Shown here: positions 1 through 64,000 of the stretch, one piece after another | Layout of the letters: every line of letters begins with the position of its first letter | Position numbering within the stretch: the first letter of the stretch is position 1 | Source of the DNA: Tamilnaduibacter salinus | GTDB lineage: Bacteria > Pseudomonadota > Gammaproteobacteria > Pseudomonadales > Oleiphilaceae | Length of the DNA: 64,000 bases | Direction of reading: 5' to 3' | Assembly: GCF_003096655.1 (NCBI RefSeq) | Contig: NZ_QEKQ01000001.1 | Location: forward strand, 124,001 to 188,000 | Program-made: the position numbers and the translations under genes | The notes under the pieces: generated by a model | Told to the model about the DNA's origin: nothing | The model's database searches: none | The model's input: the letters and a program-made list of their open reading frames with translations, nothing else

Positions 1-81
1 CAGTATCGCGTGCCCGGATTCGGTCTGTGCGGGAACTGCCCGCTGATTGATCGGCCGCCGAAAGGCGTGACGGTGGGATAG
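1..81 (+). CDS. C-terminal tail of FhuF-like siderophore-iron reductase (partial)
   Basis: Only the last 26 codons are present, read in frame from base 1 to a TAG stop. The peptide has a Cys-X2-Cys pair in the context GLCGNCPL. This resembles the end of FhuF-family proteins, where four cysteines near the C-terminus bind a 2Fe-2S cluster used to reduce ferric siderophores in the cytoplasm. The first cysteine pair would lie outside the window. The gene converges on a phosphopantetheinyl transferase gene 8 bases away, which fits a siderophore locus. The call rests on a short motif and is tentative. Confidence 0.5.
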   Translation, partial: QYRVPGFGLCGNCPLIDRPPKGVTVG

Positions 82-89
82 GGTGTCGG

Positions 90-806
90 TCAGGCCGGGA
101 CGGTGACCAGTGTCAGGCAGCGGTCGTGGCAGTCGGTGAGGTGGCCTTCCAGCGTTGATCCCTCCGGCCAGGACGGGCCGAGCGCGGTGCAGAGTCTCAG
201 TGTGGTCTTATCACGGTTGGGGGTGTCCATTAGTTCCGCATCCTGGAAGTAGAACCGCTGGCCGGTGACCGGGTGGAGCGCCTTGAACAGACTTTCCTTG
301 AAGGAAAAGACGGTCGTGACCAGCGCGCCGGGTGCCTGTTCCAGTCTGTTTCTGAAACGGGCCCGTTCGTCCGGGGTCAGCAGTCTGGGCGCCAGCCGGC
401 GGGCCCGCTCATCGTCGATCATCGGTTCCAGGTCTATCCCCAGCCCCATCCAGTACTCGCTCAGACCGGCAACGGCCGTGGCCAGACCGTCCGTGTGTGA
501 AATGGACCCCGTGAATCCGTCCGGCCAGGCGGGTGCGCCATCGCCCCGTTGATCGGGACAGGCGACCGGCCCGCCCAGGGTCGTCAGGGCCTCTCGGGCA
601 CACAGCCGTCCTGCCAGAAAATCGGTGCGTCGTTTGGGCTGCGCGTTCAGGATCGATGGCGGTTCGGGCAGCGCGGCCTGGGCGGGCGCATCAGGGTGGA
701 AATGCTCAGGCGAGGTCTGGGTCTGGACGAAGGACAGGCCGGGGAGCCGCTGGCGGAAGGGCCAGCGGTCCTCGAATGCGCCGCAGCACTCGGGCAGGGT
801 CGGCAT
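90..806 (-). CDS. 4'-phosphopantetheinyl transferase, EntD/Sfp type
   Basis: A 238-residue enzyme that would transfer phosphopantetheine from CoA to a carrier-protein serine. Three family blocks are visible: GSISH near residues 100-104, GIDLEP at 123-128 (Mg-binding acidic residues) and FSFKESLFKAL at 167-177 with the K-E pair. The ATG at 806 is preferred over an in-frame upstream start at 902 because GGAGG lies 7 bases before it and the longer form would overlap ychF. It follows ychF by 26 bases and faces the FhuF-like tail. A siderophore synthetase or the fatty-acid carrier protein are both possible substrates; EntD-like spacing and context favour the former. Confidence 0.85.
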   Translation of the reverse strand: MPTLPECCGAFEDRWPFRQRLPGLSFVQTQTSPEHFHPDAPAQAALPEPPSILNAQPKRRTDFLAGRLCAREALTTLGGPVACPDQRGDGAPAWPDGFTGSISHTDGLATAVAGLSEYWMGLGIDLEPMIDDERARRLAPRLLTPDERARFRNRLEQAPGALVTTVFSFKESLFKALHPVTGQRFYFQDAELMDTPNRDKTTLRLCTALGPSWPEGSTLEGHLTDCHDRCLTLVTVPA

Positions 807-832
807 GGGCGTCCTCCCGGCCGGTGATGTCC

Positions 833-1924
833 TCAGACGTTGAAGCGGAAGTGGATGACGTCGCCGTCCTGAACGATGTAATCCTTGCCTTCCAGGCGCC
901 ACTTGCCGGCTTCCTTGGCACCCTGTTCGCCATTGTGTTCGATGTAGTCGTCGTAGGCGATCACTTCGGCGCGAATGAAGCCTTTCTCGAAGTCCGTGTG
1001 GATCACACCGGCGGATTTCGGTGCACTGGCGCCGATGCGGGTGGTCCAGGCGCGGACTTCCTTCGGGCCGGCCGTGAAGTAGGTCTGCAGGCCGAGCAGG
1101 CTGTAGCCGGCGCGGATCACCCGATCGAGGCCCGGCTCTTCCATGCCCATCTCTTCGAGGAAGACGCTCTTTTCCTCGTCTTCCAGCTCGGCGATCTCGG
1201 CCTCAAGCTTGCTGCAGATCGGGACGACAATGGCGTTTTCCGCCTCGGCAATCTCGCGGGCCGCATCAAGATGTGGGTTGTTCTCAAAGCCGTCCTCGTC
1301 GACGTTGGCGATGTACATGGTCGGTTTGACCGTCAGCAGGCACAGCTCGCGGATCAGCGCCATCTGGTCGTCGTCCAGGTTCATGCTGCGCACCGGTTTG
1401 CCTTCATTGAGCACCGGCAACAACTGCTCGAACAGCTCGACCTGGGCTTTGGCGGTCTTGTCACCGCTCTTCGCGATGCGCTGGACCCGCTTGATGGCCT
1501 TTTCGACGGTGTCGAGATCGGCCAGCGCCAGTTCGGTGTTGATCACCTCAATGTCTGAGGCCGGGTCCACCTGGTTGGCCACGTGGATGACGTTGTCATC
1601 CTCGAAGCAGCGCACGACGTGGGCGATGGCGTCCGTCTCGCGGATGTTGGCCAGGAACTGGTTGCCCAGGCCTTCGCCCTTGGAGGCACCGGACACCAGC
1701 CCGGCGATGTCGACGAACTCCATGGTGGTGGGAATCGTCTTCTCGGGCTTCACGATGTCCGCCAGTTTATGGAGACGCGGGTCGGGCATGCCGACGACGC
1801 CCGCGTTCGGTTCGATGGTGCAGAACGGGAAGTTTTCGGCGCCGATGCCGGACTCGGTCAGAGCGTTGAACAGCGTGGATTTGCCCACGTTGGGCAGGCC
1901 GACGATGCCGCAGTTGAAACCCAT
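833..1924 (-). CDS. ychF: Redox-regulated ATPase YchF (Obg family)
   Basis: 363 residues, the normal length. The N-terminus has a P-loop GLPNVGKST at residues 9-17, followed by the G domain, a coiled-coil insertion and a C-terminal TGS domain ending in the characteristic VIHFRFNV. YchF/OLA1 proteins bind ATP rather than GTP and associate with ribosomes; the exact role is unsettled. GAGG lies 6 bases before the ATG. It is the distal part of the run prs-rplY-pth-ychF, 75 bases after pth, as in Pseudomonas. Confidence 0.97.
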
Positions 1925-1999
1925 GGGAGCCTCTGATGAACGGGAAATGGAAAAGGGCGGATTATACCGATCCTGCCTGTTGGGTGCGACCGGCGACCG

Positions 2000-2590
2000 T
2001 TAGGTGGACGGCTGGATCGTGTGCAGGTGGTTCTGTGCTTTGGGCAGATCGCCCTGAATGGCGTCGGGCAGCACCCTGAGAATGTCGCCTGCGATCTCGT
2101 CGAGATGCCTGGCGTCGCTCTTGGTCAGGCGGCTGAGCACGTAGCCGGTCACTTTTTTGGCATCGCCGGGATGACCGATGCCGACGCGCAGTCGCTGGAA
2201 TTCTTTCGTGCCAAGATGGGCGATGATGTCCCGCAGACCGTTGTGGCCACCGTGACCGCCACCCTGTTTCAGACGCGCGGTTCCCGGAGGCAGGTCCAGC
2301 TCATCGTGAGCGACCAGAATCTGTTCAGGCGCAATCTTGAAAAAATCCGCGAGGGCTTTGACGGACTGTCCGCTGCGGTTCATGTAGGTGGTGGGGTTGA
2401 GCAGGTGCACGTCGCACCCCTGCCAGTGTATGCGGGCGTGATTGCCCAGAAACTTGCGTTCCGGGCGGAGCGGCTGGCCCGCTTCGCGGGCCAGCGCATC
2501 GACGATCAGGGCACCGGCGTTGTGACGGGTGTTGGCGTACTCCGGGCCTGGATTGCCGAGGCCCACCACCATCACGATTGACTGTCCCAT
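2000..2590 (-). CDS. pth: Peptidyl-tRNA hydrolase
   Basis: 196 residues. The enzyme releases peptides from peptidyl-tRNAs that fall off ribosomes. The N-terminal block [19 protein letters not shown] contains Asn13 and catalytic His23, and HDELDLPPG holds the conserved Asp. An AGGGAG motif lies 9 bases before the ATG. An internal ATG at codon 7 is an alternative start. The gene lies 23 bases downstream of rplY and is probably co-transcribed with it. Confidence 0.97.
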
Positions 2591-2613
2591 GCGCCGGTGC
2601 TCCCTTGAGGGAA

Positions 2614-3279
2614 TTACTCCTGGTCGCCGCCTTCGCCGCCACCTTGCTCTGCGCCGGCAGCGTCCTCTCCGTCACCGCCTTCGTCAGACTTGGCGCCTTT
2701 CGGCAGGTGGACGGAAACGACCGCCTGGTCATGATCTTCACCCTGCTGTAGGGCGGCGATCCGGACGCCTTTCGGCAGCTTCAGGTCGCTCATGTGCAGG
2801 ACCTGGTCCATTTCCATCTCGGTCATGTCGACTTCGATGAACTCGGGTAGATCCTGCGGGAGGCAGATGACCTCCACCTCGTTCAGTTGATGCTGAACCG
2901 CGCCACCCTCGAGCTTCACGACTGGCGCCGTCTCTTCATTGATGAAGTGGATCGGCACGCTGACGTGGATCTCGTGGTCCTTGTCCACACGCAGGAAATC
3001 GGCGTGGGTCAGGAGCGGCTTGTAGGGATGGCGCTGCAGATCCTTCAGGATGACGCTTTCCTTTTTGCCATCCAGATCCAGCGTCAGGATGTGGGAGTAG
3101 AACGCTTCGTTCTCCAGGCCCTTCTTCAGGTCGTTGTGCCAGAGGGAAATTGAGACCGGCTCCTTGCCACCACCGTATACGATGGCCGGGATTTTACGCT
3201 CTTCGCGACGCAGGCGGCGGCTCGCACCTTTCCCCTGATCCTCGCGAAGGAATGCTTCCAATACAAATTCCTGTTCCAT
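2614..3279 (-). CDS. rplY: 50S ribosomal protein L25/general stress protein Ctc
   Basis: 221 residues, the long TL5/CTC form. An N-terminal 5S-rRNA-binding L25 domain spans about residues 1-95, a beta-rich C-terminal domain about 100-190, and a Gly/Glu/Asp-rich acidic tail ends the protein. The short E. coli L25 lacks the second domain. GAGG lies 9 bases upstream of the ATG. A hairpin with a U-rich tail separates it from prs, so it probably has its own promoter in the roughly 100 bases before it. Confidence 0.96.
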
Positions 3280-3366
3280 GACAGATTACCTCACTCATCA
3301 CCGGACCGGCTCGCGACCAAGCTCCCTGACCGGTGGGTTCGTTGAATCCCGGTTTTCCGGGTGCTC

Positions 3367-3406
3367 AAACAAAACATGGAGCCGAACGGGTGGTCCGACT
3401 CCATGT
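3367..3406 (-). terminator. Intrinsic terminator after prs
   Basis: Reading the minus strand, ACATGGAG (3406-3399) and CTCCATGT (3381-3374) form a perfect 8-base stem that can extend inward with G-U pairs, followed by TTTTGTTTG. It lies 30 bases after the prs stop and before rplY. Confidence 0.75.
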
Positions 3407-3435
3407 CTGTTGTCTCGTTGGCGGATGGCGCCGTG

Positions 3436-4380
3436 TTATTCGAACATCGCGCTGATCGATTCCTCGTTGCTGACGCGCCGAATCGATTCGGCGAGCAGGC
3501 TCGCCATGCCGAGGGGGCGGATTCTATCACACTCACGCGCCTTGTCACCCAGCGGAATAGTGTCGCACACCACAAGTTCGTCAAGCTGGGAGGCGTTGAT
3601 GTTCTCGACGGCGGGGCCGGAGAGCACGGGGTGGGTGATATAGGCCACCACGCGGGAGGCGCCGTGTTCCTTCAGGGCGTTGGCTGCCTTACAAAGGGTG
3701 CCGGCGGTATCGACGATGTCGTCCACCAGTATGCAGTTCTTGCCCTGAACGTCACCGATGATGTGCATCACCTGGGAGACGTTCGCCTTCGGGCGACGCT
3801 TGTCGATGATGGCCAGGTCGGCGTCGTCCAGTCGCTTGGCCACGGCCCGGGCACGGACCACGCCGCCAACGTCCGGAGACACCACCACGTGGTTGTCCAG
3901 GCGCTGTTTTTCGATGTCTTCGAGCATGACCGGTGTGGCATAGATGTTGTCGACCGGAATATCGAAGAAGCCCTGAATCTGATCCGCGTGCAGGTCGACG
4001 GTCAGGACCCGGTCAATGCCGATGCTGGTGATCATATCCGCCACGACCTTGGCGCTGATGGACACGCGGGTAGAGCGGACCCGGCGGTCCTGGCGGGCGT
4101 AACCGTAATAGGGCACCACCGCCGTGATCCGTGTGGCGGAAGCCCGGCGCAGGGCATCAGCCATCATGATCAGTTCCATGATGTTGTCGTTGGTTGGGTA
4201 GCAGGTCGGCTGCACGATGAACACGTCGTGACCACGAACGTTTTCGTTGATCTCGACCGTTGTCTCGCCATCGCTGAATTTGCCGCAGGTCGCCTCCCCA
4301 AGCGGGATCTGCAGTTTCTTGGAAATATCACGGGCGAGTTCCGGATGGGCATTTCCGGCGAAGATCATTAAGTTGGACAC
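3436..4380 (-). CDS. prs: Ribose-phosphate pyrophosphokinase
   Basis: 314 residues with the GTG start at 4380, the usual length. It makes PRPP from ribose-5-phosphate and ATP. The start begins [15 protein letters not shown]. Visible blocks are [16 protein letters not shown] and the PRPP loop [13 protein letters not shown]. The GTG is chosen because AAGGA lies 7 bases upstream. An in-frame extension to 4530 reads straight through the tRNA-Gln gene and cannot be real. An ATG four codons later (4368) is the alternative. It sits just after ispE and tRNA-Gln, as in Pseudomonas. Confidence 0.97.
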
Positions 4381-4432
4381 GGCGGAGTCCTTCTCGATGT
4401 CAGCGTTGATTTCGGAAGAATCGGAAGAAAGG

Positions 4433-4507
4433 TGGCTGGGGTGGCAGGATTCGAACCTGCGCGTGACGGGATCAAAACCCGTTGCCTTACCACTTGGCGA
4501 CACCCCA
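4433..4507 (-). tRNA. tRNA-Gln (TTG anticodon)
   Basis: A 75-base cloverleaf with CCA encoded. The acceptor stem TGGGGTG pairs with CACCCCA, the T arm carries GGTTCGAATCC, and the anticodon stem-loop is ACGGGTTTTGATCCCGT with TTG at the anticodon. It is embedded between ispE (stop at 4527) and prs (start at 4380) on the same strand, the same position as in Pseudomonas aeruginosa, so it is probably processed from a longer transcript. Confidence 0.96.
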
Positions 4508-4526
4508 GTATCTTGATCTTTCGGCA

Positions 4527-5384
4527 TCACGTTCGCTCTGTCAGCTCAGTGTGCAGAGGTGAATGATTCACCCCCTTCGCGACGAACCCGTTGATGCCGG
4601 AGGGTCTGCATGCCCATATTTCACGGGCTCTGGATTCTGTGGGGAAACGCCCGAAAATGCAAGCCCCTGTTCCGGTTAATCTTGCAGGTCCGAATTGTGA
4701 CAGCCAGTCCAGGCTATCTCCGACTTCCGGATACAGGTTTCGGACTGTTTCTTCACAGTCGTTCCGGAGCCCGGTGACGTCTCCCTCAAAAGCGGGCGCT
4801 ATTCTGATCGGCGTACTGTTCCTTGTCAACCCTGGGTCGGTAAAAATCCGGGCCGTGCTGATCTCGCAATCCGGATGCAGCACCACGAACCAGTCCTCCG
4901 GCGGTTGAATGGGTTGGAGTCGTTCGCCGACGCCCTCTGCCCAGGCGGCAAAGCCACGGACGAAGACAGGGACATCGGCACCCAGCTGCAATCCCAGTTC
5001 TGCCAGTCTGTTCCCGTTCAGGCCCAGTTTCCAGAGGTGATTCAGGGCCACCAGTGTCGTCGCGGCATCGGAACTCCCGCCACCAATGCCTCCGCCCATT
5101 GGAAGCCGTTTGTCGAGAACGATGTGAACACCGGGAAGCGGCTGCCGCACCTCGTGACGAAGCAGCCGGGCGGCCCGGAGTATGAGGTTGTCCTCATCCG
5201 GGACGCCGGGGAGGCCGGGGCTCATGGTGTCGCTGCCGTGGTGGCTCCACTCAAAATGAAGCCAGTCGCTGTAGTCCAGGAACTGGAAGGCGGTCTGCAG
5301 TTCGTGGTAGCCGTCGGGCCGGCGTCCGGTGATATGGAGGCAGAGGTTCAGCTTGGCCGGTGCGGGCAGCGACAGGGTCGTCAT
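4527..5384 (-). CDS. ispE: 4-diphosphocytidyl-2-C-methyl-D-erythritol kinase
   Basis: 285 residues of the GHMP kinase superfamily; the ATP-dependent step of the MEP isoprenoid pathway. The N-terminus has [23 protein letters not shown] with the catalytic-region Lys11. The glycine-rich phosphate loop [16 protein letters not shown] is at about 95-110, and a C-terminal [10 protein letters not shown] block follows. The ATG at 5384 overlaps the lolB stop as ATGA, giving translational coupling. In-frame starts further upstream lie inside lolB. Confidence 0.96.
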
Positions 5385-6016
5385 GACTCGTTCCGTGACT
5401 GCCATCCGGTGATGACCAGTCGCAGGCGCTTCTCGCCCTTGAGTGCGGTGATCCGGGAGGGCAGGTGGGGCTGGCCGTCTACGAAAGGATGCCACGCGTC
5501 GTAGCGGATTTCCCAGCCGGCCTGGTTAAGAACTGCGAGTCGCCTGTCTTTATTGAATAGCAGACGGGCGTCCTCGCCGGGAACGGCGAGTCCGCGCACC
5601 CACCAGACCAGTGCGTTGACGGGGAACGTCCAGCCGGTTGCAGCCTCAATCAGCTGCTGAGGCTGGCTAGAACGATAGGTTTCTCCATCCGGCATGGTCA
5701 GTTCCAGAAAGCCGGGGATACCTTCCAGCTCGGTGCGCCCCATGCCGAGAAATGCTGAAGAGAGAACCAACTGATAATGCTCGCCACGCTGCCGCCACTG
5801 GTTGATGACGGCGGTTGCGCTGTCTTCGGGTTGCCTGACGGCCAGTTTGCCCTGGAGTTGCCAGTCGCTGAACCGGGTCAGTTGGCTGACCAGATCAGCG
5901 CGCTCGGCCGGAGGCTGATTGGTCAGTCCCGCCGGCAGCGGTTCCGTGGTGATGCTGGCGCAGCCAGGCAGAAGCAGGGTGGCGGCCAGAAACGATGTTA
6001 AAAAGCCAACTCGCAC
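5381..6016 (-). CDS. lolB: Outer-membrane lipoprotein receptor LolB
   Basis: 211 residues. A lipoprotein signal peptide ends in the lipobox LLPGC (Cys19). The mature part has the LolB pattern, with a tryptophan-containing N-terminal strand (SDWQLQGKLAVR) and a C-terminal RLRLVITGW. LolB accepts lipoproteins from LolA and inserts them in the outer membrane. It starts 2 bases after the TPR lipoprotein gene and overlaps ispE by 4 bases, so the three are translationally linked. Confidence 0.94.
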   Translation of the reverse strand: MRVGFLTSFLAATLLLPGCASITTEPLPAGLTNQPPAERADLVSQLTRFSDWQLQGKLAVRQPEDSATAVINQWRQRGEHYQLVLSSAFLGMGRTELEGIPGFLELTMPDGETYRSSQPQQLIEAATGWTFPVNALVWWVRGLAVPGEDARLLFNKDRRLAVLNQAGWEIRYDAWHPFVDGQPHLPSRITALKGEKRLRLVITGWQSRNES

Positions 6017-6018
6017 AG

Positions 6019-7791
6019 CTACAGATCCCGTTCCACGCCCAGCCGTTCCATGGTGTCCCGGATCATGGTGTCGTCCGGGTGCTCCTCCAGTGTGCGTCGC
6101 CAGATCACCCGGGCCTGTTCCTCTTCGCCGGTGACGTAGAGCGCTTCGCCATAGTGGGCGGCCACTTCCGGATCCGGGAAAGCCTCGTAGGCTTTACGCA
6201 GGTATTCGAGCGCTTTCTGGTGATTGCCAAGCCGGTAGTGGACCCAGCCGACGCTGTCGATAATCGCTGGATTTTCAGGATCCAGCGAGAGCGCTTTTTC
6301 GAGCAGACGGCGGGCTTCCTTCAGTCGCTCTGTTTCCACGGTCAGCAGATAGCCAAGGGCGTTGAGGGCGACGGCGTTCTCCGGGTTCTTGTCCAGAATC
6401 GAGCGCAGATCCCGCTCAGAGGCCTTGAACCGGTCGAGGCGGTCATAAAGCATGGCACGGGCATAGCGGATCTGGACGTTCTCGGGGTGCTTTTCAAGCG
6501 CGGCAGTCGCGGCGCCCAATGCCTCAGGGTAACGCTCGAGGTCCAACAGGGTGTTGATCTCGATCAGCCAGAGGCGTTCGTTGTTGTCCGGCATCTGTTG
6601 GCGTAGTTTGGCGAGGCGCTGCATGGCCTGATCCAGCTGCCCGGACTGGCCGCGCAGATACGTGGACTGGCTCAGCGCATCGAAGAACTGGCCGCCGCCC
6701 TGGACCTGGTCAAAATGGGCAATGGCTTCTTCCGTTTGCCCGGCGCTGCGCGCCAGTCGCCCCAGGTAGTAATGGGCTTCGTTGACGTGGTGCTCGTCAT
6801 CCAGCAGTTGCTCGAGCTGCCGGCGAGCGACTTGATTGTGGCCGTTCTCTAGTGCCACCAGAGCGTGGGACAGCTTGAGCCCCGGCGTATCCGGGAAGCG
6901 CTCCACCAGGCTGGCGAACTGGTCCTCAGCCGCCTGGAGCTGGCCGTCGTCGATCAGGATGCGCCCATAGAGGGTGCCCAGCTTGCGGTTGTCCGGGAAG
7001 CGACGGGACTGATAGCGCAGGTGGTCCAGGGCCTCCTGTTGACGTCCCATCTTATAGAGCAGGTCGCCGCGGAGGATGAGGGCCGGCTGAAACGGCTTCT
7101 GACCGGATTCGTCCAGAAGCGGTTGAAGTTCTTTCAGCGCGCCTTCGTGATTGCCTTGAGCGCGTAGGACGAGCGCCGTCCCGTAGCGGATGTCACGGTT
7201 GTCCGGGTAACGATCCTCAAGCTCGCGATACAGGCCCAGCAGGCGTTCCTGTTCGGCGTCTGACAGGTTGCTGGACAGGGCGGCAAGCGTGTCGAAGTCC
7301 GCCTCCTTCCCCTGTTGGAGCAGCGTTTCCATGTGACTGAGGGCGGTTTCGAAGTCCTTTTGACGCACCTTCTGAATGGCGGCGACCCGATGGGCCTCCG
7401 CGCTGTCCGGCGCGACATCCAGCCAAAGCGCGATCAATTGATTCTGTGCATTGTCACCATTCAGGGAGCGGGCGATATCCAGGGCACGCTTGATGACGCC
7501 GATATCCCGGGATGACTTGGCCGCTTCCACGTAGTTAACCAGTGTGACGTCATAGCGCCCCCGTTGTGCCGCTACCTCTGCGGCCAGCAGGCTGTAGAGC
7601 GTTTCTTCGCTGAAATCCGCGTACTCCGGTTCCGGTGGCGGCTCCGACTGTTCCGTCCGGTCTGTCTGGGAAACCTCGGGGCGCGTTGTCGGAGCCTGCT
7701 TTTCCGGCTCGGCGGCGGGACCGCTCAGGGTCGAGCAGCCTGACAGGGTCAGCCCGAGCCCGATGGTGACAATGGCGATCAATCTCTGCAT
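6019..7791 (-). CDS. TPR-repeat lipoprotein upstream of lolB (PA4667-like)
   Basis: 590 residues from the ATG at 7791, which has GGAA 8 bases upstream; in-frame starts up to 7908 lack support. The protein opens with a lipoprotein signal peptide and the lipobox LTLSGC, then a Pro/Glu-rich linker, then many tetratricopeptide repeats to the end (for example NPENAVALNALGYLL and DPENPAIIDSVGWVHYRLG). It is predicted to be periplasmic and membrane-anchored. TPRs mediate protein contacts; the partner is unknown. The same gene lies between hemA and lolB in pseudomonads. Confidence 0.9.
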   Translation of the reverse strand: MQRLIAIVTIGLGLTLSGCSTLSGPAAEPEKQAPTTRPEVSQTDRTEQSEPPPEPEYADFSEETLYSLLAAEVAAQRGRYDVTLVNYVEAAKSSRDIGVIKRALDIARSLNGDNAQNQLIALWLDVAPDSAEAHRVAAIQKVRQKDFETALSHMETLLQQGKEADFDTLAALSSNLSDAEQERLLGLYRELEDRYPDNRDIRYGTALVLRAQGNHEGALKELQPLLDESGQKPFQPALILRGDLLYKMGRQQEALDHLRYQSRRFPDNRKLGTLYGRILIDDGQLQAAEDQFASLVERFPDTPGLKLSHALVALENGHNQVARRQLEQLLDDEHHVNEAHYYLGRLARSAGQTEEAIAHFDQVQGGGQFFDALSQSTYLRGQSGQLDQAMQRLAKLRQQMPDNNERLWLIEINTLLDLERYPEALGAATAALEKHPENVQIRYARAMLYDRLDRFKASERDLRSILDKNPENAVALNALGYLLTVETERLKEARRLLEKALSLDPENPAIIDSVGWVHYRLGNHQKALEYLRKAYEAFPDPEVAAHYGEALYVTGEEEQARVIWRRTLEEHPDDTMIRDTMERLGVERDL

Positions 7792-7965
7792 GCAGGTGGT
7801 TCCGGTCAAAGTGCTGAATCGGCGGAGTCCTATCATGGCACAACGCCATTCCCTTGCCCAACTGGGGCCGTCCGGGTGCGGGGTTTCACGGACCGGTGCG
7901 GGTAGCACCGGGGTCCCAGGGCCGCTAAAATGGAGGGCTACGCGTAGGATCTCCGCAGAGTTCGA

Positions 7966-9330
7966 ATGGCACTACTGACGCTTGGTATCAATCACAGAAC
8001 CGCACCGCTGGCATTGCGCGAGCGCGTTGCCTTCACGCCGGAACAGCTTCCGGTTGCGTTTGAAGGGCTCCGCAGCTTTGCCGAGGTGGATGAAGCGGCC
8101 ATTCTGTCCACCTGTAACCGGACCGAGTTGTACCTCAGTGCGCCGCCGAGTCAGGCCCCGGCAGTGCTGGACTGGCTGGCAGATTACCACGGCATGGCAA
8201 CATCGGACCTGGAAGACGCGTTCTACCAGCATCGGGATGAGGACACGGTCCGTCACCTAATGCGTGTGGCCTGTGGTCTGGATTCGATGGTCATGGGCGA
8301 GCCCCAGATTTTCGGTCAGCTCAAGGATGCCTATGCGACCGCACAGAAGCATGACGCGACAGGGCCGACCCTGTCCCGGCTTTTTGAGCACAGTTTCTCG
8401 GTGGCCAAGCGGGTGCGGACGGATACAAGCATCGGTGAGAACCCGGTCTCGGTTGCCTATGCGGCGGTCAGCATGGCGCGACACATCTTCCCGAACCTGC
8501 GCCGGAACCCGGCGTTGCTGATCGGGGCGGGGCGAACGGTGGATCTTCTGGCCCAACACCTGCGCCAGGCGGGAGCTCCGGAGCTGATCGTCGCCAACCG
8601 GACTCTGGAGCGAGCCGAGGAAGTGGCGGAGCGCCACGGTGGGCGCGGCATCCTGCTCTCCGACATCCCGGCGTACCTCCCCAGCGTCGACATTGTTATC
8701 GCGTCCACGGCCAGTCAGTTGCCGGTGCTGGGTAAGGGGGCCGTGGAGCGGGCCCTGAAAAGCCGTAAGCACCGGCCTTACTTCATGGTCGACCTGGCCG
8801 TGCCCCGTGACATTGAACCGGAAGTCTCGCAATTGGATGACGTTTACCTGTACACCGTCGATGACCTGCGTCAGGTCGTGGAAGAGAACGTCCGGTCCCG
8901 AAAGGGAGCGGCACAGGAAGCGGAGCGCCTGATTGAGGATGGCGCCGAGGAATTTCTCTACCAGCTTCGGGCGCTGGATGCCGTGGCGACCCTGAAGCAG
9001 TTCCGCCAGGAGGCCGAACAGCTCCGGGACCGGGAAGTGGCCAGAGCCATCAAGGCACTGCACAATGGCGGCGATCCGGAGACACTGCTGCGCAGTCTTG
9101 CGCGTGGCGTGACCAACAAGCTGCTGCATGAACCCACCGCGCAGGTGCGCCGGGCGACGGCGGACGGGCGTACCGAAGTCACCGATTGGCTGCGGGAACT
9201 ATTCAGCCTTGAGGACCGGAGCGAAGAGCCGGCCGATCCCCCGGACGTCTCGACCGATCCCTCGCCAGGCAGCGCCGGGCAGGGAGCCAAACGTCCCTCG
9301 CATTCCCATGACAACGCAGGATCCGAATGA
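7966..9330 (+). CDS. hemA: Glutamyl-tRNA reductase
   Basis: 454 residues. It reduces Glu-tRNA(Glu) to glutamate-1-semialdehyde, the first step of C5 heme synthesis. Catalytic Cys50 lies in [12 protein letters not shown], with the substrate block [12 protein letters not shown], an NADPH-binding region ([16 protein letters not shown]) and a C-terminal dimerisation domain. The last roughly 40 residues, rich in Pro, Asp and Ser, exceed the E. coli length and are probably disordered. It is divergent from the TPR lipoprotein gene. TAAAAT at 7926-7931 could be a -10. The stop overlaps prfA as ATGA. Confidence 0.97.
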
Positions 9331-10412
9331 AAGCATCGATTGAGAACCGACTGGACAAACTGAGAGAGCGCTTCGAGGAAGTGAGTGGCCTGCTCAGCCA
9401 GCCGGAGATCATCAATGACCAGGCGCAGTTCCGCGCCCTCTCCAAGGAATTCGCTGAAATAGAACCCATCGTGCAGTGCTACGACCGCTACCGTGCTGTC
9501 TGTGCGGATATCGACGAAGCGCAGGAGCTGGTCCGCGACAGTGATGCGGACATGCGCGACATGGCGGAACAGGAACTGGCCGAAGCCGGCGAGCGACAGA
9601 GCGCGTTGGACGAAGAACTTCAGCGACTGATGATGCCCCGCGACCCGGACGATGGCAAAAGCGCGTTCCTGGAGATCCGTGCGGGCACCGGCGGTGATGA
9701 GGCCGCCCTGTTTGCCGGCGATCTTTTCCGGATGTACAGCCGTTACGGCGAGCAGCGGGGTTGGCGGATTGAGGTGTTGAGCGAAAGTCTTGGGGAGCAG
9801 GGTGGTTACAAGGAAATCATCAGCCGGGTCTCCGGTGACAACGTGTACGGTGAGTTGAAATTCGAGTCCGGCGCCCATCGCGTCCAGCGCGTCCCGGCGA
9901 CCGAGTCCCAGGGCCGGATCCACACCTCCGCCTGTACCGTTGCCGTGCTGCCGGAGGCCGATGAAACGGATGCTATTGAAGTGGACAAGAACGACCTGCG
10001 CGTCGACACCTTCCGCGCCTCCGGTGCCGGCGGTCAGCATGTCAACACGACCGACTCGGCGATCCGGATTACCCACCTGCCCACCGGGATGGTCGTCGAG
10101 TGCCAGGAAGAGCGGTCCCAGCACAAGAACCGGGCCCGTGCGATGAGCCTGCTCCAGGCCCGGATTCAGGATGCCGAGCGTGAGCGTCAGCAGGCTTCGG
10201 AAGCGGCGGAGCGCCGCAGTCAGGTGGGCAGTGGCGACCGCTCCGAGCGCATCCGCACCTACAACTTTCCGCAGGGTCGTATCACCGATCACCGGATCAA
10301 CCTGACGCTTTACAAACTGGATGAAGTCATCAGTGGTGACCTGTCGCCCGTCATCGGTCCACTGCAACAGGAGCGCCAGGCCGAATTGCTGGCCAGCATG
10401 GGCGATGAGTAA
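9327..10412 (+). CDS. prfA: Peptide chain release factor 1
   Basis: 361 residues. The GGQ peptidyl-hydrolysis motif is at 235-237 and the stop-codon reading tripeptide PAT (UAG/UAA specificity) at about 190-192 in [13 protein letters not shown]. The start ATG overlaps the hemA stop, and the end overlaps the prmC start by 8 bases. The downstream PrmC methylates the GGQ glutamine, so enzyme and substrate are co-expressed. Confidence 0.98.
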
Positions 10413-11268
10413 CCGGCCCCGGACCATTGAGTTGGCGTTGTCCCAGGCGGTGGCCTGTATCGCCAGTGAGTCTCCCCGGGTTGATGCCGAGCGGCTTCTG
10501 GAGCACGTGATCGACCGTGGTCCCACCTGGTTCCGGACCTGGCCCGACAAGGTGCTGACCGATGACGAGGATACCCGTTTCCAATCCCTCGTCGAACGTC
10601 GCGCCGCTGGCGAACCGGTTGCCCACCTGACGGGAAGTCAGGGGTTCTGGAGTCTGGATCTGGCCGTGTCGACTGACACGCTGATCCCCCGTCCCGACAC
10701 GGAAACCCTGATCGAAGTGGCTCTGACACTGCCGCTGCCGGCGAACGCTCAGGTCCTGGATCTGGGGACGGGCACCGGGGCGATTGCCCTGGCGCTTGCT
10801 TCGGAACGAGGCGACTGGCAGGTCACGGCCTGTGACAGCCACCGGGGGGCCGTTGATCTGGCGCAACGCAACGCTCAGGCCTGCGGACTCGGCGTCTCCG
10901 TCCAGTTCAGCGACTGGTTCCATCATCTGCCGGTGCAACCTTTCGACCTGATCGTGAGCAACCCGCCCTACATCCGTTCCGGCGATCCTCATCTGGCGCA
11001 GGGCGATGTCCGCTGGGAGCCGGTTTCGGCGCTGGTGAGTGGCGAGGACGGTCTCGATGCCATCCGCCATATTCTCCGGGAAGCGCCCGACTGGCTCGGT
11101 CCGAGTGGCTGGTTGGCCCTGGAGCATGGCTACGATCAGGGGCAGGCCGTTCGGGCTCTGTTCCGCGAGCGTGGGTTTGCGGATGTGGCGACACACCGTG
11201 ATTATGGCGACCAGGAGCGGGTCACACGGGGCTGCTGGAGGGTGATGGAGTCAGGCTATGCTGAGTGA
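10405..11268 (+). CDS. prmC: Release-factor glutamine methyltransferase
   Basis: 287 residues. An N-terminal helical domain is followed by a Rossmann SAM-binding domain with [15 protein letters not shown] and the N5-glutamine methyltransferase signature NPPY (in [16 protein letters not shown]). It methylates the GGQ glutamine of RF1 and RF2. The ATG at 10405 is chosen because it overlaps the prfA stop region; an in-frame start at 10321 would lie inside prfA. It overlaps the next gene by 11 bases. Confidence 0.96.
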
Positions 11269-12016
11269 CGACGAACTGATGCGCTACAGTCGGCAGCTGC
11301 TGCTGCCGGGATTCGAGATTGATGGGCAACAGGCGCTCAGAGCGAGCCGTGTTCTGGTGGTCGGTTGTGGAGGCCTCGGGTGCCCGGCGGCGCTCTATCT
11401 GGCCGGCGCCGGTGTTGGAACCTTGGTACTGGCGGACGATGATCAGGTGGAACTGGCCAATCTGCAACGTCAGATCGCCTTTACGGACACCGATCGTGAC
11501 CGGCCCAAGGCGCAAGCGCTGGCCGAACGCCTGACGGCCCTGAATCCCGGGATCGACGCCCGGCCGCTCACCGGGCGGCTGTCCGGCGAGGTGCTGGATG
11601 AGGCGGTGGCCGACAGCACGCTGGTTCTGGACTGCACCGACAACTTTGACACCCGCTTCGCCATCAATCGTGCCTGTGTCCGGGCTGGTGTGCCGCTGGT
11701 TTCCGGCGCGGCCGTTCGGGGCGAGGGGCAGGTATCGGTCTTTCAGAGGCACCGGCCAGAGTCGCCCTGTTACCAGTGCCTGTACCCGGACGGTGGCGGG
11801 GAAGACCTGCGCTGTTCCGAATCCGGTGTCATCGGCCCCCTCGTTGGGATGATTGGTGCCTGCCAGGCCATGGAAGCCATCAAGGTTTTGGCCGGGCTCG
11901 GCCAGAGCCTGACCGGTCGCCTGTTGCTGCTCGATGCCTGGCGGATGGAGTGGCGCGAGATGAAACTGGGGCCCGACCCCGAATGTCCCGTTTGTGGCGC
12001 TGTTGAGCAGCAGTGA
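11258..12016 (+). CDS. moeB: MoeB/ThiF/HesA-family sulfur-carrier adenylyltransferase
   Basis: 252 residues, the MoeB length. Blocks seen are RYSRQLLLPGFEIDGQ at the N-terminus, the nucleotide-binding VVGCGGLGCPAALYLAGAG, DDDQVELANLQRQ, DCTDNFDTRF, and two zinc Cys-X2-Cys pairs (CYQC and CPVC). E1-like enzymes of this type adenylate the C-terminal glycine of MoaD or ThiS. No moaD or thiS lies nearby, so which carrier is served is open. It is the last gene of hemA-prfA-prmC-moeB and converges on phrB. Confidence 0.88.
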   Translation: MLSDDELMRYSRQLLLPGFEIDGQQALRASRVLVVGCGGLGCPAALYLAGAGVGTLVLADDDQVELANLQRQIAFTDTDRDRPKAQALAERLTALNPGIDARPLTGRLSGEVLDEAVADSTLVLDCTDNFDTRFAINRACVRAGVPLVSGAAVRGEGQVSVFQRHRPESPCYQCLYPDGGGEDLRCSESGVIGPLVGMIGACQAMEAIKVLAGLGQSLTGRLLLLDAWRMEWREMKLGPDPECPVCGAVEQQ

Positions 12017-12051
12017 CTATCGCCGACATTTCAGGGCACACATTTATGCCA

Positions 12052-12134
12052 ATGTAGCCGGTCCCAGCTACTTGTTTGAAAACAGGTGTCGGTCGCCCTG
12101 CGGGCGACGCCGAAGTCGGAGACATCGGCTACAT
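12052..12134. repeat. Inverted-repeat element in the moeB/phrB convergent gap
   Basis: The arms ATGTAGCCG (12052-12060) and CGGCTACAT (12126-12134) are perfect inverted repeats. Inside lies a strong hairpin, GTCGCCC (12092-12098), loop TGC, GGGCGAC (12102-12108), flanked by TGTC and GACA. There is no U-tract on either strand. It resembles REP-type or small palindromic intergenic elements; it could stop or protect both converging transcripts. I see no coding potential in 12017-12164. Confidence 0.6.
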
Positions 12135-12164
12135 GGGGGGATCGTTCGCCTTAGTGAGTTCCTC

Positions 12165-13562
12165 TCAATCCTTCTTCAATGCCTGAAAAGCTTCAATCGC
12201 TGCCTTGCGGCTTGTTTTAAGGTCCACTACGGGTGCCGGATAGCGCACCGGGCGGCCGTCGCCGGGCTGATGAATGCGTTTGCTGTCCATATCTCTCAGT
12301 TCCGGGACCCAGTAGCGAATGAACGTGCCATCCGGGTCGAACCGCTGGCTCTGGGTGACCGGATTGAACACCCGGAAGTAGGGCGCGGCATCGGTGCCGG
12401 TGGAGGCACTCCACTGCCAGCCGCCATTGTTGGAGGGCAGATAGCCGTCCGCCAGGTTCTGCATGAACCAGGCCTCGCCTTCGCGCCAGTCGATGAACAG
12501 ATTCTTGGTCAGGAACATGGCCGTCACCATCCGCAGCCGATTGTGCATCCAGCCGGTTTCCCGGAGTTGTCGCATGGCCGCGTCAACGATCGGGATGCCC
12601 GTCTTGCCGGCCTTCCAGGCCTCGAAGAGCGGGCCCGCTGGATGCCAGGAGAGCGCTTCGGTGTCCGGTTTGAACGCCTGATGCCGGCTGACCCTGGGAA
12701 AGTGGTAGAGGATATGGATATAGAAGTCACGCCAGGCGATCTCGTTGATCCAGGTCTGGATGCCTTCCGAACCGGGGCGGTCCATCATGGCAGTCCGTGC
12801 GGCCTGCAGACACTGACGCCCCGAGAGAATACCGCTGGCGAGATAGGGCGACAGCAGGCTGGTCGCCGGTTTCGCGGGGAAGTCGCGCTCCTCTTTATAG
12901 CGGTCACCGCCATCCTTCAGGAACCCTGTCAACGCACGATGGGCGGCCTCTTCACCGGTATCGACCAGCGGCGGCACGTCGCGGGCGAAGTCCTCCGGCA
13001 CCGCCGGAATGGCCGCAGGCGACACGGGCTCGCCCACCGGCCCCGGGGCTGGTAGTGGCTGGCAGTCATTCTGCTCGGTCCAGGCGCGCCAGCGTTTCGA
13101 AAACGGGGTGAAAACGGTATATGGGTCGCCCTGCTGGGTCTTGACTGACCCCACGGGCGCCACGGTCTGGTCACGGTACTTCAGTACCGTGACGCCGTGC
13201 TCAGCCAGTTGGTCCCGGGTTGCCCGGTCCCGTCGGCGCTCGTTCACGGCATATTCTTCATTGAAATGCACTCGTGAAACCCCGTGCTGGCGGCACAGCT
13301 CGCCTAGCGCCTCAACGCTGTTACTGAACGTGTGGACGGTGCGGATGTCCATCGGGATGCCCCGCTCCGCCAGGGCCGACGTCAGGGTTGCCAGGTGCCG
13401 GTGGATCAACTGGACACGGGCGGGGGACCAGTCATGGGCCTGCCACTGGTCTGGCGTTATAAAGAAGCATGCCCGGACCGGCCCGCCATCGTGGCAGGCG
13501 GCCGTGAGCGCCGGATTGTCCGCGACGCGGAGATCGTTTCGAAACCAGACGAGTGACGTCAT
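12165..13562 (-). CDS. phrB: Deoxyribodipyrimidine photolyase (class I CPD)
   Basis: 465 residues. An N-terminal alpha/beta antenna-chromophore domain (SLVWFRNDLRVADNPAL) is followed by the helical FAD domain with WINEIAWRDFYIHIL, MHNRLRMVTAMFLTKNLFIDWREGE and NNGGWQWSASTGTDAAPYFRVFNP. These are the DNA- and FAD-contacting blocks of class I photolyases, which split pyrimidine dimers using blue light. The length matches E. coli PhrB. It is a single gene, convergent with moeB and divergent from the RimB-like gene. Confidence 0.95.
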   Translation of the reverse strand: MTSLVWFRNDLRVADNPALTAACHDGGPVRACFFITPDQWQAHDWSPARVQLIHRHLATLTSALAERGIPMDIRTVHTFSNSVEALGELCRQHGVSRVHFNEEYAVNERRRDRATRDQLAEHGVTVLKYRDQTVAPVGSVKTQQGDPYTVFTPFSKRWRAWTEQNDCQPLPAPGPVGEPVSPAAIPAVPEDFARDVPPLVDTGEEAAHRALTGFLKDGGDRYKEERDFPAKPATSLLSPYLASGILSGRQCLQAARTAMMDRPGSEGIQTWINEIAWRDFYIHILYHFPRVSRHQAFKPDTEALSWHPAGPLFEAWKAGKTGIPIVDAAMRQLRETGWMHNRLRMVTAMFLTKNLFIDWREGEAWFMQNLADGYLPSNNGGWQWSASTGTDAAPYFRVFNPVTQSQRFDPDGTFIRYWVPELRDMDSKRIHQPGDGRPVRYPAPVVDLKTSRKAAIEAFQALKKD

Positions 13563-13733
13563 GAACCCTGCCTTTTGGCTCTCTGATGAGTAGGTGGTGT
13601 AACGACGATATGGTACCGGTCACCAGGAGGATTGTTCGCGGAAAACAGGACATTGGATTATATTGGGGCGGACATTCGGGAAAATCCGGTGGTTTCGGCT
13701 TTTCCCAAAGGCCGCACAGAACGGGATGACAGC

Positions 13734-14213
13734 ATGACGGTAACAGATTCGGACCAACGGGACGACGATGGTCTGGTACGACTTGGCTGGCGTGAATGGG
13801 TCGGGCTGCCGGATCTCGGCATCCGCCGGATCAAGGCAAAAGTGGATACGGGGGCCCGCACCTCCTGCCTCCACACCTTTGAGATGGAGACGTACGACCG
13901 GGGCGGCGAGCGCCGGGTCCGATTCCGCGTTCATCCCGAGCAGTACGATCTTGAGACGGTTATCGAATGCGATGCAAAGGTTCTGGATGAGCGGATGGTG
14001 ACCGACTCCGGCGGGCATCAGGAAGAGCGCCTTGTCATTGAAACCACGGTGTTGGTCAGTGATCATCGGTGGCCTATTGAAATGACCCTGACCAATCGTG
14101 ATTCCATGCGGTTTCGCATGCTGCTGGGACGAACCGCCCTGAAAGGTCGCGGGTTCGTTCACCCCGAGTATTCATTTCTGGCCGGAGAACCGGTGAGCGG
14201 GAGTTCACTATGA
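13734..14213 (+). CDS. RimB-like protease, PF05618 family (ATP-dependent zinc protease annotation)
   Basis: 159 residues from the ATG at 13734; an upstream in-frame start at 13632 gives an N-terminus that does not look like the family. The core is [12 protein letters not shown] with an aspartic-protease-type D-T-G at 38-40, and MLLGRTAL at about 129-136. This pattern suits a retropepsin-like fold better than the older zinc-protease label. Homologues travel with rimK (the rimB gene of Pseudomonas fluorescens rimABK). Here its stop overlaps rimK as ATGA. A role in processing RimK-added glutamate tails is inference. Confidence 0.82.
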
Positions 14214-15115
14214 AAATTGCTGTGCTGTCACGTAACAAGTCGCTGTACTCCACTCGGCGACTGGTGGAGGAATGTCTGAACCGCGGTCACGAGGCCCGGG
14301 TGATTGACTGCCTGCACTGCTATATGAACATCACCTCGGCCAAGCCGGAGATCCACTACCGGGAAGAAGTGCTGGACGGCTACGACGTCGTGATCCCGCG
14401 GATCGGCGCCTCGGTCACCTTCTACGGCTCAGCGGTGCTGCGCCAGTTTGAGATGATGGGGGTGTTCCCGGTCAACGAATCGGTGGCCATCAGCCGGTCC
14501 CGCGACAAGCTGCGCTCGCTCCAGCTACTGGCCCGCAAGGGTGTGGGCATGCCGGTGACCGGTTTTGCCAACAAGCCGGACGATGTGCCGGAGCTCATCA
14601 AGATGGTGGGCGGTTCGCCCGTAGTGATCAAGCTGCTGCAGGGTACCCAGGGTATCGGCGTCGTGCTGGCGGAGACCAGGAAGGCGGCCGAAAGTGTGAT
14701 TGAGGCGTTCATGGGGCTCAAGGCGGACATCCTCGTTCAGGAGTATGTGAAAGAAGCCGGTGGCGCCGACATCCGCTGTTTTGTCATCGGAGACAAAGTG
14801 ATCGCGGCGATGAAGCGTCAGGCGGTCGAAGGGGAATTCCGCTCCAATCTGCACCGCGGAGGCAGCGCTTCGCTGGTCCGTATTACCCCGGAGGAGCGCC
14901 GTACCGCGGTGCAGGCGGCTAAGGCCATGGGGCTGAACATCGCCGGCGTGGACCTGCTGCGTTCCGGTCGGGGGCCGCTGGTCATGGAAGTGAATTCCTC
15001 TCCCGGTCTGCAGGGCATTGAAACCGCCACCGGGAAGAACGTGGCCGGCATGATCATCAACTGGACGGAGAAAAACCAGAAGCCCTGGAAGACCCGCACC
15101 AAGGGGAGAGGCTGA
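14210..15115 (+). CDS. rimK: Alpha-L-glutamate ligase RimK (ribosomal protein S6 modification)
   Basis: 301 residues of the ATP-grasp fold. It starts [18 protein letters not shown] and has the nucleotide and metal blocks [53 protein letters not shown] and [14 protein letters not shown]. RimK adds glutamates to the C-terminus of S6 in E. coli and also makes poly-alpha-glutamate. It is translationally coupled to the RimB-like gene upstream and lies 1 base before the deacylase gene downstream. Confidence 0.95.
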
Positions 15116-15116
15116 G

Positions 15117-16181
15117 ATGGCGCGGGCACCGTTTCGAATTGCGGGAGAGGAGATTCCCGCCGGCACCCGAAAGACGGTGGAGGTCCCGGTCGCCAAGCTC
15201 TATACCCACACGCCGCTGCACATTCCCGTGGAGGTGGTACACGGTCGTCGTTCGGGCCCGGTGCTGTTGGTGTGCGCGGCCATTCACGGGGACGAGATCA
15301 ACGGCGTCGAGGTGATTCGCCGGGTCCTGCGTTACGGCGCCTTGCGTCACCTTCGGGGCACACTGATCGCGGTGCCGATTGTCAATGTGTTCGGGTTTGT
15401 TCAGAAAACCCGCTATCTTCCGGACCGGCGCGACCTGAACCGGTGCTTTCCAGGGTCGGAAACCGGCTCTCTGGGTGGGCGTATCGCCTATCTGTTCCGC
15501 ACCGAAATCATGCAGAAGGTCACGCACGTCATTGATCTGCACACCGGGGCGATCCACCGTTTCAACCTCCCACAGATTCGTGCCGAGCTGGACAACCAGG
15601 CCTCACTGGAGCTGGCCGAAGCCTTCGGTGCGCCGGTCATCCTCAACTCGGGTCTGAGGGAAGGATCGTTGCGGGAACTGGGTGACTCACTGGGCGTCCC
15701 GGTCATTACGTTCGAAGGGGGCGAGGCACTGAGGTTCGATGATGTCGTGATTTCCTCCGGGGTTCATGGCGTCGTCCGGGTGATGCGCAAGCTCCAGATG
15801 CTGCCCCGCAAGGCGTCCCGCATCAAGGTGACCAATCGCTCGGAGACGGCCCGGAACTCCGTCTGGGTTCGCGCCGAAATCGACGGCATCATGCGTCCGT
15901 CGGTCAGGCTGGGGCAGCGGGTGCGCAAGGGCCAGAAGCTGGCCATCATCGCTGACCCGTTTGGCGCCACCGAGTCCCCGGTCAAATCCACCGTCACCGG
16001 CATCGTGATCGGCATGAACAACCTGCCGCTGGTGAACGAAGGCGATGCCATCTACCACATTGCCCGTTTCGACGAACTGGACGAGGCCGAGAAAACCCTC
16101 GACGATTTCCGCTCGTCCATGGACACGGAGAACAACGACCCGGTACAGCCGGACCAGCCGTGGGATGAGAATCGGGATTGA
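15117..16181 (+). CDS. Succinylglutamate desuccinylase/aspartoacylase-family metallohydrolase (M14-like)
   Basis: 354 residues of the AstE/AspA family. Zinc ligands are expected at His57 and Glu60 (AAIHGDEING) and His142 (VIDLHTGA), with substrate arginines in DRRDLNRCFPG and a catalytic-type glutamate in TFEGGEAL. The last roughly 90 residues (LGQRVRKGQKLAII, VKSTVTGIVIGMNNLPLVNEGDAIYHI) look like a small lipoyl-type barrel found in this subgroup. It is the third gene of the RimB-RimK operon. The substrate is unknown; an N-acylated glutamate or glutamyl peptide is a reasonable guess. Confidence 0.85.
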   Translation: MARAPFRIAGEEIPAGTRKTVEVPVAKLYTHTPLHIPVEVVHGRRSGPVLLVCAAIHGDEINGVEVIRRVLRYGALRHLRGTLIAVPIVNVFGFVQKTRYLPDRRDLNRCFPGSETGSLGGRIAYLFRTEIMQKVTHVIDLHTGAIHRFNLPQIRAELDNQASLELAEAFGAPVILNSGLREGSLRELGDSLGVPVITFEGGEALRFDDVVISSGVHGVVRVMRKLQMLPRKASRIKVTNRSETARNSVWVRAEIDGIMRPSVRLGQRVRKGQKLAIIADPFGATESPVKSTVTGIVIGMNNLPLVNEGDAIYHIARFDELDEAEKTLDDFRSSMDTENNDPVQPDQPWDENRD

Positions 16182-16189
16182 GAGAGTGA

Positions 16190-16414
16190 GCCACGGAAGA
16201 ACACGGAAATCACGGAAGGCGCGTCCCTTCGGACGCTAGAAACAGGAAAGTCGCAAGTGACAAGTTACAAGTGCTTTTGTTGTGGGCGATCACCCGGCGG
16301 GTGAAATGCGACCTTTGACAGGCGCTTGCCCGACGCATTTTTATGTTTGATTTGCAACGTGTTGCTTTAAGCTTGCCACTCTCTTTGTCCGTGCTTTCTG
16401 TGTTCTTCCGTGGC
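16190..16414. repeat. CACGGAA-type inverted-repeat element, copy 1
   Basis: The left arm 16190-16215 begins GCCACGGAAGAACACGGAAA and is the inverse complement of 16389-16414 with two mismatches in 26 bases. Each arm is made of CAC(G/A)GAA units about 10 bases apart. Just inside the left arm is a hairpin GCGTCC-CTTC-GGACGC (16221-16236). Three tandem 7-base units (CAAGTGA, CAAGTTA, CAAGTGC) lie at 16254-16274. The element fills almost the whole gap between converging stop codons (16181 and 16426). A second copy is at 23443-23574. There is no transposase and no convincing ORF inside. Confidence 0.8.
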
Positions 16415-16425
16415 GAACGCCGTCT

Positions 16426-17811
16426 TTAAAGATTCGCCTCCGCAAACTCCGCCAGCACCGACCTCGGCACACCCTGCAGATGAATATGCCCGCCGTGGCG
16501 GAAGCCTCGGAAGCGTTCGGTCATGTAAGTGAGGCCGGAACTGAGGCCGCTCAGGTACGGGGTATCGATCTGGGCGAGGTTGCCCAGGCAGATGACTTTG
16601 GAGCCGTTGCCTGCCCGCGTGATGATGGTTTTGAGCTGGTGTGGCGTCAGGTTCTGCGATTCATCAATGATGATCAGACTGTGCTGGAAGCTGCGACCGC
16701 GGATGTAGTTCAGGGATTTGAAGTACAGCGGCACTTTGCTGAGGATGTAGTCCACGCTGGCGGACATGTTCTCATCGTCTTCGTGCAATGCTTCCAGGTT
16801 GTCGACGATGGCGCCGAGCCAGGGTTCCATCTTCTCCGCCTCAGTGCCGGGCAGGAAGCCGATGTCGGCATCCAGGGCCTGGGTTGAGCGGGTCGCGATG
16901 ATGCGCTTGTACTGGCGGCTCGCCACGGTCAGCTCAATGCAGGCGGCCAGTGCGAGAATCGTCTTGCCGGAGCCGGCCGAGCCGGTCAGGTTCACCAGAT
17001 GCACCTCCGGATCCATCAGCAGGTCCAGCGCCATCGCCTGGTAGATATCCCGGGGTTGCAGCCCCCAGACTTCCCGCTCGGTGATACCGGCCTGGGACAG
17101 GTCCTCAAGAACGATGCGCTCGCGATCACTCTGGGTGACGCGACCGATAAAGCCCTGCTCGTCCACCACAAACTCGTTGACCGTGAGGTTTTCCAGACCC
17201 GCCTCGCGCCTCAGCACGTGTTCGGTCACCCCGTCCCGCTGGGCGGTCTCCACCTTTGGAATACGGTCCCAGAAAGAGCCCTCGAACTCCTGATAGCCCT
17301 GCGGGAGCAGATCGATGTCATCAATGAGCTGGTCGTTGTGGTAATCCTGTGCCTCCACGCCAAAGCCCCGCGCCTTGAGGCGCATGTTGATGTCCTTGCT
17401 GACCAGAATCAGGTCACGGTCCGGGCTCCGGCTCTGGAGGGCGGCCAGGGTGTTGATGATCTTGTTGTCGTTGAGATGCTCGGGCAGCACGTGAGTGCTG
17501 CTGTGCTCTGTGCTCATCAGGATCGAGAGCGTCCCGAGCGGCTCAGCTTTCTCCGCCCGGACGATCGGCACCCCCTTTTCGATGTCGTGGGGGCTCGCGT
17601 CCCCCAGCAGACGATCGATGTTCCGGATGGCCTGGCGGCAATCGGCGGCAACGGTCTGTTTTCCGGATTTGAGGCTGTCGAGTTCCTCGAGGACCGTCAT
17701 CGGGATGATGACATCGTGTTCCTCAAAGTTGAGAAGGGCGTTGGGATCGTGGATCAGGACGTTGGTGTCGAGGACATACATGATTTTCCGCGAGTGCGGT
17801 GCTGAGGCCAT
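16426..17811 (-). CDS. PIN-domain/PhoH-family ATPase (PhoH2, YlaK-like)
   Basis: 461 residues. The N-terminal PIN nuclease domain (about 12-150) keeps the acidic residues Asp15 (LDTN), Glu43 and Asp115. The C-terminal PhoH domain has Walker A GSAGSGKT at 277-284 and a Walker B-like LIIIDESQNLTPHQ. PIN-PhoH proteins have been shown in other bacteria to unwind and cleave RNA. The start could instead be codon 11 (MYVLDTNVLI, 17781), where GGAA precedes; 17811 has a more distant GGAGG. It is last in the minus-strand set START-CBS-PhoH, 61 bases after the CBS gene. Confidence 0.93.
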   Translation of the reverse strand: MASAPHSRKIMYVLDTNVLIHDPNALLNFEEHDVIIPMTVLEELDSLKSGKQTVAADCRQAIRNIDRLLGDASPHDIEKGVPIVRAEKAEPLGTLSILMSTEHSSTHVLPEHLNDNKIINTLAALQSRSPDRDLILVSKDINMRLKARGFGVEAQDYHNDQLIDDIDLLPQGYQEFEGSFWDRIPKVETAQRDGVTEHVLRREAGLENLTVNEFVVDEQGFIGRVTQSDRERIVLEDLSQAGITEREVWGLQPRDIYQAMALDLLMDPEVHLVNLTGSAGSGKTILALAACIELTVASRQYKRIIATRSTQALDADIGFLPGTEAEKMEPWLGAIVDNLEALHEDDENMSASVDYILSKVPLYFKSLNYIRGRSFQHSLIIIDESQNLTPHQLKTIITRAGNGSKVICLGNLAQIDTPYLSGLSSGLTYMTERFRGFRHGGHIHLQGVPRSVLAEFAEANL

Positions 17812-17872
17812 AGTGCTGGCATCCTCCCGGTGGACAGGAATGGCGGCGTCGCGGCAGTGGCGGGGTGGTCCG

Positions 17873-18361
17873 CTACTGGGCGCAGCGCCTCGTCAGGTCA
17901 TTGTCGGAAATCAGCTTGAGCATGTCGTACGTGGTGATAATACCAGTCACCTCGCCATCCCGTGTGACAAAAATACGGTGCAGGTGTTCTTCCATCATCT
18001 GCGCGGCAATGTCCCGGACTGGCGTGTCTTCCGTTACCGACAGAACGATGGGCGTCATGATGTCCCGGACTTCGACCGGCAGACGGCTCATCTCCTCGAA
18101 AATGAACATCCTCAGCCGGCGCGCTTCCTGCTGTTCCTCCGGAGTCAGGCGGGCTTCGGAGTCGGACGCCTCAGAGGCATTCCAACGGAATTCCGCCACG
18201 TCCTTGAGCGTGGCGATACCGACAATGCGACCTTCGTCATCACAGACCGGGCTGCCGGTAATCTCGTTGTCGGTGAGAAAGCGGGTGAAACGGTCCATGG
18301 TCCAGGACTGGGGAACGGCCTTGACGCTTGGCGTCATGATCTCGCGTGCGAGAACGGTCAT
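17873..18361 (-). CDS. Tandem CBS-domain protein
   Basis: 162 residues from the ATG at 18361, with AGGAA 8 bases upstream. Two CBS motifs are visible: IMTPSVKAVPQSWTMDRF...GIATLKDVAEF, and DIMTPIVLSVTEDTPVRDIAAQMMEEHLHRIFV...GIITTYDMLKLI. A charged helical insert rich in Glu and Arg (about 65-95) separates them. Stand-alone CBS pairs bind adenosine nucleotides and act as regulators; no partner is fused here. It lies 52 bases after the START gene and 61 bases before the PIN-PhoH gene on the same strand. Confidence 0.9.
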   Translation of the reverse strand: MTVLAREIMTPSVKAVPQSWTMDRFTRFLTDNEITGSPVCDDEGRIVGIATLKDVAEFRWNASEASDSEARLTPEEQQEARRLRMFIFEEMSRLPVEVRDIMTPIVLSVTEDTPVRDIAAQMMEEHLHRIFVTRDGEVTGIITTYDMLKLISDNDLTRRCAQ

Positions 18362-18413
18362 GGGTGTGTTCCTGTGTTTGCTCGCTGGTCTGATTCTCAG
18401 GTTAGACGTCCGA

Positions 18414-19121
18414 TCAACTGGCGTCATCCCCCGAGTCATCGGGACGTTTTACCACATTCGTGAGTTTGCCGTTATGAAAAACCAGCCGGTGACCGGCATA
18501 GCGCGGTTCGTGGACGACATCCCGCAAAGCCTTGACGGACTGGAAGGGAATGTCCACGAGCAGGCTGTTCACCAGCCAGCTGGGAATCGAGCCGTTGGGC
18601 TCGGTGTGCTGTACCCAGGTCATTCGGGTCTGCCCGTTTCCGACCGGCGTAAAGCGGTAGAGTGTGTCCGACTTGGTGACCCGGACCATGCCGTCCTGTT
18701 TCGGATGGTGCCCCTTCACGGCGCTCATCCGCACTTCTACCGTGCCGCTGCCCGGCTCGCCCCGGGTCAATACATGCAGCACGTAATCCCGATCGGATAC
18801 GGGCCAGGGCATATCGTTCACCGAGTACGCAAAGCGATCCCGGAAGGTGCCGCTCAGATTGCGGGCCGCCGTGCAGTTGTGTACCCACTTCATGCAGGAT
18901 TGGGGGTGAGCCATTACCGCCATGACCCGGGAGACGGGGACATCGAACGTCGTGGAGGCCCGGAAGGCCTGGAAGTCCGATCCCGGCAGATCGGCGGTTT
19001 CAACCACGATGCCGTCGCTGTCCTGTTGAACGGCCCAGTCCGCGTCCTTCGGGGGCAGGGCCGGGCCGGCCAGGGCCAGGCCGGGCATGAGCAGGGTGAG
19101 AAGACACACGATGAATCTCAA
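18414..19121 (-). CDS. Secreted START/SRPBCC-domain protein
   Basis: 235 residues if the TTG at 19121 is the start, which has AGGA 7 bases upstream and gives a clean signal peptide MRFIVCLLTLLMPGLALA. A longer form from an ATG at about 19161 is possible but has no clear ribosome site. The mature protein is a single START-type lipid-binding domain: DGIVVETADLPGSDFQAFRASTTFDVPVSRV near the start and VNSLLVDIPFQSVKALRDVV near the end. Periplasmic lipid or sterol-like ligand binding is inferred. It is divergent from the DUF2804 gene. Confidence 0.85.
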   Translation of the reverse strand: MRFIVCLLTLLMPGLALAGPALPPKDADWAVQQDSDGIVVETADLPGSDFQAFRASTTFDVPVSRVMAVMAHPQSCMKWVHNCTAARNLSGTFRDRFAYSVNDMPWPVSDRDYVLHVLTRGEPGSGTVEVRMSAVKGHHPKQDGMVRVTKSDTLYRFTPVGNGQTRMTWVQHTEPNGSIPSWLVNSLLVDIPFQSVKALRDVVHEPRYAGHRLVFHNGKLTNVVKRPDDSGDDAS

Positions 19122-19255
19122 GGCGTCATCCTTTCTTCCTTGGGTGACTGGCGATAGCATGCCCGGAACTGTCACGGGCCGTTTGGCTCCGGAGTCTATC
19201 ATGTTGATAACGACCGGACTGTTACTCAGCCGGCAATCTCGCGAAAGGGACGCAC

Positions 19256-20251
19256 ATGAAGCTGATTGATGAACGGGGCCAGCCCCGACTGGGGCGACTG
19301 GTTGCGCCAGTCGATGAGCTGAATTATCGGGACTATGACCTGCGTACGCCAATGGATCGACCCCGCAGTCGACTCGCCCGGCGCTGGCGCTTCAATCAGT
19401 TCCAGTTCGTCAGCGCGATGGGGCCGGACTGGTTGTTGGGGCTGGCGATTGTTGATCTGAAGTTGGTCAGCACGGCCTTCTGCTACACCTTCGACTTCCG
19501 GTCAGGCGAGTTGAGCGAGCGCAGCTGGATGCGGCCGCTACCCGGAGGCACCCGGTCGGATCCCTTTCCGGAATCGGGGACGACCGCCTTCCGTCGGGGC
19601 GACTCAACACTGACCATCCAGGGTCAGGGGACCGCTCGTGAGGTCAGGGTGGACGCGCCGGACCTGGCCCTGGATCTGCGCCTGATGGCGGACGAGGCAC
19701 CACTGCGTGTCTGCAGCCAGGCGGGCTACACCGGTTGGGTCTATACCCGTAAATCGGCGGGTCTGCCCGTGTCGGGCCGTTTGCGGTGGGGTGGCCGCGA
19801 GCGGGTTCTGGATGCCACCATGCGGGGGAGCATCGACTGGAGTGCGGGTTTCATGCGCCGTGAAACCGCCTGGAACTGGGCCTGTCTGGCCGGCGAAACG
19901 GCGGATGGCCAGTCGCTGGGGCTGAATCTGGCGGCCGGGGTGAATGAGACGGGCGTTACGGAAAATGCCCTTTGGCTTGGAGGTCGGTGCCTTCCGCTCG
20001 GGGCGGCGATCTTTCGCTTCCGCCGGTATGACACCAGTGCGCCCTGGCGGATAACAACGGACGACGGCCGGGTCGACCTGGTTTTCGAGCCGGCGGGTGT
20101 TCGCAGGGAGAGGTTGAACCTGGGGCTGCTGGCGTCCAATTTTCGTCAGTTTCCGGGGACGTTCCGGGGGACGGTGCCTGATGAACAGGGGCGGGTCCTG
20201 TCCATCATCGATCAGCGCGGGCTCATGGAAGACCATTTCGCCCGCTGGTGA
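19256..20251 (+). CDS. DUF2804 family protein
   Basis: 331 residues. It opens MKLIDERGQPRLGRLVAPV and contains WRFNQFQFVSAMGPDWLLGLAIVDLKLVSTAFCYTF and GSIDWSAGFMRRETAWNWACLAG, patterns of the DUF2804 family. The function of the family is unknown; no signal peptide or membrane segment is visible. GGGAC lies 7 bases before the ATG. It is divergent from the START gene (134-base gap) and ends 24 bases from the minE stop on the other strand. Confidence 0.85.
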   Translation: MKLIDERGQPRLGRLVAPVDELNYRDYDLRTPMDRPRSRLARRWRFNQFQFVSAMGPDWLLGLAIVDLKLVSTAFCYTFDFRSGELSERSWMRPLPGGTRSDPFPESGTTAFRRGDSTLTIQGQGTAREVRVDAPDLALDLRLMADEAPLRVCSQAGYTGWVYTRKSAGLPVSGRLRWGGRERVLDATMRGSIDWSAGFMRRETAWNWACLAGETADGQSLGLNLAAGVNETGVTENALWLGGRCLPLGAAIFRFRRYDTSAPWRITTDDGRVDLVFEPAGVRRERLNLGLLASNFRQFPGTFRGTVPDEQGRVLSIIDQRGLMEDHFARW

Positions 20252-20275
20252 CGGAATGGCCGGATGACCCGCCCG

Positions 20276-20530
20276 TCAGTGTTCCGGCAGAGTCACGTTC
20301 AGTTCCAGCACGGAGCACTCATCGTTACGGTCCAGCTCCACCTGCACCTGATCGTCCTCGATTTCCACGTATTTGCGGATAACGGCCACCAGTTCCTGCT
20401 GCAGTTTGGGCAGATAGTCCGGTTGCTCGCGCTGGCCGCGTTCGTGGGCGACGATGATCTGCAGTCGCTCCTTGGCGACACTGGCGGACGTGTTCTTCTT
20501 ACGGCTCTTGAAATAGTCGAAAAAACTCAT
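20276..20530 (-). CDS. minE: Cell-division topological specificity factor MinE
   Basis: 84 residues. The N-terminal membrane and MinD-binding segment [23 protein letters not shown] and the C-terminal dimerisation domain ending [10 protein letters not shown] are typical. MinE stimulates MinD ATP hydrolysis and drives pole-to-pole oscillation. It is last of minCDE, 6 bases after minD. Confidence 0.98.
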
Positions 20531-20536
20531 GCCGCC

Positions 20537-21346
20537 TTACCCCCCGAAAACGCGTGCCAGGAATCCCTTCTTGTCCGCCTTGAGGAAACGGAATTCGCGC
20601 TCCTCACCCTCCAGGCGGGCCACCGCATCGTCGTATGCCTGTCCGGCATCGCTCTCGTCCTCCAGAATGACCGGCAGCCCCTGGTTCGAGGCGTTCAGGA
20701 CAATCTGGGACTCGGGAATCACGCCGAGCAGCGGAATCGCGAGAATGTCCGACACATCCTCGACGGACAGCATCTCGCCACGCTCGACCCGATCGGGGTT
20801 ATAGCGGGTCAGCAGCAGGTACTCCTCGACCGGGTCCAGCCCCTTCTCGGCGCGCCGCGACTTGCTCTGCAGAATGCCCAGAATACGGTCGGAATCCCGC
20901 ACCGAGGAGACTTCCGGGTTGGTGGTCACGACGGCGGCATCCGCAAAGTAGAGTGCCATCAGGGCGCCGTGCTCGATGCCGGCCGGCGAGTCGCAGACGA
21001 TGTAATCGAACGTCTCGGACAGTTCGTTCAGGACTTTCTCAACGCCTTCAAACGTCAGCGCTTCCTTTTCGCGCGTCTGGGACGCCGGCAGGATGTAGAG
21101 GGAGTTGACACGTTTATCCCGAATCAGCGCCTGGTTCAGCGTCGCTTCGCCCTGGATCACGTTGACGAAGTCGTACACGACCCGGCGTTCGCAGTTCATG
21201 ATCAGGTCGAGATTGCGCAGGCCCACATCAAAGTCGATGACCACGGTCTTGTGGCCGCGGCGGGCCAGCCCGGTACTGATGGAGGCGCTGGTGGTGGTTT
21301 TGCCAACGCCGCCTTTGCCTGAGGTTACGGTGATGATCTTAGCCAA
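20537..21346 (-). CDS. minD: Septum-site determining ATPase MinD
   Basis: 269 residues. The deviant Walker A KGGVGKTTT is near residue 11, and the C-terminal amphipathic membrane-targeting helix (FLKADKKGFLARVFGG) is present. The start codon is TTG (21346), because MAKIITVTSGKGG begins there with AGGA 8-9 bases upstream; no ATG gives a proper N-terminus. It lies 57 bases after minC. The weak start codon may set the MinD to MinE ratio, which is inference. Confidence 0.97.
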   Translation of the reverse strand: MAKIITVTSGKGGVGKTTTSASISTGLARRGHKTVVIDFDVGLRNLDLIMNCERRVVYDFVNVIQGEATLNQALIRDKRVNSLYILPASQTREKEALTFEGVEKVLNELSETFDYIVCDSPAGIEHGALMALYFADAAVVTTNPEVSSVRDSDRILGILQSKSRRAEKGLDPVEEYLLLTRYNPDRVERGEMLSVEDVSDILAIPLLGVIPESQIVLNASNQGLPVILEDESDAGQAYDDAVARLEGEEREFRFLKADKKGFLARVFGG

Positions 21347-21403
21347 GGTTGCAGTCCTGTTTGCTGTGGTTCTGGTTGCGGCCCGGTCTGCGGGCCTTTG
21401 CGA

Positions 21404-22177
21404 CTACGCGAGTGGTGATACCGCCAGTACGTTTTCTTTGAGTTGTATCTGTGCTGGCGCCTTCCAGCCTTTCTCCTGAAGATCTTCGGAGATTTTATAG
21501 TGCCCGGCGATGGAGACAAGCTCCGCTTCCAGAGACTGGCAGAATACCCGGGCGGTGTGCCGTCCGTGAACCCCTGCCAGCGCCCGGCCGCGAAGGGGGC
21601 CGTAGACGTGGATGTTGCCGGCGGCCAGTACCTCGGCACCGGCCTGGACCGGCGCCAGAATGATCAGGTCGCCATCCGGTGCGTAGATCTGCTGGCCGGA
21701 ACGCACAGGCTGGGTGATCAGCCGGGATTCGGCCGGTACGGTCTGTTCCTGTTCCACCGGACGGGCCGCTTCGGCGGTCGGTTCCGGTGAGGGGGTGTCC
21801 TGCGAGGCCGTTTCCTGGTCCGGTCCGGCCGGACTTTCCGGGCGTGAGGATGCAGGCAACAACGCCAGTGAGGCGTTGCGCGCCAGTCGCTGCTGATCCT
21901 CGTCGCCTCCACGGACGGCAACCACGTGCATGCTGTGACGGCGGCAGATGCCGATCAGTTGGAAAAAATCCAGCTCACTGGACGGTCCCTTGTACCGTGA
22001 CAGGTCCACGACGAGCGGGATGTCCCGGAAAAATCCCGGCGCCTGGCGGATTTTGTCGCGGAGGGTTTCCTCGAATGCCTCCACCTCGAAGTAGCGCAGT
22101 TCGAGGGCGGTCAGGGGTACATTGGCGCCCTTGAGCTGAAAGCAGGGCATCGTCTGCAGGGCATCCGCGTCCGGCAT
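21404..22177 (-). CDS. minC: Septum-site inhibitor MinC
   Basis: 257 residues from the ATG at 22177, with GGAG 9 bases upstream. The N-terminal FtsZ-inhibiting domain (about 8-110: CFQLKGANVPLTALELR, PLVVDLSRYKG) is joined by a long Pro/Glu/Ser-rich linker to the C-terminal beta-helix domain (GQQIYAPDGDLIILAPVQAGAEVLAAGNIHVYGPLRGRALAG). The linker is longer than in E. coli MinC (231 residues). It is first in minCDE and divergent from dinB, sharing a 179-base gap with the LexA box. Confidence 0.96.
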   Translation of the reverse strand: MPDADALQTMPCFQLKGANVPLTALELRYFEVEAFEETLRDKIRQAPGFFRDIPLVVDLSRYKGPSSELDFFQLIGICRRHSMHVVAVRGGDEDQQRLARNASLALLPASSRPESPAGPDQETASQDTPSPEPTAEAARPVEQEQTVPAESRLITQPVRSGQQIYAPDGDLIILAPVQAGAEVLAAGNIHVYGPLRGRALAGVHGRHTARVFCQSLEAELVSIAGHYKISEDLQEKGWKAPAQIQLKENVLAVSPLA

Positions 22178-22331
22178 GTACGGTGGTCTCCAATGATTGG
22201 TTCCTGGAACCCGGGGCGACCCGGTTCGCGCGATGGTAGCACGTAACCGGGCCCTGTCGTGGATTACCATGTGTTCGGAATTGGTCGATGAGGCCCTGAG
22301 TCATCAACCGCCGCCCTGTGCTAGCATGGTG

Positions 22332-22347
22332 CTGTATCGATATACAG
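22332..22347 (+). promoter_or_regulatory. LexA-binding SOS box upstream of dinB
   Basis: CTGTATCGATATACAG is a perfect CTGT-N8-ACAG LexA operator, 9 bases before the dinB ATG. This close position suggests it overlaps the transcription start region and represses dinB until SOS induction. Confidence 0.88.
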
Positions 22348-22356
22348 GTAAGTGGC

Positions 22357-23439
22357 ATGAGGACGAGTGAGGACAGCGGTCGTCCCCGCAAGATTATCCA
22401 CCTCGACTGCGACTGTTTTTACGCAGCCGTGGAAATGCGTGACGATCCGACCCTGCGCCAGGTGCCGCTGGCCGTCGGCGGTGCGGGCGGTCGGGGCGTG
22501 GTCACCACCTGCAATTATCTGGCGCGGGAATATGGCATCCGCTCAGCCATGCCGGGTAGTGAGGCGCGGCGCCGCTGCCCAAATCTGGTGACGGTGCCCA
22601 CCGACATGCCGCGGTACAAAGCCGTTTCGAAGCAGGTGATGACCCTCTTCCGGGAGCTGACTGACCGGCTGGAACCGCTGTCGCTGGACGAGGCCTTTCT
22701 GGATGTCACCGATGTGACGGATCACCACGGCAGCGCGACGCTGATGGCCGAATACCTGCGCGAACGGGTACGCCGGGAGATCGGGATCACGGTGTCGGCC
22801 GGCGTGGCGCCCAACAAATTCCTTGCCAAGGTGGCCAGCGACTGGAACAAGCCGGATGGGCTGCATGTGGTCACGCCGGACGATGTGCCGGCTTTTGTGC
22901 AGGCGCTGTCCGTGGATCGGCTGTTCGGTGTCGGGCCGGTCACGGCACGCCGACTGAAAGAAATGAACGTGAGTACCTGTGGCGATCTCCAGGCCGTGGC
23001 GCCTGATCGCCTCGTGGCCGCCTTTGGTAAACAGGGGATTCGGCTCCATGAGATGGCGTATGGGCGCGATGATCGGCCGGTGGTGGTGACCCGTCAGGCG
23101 AAGTCCGTCAGCGTCGAGCGTACCTTTGACCGGGACCTGCCGGATTATCCGGCGTGTGAGTCGATGCTGGCGACACTGGCGGAGGATCTGCGAAACAGAC
23201 TTGCCCGGCGCCCCCGGGAACGCCCCATCCACAAACTCTTCATCAAGATTCGCTACAGTGATTTTTCCACCCACACGCTGGAACGGGTCCGGCCCGACGT
23301 GCAGGCCCCGGAGGGCGATGATTTTCGGCCACTTCTGGACGCCATCTACCCGGACGACGCCCGGCCCGTCAGATTGCTGGGCCTTGGTGTGCGGTTCCGC
23401 GAAGACCACGCGCCGCGTCAGCAGTTGAGTCTGTTTTGA
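22357..23439 (+). CDS. dinB: DNA polymerase IV
   Basis: 360 residues of the Y family. Catalytic acidic residues lie in [12 protein letters not shown] and [11 protein letters not shown]. The little-finger domain follows, and the extreme C-terminus RQQLSLF fits a sliding-clamp binding motif (QxxLF). It performs error-prone translesion synthesis. The ATG at 22357 lies 9 bases after a perfect LexA box, so the gene is SOS-controlled. It ends 3 bases before the second CACGGAA-type element and converges on the PAP2 gene. Confidence 0.97.
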
Positions 23440-23442
23440 TGA

Positions 23443-23574
23443 GCCACGGAAAAACACAGAAAAACACGGAAGAAACACCCGGGGTCATTCACGGACCTCC
23501 GGCAGCGGGGTGGCCTGCCGCATCGTGAGCGCCTCCGAGGCGCTCTTTCGTGTCTTTCCGTGTTTTTCTGTGGC
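23443..23574. repeat. CACGGAA-type inverted-repeat element, copy 2
   Basis: The left arm 23443-23468 begins GCCACGGAAAAACACAGAAA and is the inverse complement of 23549-23574 with three differences in 26 bases; two keep G-U pairing and one is an A-C mismatch. The arm units CACGGAAAAA, CACAGAAAAA and CACGGAAGAA repeat every 10 bases. A hairpin GAGCGCC-TCCGA-GGCGCTC (23527-23545) sits just inside the right arm, mirroring the hairpin inside the left arm of copy 1. The element begins 3 bases after the dinB stop and ends 22 bases before the PAP2 stop, again between convergent genes. Confidence 0.8.
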
Positions 23575-23596
23575 GACTTATCCTTTTCGGCTGACG

Positions 23597-24145
23597 TCAC
23601 GCCAGACCGGCCAGGGTCACGGCTGATAACCCCAGAATCACCCCCAGCAACGCGCCGGCCAGTACATCGGTCGGATAGTGCAGCCCCAGAATGACCCGCG
23701 AAGCGGCGACGCACAGCGCGAAGGGCAGCACGGTCAGACCCACCATTGGTAGCGTCATCAGCAGGATGGTTGTGAAGCCAGTGGCGTGCAGTGTGTGGCC
23801 GCTGGGGAAGCTGTAGCGATCGAGTGGCGGTGTGCCGCAGTGAATGACCGGATTGTTGATGAATGGTCTTTCGCGTACCAGATGCTGCTTGAGGAAGCGA
23901 TAGCCCAGTGTCCCGGTCAATCCGGCGAAGGCCATGACCAGGGCGATCGGGCCCCCGTGCGCGGGGCTGATGATCGGAAGTGCCAGGATCAGCAGGTACC
24001 AGGCGATGCCGTCACCAAGGCGGCTGACAACCCGGAAAAACGGCAGCACGAACCGGAAGCGCAGTGTCCGGTTCATCTGCTGGCACAGCGTCTGCTCGAG
24101 CTGGTCGGCGCGATCAAACAGGTGGAACACTTTGTCGGCGGGCAT
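23597..24145 (-). CDS. PAP2-family membrane phosphatase
   Basis: 182 residues with several hydrophobic membrane segments. The three acid-phosphatase motifs are present: KQHLVRERP, PSGHT and SRVILGLHYPTDVL. Such proteins dephosphorylate lipid phosphates such as undecaprenyl-PP or phosphatidate on the periplasmic side. AGGAGG lies 8 bases before the ATG. The start overlaps the end of the glycosyltransferase gene by 32 bases, so the two are coupled and may act in the same glycolipid pathway. Confidence 0.92.
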   Translation of the reverse strand: MPADKVFHLFDRADQLEQTLCQQMNRTLRFRFVLPFFRVVSRLGDGIAWYLLILALPIISPAHGGPIALVMAFAGLTGTLGYRFLKQHLVRERPFINNPVIHCGTPPLDRYSFPSGHTLHATGFTTILLMTLPMVGLTVLPFALCVAASRVILGLHYPTDVLAGALLGVILGLSAVTLAGLA

Positions 24146-25310
24146 GTCCGATCTCCTCCTGGGGTGTCTCCAGTATCAAGCGCTCGAACCGGGCGATGAG
24201 GTTCGGCCAGTCGAGCTCCAGTGCGTCCTGACGGGCCCGTTCCCGAACATGCCTGCGGAACGCCGGTTGGTCCGTGAGCCGCAGTGCCGCGTTGACGAAG
24301 CCGTCGTCGTCACCAACGGGGACGGTCATGCCATTGGTCTGTGGGTGGATCAGTTCACCGGCGGCGCCGTCCTGAAAGGCCACGACGGCGAGGGAGCTGG
24401 CCATTGCCTCGGTAACGACGTTGCCAAACGTTTCGGTCTGGCTCGGGAACAGAAACAGATCGCCGGAGGCGTAATGGCGGGCCAGATCCTCGCCCCGGCG
24501 CATGCCACAGAAGATGTAGTCGGGGTGTTTTTCCTCAAGGCTGCGTCGCATGGGGCCGTCGCCCACCAGAATGAACCGCGCTGAGGGGTGGAGCCGTCGA
24601 AGCCGTTCAAAGCAACTGGCGGCGAGGTTGATGTTTTTCTCAGCGGCAATCCGCCCGACATACAGCACGGCGATTTCGTGGTCGGCCAGCCCCCACTCGG
24701 CCCGGAGGCTGGCGTCTCGGAAGGCCGGCGAGAAACGTTGGCAATCGACACCGCGACTCCAGATCCGGGCGTTGTGAATGCCCATCTGCTCCAGGGCCTG
24801 GCGGGTCCGTCTGGTTGGCACCAGCGTGCGCTGGGTGCGGTTGTGGAACCAGCGCATGTAGGCGGTGATTGCCCGCTCCAGAAACGCGACGCCGTAGTGA
24901 CGGGTGTACTGGTGAAAGTTGGTGTGGAAACCGGAGCAGACCGGAATCGACAGTGCCCGGGCCGCTCGCACGGCAGCGAGTCCGAGAGGCCCTTCCGTTG
25001 CGACATAGATAGCGGTGGGGCGTTGGCGGCGCCACAGCCGCCGCAGTCGCCGCCAGGACGTCATGCCAAAGCGCAGCTCCGGATAGCCGGGTAGGGGGAG
25101 CCCGGTCACGATCGTCGTTTCGCCTCTGGCCACGACCGTTCCCTGATCGGTATCTTGGGGTTCGCTGCGTTGCCGGGGCCGAACGACCGATACGCGGTGA
25201 CCCCGGTCGCCGAGCCCCTCACAGAGGCGTCCCAGGGTGTGGGACACCCCGTTGATTTCCGGCGGGAAGGTTTCCGTCACGATGACGATGTGTGTCGACG
25301 TTGCTGGCAC
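24114..25310 (-). CDS. Glycosyltransferase family 4 (MgtA/PimB-like)
   Basis: 398 residues with a GTG start. The GT-B layout shows VIVTETFPPEINGVSHTLGRL at the N-terminus, GFHTNFHQYTRHYG in the acceptor domain, LYVGRIAAEKNINLAASCFERL at the linker, and the nucleotide-sugar block FPSQTETFGNVVTEAMASSLAVVAF near the C-terminus. The closest well-known group is GDP-mannose-dependent alpha-mannosyltransferases acting on lipid acceptors such as diacylglycerol-linked glucuronate. The precise donor and acceptor are not fixed by sequence. It overlaps the PAP2 gene. Confidence 0.88.
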   Translation of the reverse strand: MPATSTHIVIVTETFPPEINGVSHTLGRLCEGLGDRGHRVSVVRPRQRSEPQDTDQGTVVARGETTIVTGLPLPGYPELRFGMTSWRRLRRLWRRQRPTAIYVATEGPLGLAAVRAARALSIPVCSGFHTNFHQYTRHYGVAFLERAITAYMRWFHNRTQRTLVPTRRTRQALEQMGIHNARIWSRGVDCQRFSPAFRDASLRAEWGLADHEIAVLYVGRIAAEKNINLAASCFERLRRLHPSARFILVGDGPMRRSLEEKHPDYIFCGMRRGEDLARHYASGDLFLFPSQTETFGNVVTEAMASSLAVVAFQDGAAGELIHPQTNGMTVPVGDDDGFVNAALRLTDQPAFRRHVRERARQDALELDWPNLIARFERLILETPQEEIGHARRQSVPPV

Positions 25311-25446
25311 AGTAGGGTCCCCGTAGAGCTGACCGGTGACTGGTTATTCTGTGGCCAGTCTGTCGCCCGCCTGTGACACTCGGGCGACGAGAGAGTGACA
25401 TTTTCATGACTGCTCACCCTGTGTGGGCGATCCGTTGGAGGACGAT

Positions 25447-26484
25447 ATGCGCAAGCGCGAACTGGGCCGGACGGGACTGGACGTCAGCGCCCTGTGTCTG
25501 GGGACCATGACCTGGGGCGAACAGAACACGGAAGCCGACGCCTTTGAGCAACTCGACTGCGCCATGGAGCAGGGCATCAATTTCATTGATGCGGCGGAGA
25601 TGTATCCGGTTCCGCCGCGTGCCGAGACGCAGGGGGAGACGGAACGGTATCTGGGTAACTGGCTCGCCCGGCGTGGGCGCCGGGACGATCTGGTGATCGC
25701 CTCCAAGGTGACGGGGCCGGGGAATGGATTGAAGTACCTTCGGGGTGGTCCGCGCCTGAATCGCCAGCACATCCGGGAGGCTGCCGAGGCCAGCCTGACC
25801 CGCCTGCAGACGGATTATCTGGACCTGTACCAGGTTCACTGGCCTGAGCGCCCGGCGAACTATTTCGGGAAGCTGGGTTACCAACCGATCGAGCGCAGTG
25901 ACATCACGCCCATCGAGGACACCCTGGCGGCGCTCGCCGAGCTGGTTGAGGAAGGCAAGGTGCGCCATATCGGCATCTCCAACGAGACGCCCTGGGGCAC
26001 CATGGAGTACCTGCGCCTTTCCGAGAAGCATGGCTGGCCACGCATTGCCAGTATCCAGAATCCCTACAATCTGCTGAACCGGTCCTTCGAGGCGGGGCTG
26101 GCGGAAATCGCGCATCGCGAGCAGGTCGGGTTGCTGGCGTACTCGCCCCTGGCATTTGGCATGCTGAGCGGCAAGTACGTCGGCGGGCGCAAGCCGGAGG
26201 GCGCACGGTTGACGCGGTTTGAGCGTTTCGCCCGATACACCACGGAACAGGGCTACGCCGCGACGGAGGCCTATGCGGAGCTGGCGCAGGAAGCCGGCCT
26301 GTCTCTGGCGCAGATGGCTCTGAGCTATATCAACAGCCGCCCGTTCCTGACCAGCAACATCATTGGGGCGACGACCCTCGGGCAGCTCCGGGAGAACATC
26401 GGCACCATGGACCTGACACTGCCGGACGATCTGCTGGAGCGTATCGAGGCGGTTCACCGGCAGTACACGTACCCCTGTCCCTGA
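25447..26484 (+). CDS. tas: Aldo/keto reductase, Tas-like
   Basis: 345 residues, one less than E. coli Tas. The AKR tetrad is visible: Asp and Tyr in NFIDAAEMYPVPP, Lys in VIASKVTGPG and His in LYQVHWPERP. The NADPH-binding region SNIIGATTLGQLRENI is near the C-terminus. GGAGG lies 5-6 bases before the ATG at 25447. It is divergent from the glycosyltransferase gene. The substrate is unknown; Tas complements a tyrosine-starvation phenotype in E. coli. Confidence 0.9.
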   Translation: MRKRELGRTGLDVSALCLGTMTWGEQNTEADAFEQLDCAMEQGINFIDAAEMYPVPPRAETQGETERYLGNWLARRGRRDDLVIASKVTGPGNGLKYLRGGPRLNRQHIREAAEASLTRLQTDYLDLYQVHWPERPANYFGKLGYQPIERSDITPIEDTLAALAELVEEGKVRHIGISNETPWGTMEYLRLSEKHGWPRIASIQNPYNLLNRSFEAGLAEIAHREQVGLLAYSPLAFGMLSGKYVGGRKPEGARLTRFERFARYTTEQGYAATEAYAELAQEAGLSLAQMALSYINSRPFLTSNIIGATTLGQLRENIGTMDLTLPDDLLERIEAVHRQYTYPCP

Positions 26485-26505
26485 AAGGCTGTGGATAACG
26501 GTTTA

Positions 26506-26552
26506 TTGACGTTTCTTAACATTGGGTAACGTCAAAGAGCCGTCAAATGACG
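26506..26552. promoter_or_regulatory. Cluster of TGACG half-sites, operator-like
   Basis: TTGACGTT (26506-26513) and AACGTCAA (26528-26535) form a perfect 8-base dyad with a 14-base centre, followed by CGTCA (26541-26545) and TGACG (26548-26552). That is four TGACG half-sites in about 46 bases in the gap between tas and the small secreted protein gene. It looks like a binding site array; the regulator is unknown. Confidence 0.4.
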
Positions 26553-26628
26553 AACGGTTCACGTCCTGTCTGCTCGTGATTGGATAAGATTTCACCATCG
26601 TTAACAATCACTCAGACGGGGCGACCCG

Positions 26629-26946
26629 ATGATACTGCGACTGTTCCTCATCATGCTGCTGGTCAACACCGCCGCCTTTGCCGTCAAGGCGAAGGCGGAG
26701 GAGCCGATCTCGTTGCAGGAACTCGAGGAGACCAGCGTGGAAAGGCTTCAGAACGCGATGGCCGGAGACTTTTCGCCCACAGGCCGGGACGATGCCCTCA
26801 CAGAGATCGGTTCCCGGCTGCTCTCCTGGCAGTTCTCGGAGGATGTGACGGAGGGTCGGCGCTACGCGTCAGACTCCATGGAGGCCAAGCACGGTGTCGC
26901 GTTGATTGAAGAGGGTGCCTGCCTCAACCTGAAGTGGCAGTTCTGA
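26629..26946 (+). CDS. Small secreted protein of unknown function
   Basis: 105 residues. A signal peptide MILRLFLIMLLVNTAAFAVKAKA is followed by a mature part of about 82 residues that is acidic (PISLQELEETSVERLQN) with one cysteine near the C-terminus (GACLNLKWQF). I do not recognise the family. The upstream GGGGCGA is a weak ribosome site, so translation is plausible rather than certain. The 144-base gap before it holds the TGACG half-site cluster, suggesting regulated expression. Confidence 0.6.
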   Translation: MILRLFLIMLLVNTAAFAVKAKAEEPISLQELEETSVERLQNAMAGDFSPTGRDDALTEIGSRLLSWQFSEDVTEGRRYASDSMEAKHGVALIEEGACLNLKWQF

Positions 26947-27036
26947 TCGCACGGATGTCTCCCCATTACCCCACAGCCCGTCCCTGTGGCGTACAATCCC
27001 TCCCTGACTGTTTTGAACGGAACGGGAGTCCGTCGT

Positions 27037-29217
27037 ATGTCGGAGCGTCCAGAGCGATTGTTGGATACCGAGGCCTGTGTGGATGCCGTCATCGCCCGGG
27101 TCGGCCGCCAGATCACGCTGGGGCTGCCATTGGGGCTGGGCAAGCCGGTCCATCTGGTAAATGCCCTCTACCAGCGTGCCTGCCGCGACCCGTCGCTGGA
27201 GCTGCATATCGTCACCGCCCTGTCCACTCTCGTTCCGGCCGGCGGTGTCTCGTTGGAGAAGCGCTTTCTGGGCCCGTTCACCGAACGCGTGTATGACGGG
27301 GTTCCGGAACTGGCCTACGCTCGCGATGCCCGCGGCAAGCAGTTGCCCCGCAATGTCCGGGTGTCGGAGTTTTTCTTTCAGGCCGGCTCCCAGCTCAATA
27401 ACCCGGATCAGCAGCAACACTATATCTGTACCAACTACACTCATGCGGTACGGGATCTGCTCGCCATGGGCGTCAATGTGGTCGGTCAGATGGTGGCGCC
27501 TCATCCTGACGACGATGACGTCCTCAGCCTTAGCTGCAACCCGGACCTGAGCCTCGATCTGGCGCCGGTGTTGCGTGAACGGGCGGACGCCGGGGCGCCG
27601 GTCATGCTGGTCGGCGAGACCAACCGCAATCTGCCCTATCTGGGGAATGATGCCCGGGTGGCGTCTGATCTGTTCGATCTGCTTTACGACCGGCCCTCGG
27701 ATGATTACCCGCTGTTTCCAGTCCCGGAGCAGCCGATCAGCGCCGCGGATCACCTCATTGGTTTCTATGCCAGTGCTCTGATTCAGGACGGCGGGACGCT
27801 GCAGGTGGGTATCGGGTCGCTGGGGTCGGCGCTGGTCTACAGCACCGTTCTTCGTCACACCCAGAATGCCGCCTGGCGGGCGGTGTTCAATAAGCTCGAT
27901 GTGGCAGGACGTTTTCCGGTGGTGACCGAGTGGGGCGGTACGGAGCCGTTCCGGGAGGGGCTCTACGGCTGTAGTGAGATGCTGGTCGACGGGTTTCTGG
28001 AGCTGATAGACGCCGGCATCCTGACGCGGGAGGTGTACCCGCATACCCGGCTGCAGACGCTGCTGAACGAGGGGCGGCTGGATCGAACCGTGTCGCTGGC
28101 AACGCTCGATACCCTGCGGGAAGCCGAGCTTATCCACTCGCCATTGCGTGCCCGGGATGTCCAGTGGCTTCAGCAGTACGGCGTACTTCGGGATGATCTG
28201 GTCTTTCGGGGCGGCCGACTCAGCGTCGGGGATCATACTCTCAGCCCGGATCTGGATGACGACACGGCTCGCGCCCGGTTCGAGCAGGTGGCGCTGGGCA
28301 CCCGCCTGAAGGGCGGAACGGTGCTCCACGGCGGGTTCTACATTGGTCCGGAGCGATTCTATGAGCGGCTGCGGTCATTATCCGATGAACAAGCCCGGCG
28401 CCTGTGCATGACCAGCATCGGGTTCATCAACCATCTCTATGATCACCGGTTTGGCAACCAGGCATTGAAGACCGCCCAGCGCCGGGAGGGCCGGTTCGTC
28501 AATTCCGCCATGATGGCCACCCTTGATGGCGCGGTGGTGTCTGATGGGCTTGAGGACGGCCGGGTCGTCAGCGGCGTGGGCGGTCAGTACAATTTCGTCG
28601 CGATGGCGCAGGAGCTCCCCAGGGCCCGTTCGATTCTGGCGCTGCGCAGCACCCGTGTGTCGGGTGGCGACACCGTTTCGAACATTGTGTTCTCTTACGG
28701 ACACTGCACCATACCGCGCCACCTGCGTGACATCGTCATCACCGAGTATGGCATCGCGGACCTGCGTGGTCGGCCAGACTCCGAAGTGTATCTGGAGATG
28801 ATCCGCATTGCCGACGCGCGTTTCCAGCCGGAACTGCTCCGGCAGGCCCAGAAGGCGGGCAAGGTTCCGCGCTCGTTCCGCCTGCCGGAGGCGTGGCAGC
28901 GGAATACACCGGAACGGGTCCGGGAAGCGGTCGCCATCGCCGGAGCGGACCGGTTCCCGGCGTTCCCGTTCGGGTGTGCCTTCACGGACGAGGAGCGCCA
29001 GCTGATGACCGCGCTGAGTCACCTGAAATCCGTCACAGGTACGCGCCGGCAACGCATGAAAACGCTCTGGCGGGCGTTGCGCGAGGCGCCGTTCGAGGAC
29101 GGCGAACGCCCGCTGCTGGAGCGAATGGGGTTGCATGAGCCGGAACGGTTCCGGGACCGCATCGACCAGCGGCTGCTGGTGCACGCACTGCGACGCGTGA
29201 CATCAAACCAAGCCTGA
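27037..29217 (+). CDS. Acetyl-CoA hydrolase/transferase family protein (large form)
   Basis: 726 residues from the ATG at 27037, with GGAG 9 bases upstream; an in-frame start at 26986 has no ribosome site. The N-terminal half carries CoA-transferase blocks (GQITLGLPLGLGKPVHLVNALYQ-like, QVGIGSLGSALVYS, VVTEWGGTEPF). The C-terminal half has the acetyl-CoA hydrolase C domain (VVSGVGGQYNFVAMAQ, HCTIPRHLRDIVITEYGIADLRGRPDSEVY). Simple acetate CoA-transferases are about 430-500 residues; this longer type is known in pseudomonads but its substrate is undefined. Confidence 0.85.
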   Translation: MSERPERLLDTEACVDAVIARVGRQITLGLPLGLGKPVHLVNALYQRACRDPSLELHIVTALSTLVPAGGVSLEKRFLGPFTERVYDGVPELAYARDARGKQLPRNVRVSEFFFQAGSQLNNPDQQQHYICTNYTHAVRDLLAMGVNVVGQMVAPHPDDDDVLSLSCNPDLSLDLAPVLRERADAGAPVMLVGETNRNLPYLGNDARVASDLFDLLYDRPSDDYPLFPVPEQPISAADHLIGFYASALIQDGGTLQVGIGSLGSALVYSTVLRHTQNAAWRAVFNKLDVAGRFPVVTEWGGTEPFREGLYGCSEMLVDGFLELIDAGILTREVYPHTRLQTLLNEGRLDRTVSLATLDTLREAELIHSPLRARDVQWLQQYGVLRDDLVFRGGRLSVGDHTLSPDLDDDTARARFEQVALGTRLKGGTVLHGGFYIGPERFYERLRSLSDEQARRLCMTSIGFINHLYDHRFGNQALKTAQRREGRFVNSAMMATLDGAVVSDGLEDGRVVSGVGGQYNFVAMAQELPRARSILALRSTRVSGGDTVSNIVFSYGHCTIPRHLRDIVITEYGIADLRGRPDSEVYLEMIRIADARFQPELLRQAQKAGKVPRSFRLPEAWQRNTPERVREAVAIAGADRFPAFPFGCAFTDEERQLMTALSHLKSVTGTRRQRMKTLWRALREAPFEDGERPLLERMGLHEPERFRDRIDQRLLVHALRRVTSNQA

Positions 29218-29235
29218 TTGAGAGGACTGCATATC

Positions 29236-29700
29236 GTGTCAGAGGATGCTGTTTACACCGTTCACTACCGTCTCAAGAACCGCAATGGGGAGGTCGTGGA
29301 TACGTCCGAGGGCGCCGACCCGCTGGTGTTCCTGCAGGGGGCCGGCAACGTTGTCCGCGGGCTGGAGGAAGCCGTGAAGGGACGTGGCGTCGGCGATTGC
29401 CTGGAGGTCACCATTCCGCCGGAGATGGCGTACGGCGAGCGTGACCCCAAGCTGGTGCGCAAGGTGCCCCGGTCCGCGTTTGGCGGTGTGGACAATCTCA
29501 AACCGGGCATGACCTTCCAGACCAACAGTGGCGACGAGGCACAGGTGGTCCAGGTGGTGAGTATTGACGGCAACATCGTATCGGTGGACGCCAATCACCC
29601 TCTGGCCGGCTTCACGCTCTATTTTGATCTCGAGATTGTCGGAAAGCGCCCGGCCACGGACGCGGAAAAGGCGGCCGGTGAGCCCGCGCAGTCACAGTGA
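29236..29700 (+). CDS. FKBP-type peptidyl-prolyl isomerase, SlyD-like
   Basis: 154 residues from a GTG at 29236, with AGAGGA 9 bases upstream; a TTG at 29218 is an in-frame alternative. The FKBP core (VYTVHYRLKNRNGEVVDTSEGADPLVFLQGAGNVVRGLEEAVKGRGVGD) is interrupted by the insert-in-flap domain (AYGERDPKLVRKVPRSAF...) and closes with VDANHPLAGFTLYFDLEIV, the SlyD layout. The metal-binding His/Cys-rich tail of E. coli SlyD is absent. It is a cytoplasmic folding helper. It follows the hydrolase gene closely and may share its transcript. Confidence 0.92.
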   Translation: MSEDAVYTVHYRLKNRNGEVVDTSEGADPLVFLQGAGNVVRGLEEAVKGRGVGDCLEVTIPPEMAYGERDPKLVRKVPRSAFGGVDNLKPGMTFQTNSGDEAQVVQVVSIDGNIVSVDANHPLAGFTLYFDLEIVGKRPATDAEKAAGEPAQSQ

Positions 29701-29789
29701 TTCGGTCGGCCTGCTCTGAGTCGTCCGGGCGGGCCGATGTGATCACTTGTTACGTCCATGCCTTTCCATGTATTTTTCTGAACAGCATG

Positions 29790-29927
29790 TATAATTGCTG
29801 TTACAGGGTGTTGCGGCTACGTTTAGGGTGGCGCTTCTGAACAGGTGCCTGATGGGCAGGTGGCTGTTCAGAGGTTCCGAGGTCCCCAGCCCTGTGTGCT
29901 GACCGGCGCCTTACGTAGGCGCCTTTT
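29790..29927 (+). ncRNA. Candidate small RNA or attenuated leader upstream of the response regulator
   Basis: A perfect -10 TATAAT lies at 29790-29795 (no good -35). From about 29802 the transcript could fold as ACAGGG (29803-29808) paired with CCCTGT (29890-29895). This encloses a hairpin CTGAACAG (29837-29844) with CTGTTCAG (29864-29871) and an inner CCTG/CAGG stem. It ends at a GGCGCC hairpin with TTTT. The total is about 126 bases. It could be a free sRNA, or a leader with a terminator before the response-regulator gene 51 bases further on. I cannot match it to a known RNA family. Confidence 0.45.
29905..29927 (+). terminator. GGCGCC hairpin with short U tail
   Basis: GGCGCC (29905-29910), loop TTACGTA, GGCGCC (29918-29923), then TTTT. 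It either ends the candidate RNA or the slyD-like transcript, or attenuates the response-regulator operon. The U tail is short. Confidence 0.65.
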
Positions 29928-29978
29928 GGTATCCAGACAACGGTCAGTCCGACCAAAGAACCGGAATAAGACACTAAG

Positions 29979-30719
29979 ATGGACGGCGTAGAACAGACAA
30001 GTGAGGGATGGCATGTGCTGATCGTCGAAGACGATGAGCGCCTCGCCAATCTGACGCGGGATTATCTGGAAAGCAATGGCCTGCAGGTCGCTGTTGAGGA
30101 GAACGGCACTCAGGCGGTGGAACGCATCCGTCAGGAGAAGCCGGATGTTGTGGTTCTGGACCTGATGCTGCCGGGGGAAGACGGCCTGTCCGTCTGTCGT
30201 CGGGTCCGCCCGTTCTATAACGGCCCCATTCTCATGCTGACCGCCCGCACAGATGACATGGATCAGGTTGTCGGTCTCGAAATGGGGGCGGACGACTATG
30301 TCAGCAAGCCGGTTCGTCCGCGCGTTCTGCTGGCGCGCATTCGCGCGTTGTTGCGCCGAACGGGGGACAGTGTCGGCTCGGAGTCCGCCGACGGCGGTGA
30401 TGGCGAAGACCCGGTTCGGCTGACTTTCAATGACCTGGTGGTGGATCGCTCGATGCGCGAAGCCTGGCTGAACGATGAAGGCATTGACCTGACCAGTGCC
30501 GAGTTCGACCTGCTTTGGCTGCTGGCCTCCCGGGCCGGCCAGGTGTTGAGTCGGGAGGAGATCTTCACGGCGCTCCGGGGTATTGAATATGACGGGCAGG
30601 ACCGTTCTATTGATGTGCGGGTGTCCCGTATCCGGCCGAAGATCGGTGACGACCCGGTTCATCCCCGCCGGATCAAGACCGTTCGGAGCAAGGGGTATCT
30701 GTTCGTCAGGGACGCCTGA
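29979..30719 (+). CDS. OmpR-family response regulator, RstA-like
   Basis: 246 residues. The receiver domain has the acidic pair in LIVEDDERL, phospho-acceptor Asp61 in VVVLDLMLPGEDG, and Lys in DDYVSKPVRPR. The winged-helix DNA-binding domain (about 140-245) ends RRIKTVRSKGYLFVRDA. The segment RPFYNGPILMLTARTDDMDQVVGLEMGADDYV closely follows RstA. The partner histidine kinase gene follows 39 bases later. A possible sRNA or attenuator precedes it. Confidence 0.93.
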   Translation: MDGVEQTSEGWHVLIVEDDERLANLTRDYLESNGLQVAVEENGTQAVERIRQEKPDVVVLDLMLPGEDGLSVCRRVRPFYNGPILMLTARTDDMDQVVGLEMGADDYVSKPVRPRVLLARIRALLRRTGDSVGSESADGGDGEDPVRLTFNDLVVDRSMREAWLNDEGIDLTSAEFDLLWLLASRAGQVLSREEIFTALRGIEYDGQDRSIDVRVSRIRPKIGDDPVHPRRIKTVRSKGYLFVRDA

Positions 30720-30758
30720 TATGCCCTTGTGTCTGCCGACGAGCGGCCGGGACCGACT

Positions 30759-32330
30759 ATGCCCCTGAGACCGTTCCTCAATCTGTTCGCCCGCCTGTTG
30801 CTCGTGGCGCTGCTGATGCTGGCGCTCTGTGCGGGGCTCTATGCCGGCATCAATGAGATTCGTCGGCTGCAATGGCAGGAGCAGCTTGCTGCGCCGGTTC
30901 TGAGCTGGCTGGCGCAAGCCCCCCACCCCCTTCGCTATCATGACGGAATCACCGAGACTTACGACATCCGCCTGCAGTCCATGACGCGACTGCCGGATGC
31001 CAGTGTCGTCCGAGAGCGGCTGGCCTATGGTCAGGTTGTGATCGACCATGATGCGCTGGGTGTCCGGGTCCGCAAGGCCGTTTCCGGTGATCGGTTGCTG
31101 GTGGCGAGCTTCCGCGATCTCTACGGTGCCGTGTCGGATATGACGGGCCGGCTGGCGGTTCGCGAGCTGAGCCGAGTGCCGCTTCCCGAGCGCCGGGACG
31201 CTATGCGTCGTCTCGGCGCGCGGCTGCATGTTCTGATCGACCCCCTCACCCCGGGGGGCGAGTTGCCGGCCGGCAGAGTGCTTGACCGGTTGGAGACGCG
31301 GGGCATGGCCATGATTCAGTCCGACGCCAGCGATGCGGCGACCGTGTATGCCCGCCTGTCGGACGGCTCGATCATCCATATGCGCATGCCACCTCCTTTT
31401 GACCCCTGGGCCTGGCCTGTCGTGCTGACCCTGCTGCTCGTCGCGACGGCGCTGGGCGCTATCTTCCTGTATTGGTTGTTGCGTCATCTGGACCAGAACC
31501 TGCGTTCGGTCGAGTCGGTCGCCGTCCGGATTGCCCGGGGTGAAATGGAGGCGCGCGTTGAGGCGGGGCAGGGCACGCTCATTCGTCGGCTTGCCAACGC
31601 CTTCAATGGCATGGCCGAACACATTCAGAGGCTGGTGTCCGTGCAACGGGAGATGATTCATGCGGTCTCTCACGAGTTGCGCACGCCCGTCGCCCGGATC
31701 CGTTTCGGTGTCCAGATGCTGGAAGACTGCCCCGATGATGCATCGTTCCGGAAGCAGTTGGGCGGCATCGATCGGGATATCCAGGAGCTGGACGAGTTGA
31801 TCGACGAGATTCTTACCTACGCCCGGCTCGAGCAGGGCGGACCGGTCATGGCGTTCCAGAAAACGGACATTCCGGCCCTGATTGATCAGGTGATGGAGGA
31901 ACAGCAACAGCTCTTTGCGGACCATCTGTTTGAGACGGACTGCGATGACGCCTCCCGGGCAAATGCCATGGCCGATGCCGAACCACGCTATATTCACCGT
32001 GCCGTCCAGAACCTGGTGGGGAATGCGGCCCGCTACGCCCGCAGCCGAATTCGTGTCCGTTGCCGGATTGACGGGGAAACCTGCCGGATTGACGTGGAGG
32101 ACGATGGTCCGGGGATTCCCGAGTCTGACTGGGAAAAGGTCTTTACCGCCTTTGCCCGGCTGGACGACAGCCGCACGCGGGAATCCGGGGGCTACGGGCT
32201 GGGTCTGTCGATTGTCCGGCGCATCCTGTACTGGCACGGCGGCCAGGCATTTGTCGGCCGCAGCGATGACCTCGGTGGCGCGGCGTTCACGCTGGTGCTG
32301 CCCCGGCAGCAGAAAGGGCCTGAGGGGTGA
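30759..32330 (+). CDS. Sensor histidine kinase, RstB-like
   Basis: 523 residues from the ATG at 30759 (GGGA 7 bases before); a GTG at 30729 would add 10 residues. A first membrane segment (about 7-29), a periplasmic sensor region of about 180 residues, and a second membrane segment (WPVVLTLLLVATALGAIFLYWLL) are followed by HAMP, HisKA with the phospho-accepting His305 in VSHELRTPVAR, and an HATPase domain (NLVGNAARYA, DDGPGIPE, GYGLGLSIV). It is predicted to phosphorylate the regulator encoded just upstream. The stimulus is unknown. Confidence 0.93.
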   Translation: MPLRPFLNLFARLLLVALLMLALCAGLYAGINEIRRLQWQEQLAAPVLSWLAQAPHPLRYHDGITETYDIRLQSMTRLPDASVVRERLAYGQVVIDHDALGVRVRKAVSGDRLLVASFRDLYGAVSDMTGRLAVRELSRVPLPERRDAMRRLGARLHVLIDPLTPGGELPAGRVLDRLETRGMAMIQSDASDAATVYARLSDGSIIHMRMPPPFDPWAWPVVLTLLLVATALGAIFLYWLLRHLDQNLRSVESVAVRIARGEMEARVEAGQGTLIRRLANAFNGMAEHIQRLVSVQREMIHAVSHELRTPVARIRFGVQMLEDCPDDASFRKQLGGIDRDIQELDELIDEILTYARLEQGGPVMAFQKTDIPALIDQVMEEQQQLFADHLFETDCDDASRANAMADAEPRYIHRAVQNLVGNAARYARSRIRVRCRIDGETCRIDVEDDGPGIPESDWEKVFTAFARLDDSRTRESGGYGLGLSIVRRILYWHGGQAFVGRSDDLGGAAFTLVLPRQQKGPEG

Positions 32331-32643
32331 CCCATTCCCGCCTGGGAAACCTGTTGTTACATGATGAGACACAGAGCCAACAGACACGATACGCCGTGAT
32401 CGGCACCATTGAGGGCGTAAGGGATGACTTACTTGAGGTTGTAGTTCTTACGAACTTTCCTTGTTTCATTCGTCATTTGAAGGGCCGGTTTTTCCGGTCC
32501 TTTTTTTTGTCCGACTCCTGCCTCCAGCCTCTGTCGGGCGCCCTCCGGTATCGAATTGCCTGACTGATCCGTCACGCCCGGGTCTTCCTGTCAGTGCTAG
32601 ACTGTGGCTCCGACATTCGCAATAAAAACAGCACGGGTCGCCC
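32331..32643 (+). other. Spacer of 313 bases: long 3' region and terminator after the two-component operon, then the glpK leader
   Basis: About 150 bases separate the kinase stop from a strong terminator. Just before it are a small hairpin AGTTC-TTAC-GAACT (32443-32456) and a pyrimidine-rich single-stranded stretch (32456-32479). An open frame runs through here from 32327 but crosses the terminator and resembles nothing, so I do not call a gene. The remaining 135 bases form the glpK leader, in which I see no clear promoter. Confidence 0.5.
32481..32508 (+). terminator. Strong intrinsic terminator after the RstAB-like operon
   Basis: AGGGCCGG (32481-32488), a T-rich loop and CCGGTCCT form a stem with one G-U pair, followed by eight T residues (32501-32508). 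Confidence 0.88.
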
Positions 32644-34125
32644 ATGTCTGATTATCTGCTCGCCATTGATCAGGGAACTACCAGCTCCCGGGCCATTCTC
32701 TTCCAACGTGACAGTACGATCGTCGCCATTGCCCAACAGGAGTTCCAGCAGTTCTTTCCGAAAGATGGCTGGGTCGAGCATGATGCGGGTGAAATCTGGC
32801 GCAGCACATTGCAGGTATGCCGGGACGTACTGGACAAAGCAGGGCTGGCCGCCTCTGATGTCGTCGGTGTCGGCATTACCAATCAGCGTGAAACCACCAT
32901 CCTCTGGGATCGTGAAACAGGCGAGCCCATTCACCGGGCGGTGGTCTGGCAGGATCGCCGAACCGCGCCGGTCTGCGCCCAGCTCAAGCGGGACGGCTAC
33001 GAGAGCCGGGTCGTCGAGAAAACCGGTCTGCTGGTGGACCCGTACTTCTCCGCCACCAAAATTGCCTGGATACTGGATCATGTGCCTGACGCCCGAAAGC
33101 GGGCAGAGGCCGGCGAGCTGGCATTCGGAACGGTCGACAGCTGGTTGCTCTGGAACCTCACCGGTGGCCGGGTCCACGCGACCGACGCGACCAACGCATC
33201 CCGGACGGCGCTGTTCAACATCCACAGTCAGTCCTGGGATGACGACATGCTGGATCTGTTCCGGGTGCCGTCAGCGGTTCTACCCGACGTGCTGGATTCG
33301 GCCGACGATTTCGGCCGTCTCGACCCGGATCTTCTGGGAGCACCATTGCCGGTGGCTGGTGTGGCGGGTGATCAGCAGGCGGCCCTGGTCGGGCAGGCCT
33401 GTTTTGCCGATGGCGAGGCGAAGAGCACCTACGGCACCGGTTGTTTCCTGATGGTGAATACCGGGACCACGGCGGTCCGATCGGAAAACCGGCTGTTAAC
33501 CACTGTCGCCTATCGCCTGAGCGGTGAAACGTATTATGCCATTGAGGGCAGTATTTTTGTGGCCGGTGCGGCGATGCAATGGCTCCGGGATGGACTCGGG
33601 CTGATCCGCAACGCCGGGGAGTCACTGGAGCTGGCCCGTCAGGTGGGCGTCGACAATGCCGTCTACCTGGTACCGGCTTTTACCGGACTGGGCGCGCCCC
33701 ACTGGGACCCCAACGCACGCGGCGCCATTATGGGGCTGACGCGGGACACGGGCATTGCCGAGGTGGTTACGGCGGGGCTGCAGTCCGTGTGCTACCAGAC
33801 CAAGGACCTGATCCGGGCCATACAGAACGACGGCGCCCGGCTACGGGAGCTGCGCGTGGATGGCGGCATGGTGGTCAACGACTGGTTGATGCAGTTCCTG
33901 GCGGACATCCTGAATGTCCGGGTAGACCGGCCCCGCATTACCGAAACCACGGCTCTGGGGGCGGCGTTTCTGGCGGGGCTTCAGCTCGGCGTCTATTCCG
34001 GAACGGACGACATCGCCAGGCTTTGGGCCCGGGAGCGGCGTTTTGATCCAGTCATGAAGCCGGCCCTGCGGGAATCTCTGTATGCGGGGTGGCTGGACGC
34101 GGTTGAGCGAGTCCGGAACCACTGA
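32644..34125 (+). CDS. glpK: Glycerol kinase
   Basis: 493 residues of the FGGY family. It starts [17 protein letters not shown], with [58 protein letters not shown] and [12 protein letters not shown] (ATP/phosphate loops), and [18 protein letters not shown] near the C-terminus. It phosphorylates glycerol to glycerol-3-phosphate in the cytoplasm. Neither glpF nor glpD is in the window. It has its own leader after the terminator at 32508 and converges on the ABC ATPase gene 16 bases away. Confidence 0.97.
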
Positions 34126-34141
34126 GGCGCCCTGACGGGCA

Positions 34142-35223
<1,082 letters not shown>

Positions 35224-35227
<4 letters not shown>

Positions 35228-36168
35228 GCAGCCGGCCCCCAATCATTGAGGATCAGGCATTCCAGGAGCGCCTTCTGGGCATGCAGCCGGTTCTCGGCTT
35301 CATCCCAGACCACCGACGCTGGATGATCGAGCATGTCTTCGGAGACCTCTTCCCCGCGGTGTGCCGGCAGGCAGTGCATGAACAGAGCATCCGGGGCGGC
35401 CTTCGCCATCAGGTCCGGGTTGATCTGGTAGGGCGCAAATGTCCGGGCCCGTTCCGCCTGCTCTTCCTCCTGACCCATGGAGGCCCAGACGTCGGTGACC
35501 AGCAGATGGGCGCCCTGAGCCGCTGAGGCGGGATCCCGGAGGATCGTGACGCGGTCTTGCTGGCCCTTGAGTACGGCCGCAGGCGGTTCATAGCCTTCCG
35601 GGCAGGCGATGTTGAGGTGAAAATCGAACTGCCGGGCCGCGTTGACGTAGGAGGCGCACATATTATTTCCGTCGCCGATCCAAGCCACGGTTGCCCCCTG
35701 GATGGACCCACGGTGCTCGCGAAACGTCTGCATGTCGGCCAGCAACTGGCAGGGGTGGAAGTCGTCTGTCAGCGCATTAATCACCGGGCGTGCTGAAACG
35801 CTGGCAAATCGCTCGGCGGTCTCGTGACCAAAGGTGCGGATCATGACCGCGTCCGCCATGCTGGAGATCACCCTGGCGGAATCCTCCACCGGCTCGCCGC
35901 GCCCGAGCTGGGTGTCCCGGGGCGAGAGAAACAGGGCGGAGCCCCCCAGTTGTGCCATGCCGGCCTCGAACGACACCCGGGTGCGGGTGGAGGATTTCTC
36001 AAATATCATCGCCAGAACGCGGTTTTTCAGCGTATCCCGGACTTCACCCGAGTGCCAGCTACGCTTGAGAAGCAGGGCACGGTCAAGCAGGTGTGACAGT
36101 TCCTCTGGCGAGAGGTCAAACAACGTCAGAAAGTGTCTTGGAGAAACGTCTCGGGGAGACATGGCCAT
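35224..36168 (-). CDS. argF: Ornithine carbamoyltransferase
   Basis: 314 residues. The carbamoyl-phosphate loop STRTR is at 60-64 ([16 protein letters not shown]), with [11 protein letters not shown] and the ornithine-side motif [11 protein letters not shown] near 275. It converts ornithine and carbamoyl phosphate to citrulline in arginine synthesis. A second ATG two codons later is equally possible. It lies 35 bases after argD and overlaps the ABC ATPase gene by 4 bases. Confidence 0.96.
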
Positions 36169-36203
36169 GTCATTCCGTTCTCGAATCAGTGGGTTTCGGG
36201 GTG

Positions 36204-37403
36204 TCAGGGACGGGGCGTCTGCCGGTCGTCGGCGGCATAGAGCTTGATGACGCGAGTCAGTTGGTCGACCAGCAGGTCGGCCTCCTCATCACTCAGGGTC
36301 AGTGGCGGTAACAGGCGGATCACCCGTTCGGCCACGACATTCAGTAGCAGTCCCTGGGTCTTCGCCAGGGGAACCAGCTCGGCGCAGGGCGCGCTGAGTT
36401 CGATGCCGATCATCAGTCCCATGCCGCGAATTTCGCGGATGTAGTCTACCCCCTGGAAAATGCGCTGGAGCCGATCCCGAATGCGTTCACCGAGCTGCCG
36501 GGCCCGTTCCGCCAGATCTTCATCGCGGATCGTCTCAATGACGGCGTTGGCTGCGGCACAGGCGAGTGCTCCGCCACCGAAAGTGGACCCGTGATGACCC
36601 GGCTGGAATGTCTGTGCCGCCACGCCCCGGGCCAGGCAGGCCCCGATGGGGACGCCGTTGCCGAGCCCCTTGGCGGTCGTGACCACATCCGGCAGGACAC
36701 CGTAAGACTGGTAGGCGAAGTAGGCGCCGGTGCGACCGTTGCCGGTCTGGACTTCGTCGAGCATCATCAGCCAGCCGTGGTGGTCGCAGATTTCGCGAAT
36801 CCCCTGAAGCCAGGCGGGGTCGGCAATGTTGACGCCGCCTTCGCCCTGCACCGGTTCCAGCATCACGGCGACGATGCTGTGGTTGGATCGGGCAATCGCG
36901 CTGATGGCGTCCAGATCGTTGAACGGCGCCCGAACGAATCCGCTGACAAGCGGCTCGAATCCGGCCTGTACGCGACGGTTGCCGGTCGCGGTCAATGTCG
37001 CCAGTGTCCGGCCATGAAAGGAGCGGTCCATGACCAGAATCGACGGCGAGTGGACGCCTCTCTGGTGGCCGTAGAGACGGGCCAGCTTGATTGCGGCTTC
37101 GTTGGCCTCCGAGCCCGAGTTCGCGAAGAATACGCCATCCATCCCGGATACGCCACAGAGCCGGTGGGCCAGCTTCTGCTGTTGGGTGGCGTGAAACAGG
37201 TTGGAGCAGTGGACGAGCCGGCCGGCCTGTTCGCTGATTGCTTCAGCGACGGCCGGATGGGCGTGCCCCAGCCCGCAGACGGCAATGCCCGAAAAGGTGT
37301 CGAAATACCGGTTGCCATCAACATCGTAGAGCCAGGGTCCGCGACCGTGTTCGAATACGATGGGAAGCCGGCCATACGTGTTGAGAAATGGCTGTTCGGC
37401 CAT
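36204..37403 (-). CDS. argD: Acetylornithine/succinylornithine aminotransferase
   Basis: 399 residues from the ATG at 37403, with GGAG 5 bases upstream; an in-frame ATG at 37421 is less favoured. It is a class III PLP aminotransferase: the PLP lysine is in [14 protein letters not shown], the aspartate in [14 protein letters not shown], and [15 protein letters not shown] precedes. It works before argF in arginine synthesis, and the two are adjacent. A good sigma-70 promoter lies upstream at 37466-37494. Confidence 0.94.
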
Positions 37404-37465
37404 ATTGTCTCCGTAGGGCATGAAGCGGGGATCAGATGCTGGAAACGCGAAAAAAGCAAACGATC

Positions 37466-37494
37466 ATGGTATCCGTAAACCCCGGCATTGACAA
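37466..37494 (-). promoter_or_regulatory. Sigma-70 promoter for argD-argF
   Basis: On the minus strand, TTGTCA (37494-37489), a 17-base spacer, and TACCAT (37471-37466). Five of six -35 bases and four of six -10 bases match consensus. It lies about 63 bases before the argD start. Confidence 0.6.
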
Positions 37495-37664
37495 CGCACG
37501 GCTATCGGATCGTTGGCGTTGTTCGTCAGTCCTGCGCCGGACGTGTACAATCTGTGGCATTGGAACGGTGCCCCTGCGTTGGTCCCGGGTCAACGACTGC
37601 CGATCGCCGTCACTGAACGGCGGCGTCCGGTCCGGCACCCATCTTTTCGATGAGAGGTAACGGT

Positions 37665-38000
37665 ATGGATATTAACGAGAGCATCAAGAGCCAGCTCCAG
37701 GAAAATCCGATCATTCTCTACATGAAGGGCACGCCGCAGGCGCCCCAGTGTGGTTTTTCCGCCAAGACGGTCCAGGCGCTGATGGGCTGTGGCGAGCGGT
37801 TCGCCTACGTGAACATTCTGGATAACCAGGAACTGCGTGAGGCGCTGAAAGTCTACTCAAACTGGCCGACCTATCCCCAGCTGTACATCAATGGCGAGCT
37901 CGTTGGCGGCTGCGACATCGTTCTGGAGATGTCCGAGAGCGGCGAGCTTTCCGAGATGGTCAAGGCGGCGTCGGCCAGTCAGGAAGAAGCCGGCAACTGA
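37665..38000 (+). CDS. grxD: Monothiol glutaredoxin, Grx4 family
   Basis: 111 residues from the ATG at 37665 (GAGG upstream). The active site is CGFS at 29-32 in MKGTPQAPQCGFSAKTVQAL, followed by WPTYPQLYINGELVGGCDIV for glutathione binding. CGFS glutaredoxins carry and transfer 2Fe-2S clusters rather than reduce disulfides. TACAAT at 37546-37551 is a possible -10 for this gene. A terminator follows 25 bases after the stop. Confidence 0.96.
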   Translation: MDINESIKSQLQENPIILYMKGTPQAPQCGFSAKTVQALMGCGERFAYVNILDNQELREALKVYSNWPTYPQLYINGELVGGCDIVLEMSESGELSEMVKAASASQEEAGN

Positions 38001-38024
38001 TCCGGTCGGCCCGGAACCGCACCA

Positions 38025-38056
38025 ACCCCGCCGCAGCGTCGCGTCGGGGTTTTTTT
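38025..38056 (+). terminator. Intrinsic terminator after grxD
   Basis: ACCCCG (38025-38030) pairs with CGGGGT (38045-38050), with extra pairing inside, followed by a run of seven T residues. It lies between the convergent grxD and TonB-like genes. Confidence 0.9.
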
Positions 38057-38060
38057 GTAT

Positions 38061-38879
38061 CTACGGGCTCCGTGGCGTGGGCCGGAAACTGAGTGTCAGG
38101 TCGAACTCCCGGTGACCGGCGTGCGAGTCGGGGATCGGGGGGTAGGGATTGGCGCTGAGTGCTGCCCGATAGGCAATCCGATCGAGATTGACGTTGCCGG
38201 ATGACGACGCCACCTCGGCCTGGGTCATGACGCCGTTGGGAAGCAGGCGCAGCGTCAGCCGAACCGTTCGGGGGCCTTCCAGATCCCGTAGATTGCGAAT
38301 GCCCTGCTGATCGATGGCCCGGCCGACGGCCTGCCAGAGTTTCGCGATATAGGGGTCGGTCTGCTCCGGGGTGTCAGTGAGCTGAGTCTGGTCTGGCCGC
38401 CGCCCCTGGTCCGCGGTGGCTGACGCAGCGTTTTTCGAGGCGCTCGTCTCATTGCTGGGACGGGACGAGAACTGTGGTGCTGCGGCGGACATGTTGTCAG
38501 TCGCCCGAGCCGGTGCTTTGTCGCCCGCATCCGGTTCGGGCGACGGGTCCTGGCGTTGATCCCGCTCCCGGGGTGTTGCGTCAGGCGTCGACCGGGGGGC
38601 AGTCCCCCTGTCAGTTGCCGGGCGGGAAGTGGCTGGTGCGTCGGCGCTGGACGACGCGCGCTGTTGCGCGCTGGGCCGGGAAGCCGTTGAGGTTTCCGGC
38701 CTGGCAACCTGTGAGGGCATCGCCAGGGTCAGTCTCAACGTATGGGGTGTCTCTGGGTCCGGGCGGTTGGGGAGGACGATCAGTGCCGCCAGCAACGTGT
38801 GACACAGCAGCGCAATGGACAGCGCCAGAAACAGTCGGATGGACAGGGGCTGCTCTGCGTTATAGCCGTTCAGTGCCAT
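38061..38879 (-). CDS. TonB-like energy-transducing protein
   Basis: 272 residues. One N-terminal membrane helix (about 15-37) is followed by a long low-complexity Pro/Ala/Ser/Thr/Arg-rich periplasmic region (about 55-175) and a C-terminal TonB-type domain (DPYIAKLWQAVGRAIDQQGIRNLRDLEGPRTVRLTLRLLPNGVMTQAEV). TonB proteins couple the ExbBD motor to outer-membrane receptors. No exbB or exbD is in the window. GGAG lies 5 bases before the ATG. It follows the DUF1631 gene by 36 bases, so the two may be co-transcribed. Confidence 0.85.
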   Translation of the reverse strand: MALNGYNAEQPLSIRLFLALSIALLCHTLLAALIVLPNRPDPETPHTLRLTLAMPSQVARPETSTASRPSAQQRASSSADAPATSRPATDRGTAPRSTPDATPRERDQRQDPSPEPDAGDKAPARATDNMSAAAPQFSSRPSNETSASKNAASATADQGRRPDQTQLTDTPEQTDPYIAKLWQAVGRAIDQQGIRNLRDLEGPRTVRLTLRLLPNGVMTQAEVASSSGNVNLDRIAYRAALSANPYPPIPDSHAGHREFDLTLSFRPTPRSP

Positions 38880-38915
38880 GGCGCTCCCGGAGGCGGTGTA
38901 GGCCAGAACGGTACG

Positions 38916-41141
38916 TTATCCCGCGCTGCGTCGCAAGCTGCCCATGACGGCGTCCATGGCCCGATCGATCAGGGCGCCCTGCTCCAGAATGGTCAGTCGT
39001 CCCTGGCGCAGCTCGTGGGCGAGATCGGTTCGGGTTTTTTCGATCACCTTCAGCCCCATGCGATTGACGAATACCAGGCATTCGGCTTCATCGATGATGG
39101 CGGAGAGCTTGCAGCGGAATCGCGTGCCATTCACGAGACTGAACTCAACCCAGTTGCCGACCGCGATTTCATCGATCTGCCCCAGATACTCGGCAACCGC
39201 CGCTTCCTCAAGTTCCTGCTGGCGTTCGATGGCCGTCGGCTCGGCCGTGTCGTCGGTGTCTTCCCCAGATGCCTCTGTCGGAGTGTCTGCAGCGGGCTCG
39301 CGGGCCTCTGCCTGGGCATGGTTCCGGAATGCCTCGGTCAGCTCATGTTTGAGCGAGGCCATCATGTCGTCCAGGCGTGTGGCGTTGTAGGAGACTTCTT
39401 CGAGACCTGCTCGCAGGGTCTTGAGGAGTCCCGGCACGACACGGACCCACTGGTCCCGTTCTTCGTCGTCCAGATGAGGGTGCAGACACCAGATCAGGTC
39501 GTCCACAACACGGACAGACTGATTCCAGCGGTGCTCCACATCATCGCGGAGATACGCCAGGAACATGACGCGGCTCCAGCCGTTCATCAGAATGCTGTGA
39601 ACCGTGTCCGGGATGGTCTGATCGGACAGTTTCCGTTGCAGCAGGTCGTCAACCGTTTCCTGGGCCTTCTGGGACTTGATGCGGCCCCGTTCGGATTCCC
39701 GGGTTCGCTGCTCGACCAGGGCCGCCTTGCGGTTCTCTCTCGCCAGGAATTGCTCGAACTCCTCGCCAAGCTGCTCGAACAGCCCGATGTCGCCGTCGAA
39801 TTCTTCCAGAATCCGGGCCACGATGGCGTGGATCTGCTCGTAGAGTTTGTCCCGGGTTTTCTCATCGCTGTCGCTCCAGCCAATGCCCGCGCGGGCAAGG
39901 GCATTCAGGAGCTTGCGTGCCGGATGTGTCGCCCGGCTGAAGAAGGTACGGTCTTTGATGACCACCTTGAGAATGGGAATCTGAAGCCGGCTGATGAGGA
40001 CCTGAATAGGGGGCGACAGGTTGTAGTCGTCGAGAATAAATTCGAACAACATGGAGACCAGGTTGATCAGGTCCTCGTCGGTCTCTTCCAGCGCTGCCGG
40101 TTTACCATCGCTCGTCTGTTGCTGCTCCAGCAGGCTTTCGACCGCCCGTCGCAGGTCAACGACAACCGGTTCTCCCTGACTCAGGTTGCCTGATGGCGGG
40201 GGGGTCTGCGGTTGGGGCAGCGCATTGATGAGCTGATTCAGTTCCTGACTGCCAATAACGTGGAAGCTGTCATCGCTCTGGTGAGCCGATCCCCAGTGTT
40301 GTCTCTGACCGGCCAGCAGTGATCGTATCTGGTCAAAGAACGCCTCGTCGGCCGCCCCTTCGGCTGCCGTTCTGGTGTGCGAGTCCGATTCTGTTTGTGT
40401 CGTTGCGTCCGCCGGCGATTTTGGCGCCTCTTCCGACTGTTCCGCCTGACGGGCGTGATAGCGGAAGTTCGGGATGATGCCCGCCTGGATCAGGATGCGG
40501 TTGGCCTCATCAAGCAGCATGCCGAGATTGGACACCACGTAGCGGTCAAACTGCTTGAGAACGATCAGGCGCTCCCGGATCTGGATTTCCAGCGCCTGTG
40601 CGGTTTCCACGAACGCACCACAAAGGTGTTCGGGCGCCATCGGGTTCACCGGTGCCTCTTCCGAGGCCTGTGGATAGATGGCCGTAAAGCGTGTCTGTAG
40701 TTGAAGCAGCGGCCCCTGGAAATAGGCGCGCGACTTGCTGATCATAGCGTTAAGGGCAACCTGTTCCTCAAGCTCATCATTTTCGACCAGCGACAGTGTG
40801 TCTGAACTCGGGTTGCTGCTGACGGGCGTCTCGGGGGTTCGGCTGCCGGGCGGATCGGAAAACAGACGGCTGACCGATTCCTTGAACGCCTTCTCGACGC
40901 CACGACGCTTGATTCGAATTTCACGCATCGCCTCGAAATAACGGTTCTGCTCGTTGTTGCTGCGGGCGTTGTTGGCCAGCTCGAACAGCGAATCGTCAAC
41001 CGCATCAAACGCGCCCTGAAGCAGGTCACCAAGGCCCGCCACAACGGTTTCGCGGATACGCGAGATTTCACCAGGCAGGTTGGCCGGGCCGCCTCCCTGG
41101 CGATGTTCGTGAATATAATGAATGCCGGACTGCCTCGTCAT
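38916..41141 (-). CDS. DUF1631 family protein
   Basis: 741 residues, helical and strongly charged, with no membrane segments. The N-terminus (IRETVVAGLGDLLQGAFDAVDDSLFELANNARSN-like) and the central region match the DUF1631 family. The last 100 residues (YLGQIDEIAVGNWVEFSL, RFRCKLSAIIDEAECLVFVNRMGLKV) look like a small beta-barrel reminiscent of PilZ domains, though I see no full c-di-GMP RxxxR motif. Function is unknown. AAGGAG lies 6-7 bases before the ATG. It is upstream of the TonB-like gene. Confidence 0.88.
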   Translation of the reverse strand: MTRQSGIHYIHEHRQGGGPANLPGEISRIRETVVAGLGDLLQGAFDAVDDSLFELANNARSNNEQNRYFEAMREIRIKRRGVEKAFKESVSRLFSDPPGSRTPETPVSSNPSSDTLSLVENDELEEQVALNAMISKSRAYFQGPLLQLQTRFTAIYPQASEEAPVNPMAPEHLCGAFVETAQALEIQIRERLIVLKQFDRYVVSNLGMLLDEANRILIQAGIIPNFRYHARQAEQSEEAPKSPADATTQTESDSHTRTAAEGAADEAFFDQIRSLLAGQRQHWGSAHQSDDSFHVIGSQELNQLINALPQPQTPPPSGNLSQGEPVVVDLRRAVESLLEQQQTSDGKPAALEETDEDLINLVSMLFEFILDDYNLSPPIQVLISRLQIPILKVVIKDRTFFSRATHPARKLLNALARAGIGWSDSDEKTRDKLYEQIHAIVARILEEFDGDIGLFEQLGEEFEQFLARENRKAALVEQRTRESERGRIKSQKAQETVDDLLQRKLSDQTIPDTVHSILMNGWSRVMFLAYLRDDVEHRWNQSVRVVDDLIWCLHPHLDDEERDQWVRVVPGLLKTLRAGLEEVSYNATRLDDMMASLKHELTEAFRNHAQAEAREPAADTPTEASGEDTDDTAEPTAIERQQELEEAAVAEYLGQIDEIAVGNWVEFSLVNGTRFRCKLSAIIDEAECLVFVNRMGLKVIEKTRTDLAHELRQGRLTILEQGALIDRAMDAVMGSLRRSAG

Positions 41142-41592
41142 GGCCGACTCCTTTTGACACCCCCCAAGAACCTCCCTGATCGCGGCGCCAATGCCTGGGA
41201 GGATCCCTAGCCGGACAACAACCGGCCTTTACGGCCACCGCGATGGGTGACGATCATGGCGCGTTGCATCCTGCAACCCGCTCCGCACCGGATCGGTCAT
41301 GATTTGATCATATTCCCACGGTCAATGAAATGCCATGACGCGTTCCCGGTATTAACAATCTTTTACTGGGCCGGTTTGATCAGTCGACGAAGGGAAGCCG
41401 CACGCCCGTCATTGGAACACACACCACAGGTTGTTGTTGTCTTTTTGGCTGGCCCGCAGCCTGCCATCATAGGGGTAGTGTTGAACCCAGCGCCATCCCG
41501 GTCAAGAGGCTCTTTAAACTATGATGGTCCGAGAAGGCCATTTTTTATTCGTATTTCGTTTAAGGAATTGATCAGCACTTCATTAAAAAAGA
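41142..41592. other. Spacer of 451 bases, AT-richer than its surroundings
   Basis: It lies between the CNNM-type gene (ends 41593, minus strand) and the DUF1631 gene (starts 41141, minus strand). The half nearest 41593 is visibly AT-rich. On the plus strand it has a hairpin with a six-T tail (41524-41546). An open frame from 41247 to 41678 on the plus strand resembles no family and runs through that hairpin, so I do not call it. Palindromic GGCC/CCGG runs occur near 41212-41236. Confidence 0.5.
41524..41546 (+). terminator. Possible terminator hairpin in the 451-base spacer
   Basis: ATGGTCC (one bulged T), loop GAGAA, GGCCAT, then TTTTTT. It is oriented on the plus strand, opposite to both flanking genes, so it would only serve an unannotated plus-strand transcript. 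Confidence 0.35.
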
Positions 41593-42888
41593 CTATTCAA
41601 CGCCCACTCGCCGGGGCTGGCTTGCGATCATGGTCGGGGACGGGTGGACGCAGGCGGCTTTCACGACATTGTCCTTGATCTGGAGCACCTCGATTCGAAC
41701 ACCCTGAACGAGCAGGCAGACGTTCGTTTCCGGGATGATTTCCAGCGTCTCGGTAATCAGGCCGTTGAGGGTCTTGGGGCCTTCGGTCGGCAGAGTCCAG
41801 CCCAGCGCCTTGTTGATGGTCCGGATGTGCGCAGAGCCATCGATGATATAGGTGCCATCGTCCTGAGGGATAATGTCCGGGCTGGTCGCCGCGTAGTCGG
41901 TGGTGAAATCTCCGACGATCTCCTCAAGGATGTCCTCCAGCGTGGCGATACCCAATACATCCCCATACTCGTCCACGACAATGCCGATCCGGCGGCGGGC
42001 CTTCTGGAAATTGATGAGCTGGGTGTGCAGGGGCGTGCTTTCCGGGATGAAGTAGGGCTCCCGGCAAAGCTGCATCAGCATCGCCTTGTTGATGCTCTCC
42101 TGGTGAACGATCCGGGTCAGGTTGCGCAGGTGCAGAATGCCCTGAATGTTGTTGATATCACCCTTGAAGACCGGCAGGCGGGTGTGCTGGCTGGCCTTGA
42201 CCTGTCGGAGGATGGTGTCGATGTCGTCCTCCAGGTCCAGGCCCACCACCTCGTTACGCGGGACCATGATGTCGTTCACGGTCACCTTCTCCAGGTCGAG
42301 GATGCTGACCAGCATGTCCTTGTGCCGGCGTGGGATCAGCGAGCCGGCCTCATTGACTAGCGTGCGCAGCTCTTCCCGGCTGAGGTGTTCCGAGCTGGCA
42401 TCCTGGGCGGACACACGAAGCAGTCTCAGAATCAGTGTCGTAAACAGGTTGACGAGCCAGACCACCGGGTAGAGCGCCTTGAGCAGAGGGCGCAGCACAT
42501 AGGCGGCCGGAAACGCGATCCGTTCGGGAAACAGTGCGGCCAGCGTTTTCGGCGTCACCTCGGCGAAGATCAGGATGACGACGGTCAGCAGTACCGTAGC
42601 GATGGCAATGCCCGCATCGCCGTAGAGCCGGATGGCTATCACCGTGGCGATGGCCGACGCCAGGATGTTGATAAAGTTGTTGCCGATCAGGATGACGCCG
42701 ATCAACTGATCGGTCCGCTGCAGCAGTCGATCGGCCAGGCGCGCACCCCGGTGACCGGTTTTGGCCATGTGCTTCAGCCGATACCGGTTGAGGCTCATCA
42801 TGCCGGTTTCTGAGCTGGAGAAGAACGCCGACAGGACGATCAGAACAGCCAGCAGGGTAAATAACGCCGGGAGCGGTGCCTCGTTCAA
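41593..42888 (-). CDS. CNNM/CorC-HlyC family transporter-associated protein (YfjD/CorB-like)
   Basis: 431 residues with a TTG start (42888; AAGGA 9 bases upstream), needed to include the first membrane helix. The N-terminal DUF21/CNNM membrane domain (about 1-185: LSAFFSSSETGMMSLNRYRLKHMAKTG, VILIGNNFINILASAIAT, FAEVTPKTLAALFPERI) is followed by two CBS domains (NDIMVPRNEVVGLDLE...) and a C-terminal CorC/HlyC domain. The family is linked to Mg2+/Co2+ efflux. It lies 70 bases after the CcsA-like gene, a pairing common next to ffh in gammaproteobacteria. Confidence 0.92.
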   Translation of the reverse strand: MNEAPLPALFTLLAVLIVLSAFFSSSETGMMSLNRYRLKHMAKTGHRGARLADRLLQRTDQLIGVILIGNNFINILASAIATVIAIRLYGDAGIAIATVLLTVVILIFAEVTPKTLAALFPERIAFPAAYVLRPLLKALYPVVWLVNLFTTLILRLLRVSAQDASSEHLSREELRTLVNEAGSLIPRRHKDMLVSILDLEKVTVNDIMVPRNEVVGLDLEDDIDTILRQVKASQHTRLPVFKGDINNIQGILHLRNLTRIVHQESINKAMLMQLCREPYFIPESTPLHTQLINFQKARRRIGIVVDEYGDVLGIATLEDILEEIVGDFTTDYAATSPDIIPQDDGTYIIDGSAHIRTINKALGWTLPTEGPKTLNGLITETLEIIPETNVCLLVQGVRIEVLQIKDNVVKAACVHPSPTMIASQPRRVGVE

Positions 42889-42958
42889 GCGGAAGGATCC
42901 TTCTGTTGCATGCAGTGGGGGTCAAGCTAGGGAGGCGGTCACGGGCTGTCAAGCCAGG

Positions 42959-43762
42959 TCAGAGCGGACGCTGGAAGACCAGCTCCAGCACGAACTTGCT
43001 GCCAAAATACGCCAGCATCAGCAGAACGCAGCCGCTCAGCGTCCACCGGCTGGCCGTGATGCCCCGCCAGCCCTGAGTGTAGTGGCCAATCAGCAGTGCC
43101 GTGAAAACGCCCCAGGACAGGAGCGAGAACAGCGTCTTATGCGCCAGGTCCTGAGCGAAGAGATCGTCGACGAACAGCGCGCCGGTGACAATGGCGAGAG
43201 TCAGTACCACCACGCCAGCCCAGAGCAGCTCGAAAAGCAGGGACTCCATCGTCATCAGCGGCGGCAGGTTGCGAACCAGCAGGCTGTTGTAGTTGTGCTT
43301 GAGTTGTCGGTTCTGTAGGTGAACGAGAAGCGCTTGCGCGGCTGACAGCGTGAACAGGCTGTAAGCGGTGATGGACAGTGCGACGTGGGATAGCATGCCC
43401 CAGTTGTGCCCGACGTAATGGGGCGGCGCGTGAAAGACCAGCGTCAACAGAACCGACAGCGCGGCCAGAGGGTACACCACCAGAAAGAGGATCTGGGTCG
43501 GTTTCAGGGCGCTGACCACGAGCGCCAGCAGGAGTACCAGCCAGGAAATCAGCAGCGATGCGTGAAAAAAACTGAGGTTGATGGCCGAGGGCTCGATCAG
43601 CGCTTCCCAGATCAGGGCCCCGTGACTGACGAGCCCCAGCAGGCCAATCAGCGTGTTGAGGCTGGTCACGGATTGCAGCCGCCCCCGGAAGAACAGGGTC
43701 TGAAGGACCGTGCCCAGGCTATAGAGGAAGAGGGTTGTGACCGCCAGAATGAGGGTGCCCAT
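42959..43762 (-). CDS. CcsA-like inner-membrane protein (YpjD, cytochrome c assembly family)
   Basis: 267 residues with about eight membrane helices. The segments HYVGHNWGMLSHVALSITAYSLFTLSAAQALLVHLQNRQLK and LSWGVFTALLIGHYTQGWRG are typical of the CcsA/CcmC heme-handling family in its short YpjD form, whose exact job is unclear. Conserved histidines are present in the membrane part. It is divergent from ffh, as in many gammaproteobacteria. Confidence 0.88.
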   Translation of the reverse strand: MGTLILAVTTLFLYSLGTVLQTLFFRGRLQSVTSLNTLIGLLGLVSHGALIWEALIEPSAINLSFFHASLLISWLVLLLALVVSALKPTQILFLVVYPLAALSVLLTLVFHAPPHYVGHNWGMLSHVALSITAYSLFTLSAAQALLVHLQNRQLKHNYNSLLVRNLPPLMTMESLLFELLWAGVVVLTLAIVTGALFVDDLFAQDLAHKTLFSLLSWGVFTALLIGHYTQGWRGITASRWTLSGCVLLMLAYFGSKFVLELVFQRPL

Positions 43763-43820
43763 GAGGTCGGTGTGCTGTCCTTGGTGGTGGTTCCGGTTCG
43801 TGTCGGGCCGTCAGTCTGGT

Positions 43821-43826
43821 TATAAT
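43821..43826 (+). promoter_or_regulatory. Likely -10 of the ffh promoter
   Basis: A perfect TATAAT 90 bases before the ffh ATG in the divergent gap. No good -35 is visible; TTCGTG lies 18 bases upstream. Confidence 0.45.
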
Positions 43827-43915
43827 GTGCGGATTGTGCAATAGAATCAAACCACGCGATGTCGCCCGGCGCTCACCTGGCCGGGTCCCCTCGTGGCGGA
43901 GGATAGCGGATCACC

Positions 43916-45316
43916 ATGTTTGAGAATCTGACCGACCGGCTGTCTGGCAGCCTACGCAAGATTTCCGGTCAGGCGCGCCTGACCGATGAGAACATCAAGA
44001 AGACGCTCCGAGAGGTCCGGAAGGCGTTGCTGGAGGCGGACGTGGCGCTGCCTGTGGTTAAGGCCTTTATCGAGAGTGTGCGCAAGCGGGCCGTTGGCCA
44101 GGAGGTTCGTCGGAGCCTGAGTCCGGGCCAGGTCTTCATCAAGATCGTTCAGAGTGAGCTGGAACGGGTGATGGGCGAGGCCAATGAGGAGCTGAACCTG
44201 TCAACCCGGCCGCCGGCGGTGGTCATGATGGCCGGTCTCCAGGGTGCCGGTAAGACGACAACCGTGGCCAAGCTGGCCCGCCACCTTCAGGAACGACGCA
44301 AGAAGTCGGTGATGGTGGTCAGCGCGGACGTGTACCGTCCGGCGGCTATCCAGCAGCTCGAGACGCTGGCCGGCGAAGTGGAAGCGACGTTCTACCCCAG
44401 TACGACCAAGCAGGATCCGGTGGACATCGCCAACGGCGCAATCGATGAGGCCCGAAAGCGGCATATCGATGTCGTGCTGCTCGACACGGCCGGTCGACTG
44501 CACGTCGATGAAAATATGATGGACGAAATCGGCCGGCTGCAGAAAGCGGTCAAGCCGGTTGAGACGCTGTTCGTGGTAGACGCCATGACCGGTCAGGATG
44601 CCGCCAACACCGCCAAGGCATTCCACGACGCGCTTGAACTGACCGGCGTGGTGCTCACCAAGACGGACGGTGACGCCCGCGGTGGTGCAGCGCTGTCGGT
44701 GCGGCACATCACGGGCAAGCCCATCAAGTTCATGGGTGTGGGCGAAAAGAATGACGCCCTGGAGGCGTTCCACCCGGACCGGGTTGCCTCCCGCATCCTG
44801 GGGATGGGCGATGTCCTGTCCCTGATCGAGGATGCCGAGCAGAAGATCGACCAGGACAAGGCCCAGAAGCTCTCCAAGAAAATGAAGAAAGGGAAGAGCT
44901 TCGATCTGGAGGACTTCCGGGATCAGCTGCAGCAGATGAAGAACATGGGCGGCATGGCTGGGCTGATGGACAAGCTCCCCGGTATGGGGCAGATGGCAGA
45001 AGCCGCCCAGCAGCAGGTCAACGACAAGAGCATGGGGCGCATGGAAGCGATGATCAGCTCGATGACCCCCAAGGAGCGTCGCCGCCCGGAGCTGATCAAT
45101 AACGCCCGCAAGCGACGCATTGCAACGGGGTCGGGCACCCAGATTCAGGATGTGAACCGTCTTCTCAAGCAGCACAAGCAGATGCAGAAGATGATGAAGA
45201 AGATGGGTAAGAAAGGCGGCATGAAGAACATGATGCGTGGCATGGAAGGCATGATGTCGCAGGGCGGTGGCGGTATGCCGCCCGGTGGCGGCGGTCCTCC
45301 ATTTGGTCGTATGTAA
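43916..45316 (+). CDS. ffh: Signal recognition particle protein Ffh
   Basis: 466 residues. N domain, then GTPase G domain with GLQGAGKTTT, VVSADVYRPAAIQQL, LLDTAGRL and TKTDGDARGGA, then the M domain, ending in a Met/Gly-rich tail (MKKMGKKGGMKNMMRGMEG and a polyglycine-proline end). Ffh binds signal peptides and 4.5S RNA and targets nascent membrane proteins to FtsY. It is followed by rpsP in the classic order, 160 bases away with a separate promoter. Confidence 0.98.
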   Translation: MFENLTDRLSGSLRKISGQARLTDENIKKTLREVRKALLEADVALPVVKAFIESVRKRAVGQEVRRSLSPGQVFIKIVQSELERVMGEANEELNLSTRPPAVVMMAGLQGAGKTTTVAKLARHLQERRKKSVMVVSADVYRPAAIQQLETLAGEVEATFYPSTTKQDPVDIANGAIDEARKRHIDVVLLDTAGRLHVDENMMDEIGRLQKAVKPVETLFVVDAMTGQDAANTAKAFHDALELTGVVLTKTDGDARGGAALSVRHITGKPIKFMGVGEKNDALEAFHPDRVASRILGMGDVLSLIEDAEQKIDQDKAQKLSKKMKKGKSFDLEDFRDQLQQMKNMGGMAGLMDKLPGMGQMAEAAQQQVNDKSMGRMEAMISSMTPKERRRPELINNARKRRIATGSGTQIQDVNRLLKQHKQMQKMMKKMGKKGGMKNMMRGMEGMMSQGGGGMPPGGGGPPFGRM

Positions 45317-45351
45317 AACCCGCAAGGTCTGGATAACCGTGCACACAGCGG

Positions 45352-45380
45352 TTTTCAAGGGCGCGGATTTAGCATAGAAT
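45352..45380 (+). promoter_or_regulatory. Sigma-70 promoter of the rpsP-rimM-trmD-rplS operon
   Basis: TTTTCA (45352-45357), a 17-base spacer, TAGAAT (45375-45380). Four and five of six bases match consensus. It is about 95 bases before rpsP. Confidence 0.6.
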
Positions 45381-45476
45381 AGCGCCCCTTTCGAGTATGG
45401 GGCTCCGTGCGTGACGGTTGATCCGGCGCACGACGAAGTACGAAAGTTCGCTCAACAGAACAGGATATTGGTCGAA

Positions 45477-45719
45477 ATGGTAACTATCCGTTTGGCTCGT
45501 GGTGGCTCCAAGAAGCGCCCGTTCTATCGCCTGACAGTCACAGACAGCCGTAACGCACGCGACGGCCGTTTCATTGAGCAGGTTGGCTTTTTCAACCCGG
45601 TCGCGCGTGGCCACGAAGAGCGGCTGCGGGTTGATCAGGAGCGCATTCAGTACTGGACCGAGCGTGGTGCTCAGCCGAGCGCTCGCGTTGCGGAACTGCT
45701 GAAGGAAGCGTCTCGCTGA
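45477..45719 (+). CDS. rpsP: 30S ribosomal protein S16
   Basis: 80 residues from the ATG at 45477, beginning [19 protein letters not shown] as in other S16 proteins; an in-frame start at 45411 lies in the leader and is rejected. First gene of rpsP-rimM-trmD-rplS; rimM follows after 38 bases. Confidence 0.98.
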
Positions 45720-45757
45720 AACCAGCCTGTGGTTTGGCAGGCTGGCCGGGGTAATTG

Positions 45758-46285
45758 ATGTCAGGCACGTCGCAGGAAACAGTGGTTGGCCGCATTACCT
45801 CGGTGTTTGGGGTTCGTGGTTGGGTCAAGGTCTACTCCTACACGGACCCGATGGACAATATACTGACGTATCGTCATTGGCGGCTCTCCGGGCAGGGTCA
45901 GTCGATGGAAGTCCGGGTTGCGGAAGGGCGTCGTCATGGCCCCGGCATTATCGTCCGGCTGGATGGTGTGTCGGATCGGGACGAGGCCCGCCAGTACTGT
46001 GACAAGGACATCCGCATTCCTGTGGATGAGCTGCCGGAGCTCGGCGATGGCGAGTACTACTGGCACCAGCTTGTGGAGTTGGACGTCCGTACGGTGGACA
46101 GTGTTCTTCTCGGGCGCGTGGTCCGGCTGATGGAAACCGGTGCCAACGATGTGCTTGTGATTCGACCCAACAAGGGGTCGCTGGACTCCCGGGAGCGACT
46201 GATTCCCTGGAATCCGGATGAGGTGATCCGAAGCGTCGATCTGGAGAACGGAGAGCTGATCGTCGACTGGGATCCGGAGTTCTAG
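45758..46285 (+). CDS. rimM: 16S rRNA processing protein RimM
   Basis: 175 residues. The N-terminal domain ([23 protein letters not shown]) is followed by a PRC-barrel domain ([55 protein letters not shown]). It binds S19 and helps mature the 30S head. It lies 38 bases after rpsP and 2 bases before the trmD GTG. Confidence 0.97.
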
Positions 46286-46287
46286 GC

Positions 46288-47049
46288 GTGTGGATCGGTG
46301 CGGTTTCCCTGTTTCCGGACATGTTCGAGGCCGTGACCGGGTACGGAGTCACTGGTCGGGCGATCCGAGAGGGCCTTGTCCGGTTCCAGTGCTGGAACCC
46401 CCGGGATTTCACTCACGACCGTCATCGGACGGTGGATGAGCGCCCATACGGTGGTGGCCCGGGCATGCTGATGAAAATCCAGCCGCTTCGAGACGCCATT
46501 CATGCGGCTCGCGAGGCGGCGGAAGGTCCGGCGAAAGTGGTGTATCTCTCGCCGCAGGGCCGTCCTCTGGATCAGTCTGCGGTTGACAGGCTGGTAACGT
46601 CCGAACGGTTGATTCTGGTGTCCGGGCGTTACGAAGGCGTGGATGAGCGGCTCATCCAGTCGGAGGTGGATGAAGAAATCTCGTTGGGTGATTTCGTTCT
46701 CTCCGGCGGTGAGCTGGCGGCGATGGCTGTCATGGATGCGGTAATTCGCCGTGTACCGGGGGCGTTGGGGCATTCGCAATCGGCTGAGGAAGACTCCTTT
46801 GCGGCCGGACTGCTCGACTGCCCTCACTACACGCGTCCGGAAGTCTACGAAGGGCAGTCGGTTCCGCCGGTGTTACTGGGCGGTAATCACGAGGAAATCC
46901 GGCGGTGGCGGCTGAAAGAGTCGCTTCGGCGAACGTTGGAACGTCGGTCAGACCTGCTTCAGAAGCGGTTCCTGACAGACGAAGAAAGCGTATTACTGGA
47001 CCAGGTGACGGGCGAACGGGGCGGCGACACCGGGTCATCGAAGCATTGA
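46288..47049 (+). CDS. trmD: tRNA (guanine-37-N1)-methyltransferase
   Basis: 253 residues with a GTG start; GGAG lies 8 bases upstream inside the end of rimM. SPOUT knot motifs are [40 protein letters not shown] and [13 protein letters not shown]-like ([15 protein letters not shown]). It makes m1G37 in tRNAs with a G36G37 sequence, preventing +1 frameshifting. Third gene of the operon. Confidence 0.98.
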
Positions 47050-47074
47050 ACGATGGGTATCAGGAGTAAGTGAG

Positions 47075-47431
47075 ATGAGCGGCAAGAACAGTATCATCAG
47101 TGAACTGGAAGCGGAGCAGATGGCCGGTGAGATTCCGGAGTTTGGTCCGGGCGACACCGTGACGGTCAACGTCCGTGTCACGGAAGGCAACCGTGAGCGC
47201 CTGCAGGCATTCGAAGGGGTTGTCATTGGCAAGCGGAACCGCGGGCTGAACTCCTCGTTCACCGTGCGCAAGGTGTCCTACGGCATTGGCGTGGAGCGGA
47301 CCTTCCAGAGCTACAGTAAGCTGATCGACAGCATCAAGGTGAAGCGCCGGGGCGATGTTCGCCAGGCCAAGCTTTACTACCTGCGCGATCTGTCCGGCAA
47401 GGCAGCCCGCATCAAGGAAAAGCTCAATTAA
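47075..47431 (+). CDS. rplS: 50S ribosomal protein L19
   Basis: 118 residues with the L19 core [44 protein letters not shown]-like sequence and the end [14 protein letters not shown] lies 8 bases before the ATG. Last gene of the operon; an intrinsic terminator follows about 90 bases later. Confidence 0.98.
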
Positions 47432-47520
47432 GAGTGCCTTGGGGCCATGTGCCCGGCGCGATTGGAACCCGATGACTCAGGTGCCTCTCGCGCTGTCGAT
47501 TGATCAGTTGGTAAGTTGAT

Positions 47521-47547
47521 AGGGCAGCCCGAGTGGCTGCCCTTTCT
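47521..47547 (+). terminator. Intrinsic terminator of the rpsP-rplS operon
   Basis: AGGGCAGCC (47521-47529), a 5-base loop, GGCTGCCCT (47535-47543): a perfect 9-base stem followed by TTCT. Confidence 0.85.
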
Positions 47548-47588
47548 GCGTCTGGTCGGCAGACGATGCAACAGGAGAGCCAGAATCG

Positions 47589-48500
47589 ATGCCCAGGGCC
47601 CGGGAGCTGGACGAAGAGTTGATTCAGCGGTTTGTGGACGCACTCTGGCTTGAGGCTGGGCTGGGTGAGAAAACGCGCTCGGCCTACGCCAGTGATCTGC
47701 GGTCCCTGTCCGCGTGGTTGGCGGACCGTCCGGGGAGTCCGGCGCTTCGGGATGTCCGCCGGGCGGACCTGCTGGCATGGATTTCCGGCGGTATGGCCTC
47801 GGGTGTTCAGTCTTCAACGGCGGCGCGCCGTCTCTCGGGACTCCGGCGCTTTTACCGGTTTCTGCTCCGTGAACGCCTGATTGCCGAAGACCCCACCCTC
47901 CAGATCGACAGCCCCCGCCAGCCCCGCAGGTTGCCGGACACCCTGTCGGAATCGGATGTGGAAGACCTGATGGCCGAGCCGGACCCGGCGGAGCCGATCG
48001 AGCTGCGCGACCGGGCGATGCTGGAGGTGTTGTATGGCTGTGGCCTGCGCGTTTCGGAGCTCGTCGGCCTTGAGGTCAGTCAGCTCAATCTACGCCAGGG
48101 CGTTGTCCGCGTCCGGGGCAAGGGAGACCGCGAGCGGCTGATCCCGCTTGGCGAGGAGGCGGTTGACTGGCTTGCGCAGTATTTCCGGGAGGCGCGTCCG
48201 GCCCTCCTGAAAGGTTTGGCCTCAGACGCCGTGTTTCCCGGACGCCGGGGCCGGTCAATGACTCGCCAGACGTTCTGGCATCGCCTGCGCCACTACGCCA
48301 CGCGCGCGGGCATTCGCAAGAAACTCTCGCCGCACACCCTGCGCCATGCGTTTGCGACGCACCTGTTGAACCACGGGGCGGACCTACGGGTGGTGCAGAT
48401 GCTGCTGGGTCACGCCGATCTGTCCACGACCCAGATCTATACCCATGTCGCCCAACAGCGTTTACGGTCGCTGCACGAAACGCACCACCCGCGAGGGTAG
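47589..48500 (+). CDS. xerD: Tyrosine recombinase XerD
   Basis: 303 residues. SAM-like N-terminal DNA-binding domain, then the catalytic domain with all expected residues: Arg154, Lys178, His249, Arg252, His275 and nucleophile Tyr284 (TTQIYTHV). The end RLRSLHETHHPRG is XerD-like. With XerC it resolves chromosome dimers at dif. No repeats or integrated element lie next to it, and its position before dsbC-hom-thrC matches the housekeeping gene of pseudomonads. Confidence 0.96.
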   Translation: MPRARELDEELIQRFVDALWLEAGLGEKTRSAYASDLRSLSAWLADRPGSPALRDVRRADLLAWISGGMASGVQSSTAARRLSGLRRFYRFLLRERLIAEDPTLQIDSPRQPRRLPDTLSESDVEDLMAEPDPAEPIELRDRAMLEVLYGCGLRVSELVGLEVSQLNLRQGVVRVRGKGDRERLIPLGEEAVDWLAQYFREARPALLKGLASDAVFPGRRGRSMTRQTFWHRLRHYATRAGIRKKLSPHTLRHAFATHLLNHGADLRVVQMLLGHADLSTTQIYTHVAQQRLRSLHETHHPRG

Positions 48501-48597
48501 GCGTGCGTTGCGGGCGGGCTGGCGCCGGGAACCATCAATGGGTAGGGTGGTCCCAGCACGACAATCCATCACGAAACCATCAGTGAGTCAGACCATC

Positions 48598-49332
48598 ATG
48601 CACGCAAGACTGATCCCGACCCTCCTGCTGATCGCCACCCTGTTGATACCGGCGGTGTCGATGGCGGATGACGATCCCAAAAAGCAGGTTCGTGAGCGGC
48701 TGTCACAGGCCATTCCCGGCCTGACTATTCAGGGCGTTCGCGAATCGGACGTTCCCGGCCTTTATGAAGTGGTGACCCAGGGGCAGGAAACGCTGTACGC
48801 CACGCCGGATGGTCGTCACTTCGTGGTGGGAAAACTCTATCGGCTCGACGAAAACGGATTGACCAACCTGACCGAAAAGGGGTTGTCGAAGAAACGGGCG
48901 CGACTGCTGTCCCAGGTGGACGACGCGCGGATGATTTCGTTTGCCCCGGATGGGCCGGTCAAGGCAACCGTCAATGTTTTCACGGATATTGATTGTCCCT
49001 ACTGCCGTAAGCTTCACCAGGAAGTGCCCAGGCTCAATGAACAGGGGGTGCGGGTGAACTATCTGGCGTATCCGCGTTCGGGGCCGGGAACGCCGTCCTT
49101 CCGTAAGTATGTTTCGGTCTGGTGCTCGGAGGACCGTCAGACCGCGATGGATCAGGCCAAGGCGGGTCAATCCGTGCCATCGGCCCAGTGTGATAACCCG
49201 GTTCAGGCGCAGTTCCGGCTCGGCGGCCAGGTTGGGGTGACAGGCACTCCCGCCATTATCCTGGAGGACGGTCGGATGATTCGCGGCTATGTGCCGGCTG
49301 AGCGCTTGTTGCAGGCGCTTGAGAGCAGTTGA
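48598..49332 (+). CDS. dsbC: Periplasmic disulfide isomerase DsbC
   Basis: 244 residues from the ATG at 48598. Signal peptide to about residue 23 (LIPAVSMA), an N-terminal dimerisation domain, then a thioredoxin fold with active site CPYC at 133-136 and the cis-proline loop GVTGTPAI. It reshuffles wrong disulfides in the periplasm. An in-frame upstream start would overlap xerD and lack a signal peptide. It lies 97 bases after xerD. Confidence 0.96.
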   Translation: MHARLIPTLLLIATLLIPAVSMADDDPKKQVRERLSQAIPGLTIQGVRESDVPGLYEVVTQGQETLYATPDGRHFVVGKLYRLDENGLTNLTEKGLSKKRARLLSQVDDARMISFAPDGPVKATVNVFTDIDCPYCRKLHQEVPRLNEQGVRVNYLAYPRSGPGTPSFRKYVSVWCSEDRQTAMDQAKAGQSVPSAQCDNPVQAQFRLGGQVGVTGTPAIILEDGRMIRGYVPAERLLQALESS

Positions 49333-49376
49333 TGGCGGCCCGTGACGGCCGTCGATTTAATTTGGTGTTGAATCTG

Positions 49377-49413
49377 TATAATGGGGCGGCTCGGGCGAGA
49401 GCCGCCCGAGCCG
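49377..49413 (+). promoter_or_regulatory. hom-thrC promoter -10 with an immediate 5' stem-loop
   Basis: TATAAT at 49377-49382 is followed by CGGCTCGGGCG (49387-49397), loop AGAGC, CGCCCGAGCCG (49403-49413), a perfect 11-base stem. The predicted start site falls in its left arm, so the RNA would begin with most of this hairpin. It could protect the 5' end or, lacking a U tract, less likely end dsbC transcripts. No convincing -35 is seen. Confidence 0.5.
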
Positions 49414-49441
49414 AATTCATGGGAAAAACAGGGGTGACAGA

Positions 49442-50743
49442 TTGAAAGAGGTCAACGTCGGAATCTGCGGACTGGGAACCGTTGGTGGAGGCACCTTCAA
49501 CGTACTGACGCGCAATGCCGAACGCATTGCCGGTCGGGCGGGCTGCCGGATCCGGATTGGCCGGGTCGCAACCCGCACACCCCGGGACGACATTGATCTG
49601 GGTGACACCCCGTTTTCCACCGACATTGCCGACGTCGTGAACGACCCGTCCATCGACATCGTGGTGGAGCTGATCGGTGGCTACGACACCGCCTATGAGC
49701 TGGTGATGTCCGCGATCCGCAACGGCAAGCACGTTGTCACCGCCAACAAGGCGCTCATTGCGATGTATGGCAACGAGCTCTTCGAAGCGGCCGACCGCCA
49801 TGGTGTCAATGTCGCCTATGAGGCCGGCGTTGCGGGTGGTATCCCCGTGATCAAGGCGATTCGCGAAGGACTGTCGGCCAACCGGATCGACTGGATGGCG
49901 GGCATCATCAATGGCACGGGCAACTACATCCTGACCGAAATGCGGGCCGGCCGGGCGTTTGACGAGGTGCTGAAAGAGGCGCAGGCACTGGGTTACGCCG
50001 AGGCGGATCCGACCTTCGATGTGGAAGGCACTGACGCCGCCCACAAGCTGACGATCATGGCGTCGGCCGGATTTGGTGTGCCGCTGCAGTTCGAGAAGGC
50101 GTACACCGAGGGCATTGCCGACGTGACGCCCTATGATATCGCTCACGCCGAGGCGCTGGGCTACCGCATCAAGCATCTGGGCATTGCCCGTCGCCGCGAC
50201 AACGGCATCGAATTGCGCGTCCACCCGACGCTGGTTCCCAAGAGCCACCTGATCGCCCAGGTCGATGGTGTTCTCAATGCGGTGCTGGTGGATGGCGACG
50301 CGGTGGGTCAGACGATGTATTACGGCCCCGGTGCTGGCGACGAAGCAACAGCGTCTGCGGTCATCGCCGACATCGTTGATGTGGCCCGTTCCGTTGCCGC
50401 GCAGAGCCAGCAGCGTGTGCCGTATCTCGGGTTTGAGCCGGACGCGATGGAGTCGCTGGACGTACTGCCGATGGAAGACATCCAGTCCGCGTACTATCTG
50501 CGCATCCACGCGCTCGACCGGCCGGGGGTTCTGGCCAGTGTGGCGTCCATTCTCAGCGAGCATGGCATCAACATTGAGTCGATCATGCAGAAAGAGTCCG
50601 AGCTGGAGGATGGCCGCATCCCGGTGATCATTCTGACCCACACCGTTCAGGAGCGTCAGATCAACCGCGCCATCGAGGATCTGGAGTCCCTGGCCGACGT
50701 TCAGGGGCATGTCATCCGCATCCGGGCGGAAAACTTCAGTTAA
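49442..50743 (+). CDS. hom: Homoserine dehydrogenase
   Basis: 433 residues with a TTG start (AGGGG 7 bases upstream), beginning KEVNVGICGLGTVGGGTFNVL. NAD-binding Rossmann domain, substrate domain (NKALIA, FEAGVAGGIPVIK-like, GIINGTGNYILTEM) and a C-terminal ACT domain (LRIHALDRPGVLASVASILSEHGINIES) for threonine feedback. It reduces aspartate semialdehyde to homoserine. thrC follows after 28 bases. Not fused to aspartokinase, unlike E. coli ThrA. Confidence 0.97.
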   Translation: MKEVNVGICGLGTVGGGTFNVLTRNAERIAGRAGCRIRIGRVATRTPRDDIDLGDTPFSTDIADVVNDPSIDIVVELIGGYDTAYELVMSAIRNGKHVVTANKALIAMYGNELFEAADRHGVNVAYEAGVAGGIPVIKAIREGLSANRIDWMAGIINGTGNYILTEMRAGRAFDEVLKEAQALGYAEADPTFDVEGTDAAHKLTIMASAGFGVPLQFEKAYTEGIADVTPYDIAHAEALGYRIKHLGIARRRDNGIELRVHPTLVPKSHLIAQVDGVLNAVLVDGDAVGQTMYYGPGAGDEATASAVIADIVDVARSVAAQSQQRVPYLGFEPDAMESLDVLPMEDIQSAYYLRIHALDRPGVLASVASILSEHGINIESIMQKESELEDGRIPVIILTHTVQERQINRAIEDLESLADVQGHVIRIRAENFS

Positions 50744-50771
50744 GACCGGCCGCCAGCAACAGGAAACGATC

Positions 50772-52175
50772 GTGCGATACATCAGTACCCGTGGCGATGC
50801 GCCTGCGCTCGCCTTTGAAGACGTTCTGCTTACCGGTCTCGCCAGCGACGGTGGTCTCTATGTTCCGGAAACGTTGCCGCGTTTCACCCTGGAGGAGATG
50901 CGCAGCTGGCGTGGGCTGCCTTACCACGAGCTTGCTTATCGCGTGATGCTGCCGTTTGTTGAAGACAGCATTGCGGCCGATGACTTCCATGCCATGGTCC
51001 GGGAGACATACGAGGCCTTTGCCCATCAGGCGGTGGCACCACTGGTCCAACTGGACACCAACGAGTGGGTAATGGAACTCTTCCGGGGGCCGACGCTCGC
51101 GTTCAAGGACTTCGCACTGCAACTGTTGGGCCGATTGCTCGACCACGTGCTCGAGAAGCGGCAGCAGCACATGGTCATCATGGGAGCCACCTCCGGCGAC
51201 ACCGGGTCGGCGGCCATTGAGGGGTGCCGGCGCTGCGAGCATGTGGACATCTTCATCCTGCACCCCCATGAACGGGTCTCGGAAGTGCAGCGCCGCCAGA
51301 TGACGACGGTCACTGGCGACAACATCCATAACCTGGCGGTTCGCGGGAACTTCGACGACTGCCAGAAGATGGTGAAGACCAGCTTTGCCGACCAGTCGTT
51401 CCTGGGCGACAAAACGCAGCTGGTGGCGGTGAACTCGATCAACTGGGCGCGGATCATGGCCCAGATTGTCTACTATTTCCATGCCTCACTGGCGCTGGGC
51501 GGTCCTGACCGCAGCCTGTCGTTCTCGGTGCCGACCGGCAATTTCGGTGACATTTTCGCCGGCTATCTGGCTCGCCAGATGGGATTGCCCATCAACCAGC
51601 TGGTGGTGGCCACGAACCGCAACGACATCCTGCACCGGTTCATCAGCCGGAATCGCTACGAGAAGCAGCCGTTGGAGCCGACGCTGTCCCCGAGTATGGA
51701 CATCATGGTCTCGAGCAACTTCGAGCGGCTGCTGTTTGACCTGCATGGCCGGGACGGTCACGCGGTCCGCTCCCTGCTTGAGCGGGCGCAGTCTGAGGCG
51801 GTCGCGATTGAGGATTACCGCTGGCAGTCGGCCCGCGAGCTGTTTGACAGCGCGGCGCTGGACGACGAGGCAACCTGCCGGATCATCAGCGACGTCTATG
51901 GCGCGAACGAGTATCTGCTGGACCCGCACACGGCCATCGGTGTCGGCGCCGCCCGAGAATGCCGTCGTGATCCGTCCGTTCCCATGGTGACGCTGGGAAC
52001 CGCGCATCCCGCCAAGTTCCCGGACGCGGTCGAGCAGGCCGGTGTGGGCGTCGAGCCGACACTGCCGAAGCACCTGGCGGACCTGTTCGAGCGGGAAGAG
52101 CGTTACACCGTTCTGGACAACGACCTGACGGATGTCCAGAACTTCATGGCCCGTCACTGGAAATACGCCTCCTGA
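50772..52175 (+). CDS. thrC: Threonine synthase
   Basis: 467 residues from a GTG at 50772 with AGGA 8 bases upstream; an in-frame start at 50709 overlaps hom. It begins VRYISTRGDAPALAFEDVLLTGLASDGGLYVPE. The PLP lysine lies in GPTLAFKDFALQLLG, and GATSGDTGSAAIEGCRR and FSVPTGNFGDIFAGY follow. It converts phosphohomoserine to threonine. thrB is not adjacent. Confidence 0.96.
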   Translation: MRYISTRGDAPALAFEDVLLTGLASDGGLYVPETLPRFTLEEMRSWRGLPYHELAYRVMLPFVEDSIAADDFHAMVRETYEAFAHQAVAPLVQLDTNEWVMELFRGPTLAFKDFALQLLGRLLDHVLEKRQQHMVIMGATSGDTGSAAIEGCRRCEHVDIFILHPHERVSEVQRRQMTTVTGDNIHNLAVRGNFDDCQKMVKTSFADQSFLGDKTQLVAVNSINWARIMAQIVYYFHASLALGGPDRSLSFSVPTGNFGDIFAGYLARQMGLPINQLVVATNRNDILHRFISRNRYEKQPLEPTLSPSMDIMVSSNFERLLFDLHGRDGHAVRSLLERAQSEAVAIEDYRWQSARELFDSAALDDEATCRIISDVYGANEYLLDPHTAIGVGAARECRRDPSVPMVTLGTAHPAKFPDAVEQAGVGVEPTLPKHLADLFEREERYTVLDNDLTDVQNFMARHWKYAS

Positions 52176-52194
52176 TCCACCGTCTGCGATCCGT

Positions 52195-53931
52195 ATGACA
52201 CCACGACGCATCGTCCGACGTCCCGTGCCGGCCTCGCCCCCGCAATGGGGCGAGTCGCTCCCGCCGCTGGTGCGCCGGCTGTATGCCGCCCGCGGTGTCG
52301 AATCCGAGCAGGAGCTGGAATACACCCTGCGCCGGCTGGCCTCGCCGTTTGACCTGCGTGGCATCGACTGGGCCGTTGCGGTCATTGATGAGGCCATCGA
52401 GAACCAGCAGCGCATCCTGGTCGTGGGTGATTTCGATGCGGATGGCGCCACCAGCACCGCCGTGGCCATGCTGGGACTTCAGGCGCTGGGCGCCAACGAT
52501 CTCGACTTCCGCGTTCCAAGCCGTTTCTCCGACGGCTATGGGCTGACGCCGGGCATCCTCGATCGACTTGAGGCCGAGGGCGCGCTGCCGGATTTGATGA
52601 TCACCGTCGATAACGGCATAGCCGCGGTCGATGGGGTTCAGGCGGCCCGGGACCGGGGCATCCGGGTGGTCGTGACCGATCATCACCTGCCCGGTGATCG
52701 CCTGCCGCCGGCCGATGCCATCGTGAACCCGAATCAGCCGGACTGCCCCTTCCTGAGCAAGCATGCGGCTGGTGTCGGGGTGATGTTCTACGTGCTGACC
52801 GCGCTGCGCCGCTATCGCCGGGATGAGGGGCGGCTGCGTAATGAGCCCAATCTGGGGCATCTGCTGGATCTGGTTGCTTTGGGGACGGTGGCGGACGTCG
52901 TGCCACTGGACCACAACAACCGGATCTTCGTCGAGCAGGGCCTGCGGCGGATTCGCCAGGGCCAGGCCCGGCCGGGCGTGATGGCATTACTGGAAGTGGC
53001 GGGTCGGGACCCGGCGCGCATTACGTCCTCGGACCTGGGATTTGCGGTAGGGCCCCGGCTGAATGCGGCCGGCCGCCTGGACGACATGAGCATTGGCATT
53101 GCCTGCCTGCTGGCGGACAGTCCTGACGAGGCCCGGCGGCTGGCGTCCGAGCTGGACACCATGAACCGGGAACGCCGGACCATTGAGACCGGTATGAAAG
53201 AGCAGGCCCAGGCGATTCTCTCGACGCTGTCACTGGACGAGGCCGGCCTGCCACATGGCCTCGCCCTGTATGATGCCGACTGGCATCAGGGTGTGATCGG
53301 CATCCTCGCCGCCCGCATCCGCGAACAGACCCATCGGCCCGTGGTGGCGTTTGCCCCGGGCGAGGAGGAGGGTCTGCTCAAGGGCTCGGCGCGGTCCATT
53401 CCCGGTCTGCACATTCGCGATGTGTTGGCGGGGGTGGATGCCCGGTCGCCGGGGCTGCTCCACAAGTTTGGCGGGCACGCGATGGCGGCCGGTATGTCGC
53501 TGGATGCCAATGCGTTTGAGGACTTCCAGCAGGTGTTCGATGCGGTGGTCCGCGAGACGGTCACCGATGACGCCCTGGAGCCGACCATTATCACCGATGG
53601 CCCGCTGGCGGGCAGCGATCTGACGCTGGACACGGCCCTGACGCTTCGGCAATCCGGACCCTGGGGGCAGCACTTCCCCGAGCCCTCGTTTGATGGCGAA
53701 TTCGAGGTGCTGCATCAGCGCATCGTCGGTGAGCGGCACCTGAAACTGTTGCTGCGCCTGCCCGGCCATGAGGAGCCGGTGGACGGGATTGCGTTCAATA
53801 CCGGTGCCGAGGTGCCCGACTACACCCGCAGCGGCGCGCGGGTGGTCTACAAGCCGGACGCCAATACGTTCCGGGGCCGGACCCGCCTGCAGTTGCTCGT
53901 TGATTACATTGAGCCCATCACCGGCGGCTGA
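52195..53931 (+). CDS. recJ: Single-stranded-DNA exonuclease RecJ
   Basis: 578 residues. DHH-family motifs VVGDFDADGATST, VTVDNGIAA-like ITVDNGIAAV, VTDHHLPGD and DLVALGTVADVVPL coordinate the metals; the DHHA1 domain has GHAMAAGMSL, and an OB-like C-terminal part follows. It degrades single-stranded DNA 5' to 3' in recombination and repair. The start has no clear ribosome site, but the upstream in-frame start at 52132 is inside thrC. It lies 19 bases after thrC. Confidence 0.95.
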   Translation: MTPRRIVRRPVPASPPQWGESLPPLVRRLYAARGVESEQELEYTLRRLASPFDLRGIDWAVAVIDEAIENQQRILVVGDFDADGATSTAVAMLGLQALGANDLDFRVPSRFSDGYGLTPGILDRLEAEGALPDLMITVDNGIAAVDGVQAARDRGIRVVVTDHHLPGDRLPPADAIVNPNQPDCPFLSKHAAGVGVMFYVLTALRRYRRDEGRLRNEPNLGHLLDLVALGTVADVVPLDHNNRIFVEQGLRRIRQGQARPGVMALLEVAGRDPARITSSDLGFAVGPRLNAAGRLDDMSIGIACLLADSPDEARRLASELDTMNRERRTIETGMKEQAQAILSTLSLDEAGLPHGLALYDADWHQGVIGILAARIREQTHRPVVAFAPGEEEGLLKGSARSIPGLHIRDVLAGVDARSPGLLHKFGGHAMAAGMSLDANAFEDFQQVFDAVVRETVTDDALEPTIITDGPLAGSDLTLDTALTLRQSGPWGQHFPEPSFDGEFEVLHQRIVGERHLKLLLRLPGHEEPVDGIAFNTGAEVPDYTRSGARVVYKPDANTFRGRTRLQLLVDYIEPITGG

Positions 53932-54040
53932 ATTCGGCGCCAATCTTCGCTAAAATGCGCGCTTTTCCGGTGTGACAGCACCGCACTCATTTTATTCCGG
54001 GCCTGGCCCGGTCATTTCGCAATCTGGGAATGGATCAATC

Positions 54041-55136
54041 ATGGAAATCAATCCGGTTCTGAGCACGATCAGCGACCTCAGGGAGCGCACGGACGCGCTC
54101 AGGGGGTATCTTTGACTACGATCAGCGCAGTGAGCGACTGGTCGAAGTCGAACGTGAACTGGAACAGCCCAGCGTCTGGGACAACCCGGAGCGGGCGCAG
54201 AACCTGAACAAGGAGCGCGCCAGCCTGCAGTTCGTGGTCAGCACGCTGGATCGGCTGAGCCAGGGGCTTTCGGACTCGGAAGACCTGATCACTATGGCCG
54301 CCGAGGAAGAAGACGAGCAGACGGCTGACGACATCCAGGCCGAACTGGCCGAGCTGGAAGGCGAGCTGCAGAAGCTGGAGTTCCGGCGCATGTTCTCCGG
54401 TGAGATGGACGAGAACAACGCCTACATGGACATCCAGGCCGGCTCCGGCGGCACCGAGGCCCAGGACTGGGCCAACATGCTGCTGAGGATGTACCTGCGA
54501 TGGGCCGAAAAGCGGGGCTTCAAGGCCGAGATCGTCGAGCTTCAGGAAGGCGATGTGGCCGGCATCAAGAGCGCCACGGTCCATGTTCAGGGCGAGTACG
54601 CCTATGGCTGGCTGCGGACCGAGAGCGGCGTCCACCGGCTGGTGCGCAAGTCGCCGTTTGATTCCGGCAATCGGCGCCACACATCATTCGCCTCGGTGTT
54701 TCTGTCGCCGGAGGTGGACGACAGTTTCGAGATCGAAATCGATCCCTCGGATCTGCGTGTGGACGTCTATCGCGCCTCTGGCGCCGGTGGTCAGCACGTC
54801 AACCGGACTGAGTCGGCCGTGCGGCTGACGCACCATCCCACGGGTGTCGTGGTGGCCTGTCAGGCTGGTCGCAGTCAGCACCAGAACAAGGACCAGGCAA
54901 TGCGCCAGCTCAAGGCGAAGCTGTTTGAGCTTGAGATGCAGAAGCGTAATGCCGAGAAACAGCGCCAGGAAGAGGCCAAGTCCGACATCGGCTGGGGCAG
55001 CCAGATCCGGTCCTACGTGCTGGACGATGGCCGCATCAAGGACCTGCGCACCAAGATCGAGAACAACAGCCCCGACAAGGTGCTGGATGGTGATCTGGAT
55101 GCCTTCATCGAAGCCAGCCTGAAAATGGCGCTCTAA
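54041..55136 (+). CDS. prfB: Peptide chain release factor 2, with programmed +1 frameshift
   Basis: The product is 364 residues, read as 54041-54112 joined to 54114-55136. The first frame gives [24 protein letters not shown] and meets TGA at 54113-54115. Slipping one base on CTT continues with [16 protein letters not shown]. The RF2 stop-recognition tripeptide SPF is at about 204-206 and GGQ at about 249-251. RF2 reads UGA and UAA, so low RF2 favours the slip: autoregulation. lysS follows after 33 bases. Confidence 0.97.
54101..54116 (+). promoter_or_regulatory. RF2 programmed +1 frameshift site
   Basis: AGGGGG TAT CTT TGA C: a Shine-Dalgarno-like AGGGGG 3 bases before the slippery CTT, then an in-frame UGA followed by C, the classic prfB recoding signal. 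Confidence 0.96.
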
Positions 55137-55169
55137 ACCGAACCGACACAGACAGTGAGTGAGACACCC

Positions 55170-56681
55170 ATGACCGATCAGCCATCGGACCACGCCCAAC
55201 AGGACGACAACCGCCTGATCGCCGAGCGCCGGGCCAAGCTGGCGGAGATGCGGGAGCAGGGCAATGCCTTTCCCAACGACTTCCGTCCGGATCGTACGGC
55301 GGCTTCGCTGCAGGCGGAGTTTGGCGATCACGACAAGGAAACCCTGGAGAGCATGGGGCTGGAAGTGGCCGTTGCCGGCCGCATGATGCTGGACCGAAAG
55401 GCCTTCAAGGTCATCCAGGATCAGACCGGCCGTATTCAGGTCTACGCGCCCAAGGCGGTCCAGAAAGACACCAAGGACTGGGATCTGGGCGATGTCATCG
55501 GCGTGCGTGGCACCCTGTCAAAGTCCGGCAAGGGCGACCTGTATGTGGTCATGGACGAGTACGTCATGCTCACCAAGTCGCTACGGCCGCTGCCCGAGAA
55601 GCACAAGGGCCTGACCGATACCGAGCAGCGCTACCGGCAGCGGTACGTCGACCTGATGGTTAACCGCGAGTCCCGGGAGGTGTTCAAGGCCCGCTCGCGG
55701 ATTATCACGGGTATCCGCCGTTTCTTCACCGACCGGGACTTCATGGAGGTGGAAACCCCCATGCTCCAGACCATTCCCGGTGGTGCGACGGCCCGGCCGT
55801 TCGTGACCCATCACAATGCGCTCGATATCGACATGTACCTGCGCATCGCCCCGGAACTGTACCTCAAGCGTCTGGTGGTCGGCGGCTTTGAGCGGGTCTT
55901 CGAGATCAACCGCAATTTCCGGAACGAAGGGCTGTCCACGCGCCATAATCCGGAATTCACGATGCTGGAGTTCTATCAGGCCTACGCGGATTACAACGAC
56001 CTGATGGACCACACCGAGGCCATGCTGCGCCAGCTCACCCAGGAGGTGCTGGGGACCACCACGGTGACCAATACCGTGACGGCCGAGGACGGCACGGAGG
56101 AGACCATTGAGTACGACTTCGGCAAACCGTTTGAACGCCTGACGGTGGTGGAAGCGATTCTCCGCCACAACCCGGACGTCACCGAGGCACAGATCCAGGA
56201 CGAGGCCCAGGCGCGGGCGCTGGCCGAAAAGCTCGGCGTATCGGTCAAGGATGGTTGGGGGCTGGGCAAGATACAGATCGAAATCTTCGAGGAAACGGCC
56301 GAGCATCAACTGACGCAGCCGACCTTCATCACCGATTACCCGACCGAGGTCTCGCCACTGGCCCGTCGCCGGGACAGCAATCCGTTCGTCACCGAGCGGT
56401 TCGAGTTCTTTGTGGGTGGTCGTGAAATTGCCAATGGCTTCTCGGAGCTGAACGACGCCGAGGACCAGGCCGAACGCTTCCGCGAGCAGGTGGCCGAGAA
56501 GGACGCCGGCGACGACGAGGCCATGTTCTACGACGAGGACTACATCACCGCTCTGGAATACGGCCTGCCGCCAACGGCGGGTGAAGGCATTGGCATCGAC
56601 CGGCTTGCCATGCTGCTGACCGATTCTCCGTCCATCCGCGATGTCATCCTGTTTCCGGCGATGCGACCCGAGAAAGGATAA
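55170..56681 (+). CDS. lysS: Lysyl-tRNA synthetase (class II)
   Basis: 503 residues from the ATG at 55170; a GTG at 55155 is a possible alternative. N-terminal OB anticodon-binding domain ([28 protein letters not shown]), then the class II core with motif 1 ([21 protein letters not shown]), motif 2 ([29 protein letters not shown]) and motif 3 ([29 protein letters not shown]). It follows prfB, as in E. coli. Confidence 0.98.
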
Positions 56682-56685
56682 CGTC

Positions 56686-57432
56686 ATGACGGCACCAGTG
56701 GACGGGCTGTTCGAGCAGCTGAAACCGGACACCGGCTGGCGTGACCGGCTGGCGGAGGCATTCCGTCAGCCGTACATGGCCGATCTGGCAGCCTTCCTGG
56801 CGCAGGAGGAGCAGGCCGGCAAAGTACTGTTCCCGCCCAGCCACCTCTGCTTCAACGCCCTCAATTCGGTGCCGTTCGACGATGTGTCAGTCGTGATTCT
56901 GGGGCAGGATCCGTATCACGGTCCGGGCCAGGCCCATGGGCTGTGTTTCAGCGTCCGGCCCAACGTCAAGGTGCCGCCGTCGCTGGTGAACATCTTCAAG
57001 GAAATCCAGTCCGAGCTGGGGATCGCACCACCGGACCACGGCTGCCTGCAACCCTGGGCGGAGCAGGGCGTGTTGCTGCTCAACAGCGTGCTGACGGTGG
57101 TTCAGGGGCAGGCCGGCGCCCACCAGGGCCGGGGTTGGGAAACGCTGACCGATCGCGTTGTGAGCTGCCTCAGCGAACAGCGTGAGAATATTGTCTTCCT
57201 GCTCTGGGGCAGCTACGCGCAGAAGAAAGGCCGGATCATCAACCGGGACCGGCATCTGGTTCTGGAAGCACCACACCCCTCGCCGCTGAGCGCCCACCGG
57301 GGATTCTTCGGGTGCAATCATTTTCGGCAGGCCAACGAGTGGCTGGCCTCACGCGGCCGCCCGACGGTGGACTGGTCACTGCCGGATCAGCAGGCGCTGA
57401 TCGAGCGATACCGCGCCAGTAGGACCCAGTGA
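56686..57432 (+). CDS. ung: Uracil-DNA glycosylase (family 1)
   Basis: 248 residues. The water-activating Asp75 lies in GQDPYHG (73-79), and the minor-groove loop is HPSPLSAHRGFFG near residue 197. It removes uracil from DNA to start base excision repair. AAAGGA lies 7-8 bases before the ATG and only 4 bases separate it from lysS. It converges on the HDOD gene across a 45-base gap with short GC-rich palindromes. Confidence 0.97.
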   Translation: MTAPVDGLFEQLKPDTGWRDRLAEAFRQPYMADLAAFLAQEEQAGKVLFPPSHLCFNALNSVPFDDVSVVILGQDPYHGPGQAHGLCFSVRPNVKVPPSLVNIFKEIQSELGIAPPDHGCLQPWAEQGVLLLNSVLTVVQGQAGAHQGRGWETLTDRVVSCLSEQRENIVFLLWGSYAQKKGRIINRDRHLVLEAPHPSPLSAHRGFFGCNHFRQANEWLASRGRPTVDWSLPDQQALIERYRASRTQ

Positions 57433-57477
57433 GCGCCATAGGCGCAGCGCCGCCGGCCCGACGGCACTGCAAAGGGC

Positions 57478-58311
57478 CTACTGAAGCAGCGCCATCGCCG
57501 CTTCCATCTCGGCGTTGAGGTCCTCTTCGTCGCTCGTATCCCGGTCCGGATCCAGGCCCAGACGCTCGAATGCCTTCACCGTGTGCCAGTCCACCTCGGC
57601 ATGGGCGTGCTCCGAGTCCACCACATGCTGCAGGTGAGCGACGGTGACCACGTCCGCCAGATCCGCCTTCGGCACCTCCCGGGTGAAGTTCGTGTAGTCG
57701 AGCGGCACACGCTGGATGTCTTCCGGGAAGTCCCAGCTTTCGAGAATCTTGGCACCAATCCTCGGGTGTAGGTCATCGATCACCTTGTCCAGCATGATGT
57801 TGCTGATTTGCACCTCCTTGTCCTCCACGTAACGGAGAACCGGAAGGACGCCGATCAGGTGCACCAGTCCGGCAAGCGTCGCCTGATCCGGCTGGAGGTT
57901 GGTGTAGTGATGGGCCAGCACGTACGCAATGCCGGCAATTTCGGTGCTGGACTGCCAAGTCTCGCGCAGGCGCTTGTCCACCATGTCCGACGTGGCCTGA
58001 AACATCTGTTCCATGGCCAGTCCCATGGCCAGGTTGCTGGTGTAGTCCATGCCCAGACGGCTGACCGCCATATTGATGTTCTCGATCTGGCGAGAACCGC
58101 GGAAAAGCGGACTGTTGCAGACACGAATGATTCGCGCTGACAGCGCGGTATCCCGTGAGACCACCTCTACCAGATCCGGAATGGCGGCGTCTTCGGACTC
58201 CGCAATTTCCCGCACCTGCAGTGCGGCCTCGGGCAGCGTGGGCAGCACGAGTTTGTCTTTCTCAATGGCCTCCGTCAGATCCTGACGGATGGTATCGGCG
58301 ATGTTTGTCAT
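57478..58311 (-). CDS. HDOD-domain protein
   Basis: 277 residues. An HDOD domain covers about residues 20-215 (LPTLPEAALQVREIAESEDAAIPDLVEVVSRDTALSARIIRVCNSPLF, INMAVSRLGMDYTSNLAMG, LAGLVHLIGVLPVLRY). This HD-related fold usually lacks a full catalytic set and acts as a signalling scaffold in stress, motility or c-di-GMP pathways. No output or sensory domain is fused. Its ribosome site is weak. It lies 113 bases after ygfZ on the same strand. Confidence 0.88.
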   Translation of the reverse strand: MTNIADTIRQDLTEAIEKDKLVLPTLPEAALQVREIAESEDAAIPDLVEVVSRDTALSARIIRVCNSPLFRGSRQIENINMAVSRLGMDYTSNLAMGLAMEQMFQATSDMVDKRLRETWQSSTEIAGIAYVLAHHYTNLQPDQATLAGLVHLIGVLPVLRYVEDKEVQISNIMLDKVIDDLHPRIGAKILESWDFPEDIQRVPLDYTNFTREVPKADLADVVTVAHLQHVVDSEHAHAEVDWHTVKAFERLGLDPDRDTSDEEDLNAEMEAAMALLQ

Positions 58312-58424
58312 GGGTTGAGGAATCCGTGTCGTCGATTGATGTCAGTCAGCGAATTAACCAGACGAGACACTAGTTATAGCAGATGGTGGAGCGAATGCGT
58401 GTGACAGTCCGTATCCAGTGCTCG

Positions 58425-59387
58425 TCACGCCGCCTTGGGGTCGTGCTCCGGTACCGTGTAGGCCATGGGTCGGCGGGCAAGCACGGTGTCCGTGTCCCCC
58501 AGAGTCCAGTTATCCGGTTGCTGGAGAGCGCTGTGTTTGATGACGGCGAGTACCTCGATCGTGTCGTCATCGAACCCGACGCTGTTGACCACCTCGCCGA
58601 CCGGCTTATTCCCAGCCTTGATGGCGGTGCCCGTCGCGGGCGGTTGTGCGGCCGTACTTGAGGCGAGCCGGAACACGCTCTTCTTCTGCTGGCCAAGATA
58701 GTGCATCCGGGCGATGACTTCCTGGCCGGTATAGCAGCCCTTTCGGAAGTGAATGCCTTCAAGGTGCTGCCAGTTAAGGACCTGGGGTACGTACTGGCTG
58801 ACCGAGCCCGGTGTGAGGTGCGCGACGCCAGCGGCAATCTCGGCGGCGGCCCAGTCCGCGGGCGTGGCCGTGGCGGCGCCCTCGAATGGCGCATGGCCTT
58901 CGGGCGACCAGAACTCGTAGCGGGGTGTCCCGTCGGCATCCTCCACACGCAGGAGCTTGCCACCGGGCAGAGTGACGGCATCCCCGGCTGAGGTCAGGGT
59001 CCTGGCCTGATCCGAGACGGCCAGGGCGGTTTCCTCGCCCCAGAGCCCGAAGACGCGCGCCTCGTCAGGCGCCGCCATGTCCGTCCCACGGAAGAGCATC
59101 AGGAACTTGCTGAGCTGAGTGGTGGCTTCCTCAGCCACGGCCGCTGGCATGGTGAGCAGGTAGTCGCCCTCATATTCTGAAAGCATCATCAGACCATACG
59201 CCCGCCCCTTGGGCGTGCAGACGGCGCCCCGGCGGGATTGCCCGGGGGTAATCTCGTCCATGCTCTGGGTTAACTGCCCATGCAGGAATCGGTAAGGGTC
59301 CTTGCCGGAGACGCGATACAACCGCTGATCGGGCAATTCGGCCCAGGCCTGTCGGGGGCGTTCAGTGCGGGCGCGGGAGTCGCTCAT
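58425..59387 (-). CDS. ygfZ: tRNA-modifying/Fe-S maturation protein YgfZ
   Basis: 320 residues of the folate-binding aminomethyltransferase-like family. The signature KGCYTGQE is at 216-223 with its invariant cysteine (Cys218). YgfZ supports Fe-S enzymes such as MiaB in E. coli. The ATG overlaps the ygfX stop as ATGA, and GGAGG lies about 10 bases upstream. It is the fourth gene in nadB-sdhE-ygfX-ygfZ. Confidence 0.94.
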   Translation of the reverse strand: MSDSRARTERPRQAWAELPDQRLYRVSGKDPYRFLHGQLTQSMDEITPGQSRRGAVCTPKGRAYGLMMLSEYEGDYLLTMPAAVAEEATTQLSKFLMLFRGTDMAAPDEARVFGLWGEETALAVSDQARTLTSAGDAVTLPGGKLLRVEDADGTPRYEFWSPEGHAPFEGAATATPADWAAAEIAAGVAHLTPGSVSQYVPQVLNWQHLEGIHFRKGCYTGQEVIARMHYLGQQKKSVFRLASSTAAQPPATGTAIKAGNKPVGEVVNSVGFDDDTIEVLAVIKHSALQQPDNWTLGDTDTVLARRPMAYTVPEHDPKAA

Positions 59388-59881
59388 ATCGGTCGGCCCT
59401 CCTTTTGGTCGGGTAGATTGTCGTCGGGTGGTGAAAGATGGAGTACCACGCGCAACCGGCGGAATGCAGTACCGTCAACATTTCGGATGCAGCCGGCATG
59501 CACCAGCACAACGGTGCGGTACTGAAGACGGTCATTGAGAGATATGGTGTCGACAGGTCGGAGTTTCAACAGGGCCCAGCGCGAAAACAGACGGCTGCTG
59601 TCGTCCACGCGGGCATTCCAGGATCGGCCGTCGCTCTGTTCCACCGTCAGAGCACCGGATTGCCAGATCAGCCTTCGAACGGAGCGTCCGGTGCTTAACA
59701 GCGCCTGGTCCCGGTGGCGGAGCCACAGCAGCCCGGTGGCGAGGCCCAGGGCCGGCCAGAAAGCCGGCGTCACAAGCAGTGCGGCGGCCACGAGACCGGT
59801 CAGCAGTGGCAGCCATCCGAGCAACAGGAACGGGCCCAGCGTGGCGCAGGGAAACCGGGTCAGCTCAATCCGGCTGAACAC
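59384..59881 (-). CDS. YgfX/CptA-like membrane protein
   Basis: 165 residues with a GTG start. Two adjacent N-terminal membrane helices (about 15-32 and 35-55) precede a soluble domain ([47 protein letters not shown]). Position rather than strong motif identity points to YgfX, which pairs with SdhE/YgfY in many gammaproteobacteria and was proposed as a toxin affecting FtsZ and MreB. It overlaps sdhE by 17 bases and ygfZ by 4. Confidence 0.75.
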
Positions 59882-60119
59882 GGTTGAGAATCAGGCTCAC
59901 GATGCGATGAAGGTCCGGGTCTTCAGGCGTTTCGCGCTGCATGAACCACTGGTACATCTGGTTGTCTTCGCAGTTGATCAGCTTGTGGTATCGGGCCTGA
60001 TCGTCGGCCGGAAGGTCCCGGTAGACCTCCTCAAGGAACGGAATCAGCAACAGGTCCAGTTCCAGCATGCCGCGGCGGCTGTGCCAGTAGAGTCGCTTGT
60101 ACTCGACGTCATTTTCCAT
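59865..60119 (-). CDS. sdhE: FAD assembly factor SdhE (YgfY)
   Basis: 84 residues, all-helical. The flavinylation motif RGMLE is at 16-20 ([11 protein letters not shown]), and the tail LILNRVQ is typical. SdhE promotes covalent FAD attachment to succinate dehydrogenase; YgfY is the same protein, once proposed as an antitoxin for YgfX. It lies 27 bases after nadB. Confidence 0.95.
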
Positions 60120-60146
60120 GGAAGGCCTCGTCGTGGAGTCCCGGCC

Positions 60147-61754
60147 TCAGGGGGCCTTGGGACGGAATGTCGTGGGCGTCAGGATGGTGTCCCTGCTTTC
60201 GTTCTGCAGCCCCGGGTGATCCAGGGTGTAGTGCAGTCCGCGGCTTTCCCGGCGCTGCATCGCCGAGCAGATGATCAGGTCTGCCACCGTGACCAGATTC
60301 CGCAGCTCGAGCAGGTCGTTTGACACACGATAGTTGCTGTAGAACTCGCCGATTTCACCTGCCAGCAGATCGACCCGGTGCTTGGCCCGCTGCAGCCGTT
60401 TGGTGGTGCGGACAATGCCGACATAGTCCCACATGAAGTGACGCAGCTCGTCCCAGTTGTGGGCGATCACCACGTCCTCGTCCGAGTCACGCACCTGGGA
60501 TTCGTCCCAGGCCGGAGCCTCTGGCGGCGCCGGGATGTCGGCGGCGGAATTGGCGATGTCTTCGGCGGCAGCCCGGCCATACACCAGGCACTCCAGCAGT
60601 GAGTTGCTGGCCATTCGGTTGGCGCCGTGCAGGCCCGTGAACGCCGCTTCGCCCACCACGTAGAGCTGGTTGACGTCGCTGCGGGCATGCAGATCAGTCA
60701 TCACGCCACCGCAGGTGTAGTGTGCGGCCGGCACTACGGGAATCGGCTCCCGGGTCATGTCGATACCGAAATGCAGGCATCGCTCGTAAATGGTCGGGAA
60801 GTGGTCCCGGATGAAGTCGGCATCCCGGTGGCTGATGTCGAGATACAGATGGTCCGCACCCAGACGCTTCATTTCATGGTCGATGGCGCGTGCCACGATG
60901 TCCCGCGGCGCCAGCTCGGCCCGGGAATCGAACCGGTCCATGAACCGGGACCCGTCCGGTAGCTTGAGCTGCCCGCCCTCGCCCCGTAACGCCTCGGTGA
61001 TCAGGAACGACTTGGCGTGGGGGTGATAAAGGCACGTGGGGTGGAACTGGTTGAACTCCAGATTCGCGGTCCGGCAGCCCGCTCGCCAAGCCATCGCGAT
61101 GCCGTCCCCGGAGGCGCCGTCCGGGTTGCTGGTGTAACGATAGGCCTTGCTGGCGCCGCCGGTGGCAATGACCACGAAACGGGCCCGGAACAGTTCGACG
61201 TGGTTGTCCTCCAGGTTGAGGACGTACGCGCCCACGCAACGGTTGCCGGGCAGCGACAGCTTGCGGTTGGTGATCAGGTCCACCGCCACCCGTTGTTCCA
61301 GGATGTCGATGTTGGGGCGCCGCCGGGCCTGGTCACTCAGGGAGTAGGAAACGGCCTGCCCGGTGGCATCCGCCGAATGCAGGATGCGCCGGTGGCTGTG
61401 GCCTCCTTCCCGCGTCAGGTGGTAGTTGTCCCCGGGCGCGTCACGGGTGAAGTCAACACCATTGTCGATCAGCCACTCAATGCTTTCCCGGCCATGCTCC
61501 ACCGTGAACCGCACGGCGTCCTCGTGGCACAGGCCACCTCCGGCGGCCAGGGTGTCGCGGATGTGGTTTTCCACCGAGTCGCTGTCGTCCATCACCGCCG
61601 CAATCCCGCCCTGGGCCCACAGGGTGGCGCCGCTGGAAAGACGGTCCTTGCTGATGACCGCGACCGACAGGTGGGCGGGCAGGTTCAGGGCCACTGTCAG
61701 GCCGGCGGCGCCGCTGCCAATGATCAGGACATCGTGCTCATGGTTCTGTGGCAT
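60147..61754 (-). CDS. nadB: L-aspartate oxidase
   Basis: 535 residues. FAD-binding [13 protein letters not shown] at the N-terminus, [50 protein letters not shown] and [30 protein letters not shown]. It makes iminoaspartate for NAD synthesis. It is divergent from rpoE, an arrangement conserved in gammaproteobacteria. The downstream sdhE gene concerns a related flavoprotein fold, since NadB and SdhA are homologous. Confidence 0.97.
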
Positions 61755-61790
61755 CAGAGATGGTTACCGGGCCATAATGTGGCCGCTATT

Positions 61791-61818
61791 GAACTAAACT
61801 TTGCCGGGACTGTCTATT
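61791..61818 (+). promoter_or_regulatory. Probable sigma-E-dependent promoter of rpoE
   Basis: GAACTA (61791-61796), a 16-base spacer and TCTATT (61813-61818) resemble the RpoE/AlgU consensus GAACTT-N16-TCTGA. It would give an untranslated leader of about 150 bases and autoregulation, as known for rpoE and algU. Confidence 0.5.
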
Positions 61819-61974
61819 GGCCCAACGCCCCTCAAGGCGCTCATCCGGTTCTTTGACCGGGCGATGGCTCTGGGGGATTCCGAACCGCTTTTCCGGACCG
61901 GGACAGTCTCTATGCCGATCATGCCAAATGCCGCGCCGTCTGCCGAAACGGTGCACCGTGAGTCAGGAACGCCC

Positions 61975-62586
61975 ATGGCACCGGAACAGACCGAGACGCC
62001 GACCACCGGGACCGATCCCGGCACCGACCAGCAACTGGTCCGGCGTGCCCGTCGGGGTGACCGGCAGGCGTTTGACTGGCTGGTGCTGCGGTACCAGTCC
62101 CGGGTGGCGGCCATCATCAGCCGCTACACGGCCGATTCCCAGGACATTCTGGATCTTACCCAGGAGGCGTTTGTCAAAGCGTACCGGGCGATTGAGCGTT
62201 TCCGTGGGGACAGCGCGTTCTACACCTGGCTCTACCGGATCGCCGTCAACACCGCCAAGAACCATCTTGAGGCCCGCGGGCGTCGACCGCGGGGCAGCCT
62301 CGATGTGGACGACGCCGAGCGGGTGGACGGCGGCGACTGGGTGCGTGATCTGGAGACGCCGGACCGTCTGCTGCAGCGTGAACAGGTGTATGAGGCCATG
62401 CAGCGCGTGATCAGCGGGTTGCCGGAAGAGCTCCGGTCGGCCCTGTTGCTGCGTGAGCATGACGGACTGAGTTATGAAGACATTGCCGGTATCCTCGACT
62501 GCCCGATCGGGACCGTCCGGTCCCGGATATTCCGGGCACGCGATGCGATTGACCGGGAAATTGCCCCATTGATGCGGGGGGACTGA
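61975..62586 (+). CDS. rpoE: RNA polymerase sigma factor RpoE (AlgU/SigE type)
   Basis: 203 residues from the ATG at 61975, with AGGA 6-7 bases upstream; in-frame starts to 61801 would place the leader and promoter inside the gene. Region 2 (DWLVLRYQSRVAAIISRYTADSQDILDLTQEAFVKAYRAIERFRGDSAFYTWLYRIAVNTAKN) and region 4 (GLPEELRSALLLREHDGLSYEDIAGILDCPIGTVRSRIFRARDAI) are ECF type. It directs the envelope-stress response and is held by RseA, encoded 3 bases downstream. Confidence 0.96.
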   Translation: MAPEQTETPTTGTDPGTDQQLVRRARRGDRQAFDWLVLRYQSRVAAIISRYTADSQDILDLTQEAFVKAYRAIERFRGDSAFYTWLYRIAVNTAKNHLEARGRRPRGSLDVDDAERVDGGDWVRDLETPDRLLQREQVYEAMQRVISGLPEELRSALLLREHDGLSYEDIAGILDCPIGTVRSRIFRARDAIDREIAPLMRGD

Positions 62587-62589
62587 GAG

Positions 62590-63159
62590 ATGAGAGACAC
62601 GATGGATGATCGACTCAGAGAAACCCTGTCGGCCATGATGGATGATGAGGCGGATGAGCTGGCCGTCCATCGATTGCTGTCATCCGCACAGTCGGAAGAG
62701 GCTCAGGAGCGCTGGCGTCGATGGCACCAGCAGCGTGAAATCCTGCGTCACGGTCGGTCTGACTTCTCATCGGTCGACGTCCGTGCGGGCGTGAACGCCG
62801 CCCTCGATGGTCAGGCAGCGCCTGATGACGCCGGCGGTGACCGGAATGTAGTCGGCGCGGGAGAATCGACACGACCGACCGGCGTCTGGCCCTGGGTCGC
62901 CTCCCTGGCGGTTGCCGTTGTCATTGGTTTCGGTGCCGGCTTTACCTGGACGTCCCCATCGGCGCTTGGCGGCGCCACGACCGCCACGGCTGCTTCGACC
63001 GTTGAGAACACGGTACCTTCCGTCACTCTGGAGGATCTGGAGGACGAGCAGCGGGCCCAGCTCAACCGCTACCTGCTGGAGCATGCACGCAACGGGGATG
63101 CGCTGGGTCAGGGCGCTTTCGGGTATGCCCGTGTCGCCAGCGTGTCAGCGGGTCGGTAA
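62590..63159 (+). CDS. rseA: Anti-sigma-E factor RseA (MucA-like)
   Basis: 189 residues. A cytoplasmic sigma-binding domain (RLRETLSAMMDDEADELAVHRLL) is followed by a linker, one membrane helix at about 99-120 and a periplasmic tail (NTVPSVTLEDLEDEQRAQLNRYLLEHARNG). The tail resembles MucA of Pseudomonas. Stepwise proteolysis by DegS/AlgW and RseP releases RpoE. A second ATG four codons in (62602) is possible. It lies between rpoE and rseB. Confidence 0.93.
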   Translation: MRDTMDDRLRETLSAMMDDEADELAVHRLLSSAQSEEAQERWRRWHQQREILRHGRSDFSSVDVRAGVNAALDGQAAPDDAGGDRNVVGAGESTRPTGVWPWVASLAVAVVIGFGAGFTWTSPSALGGATTATAASTVENTVPSVTLEDLEDEQRAQLNRYLLEHARNGDALGQGAFGYARVASVSAGR

Positions 63160-63180
63160 ATGACAGCCGGAGCCGGGCGC

Positions 63181-64000
63181 ATGAGTGACTGGTGGCGAGT
63201 CGGCATTGGGTCTCGATGGGTGCTGGCGCTGGGCATAACGCTCATGGCCGGCTCGGCTGGTGCCCGAGAAGCCGGTGACTGGCTGCGCCAGATGGGGCAG
63301 GCCCTGCGTGAGACGAACTATCAGGGCGTGCTGGTATACAGCCGGGGTGACGACGTCAGCTCGCTGCGTATCGCGCACCGGTATCGACATGGTGAAATCC
63401 GCGAGCGCCTCGTTCTGCAGGACGGTCAGAAAGCGGAGATTCGACGCCGCAATGGTCGGGTCGTCTGCGATTTTCCGGTGGATGGGCGCATTCACCTGGA
63501 TGCCCTGCTGCCTTCCGTGCCGTTCCGTTCGGTGGATGACGATCATGTGTCCCGGATTCAGCGTTGGTACCAAACCAGTCTCGACGGCCAGGCGCGGATT
63601 GCCGGCCATGAATCGGTCGTGCTGGGCCTGACCCCAAAGGACCAGCACCGGCTGGGCTACCGGCTCTGGCTGGAGAAGCAGTCCGGGCTGCTGGTCAAAA
63701 GCCAGGTTCTGTCCACCAGCGGCGAGGCCCTGGAACGGTTCCAGTTCACCATGCTGGAACTGACGGACGACTTGCCGGATGCGTTGTTTGAGTCGGACCG
63801 ACGGGATGACGTTCGCCGTGGGCCGCCCCCGCGCAACGACCGGCTCCCTGAGCCGGGGTTGAAGGGCGCCTGGCGACTGGGCTGGCATCCGGACGGGTTC
63901 CGGCCGGCCCGGGTGCCACACGGGGCGCCCGGGGAGGTAGCGGCGTTTACCGACGGACTGGCCTCGTTTTCCGTGTTCATTCGACAGAAACCCGCGGTGG
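63181..64000 (+). CDS. rseB: Sigma-E regulatory protein RseB (MucB-like), partial
   Basis: 273 codons are present; the 3' end lies beyond the window. An N-terminal signal peptide (WVLALGITLMAGSAGA) is followed by the MucB/RseB N domain: DWLRQMGQALRETNYQGVLVYSRGDDVSSLRIAHRYRHGEIRERL, VDGRIHLDALLPSVPF, and the start of the C domain WRLGWHPDGFRPAR with FSVFI near the end. It binds RseA in the periplasm and senses lipopolysaccharide or lipoproteins. The ATG at 63181 has GGAG 9 bases upstream; an ATG at 63160, immediately after the rseA stop, is in frame and possible. Confidence 0.94.
   Translation, partial: MSDWWRVGIGSRWVLALGITLMAGSAGAREAGDWLRQMGQALRETNYQGVLVYSRGDDVSSLRIAHRYRHGEIRERLVLQDGQKAEIRRRNGRVVCDFPVDGRIHLDALLPSVPFRSVDDDHVSRIQRWYQTSLDGQARIAGHESVVLGLTPKDQHRLGYRLWLEKQSGLLVKSQVLSTSGEALERFQFTMLELTDDLPDALFESDRRDDVRRGPPPRNDRLPEPGLKGAWRLGWHPDGFRPARVPHGAPGEVAAFTDGLASFSVFIRQKPAV

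Follow-up and report, generated by a model that had tools for sequence, protein, structure and literature searches.

Non-coding inverted-repeat elements at convergent gene junctions in Tamilnaduibacter salinus and their probable relationship to elements carrying GxxExxY genes

The stretch analyzed here, referred to as the window, comprises 64,000 nucleotides of the Tamilnaduibacter salinus genome (RefSeq assembly GCF_003096655.1, contig NZ_QEKQ01000001.1, positions 124,001 to 188,000). It contains two short non-coding elements with inverted arms built from CACRGAA heptamers, both located exactly where an earlier note on this sequence had placed them (Table 1). The genes converging on element 1 presumably encode succinylglutamate-desuccinylase-like (left) and PhoH-like (right) products, and those converging on element 2 are taken to be DinB-like (left) and PAP2-phosphatase-like (right). 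As the note had described, both elements approach the stop codons closely, with 8 and 11 bases left outside element 1 and 3 and 22 bases outside element 2 (left and right, respectively).

Table 1. Elements, arms, hairpins, and flanking genes at the two junctions; positions are counted from the first base of the window
Feature	Position	Strand	Remarks
Gene left of element 1, 354 aa	15117..16181	+	Converging; stop at 16181
Element 1, non-coding, CACGGAA arms, 225 bp	16190..16414		Fills convergent gene junction
Left arm, element 1	16190..16217	+	GC, then CACGGAA units starting at 16192, 16202, 16211
GC hairpin, element 1	16221..16236		GCGTCC/GGACGC, just inside left arm; paired in RNA fold
Right arm, element 1	16387..16414	-	CACGGAA 16412-16406, CACAGAA 16402-16396, degenerate CACGGAC 16393-16387; CACRGAA units at 16396, 16406
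Gene right of element 1, 461 aa	16426..17811	-	Converging; stop at 16426
Gene left of element 2, 373 aa	22318..23439	+	Converging; stop at 23439
Element 2, non-coding, CACRGAA arms, 132 bp	23443..23574		Fills convergent gene junction
Left arm, element 2	23443..23471	+	CACGGAA/CACAGAA/CACGGAA, units starting at 23445, 23455, 23465
GC hairpin, element 2	23527..23545	+	GAGCGCC/GGCGCTC inside right arm, then TTTCGTGTCT; terminator-like on + strand
Right arm, element 2	23546..23574	-	CACAGAA 23572-23566, CACGGAA 23562-23556, degenerate third unit CACGAAA; CACRGAA units at 23556, 23566
Gene right of element 2, 182 aa	23597..24145	-	Converging; stop at 23597

The arms had been described as made up of CAC(G/A)GAA units at about 10-base spacing; in each right arm, the unit nearest the interior is degenerate. 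Each copy does carry the proposed GC-rich hairpin inside one arm. The RNA folds of elements 1 and 2 beat 200 of 200 shuffles in both cases (z -5.85 and -6.04, respectively), and at the sequence level the hairpin and T-rich tail of element 2 match the consensus of an intrinsic terminator. A role in termination is possible, with the hairpin and tail of element 2 as weak evidence. Known RNA families in the window were limited to a tRNA; arm interiors were read for ORFs and tRNA in one region.

A whole-genome search, which the earlier note had proposed as a check, returned 195 matches to CACRGAA pairs at 9-10 bp spacing in the 3.4-Mb genome, compared with 1 for the reversed pattern. Because of this difference, and because the RNA of the elements folds better than all shuffles, the arm pattern is not a product of chance. 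Neighboring genes were resolved for 76 of the 91 arm clusters read: 45 were convergent and 2 divergent, whereas among the remaining 162 gene pairs of these stretches only 12 were convergent. The copies are therefore not scattered regardless of gene orientation, and the predicted enrichment at convergent junctions is borne out among the clusters read; elements at such junctions lie at a median of 14 bp from the left stop and 26 bp from the right stop. Nor is inverted pairing missing from most copies: 54 of 56 two-strand clusters run + first and - last, although 35 of the 91 clusters have arms on a single strand under the strict pattern. Among the 48 elements whose interior could be used, 39 have a hairpin of 5 bp or longer just inside one arm or both (both arms in 6). 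The outer GA dinucleotides noted for the two window copies do not extend to the family: genome-wide, 70 left and 74 right ends read TTNGCC...GGCNAA with N free; the GC is present in 95-100% of them, and each of the two T positions in 72-84%. CACGGAA and CGCGGAA were the dominant arm types among the elements read.

Gene-bearing elements with the same arms are present in this genome. An association between GxxExxY genes and such repeats was the starting hypothesis tested here. The genome has two GxxExxY genes (PF13366/TIGR04256, PD-(D/E)XK-like), and each is enclosed by arms, one set CACGGAA and the other CGCGGAA, in coding elements of ~470 and 489 bp with a single short gene each. Family membership is indicated by scores of 137.5 bits for locus L131 against TIGR04256 (cut-off 35), and of 133.7 and 120 bits for L131 and L132, respectively, against PF13366 (cut-off 22). 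A GC hairpin lies directly 3' of the gene in the CACGGAA coding copy, whereas the CGCGGAA coding copy has no such hairpin.

The arrangement recurs in other genomes. In genome samples of 369 and 398, PF13366 genes occurred in 66 and 64, respectively. The choice of 72 loci from the PF13366 matches went largely by score; partial and weak matches were left out, as were a few strong ones, such as those in G121, and 70 loci remained after L182 and L208 were dropped for short flanks. Inverted arms with a score of at least 13 bracket 64 of these 70 GxxExxY loci; the same score was reached by 1 of 134 shifted windows and, among left/right pairs that were mismatched, by 43 of 600. In a second locus set, from which L367 was dropped for a short flank, 27 of 48 loci were bracketed and 21 fell below the threshold (shifted windows, 2 of 88; mismatched pairs, 15 of 300). 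None of 72 PhoH genes used as a control was bracketed at this score. Heptamers are typically spaced at 9-10 bp, with arm self-match peaking at lags 9 and 10 (0.455 and 0.387; shuffled, approximately 0.29; 55 loci). At only 46 of 67 loci does one fixed form of the heptamer account for both arms, and several of the remaining loci have 8-bp spacing.

Proteins of fewer than 100 residues (L180, L191, and L200) were excluded from alignment, leaving 69. In 38 aligned GxxExxY proteins, E28, Y31, E38, E77, K79, Q91, and Y95 are invariant and D67 is nearly so. We take E77, K79, Q91, and Y95, together with D67, to represent a nuclease-like D...ExK...QxxxY set. Weak Cas4 matches were obtained with Pfam PF01930 for 12 of the 38 proteins (best E value 0.0035) and with PADLOC model PDLC01611 for 18 of 38. 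GxxExxY is a PD-(D/E)XK-like protein of ~125 residues that looks like a Cas4/RecB-like DNA-cutting enzyme; no solved structure of a relative was found. Compared with its relatives, the CACGGAA-armed gene of this genome (L132) shifts frame toward the end, and because of this the partner of the window elements may be inactive now.

Four-helix-bundle 23S-IVP proteins (PF05635), considered as a candidate second partner, were rejected; there were no matches in this genome, and heptamer pairs bracket 0 of 6 loci (from 5 of 17 genomes). At L178, arrays do occur, but at other places in the stretch.

The heptamer varies between GxxExxY loci, and its variation follows that of the protein: arm similarity and protein similarity correlate with r 0.327 over 64 loci, with 0 of 2000 permutations as high. 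Arm counts per genome agree with the gene. CACRGAG arms have a median of 50 in genomes with a matching armed gene and 1 in the others (Mann-Whitney, p 6e-5); the corresponding medians are 7 and 0 for CGCAAAG (p 9e-6) and 53 and 0 for CACGAAR (p 2e-5), all three uncorrected for relatedness. The counts cover 55 of the 66 PF13366 genomes, the 11 with weak or partial matches being omitted; for both the correlation and the counts, loci with arm scores below 12 were left out, the L137 arm was added, and the L132 arm was replaced by hand. Owing to the score cut, genome G035 (arm score 11, 121 CACRGAG matches) was counted among the others; G288, with 117 CACRGAG matches but CACGAAG arms on its gene, is a true exception. 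Arm-rich genomes also include G334 (893 matches). Within T. salinus and within G084, the non-coding copies read carry the same types of arm as the genome's own GxxExxY genes; G084 elements mix CACGAAG, CGCAGATT, and ACAGGATT arms, and these types recur at the GxxExxY loci of G084 (L154, L215, and L193).

Mobility of the elements is inferred. Genomes G084 and G208 are 95% identical at the GxxExxY locus, and over a 19.5-kb stretch they share 5 of 5 CACGAAR arm sites (four intact and one decayed in G208), with no strain-level empty site in that comparison. A presence/absence difference was seen at the radA junction, but only between genera. No notable target-site duplication was detected in 49 element pairs, the best of 567 combinations of offset and length reaching z 3.2. 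Insertion into a hairpin tip was considered and rejected (outer-flank complementarity 5.09 versus 5.09 shuffled, 54 pairs), as was phage carriage, with no match in 50,697 phage records. No relative turned up in three protein scans of viral contigs; the 26-base arm pattern occurs on five viral contigs, and the GxxExxY gene is absent from the stretches fetched.

Together, we consider it probable that both window elements belong, as non-coding and non-autonomous copies, to a MITE/REPIN-like family of small dispersed inverted repeats whose coding members carry GxxExxY, and that GxxExxY probably spreads or maintains the family. In the mechanism we propose, GxxExxY monomers would bind the heptamers of one arm, which are about one helical turn apart and would therefore occupy the same side of the helix; both arms of an element would then be brought together, and the nuclease would cut at or near the TTNGCC ends. 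Copies could thereby be spread or kept up in trans, with excision, copying by break repair, and insertion as candidate chemistries. The bias toward gene 3' ends and convergent junctions could reflect insertion there or loss of copies that harm promoters and genes. Because the CACGGAA coding copy has its GC hairpin immediately 3' of the gene, the one found inside an arm of the deleted copies is probably a retained transcription terminator of the coding element.

An alternative, which we regard as unlikely, treats GxxExxY as cargo or as a host gene under autoregulation, with the arms moved by another enzyme or serving as binding sites through which the gene is regulated. PF13366 went undetected in 7 of 12 genomes with at least 10 CACRGAA matches (G264, 121; G068, 82; G156, 53; G153, 19; G199, 13; G267, 13; G250, 10), and movement was not seen between G084 and G208, both of which favor it. 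However, a cognate enzyme fits better than random cargo because the heptamer tracks the protein and genomes with the armed gene are rich in non-coding copies of the matching type. Less probable still is that selection has retained the elements, whatever their origin, for their use to the host as bidirectional terminators or mRNA 3' hairpins. Their convergent placement close to stop codons, the strong RNA folds of both window elements, and the terminator-like hairpin of element 2 are consistent with such a role, as is the higher identity of element interiors (1512/1525) relative to 300-bp flanks (4040/4200) in seven G084/G208 pairs, a small sample picked by arm matches. Against this, arms were found in none of 80 related loci of other species retrieved with the 461-aa PhoH-like gene as query (neighboring gene visible in 12, within 700 bp in 6), and termination alone leaves the link between arms and GxxExxY unexplained.

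We give very little weight to a third reading, in which these are REP/REPIN sequences that depend on a RAYT (Y1 HUH) transposase or on some other IS and the GxxExxY link is incidental. The general layout is that of REPINs and REPtrons, for which PMC3733652 describes a gene flanked by inverted repeats that are also scattered without it, including repeat-specific REPtrons. At both T. salinus loci, however, the flanked gene encodes PF13366 rather than a tyrosine transposase, and the arms are tandem heptamers rather than single palindromic REPs.

Like MITEs, the elements are short, dispersed, intergenic, and non-coding, with inverted termini and many copies (195 arm matches, 91 clusters), and they share these termini with gene-bearing elements of the same genome (GxxExxY in CACGGAA and CGCGGAA arms). 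The suggestion of MITE-like elements without transposase comes close: the repeats are dispersed and carry no gene, yet there are versions with one, and it codes for a PD-(D/E)XK-like protein rather than a known transposase; the arms are also phased heptamers, and a target duplication was not found. Overall, the earlier interpretation is partly supported. The main text of a MITE review (PMC10969869) does not contain the terms nuclease, PDDEXK, Cas4, GxxExxY, heptamer, or convergent. Cas4 also occurs in mobile elements, according to PMC5704561, and GxxExxY resembles Cas4/RecB-like nucleases in its weak profile similarity and its ExK and QxxxY residues; as a difference from these nucleases and from casposons, each of the two coding elements of this genome shows a single short gene. 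The TAACTGA heptamers of Beggiatoaceae are likewise abundant and intergenic without a settled function; they are direct repeats (PMC4679880), mostly just upstream of start codons, whereas the elements described here have inverted arms at gene 3' ends.

A link between GxxExxY and repeats was not found described in the literature searched, which covered subscription journals sparsely and lay outside bioRxiv. The passages found on GxxExxY or PF13366 do not deal with arms, and of six arm strings one occurs in this literature, under unrelated titles.

More tentatively, and with somewhat more doubt than confidence, these elements may represent a class of mobile DNA that is widespread and relies on a lone small Cas4/RecB-like nuclease, with no transposase or recombinase; this nuclease would read phased groups of heptamers and spread its own gene along with hundreds of non-coding copies. 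Its specificity would shift with divergence, and families with different heptamers would nest concentrically to give layered palindromes at gene ends. The proposed relationship gives a concrete, testable role to a protein family known here by its motif name only, and a partner to intergenic repeats of the CACGGAA, CACAGAG, and CGCAAAG types. Natural pairs of protein and heptamer variants are also at hand for working out how PD-(D/E)XK proteins recognize DNA, and if the nuclease alone moves the elements, this would be a new route of DNA mobility.

The earlier note had placed two inverted-repeat elements in the window, and both were found where it put them, in gaps between converging genes with stop codons 3–22 bp away. 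Each arm carries three CACRGAA-like heptamers (R is G or A) at a spacing of 9–10 bp, the inner heptamer of the right arm being degenerate in both elements, and the RNA fold of each element beats all 200 shuffles.

Locations of the window's elements, the coding copies in the same genome and the element pairs compared between genomes G084 and G208
Feature	Location	Description
Element 1	16190-16414	inverted-repeat element between converging genes
Element 2	23443-23574	inverted-repeat element between converging genes
GxxExxY coding copy	C8:177642-178130	CACGGAA arms
GxxExxY coding copy	C8:186548 to about 187014	CGCGGAA arms
G084/G208 element pairs	L287/L308, L288/L306, L293/L347, L294/L356, L296/L343, L298/L350, L154/L138	

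Across the 3.4-Mb genome, CACRGAA-N2-4-CACRGAA gave 101 + 94 matches, versus a single one for the reversed pattern. We read 91 clusters around places among the matches listed, a portion of the family and probably most of it; one tRNA-containing element makes up two of these, and CGCGGAA arms were counted solely where they lay near CACRGAA arms. Neighbors were resolved for 76 clusters with a simple codon-usage gene caller, the other 15 being unclassified. The clusters read were enriched at convergent junctions: 45 resolved clusters were convergent, 29 co-directional and 2 divergent. Of the 162 remaining pairs of neighboring genes in these stretches, 12 were convergent (odds ratio 18 for the clusters, p = 1.9e-17), as were 7 of the 91 with gaps of at least 30 bp (p = 2.6e-13). 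Where arms lay on both strands, 54/56 clusters ran + first and − last; the strict pattern detected arms on a single strand in 35/91 clusters. None of 80 stretches from other species, mostly Marinobacter, around relatives of the PhoH-like gene beside element 1 holds a CACRGAA array, so the family is patchy.

Genome-wide, the element ends follow the consensus TTNGCC...GGCNAA, and the shortest elements span 59–94 bp. In layered elements, the CGCGGAA-only arm lies outside the adjoining CACRGAA-containing arm (13/13 left, 13/14 right), 12–29 bp from it. A tRNA-Asp gene (L021 1718-1794; G000:C1, between arm clusters at 362904 and 363563) sits within CACGGAA arms that have CGCGGAA arms outside them, and multiple concentric inverted-repeat layers of unrelated kinds share a single junction at G000:C7:240291-240714 and at C4:39751-40197. 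Interiors contain a GC hairpin plus more inverted pairs, for example of the GTAGGTTGGGCTGACG and TTTTAAAG types. In 16/48 interiors more than 80% of the length is covered by other interiors, the listed long matches being 68–85% identical, and 12/48 match no other interior; sub-families therefore exist. Heptamers can also increase in number: at G223:C1:102100-102205, in another genome, many CACGGAGTA units follow one another in tandem at one arm.

Two matches to PF13366 (GxxExxY) occur in the same genome, each within heptamer arms. The gene in CACGGAA arms has a frame change near its end relative to relatives and is followed directly by a GC hairpin, ahead of the right arm; because of this position, the hairpin in non-coding copies is probably a former terminator of the GxxExxY gene. 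The gene in CGCGGAA arms is open throughout, and that copy shows no GC hairpin of this kind. Across 38 aligned GxxExxY proteins, G23, G25, E28, Y31, E38, Y56, E77, K79, Q91 and Y95 are invariant and D67 nearly so, which we take to be the D...ExK + QxxxY arrangement of RecB/Cas4 nucleases; weak Cas4 profile matches lend this reading slight support. A search for a related solved structure found none.

PF13366 was present in 66/369 genomes of the window's class, taken as gammaproteobacteria on the strength of its Marinobacter-like PhoH relatives. Among 72 GxxExxY loci including the two described here (flanks usable in 70), the gene was bracketed by an inverted repeat scoring at least 13 in 64/70, compared with 1/134 shifted windows from the same stretches and 43/600 pairings of left and right flanks across different loci; the identical test on 72 PhoH genes gave 0. 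Self-match within arms was highest at spacings of 9 and 10 bp and had a shoulder at 8 bp, and a single fixed heptamer form suited both arms in 46/67 loci. A phylum-level set (30 loci returned by search, most belonging to the single family f207, plus 19 fetched for other families; 48 usable) was clearly less often bracketed, at 27/48 versus 2/88 shifted windows and 15/300 mismatched pairs. Of eight plasmid-labeled records from other groups, the Bacteroides, Sphingomonas, Bernardetia and Gemmatirosa loci scored 15–60, the Gemmatirosa repeat being different and 90 bp long, and the remaining four 9–11. Housekeeping genes, among them radA, rpsF or fab genes, are present in two plasmid-labeled records (L277, L279); such records may be chromosome fragments or chromids.

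The heptamer varies by locus (CACGGAA, CGCGGAA, CACAGAG, CACGAAG, CACGAAA, CGCAAAG, CGCCAAG, CGCAAAT, CATGAAG and others), and loci with more closely related proteins have more similar arms: arm similarity is 0.08 for proteins 35–45% identical (1030 pairs) and 0.59 for those 65–85% identical (8 pairs). With pairs above 85% identity left out, r was 0.327 over 64 loci, a value reached in 0/2000 permutations. In 55 GxxExxY genomes, each treated as independent of kinship, median array counts with and without a matching armed gene were 50 (9 genomes) versus 1 (46) for CACRGAG, 7 (13) versus 0 (42) for CGCAAAG and 53 (8) versus 0 (47) for CACGAAR; after subtraction of 4 own-arm matches per armed genome, p was 4e-4, 7e-3 and 1e-4, respectively, with kinship ignored. 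Exceptions ran both ways, some armed genomes having 0–3 matches and other genomes up to 121. For CACRGAA, 4/6 armed genomes exceeded 3 matches after the same subtraction, versus 10/363 remaining genomes with more than 3 matches (Fisher p = 1.9e-5). Counting against the link, 7 of the 12 genomes with at least 10 CACRGAA matches have no PF13366 match, and in one of the other five (G360) the GxxExxY genes bear other arm types. Non-coding elements of G084 have CACGAAG arms outside and CGCAGATT or ACAGGATT arms inside, the arm types of its own GxxExxY loci (L154, L215 and L193). The top CACRGAA count among the 369 genomes was 893 arm matches in 3.5 Mb (G334), and a 4134-bp viral contig (L338) carries nine CACGGAA arrays in one shared direction, non-inverted.

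No recent movement was seen in the genomes compared, a point against the proposed spread by GxxExxY. G084 and G208 are 95% identical at the GxxExxY locus, and the search for empty sites in related strains found none at the five CACGAAR sites of a 19.5-kb stretch, all five being common to both genomes and one decayed in G208. Seven further-compared element pairs, three within that stretch, were picked for arms in both genomes and cannot reveal empty sites. In this small sample of seven, interiors were better conserved than 300-bp flanks (1512/1525 vs 4040/4200), also pair by pair; arms were identical in 6/7 (306/326 overall), array length differing in L294/L356. Between genera, an armed GxxExxY element sits between the stop codon and the next start at the radA junction of Bacteroides finegoldii, where Parabacteroides distasonis has 13 bp and Phocaeicola massiliensis different DNA. 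Target duplication at element ends was looked for and not found. Separately, a ~272-bp repeat with long inverted ends in G084 (L302:13499-13770) is missing from the matching G208 site and matches dozens of other G208 places; it is MITE-like with an empty site, and unrelated to the heptamer-arm family.

Bracketing in both locus sets, the arm–protein correlation and the matched array counts indicate that GxxExxY and the heptamer arms very probably form one system, and the window's elements would, with about the same confidence, be its non-coding members. The best explanation, and a likely one, is that GxxExxY is the enzyme spreading the elements, whose layout resembles that of MITEs and REPtrons. 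If a nuclease alone suffices for mobility, this would be a new kind of mobile element.
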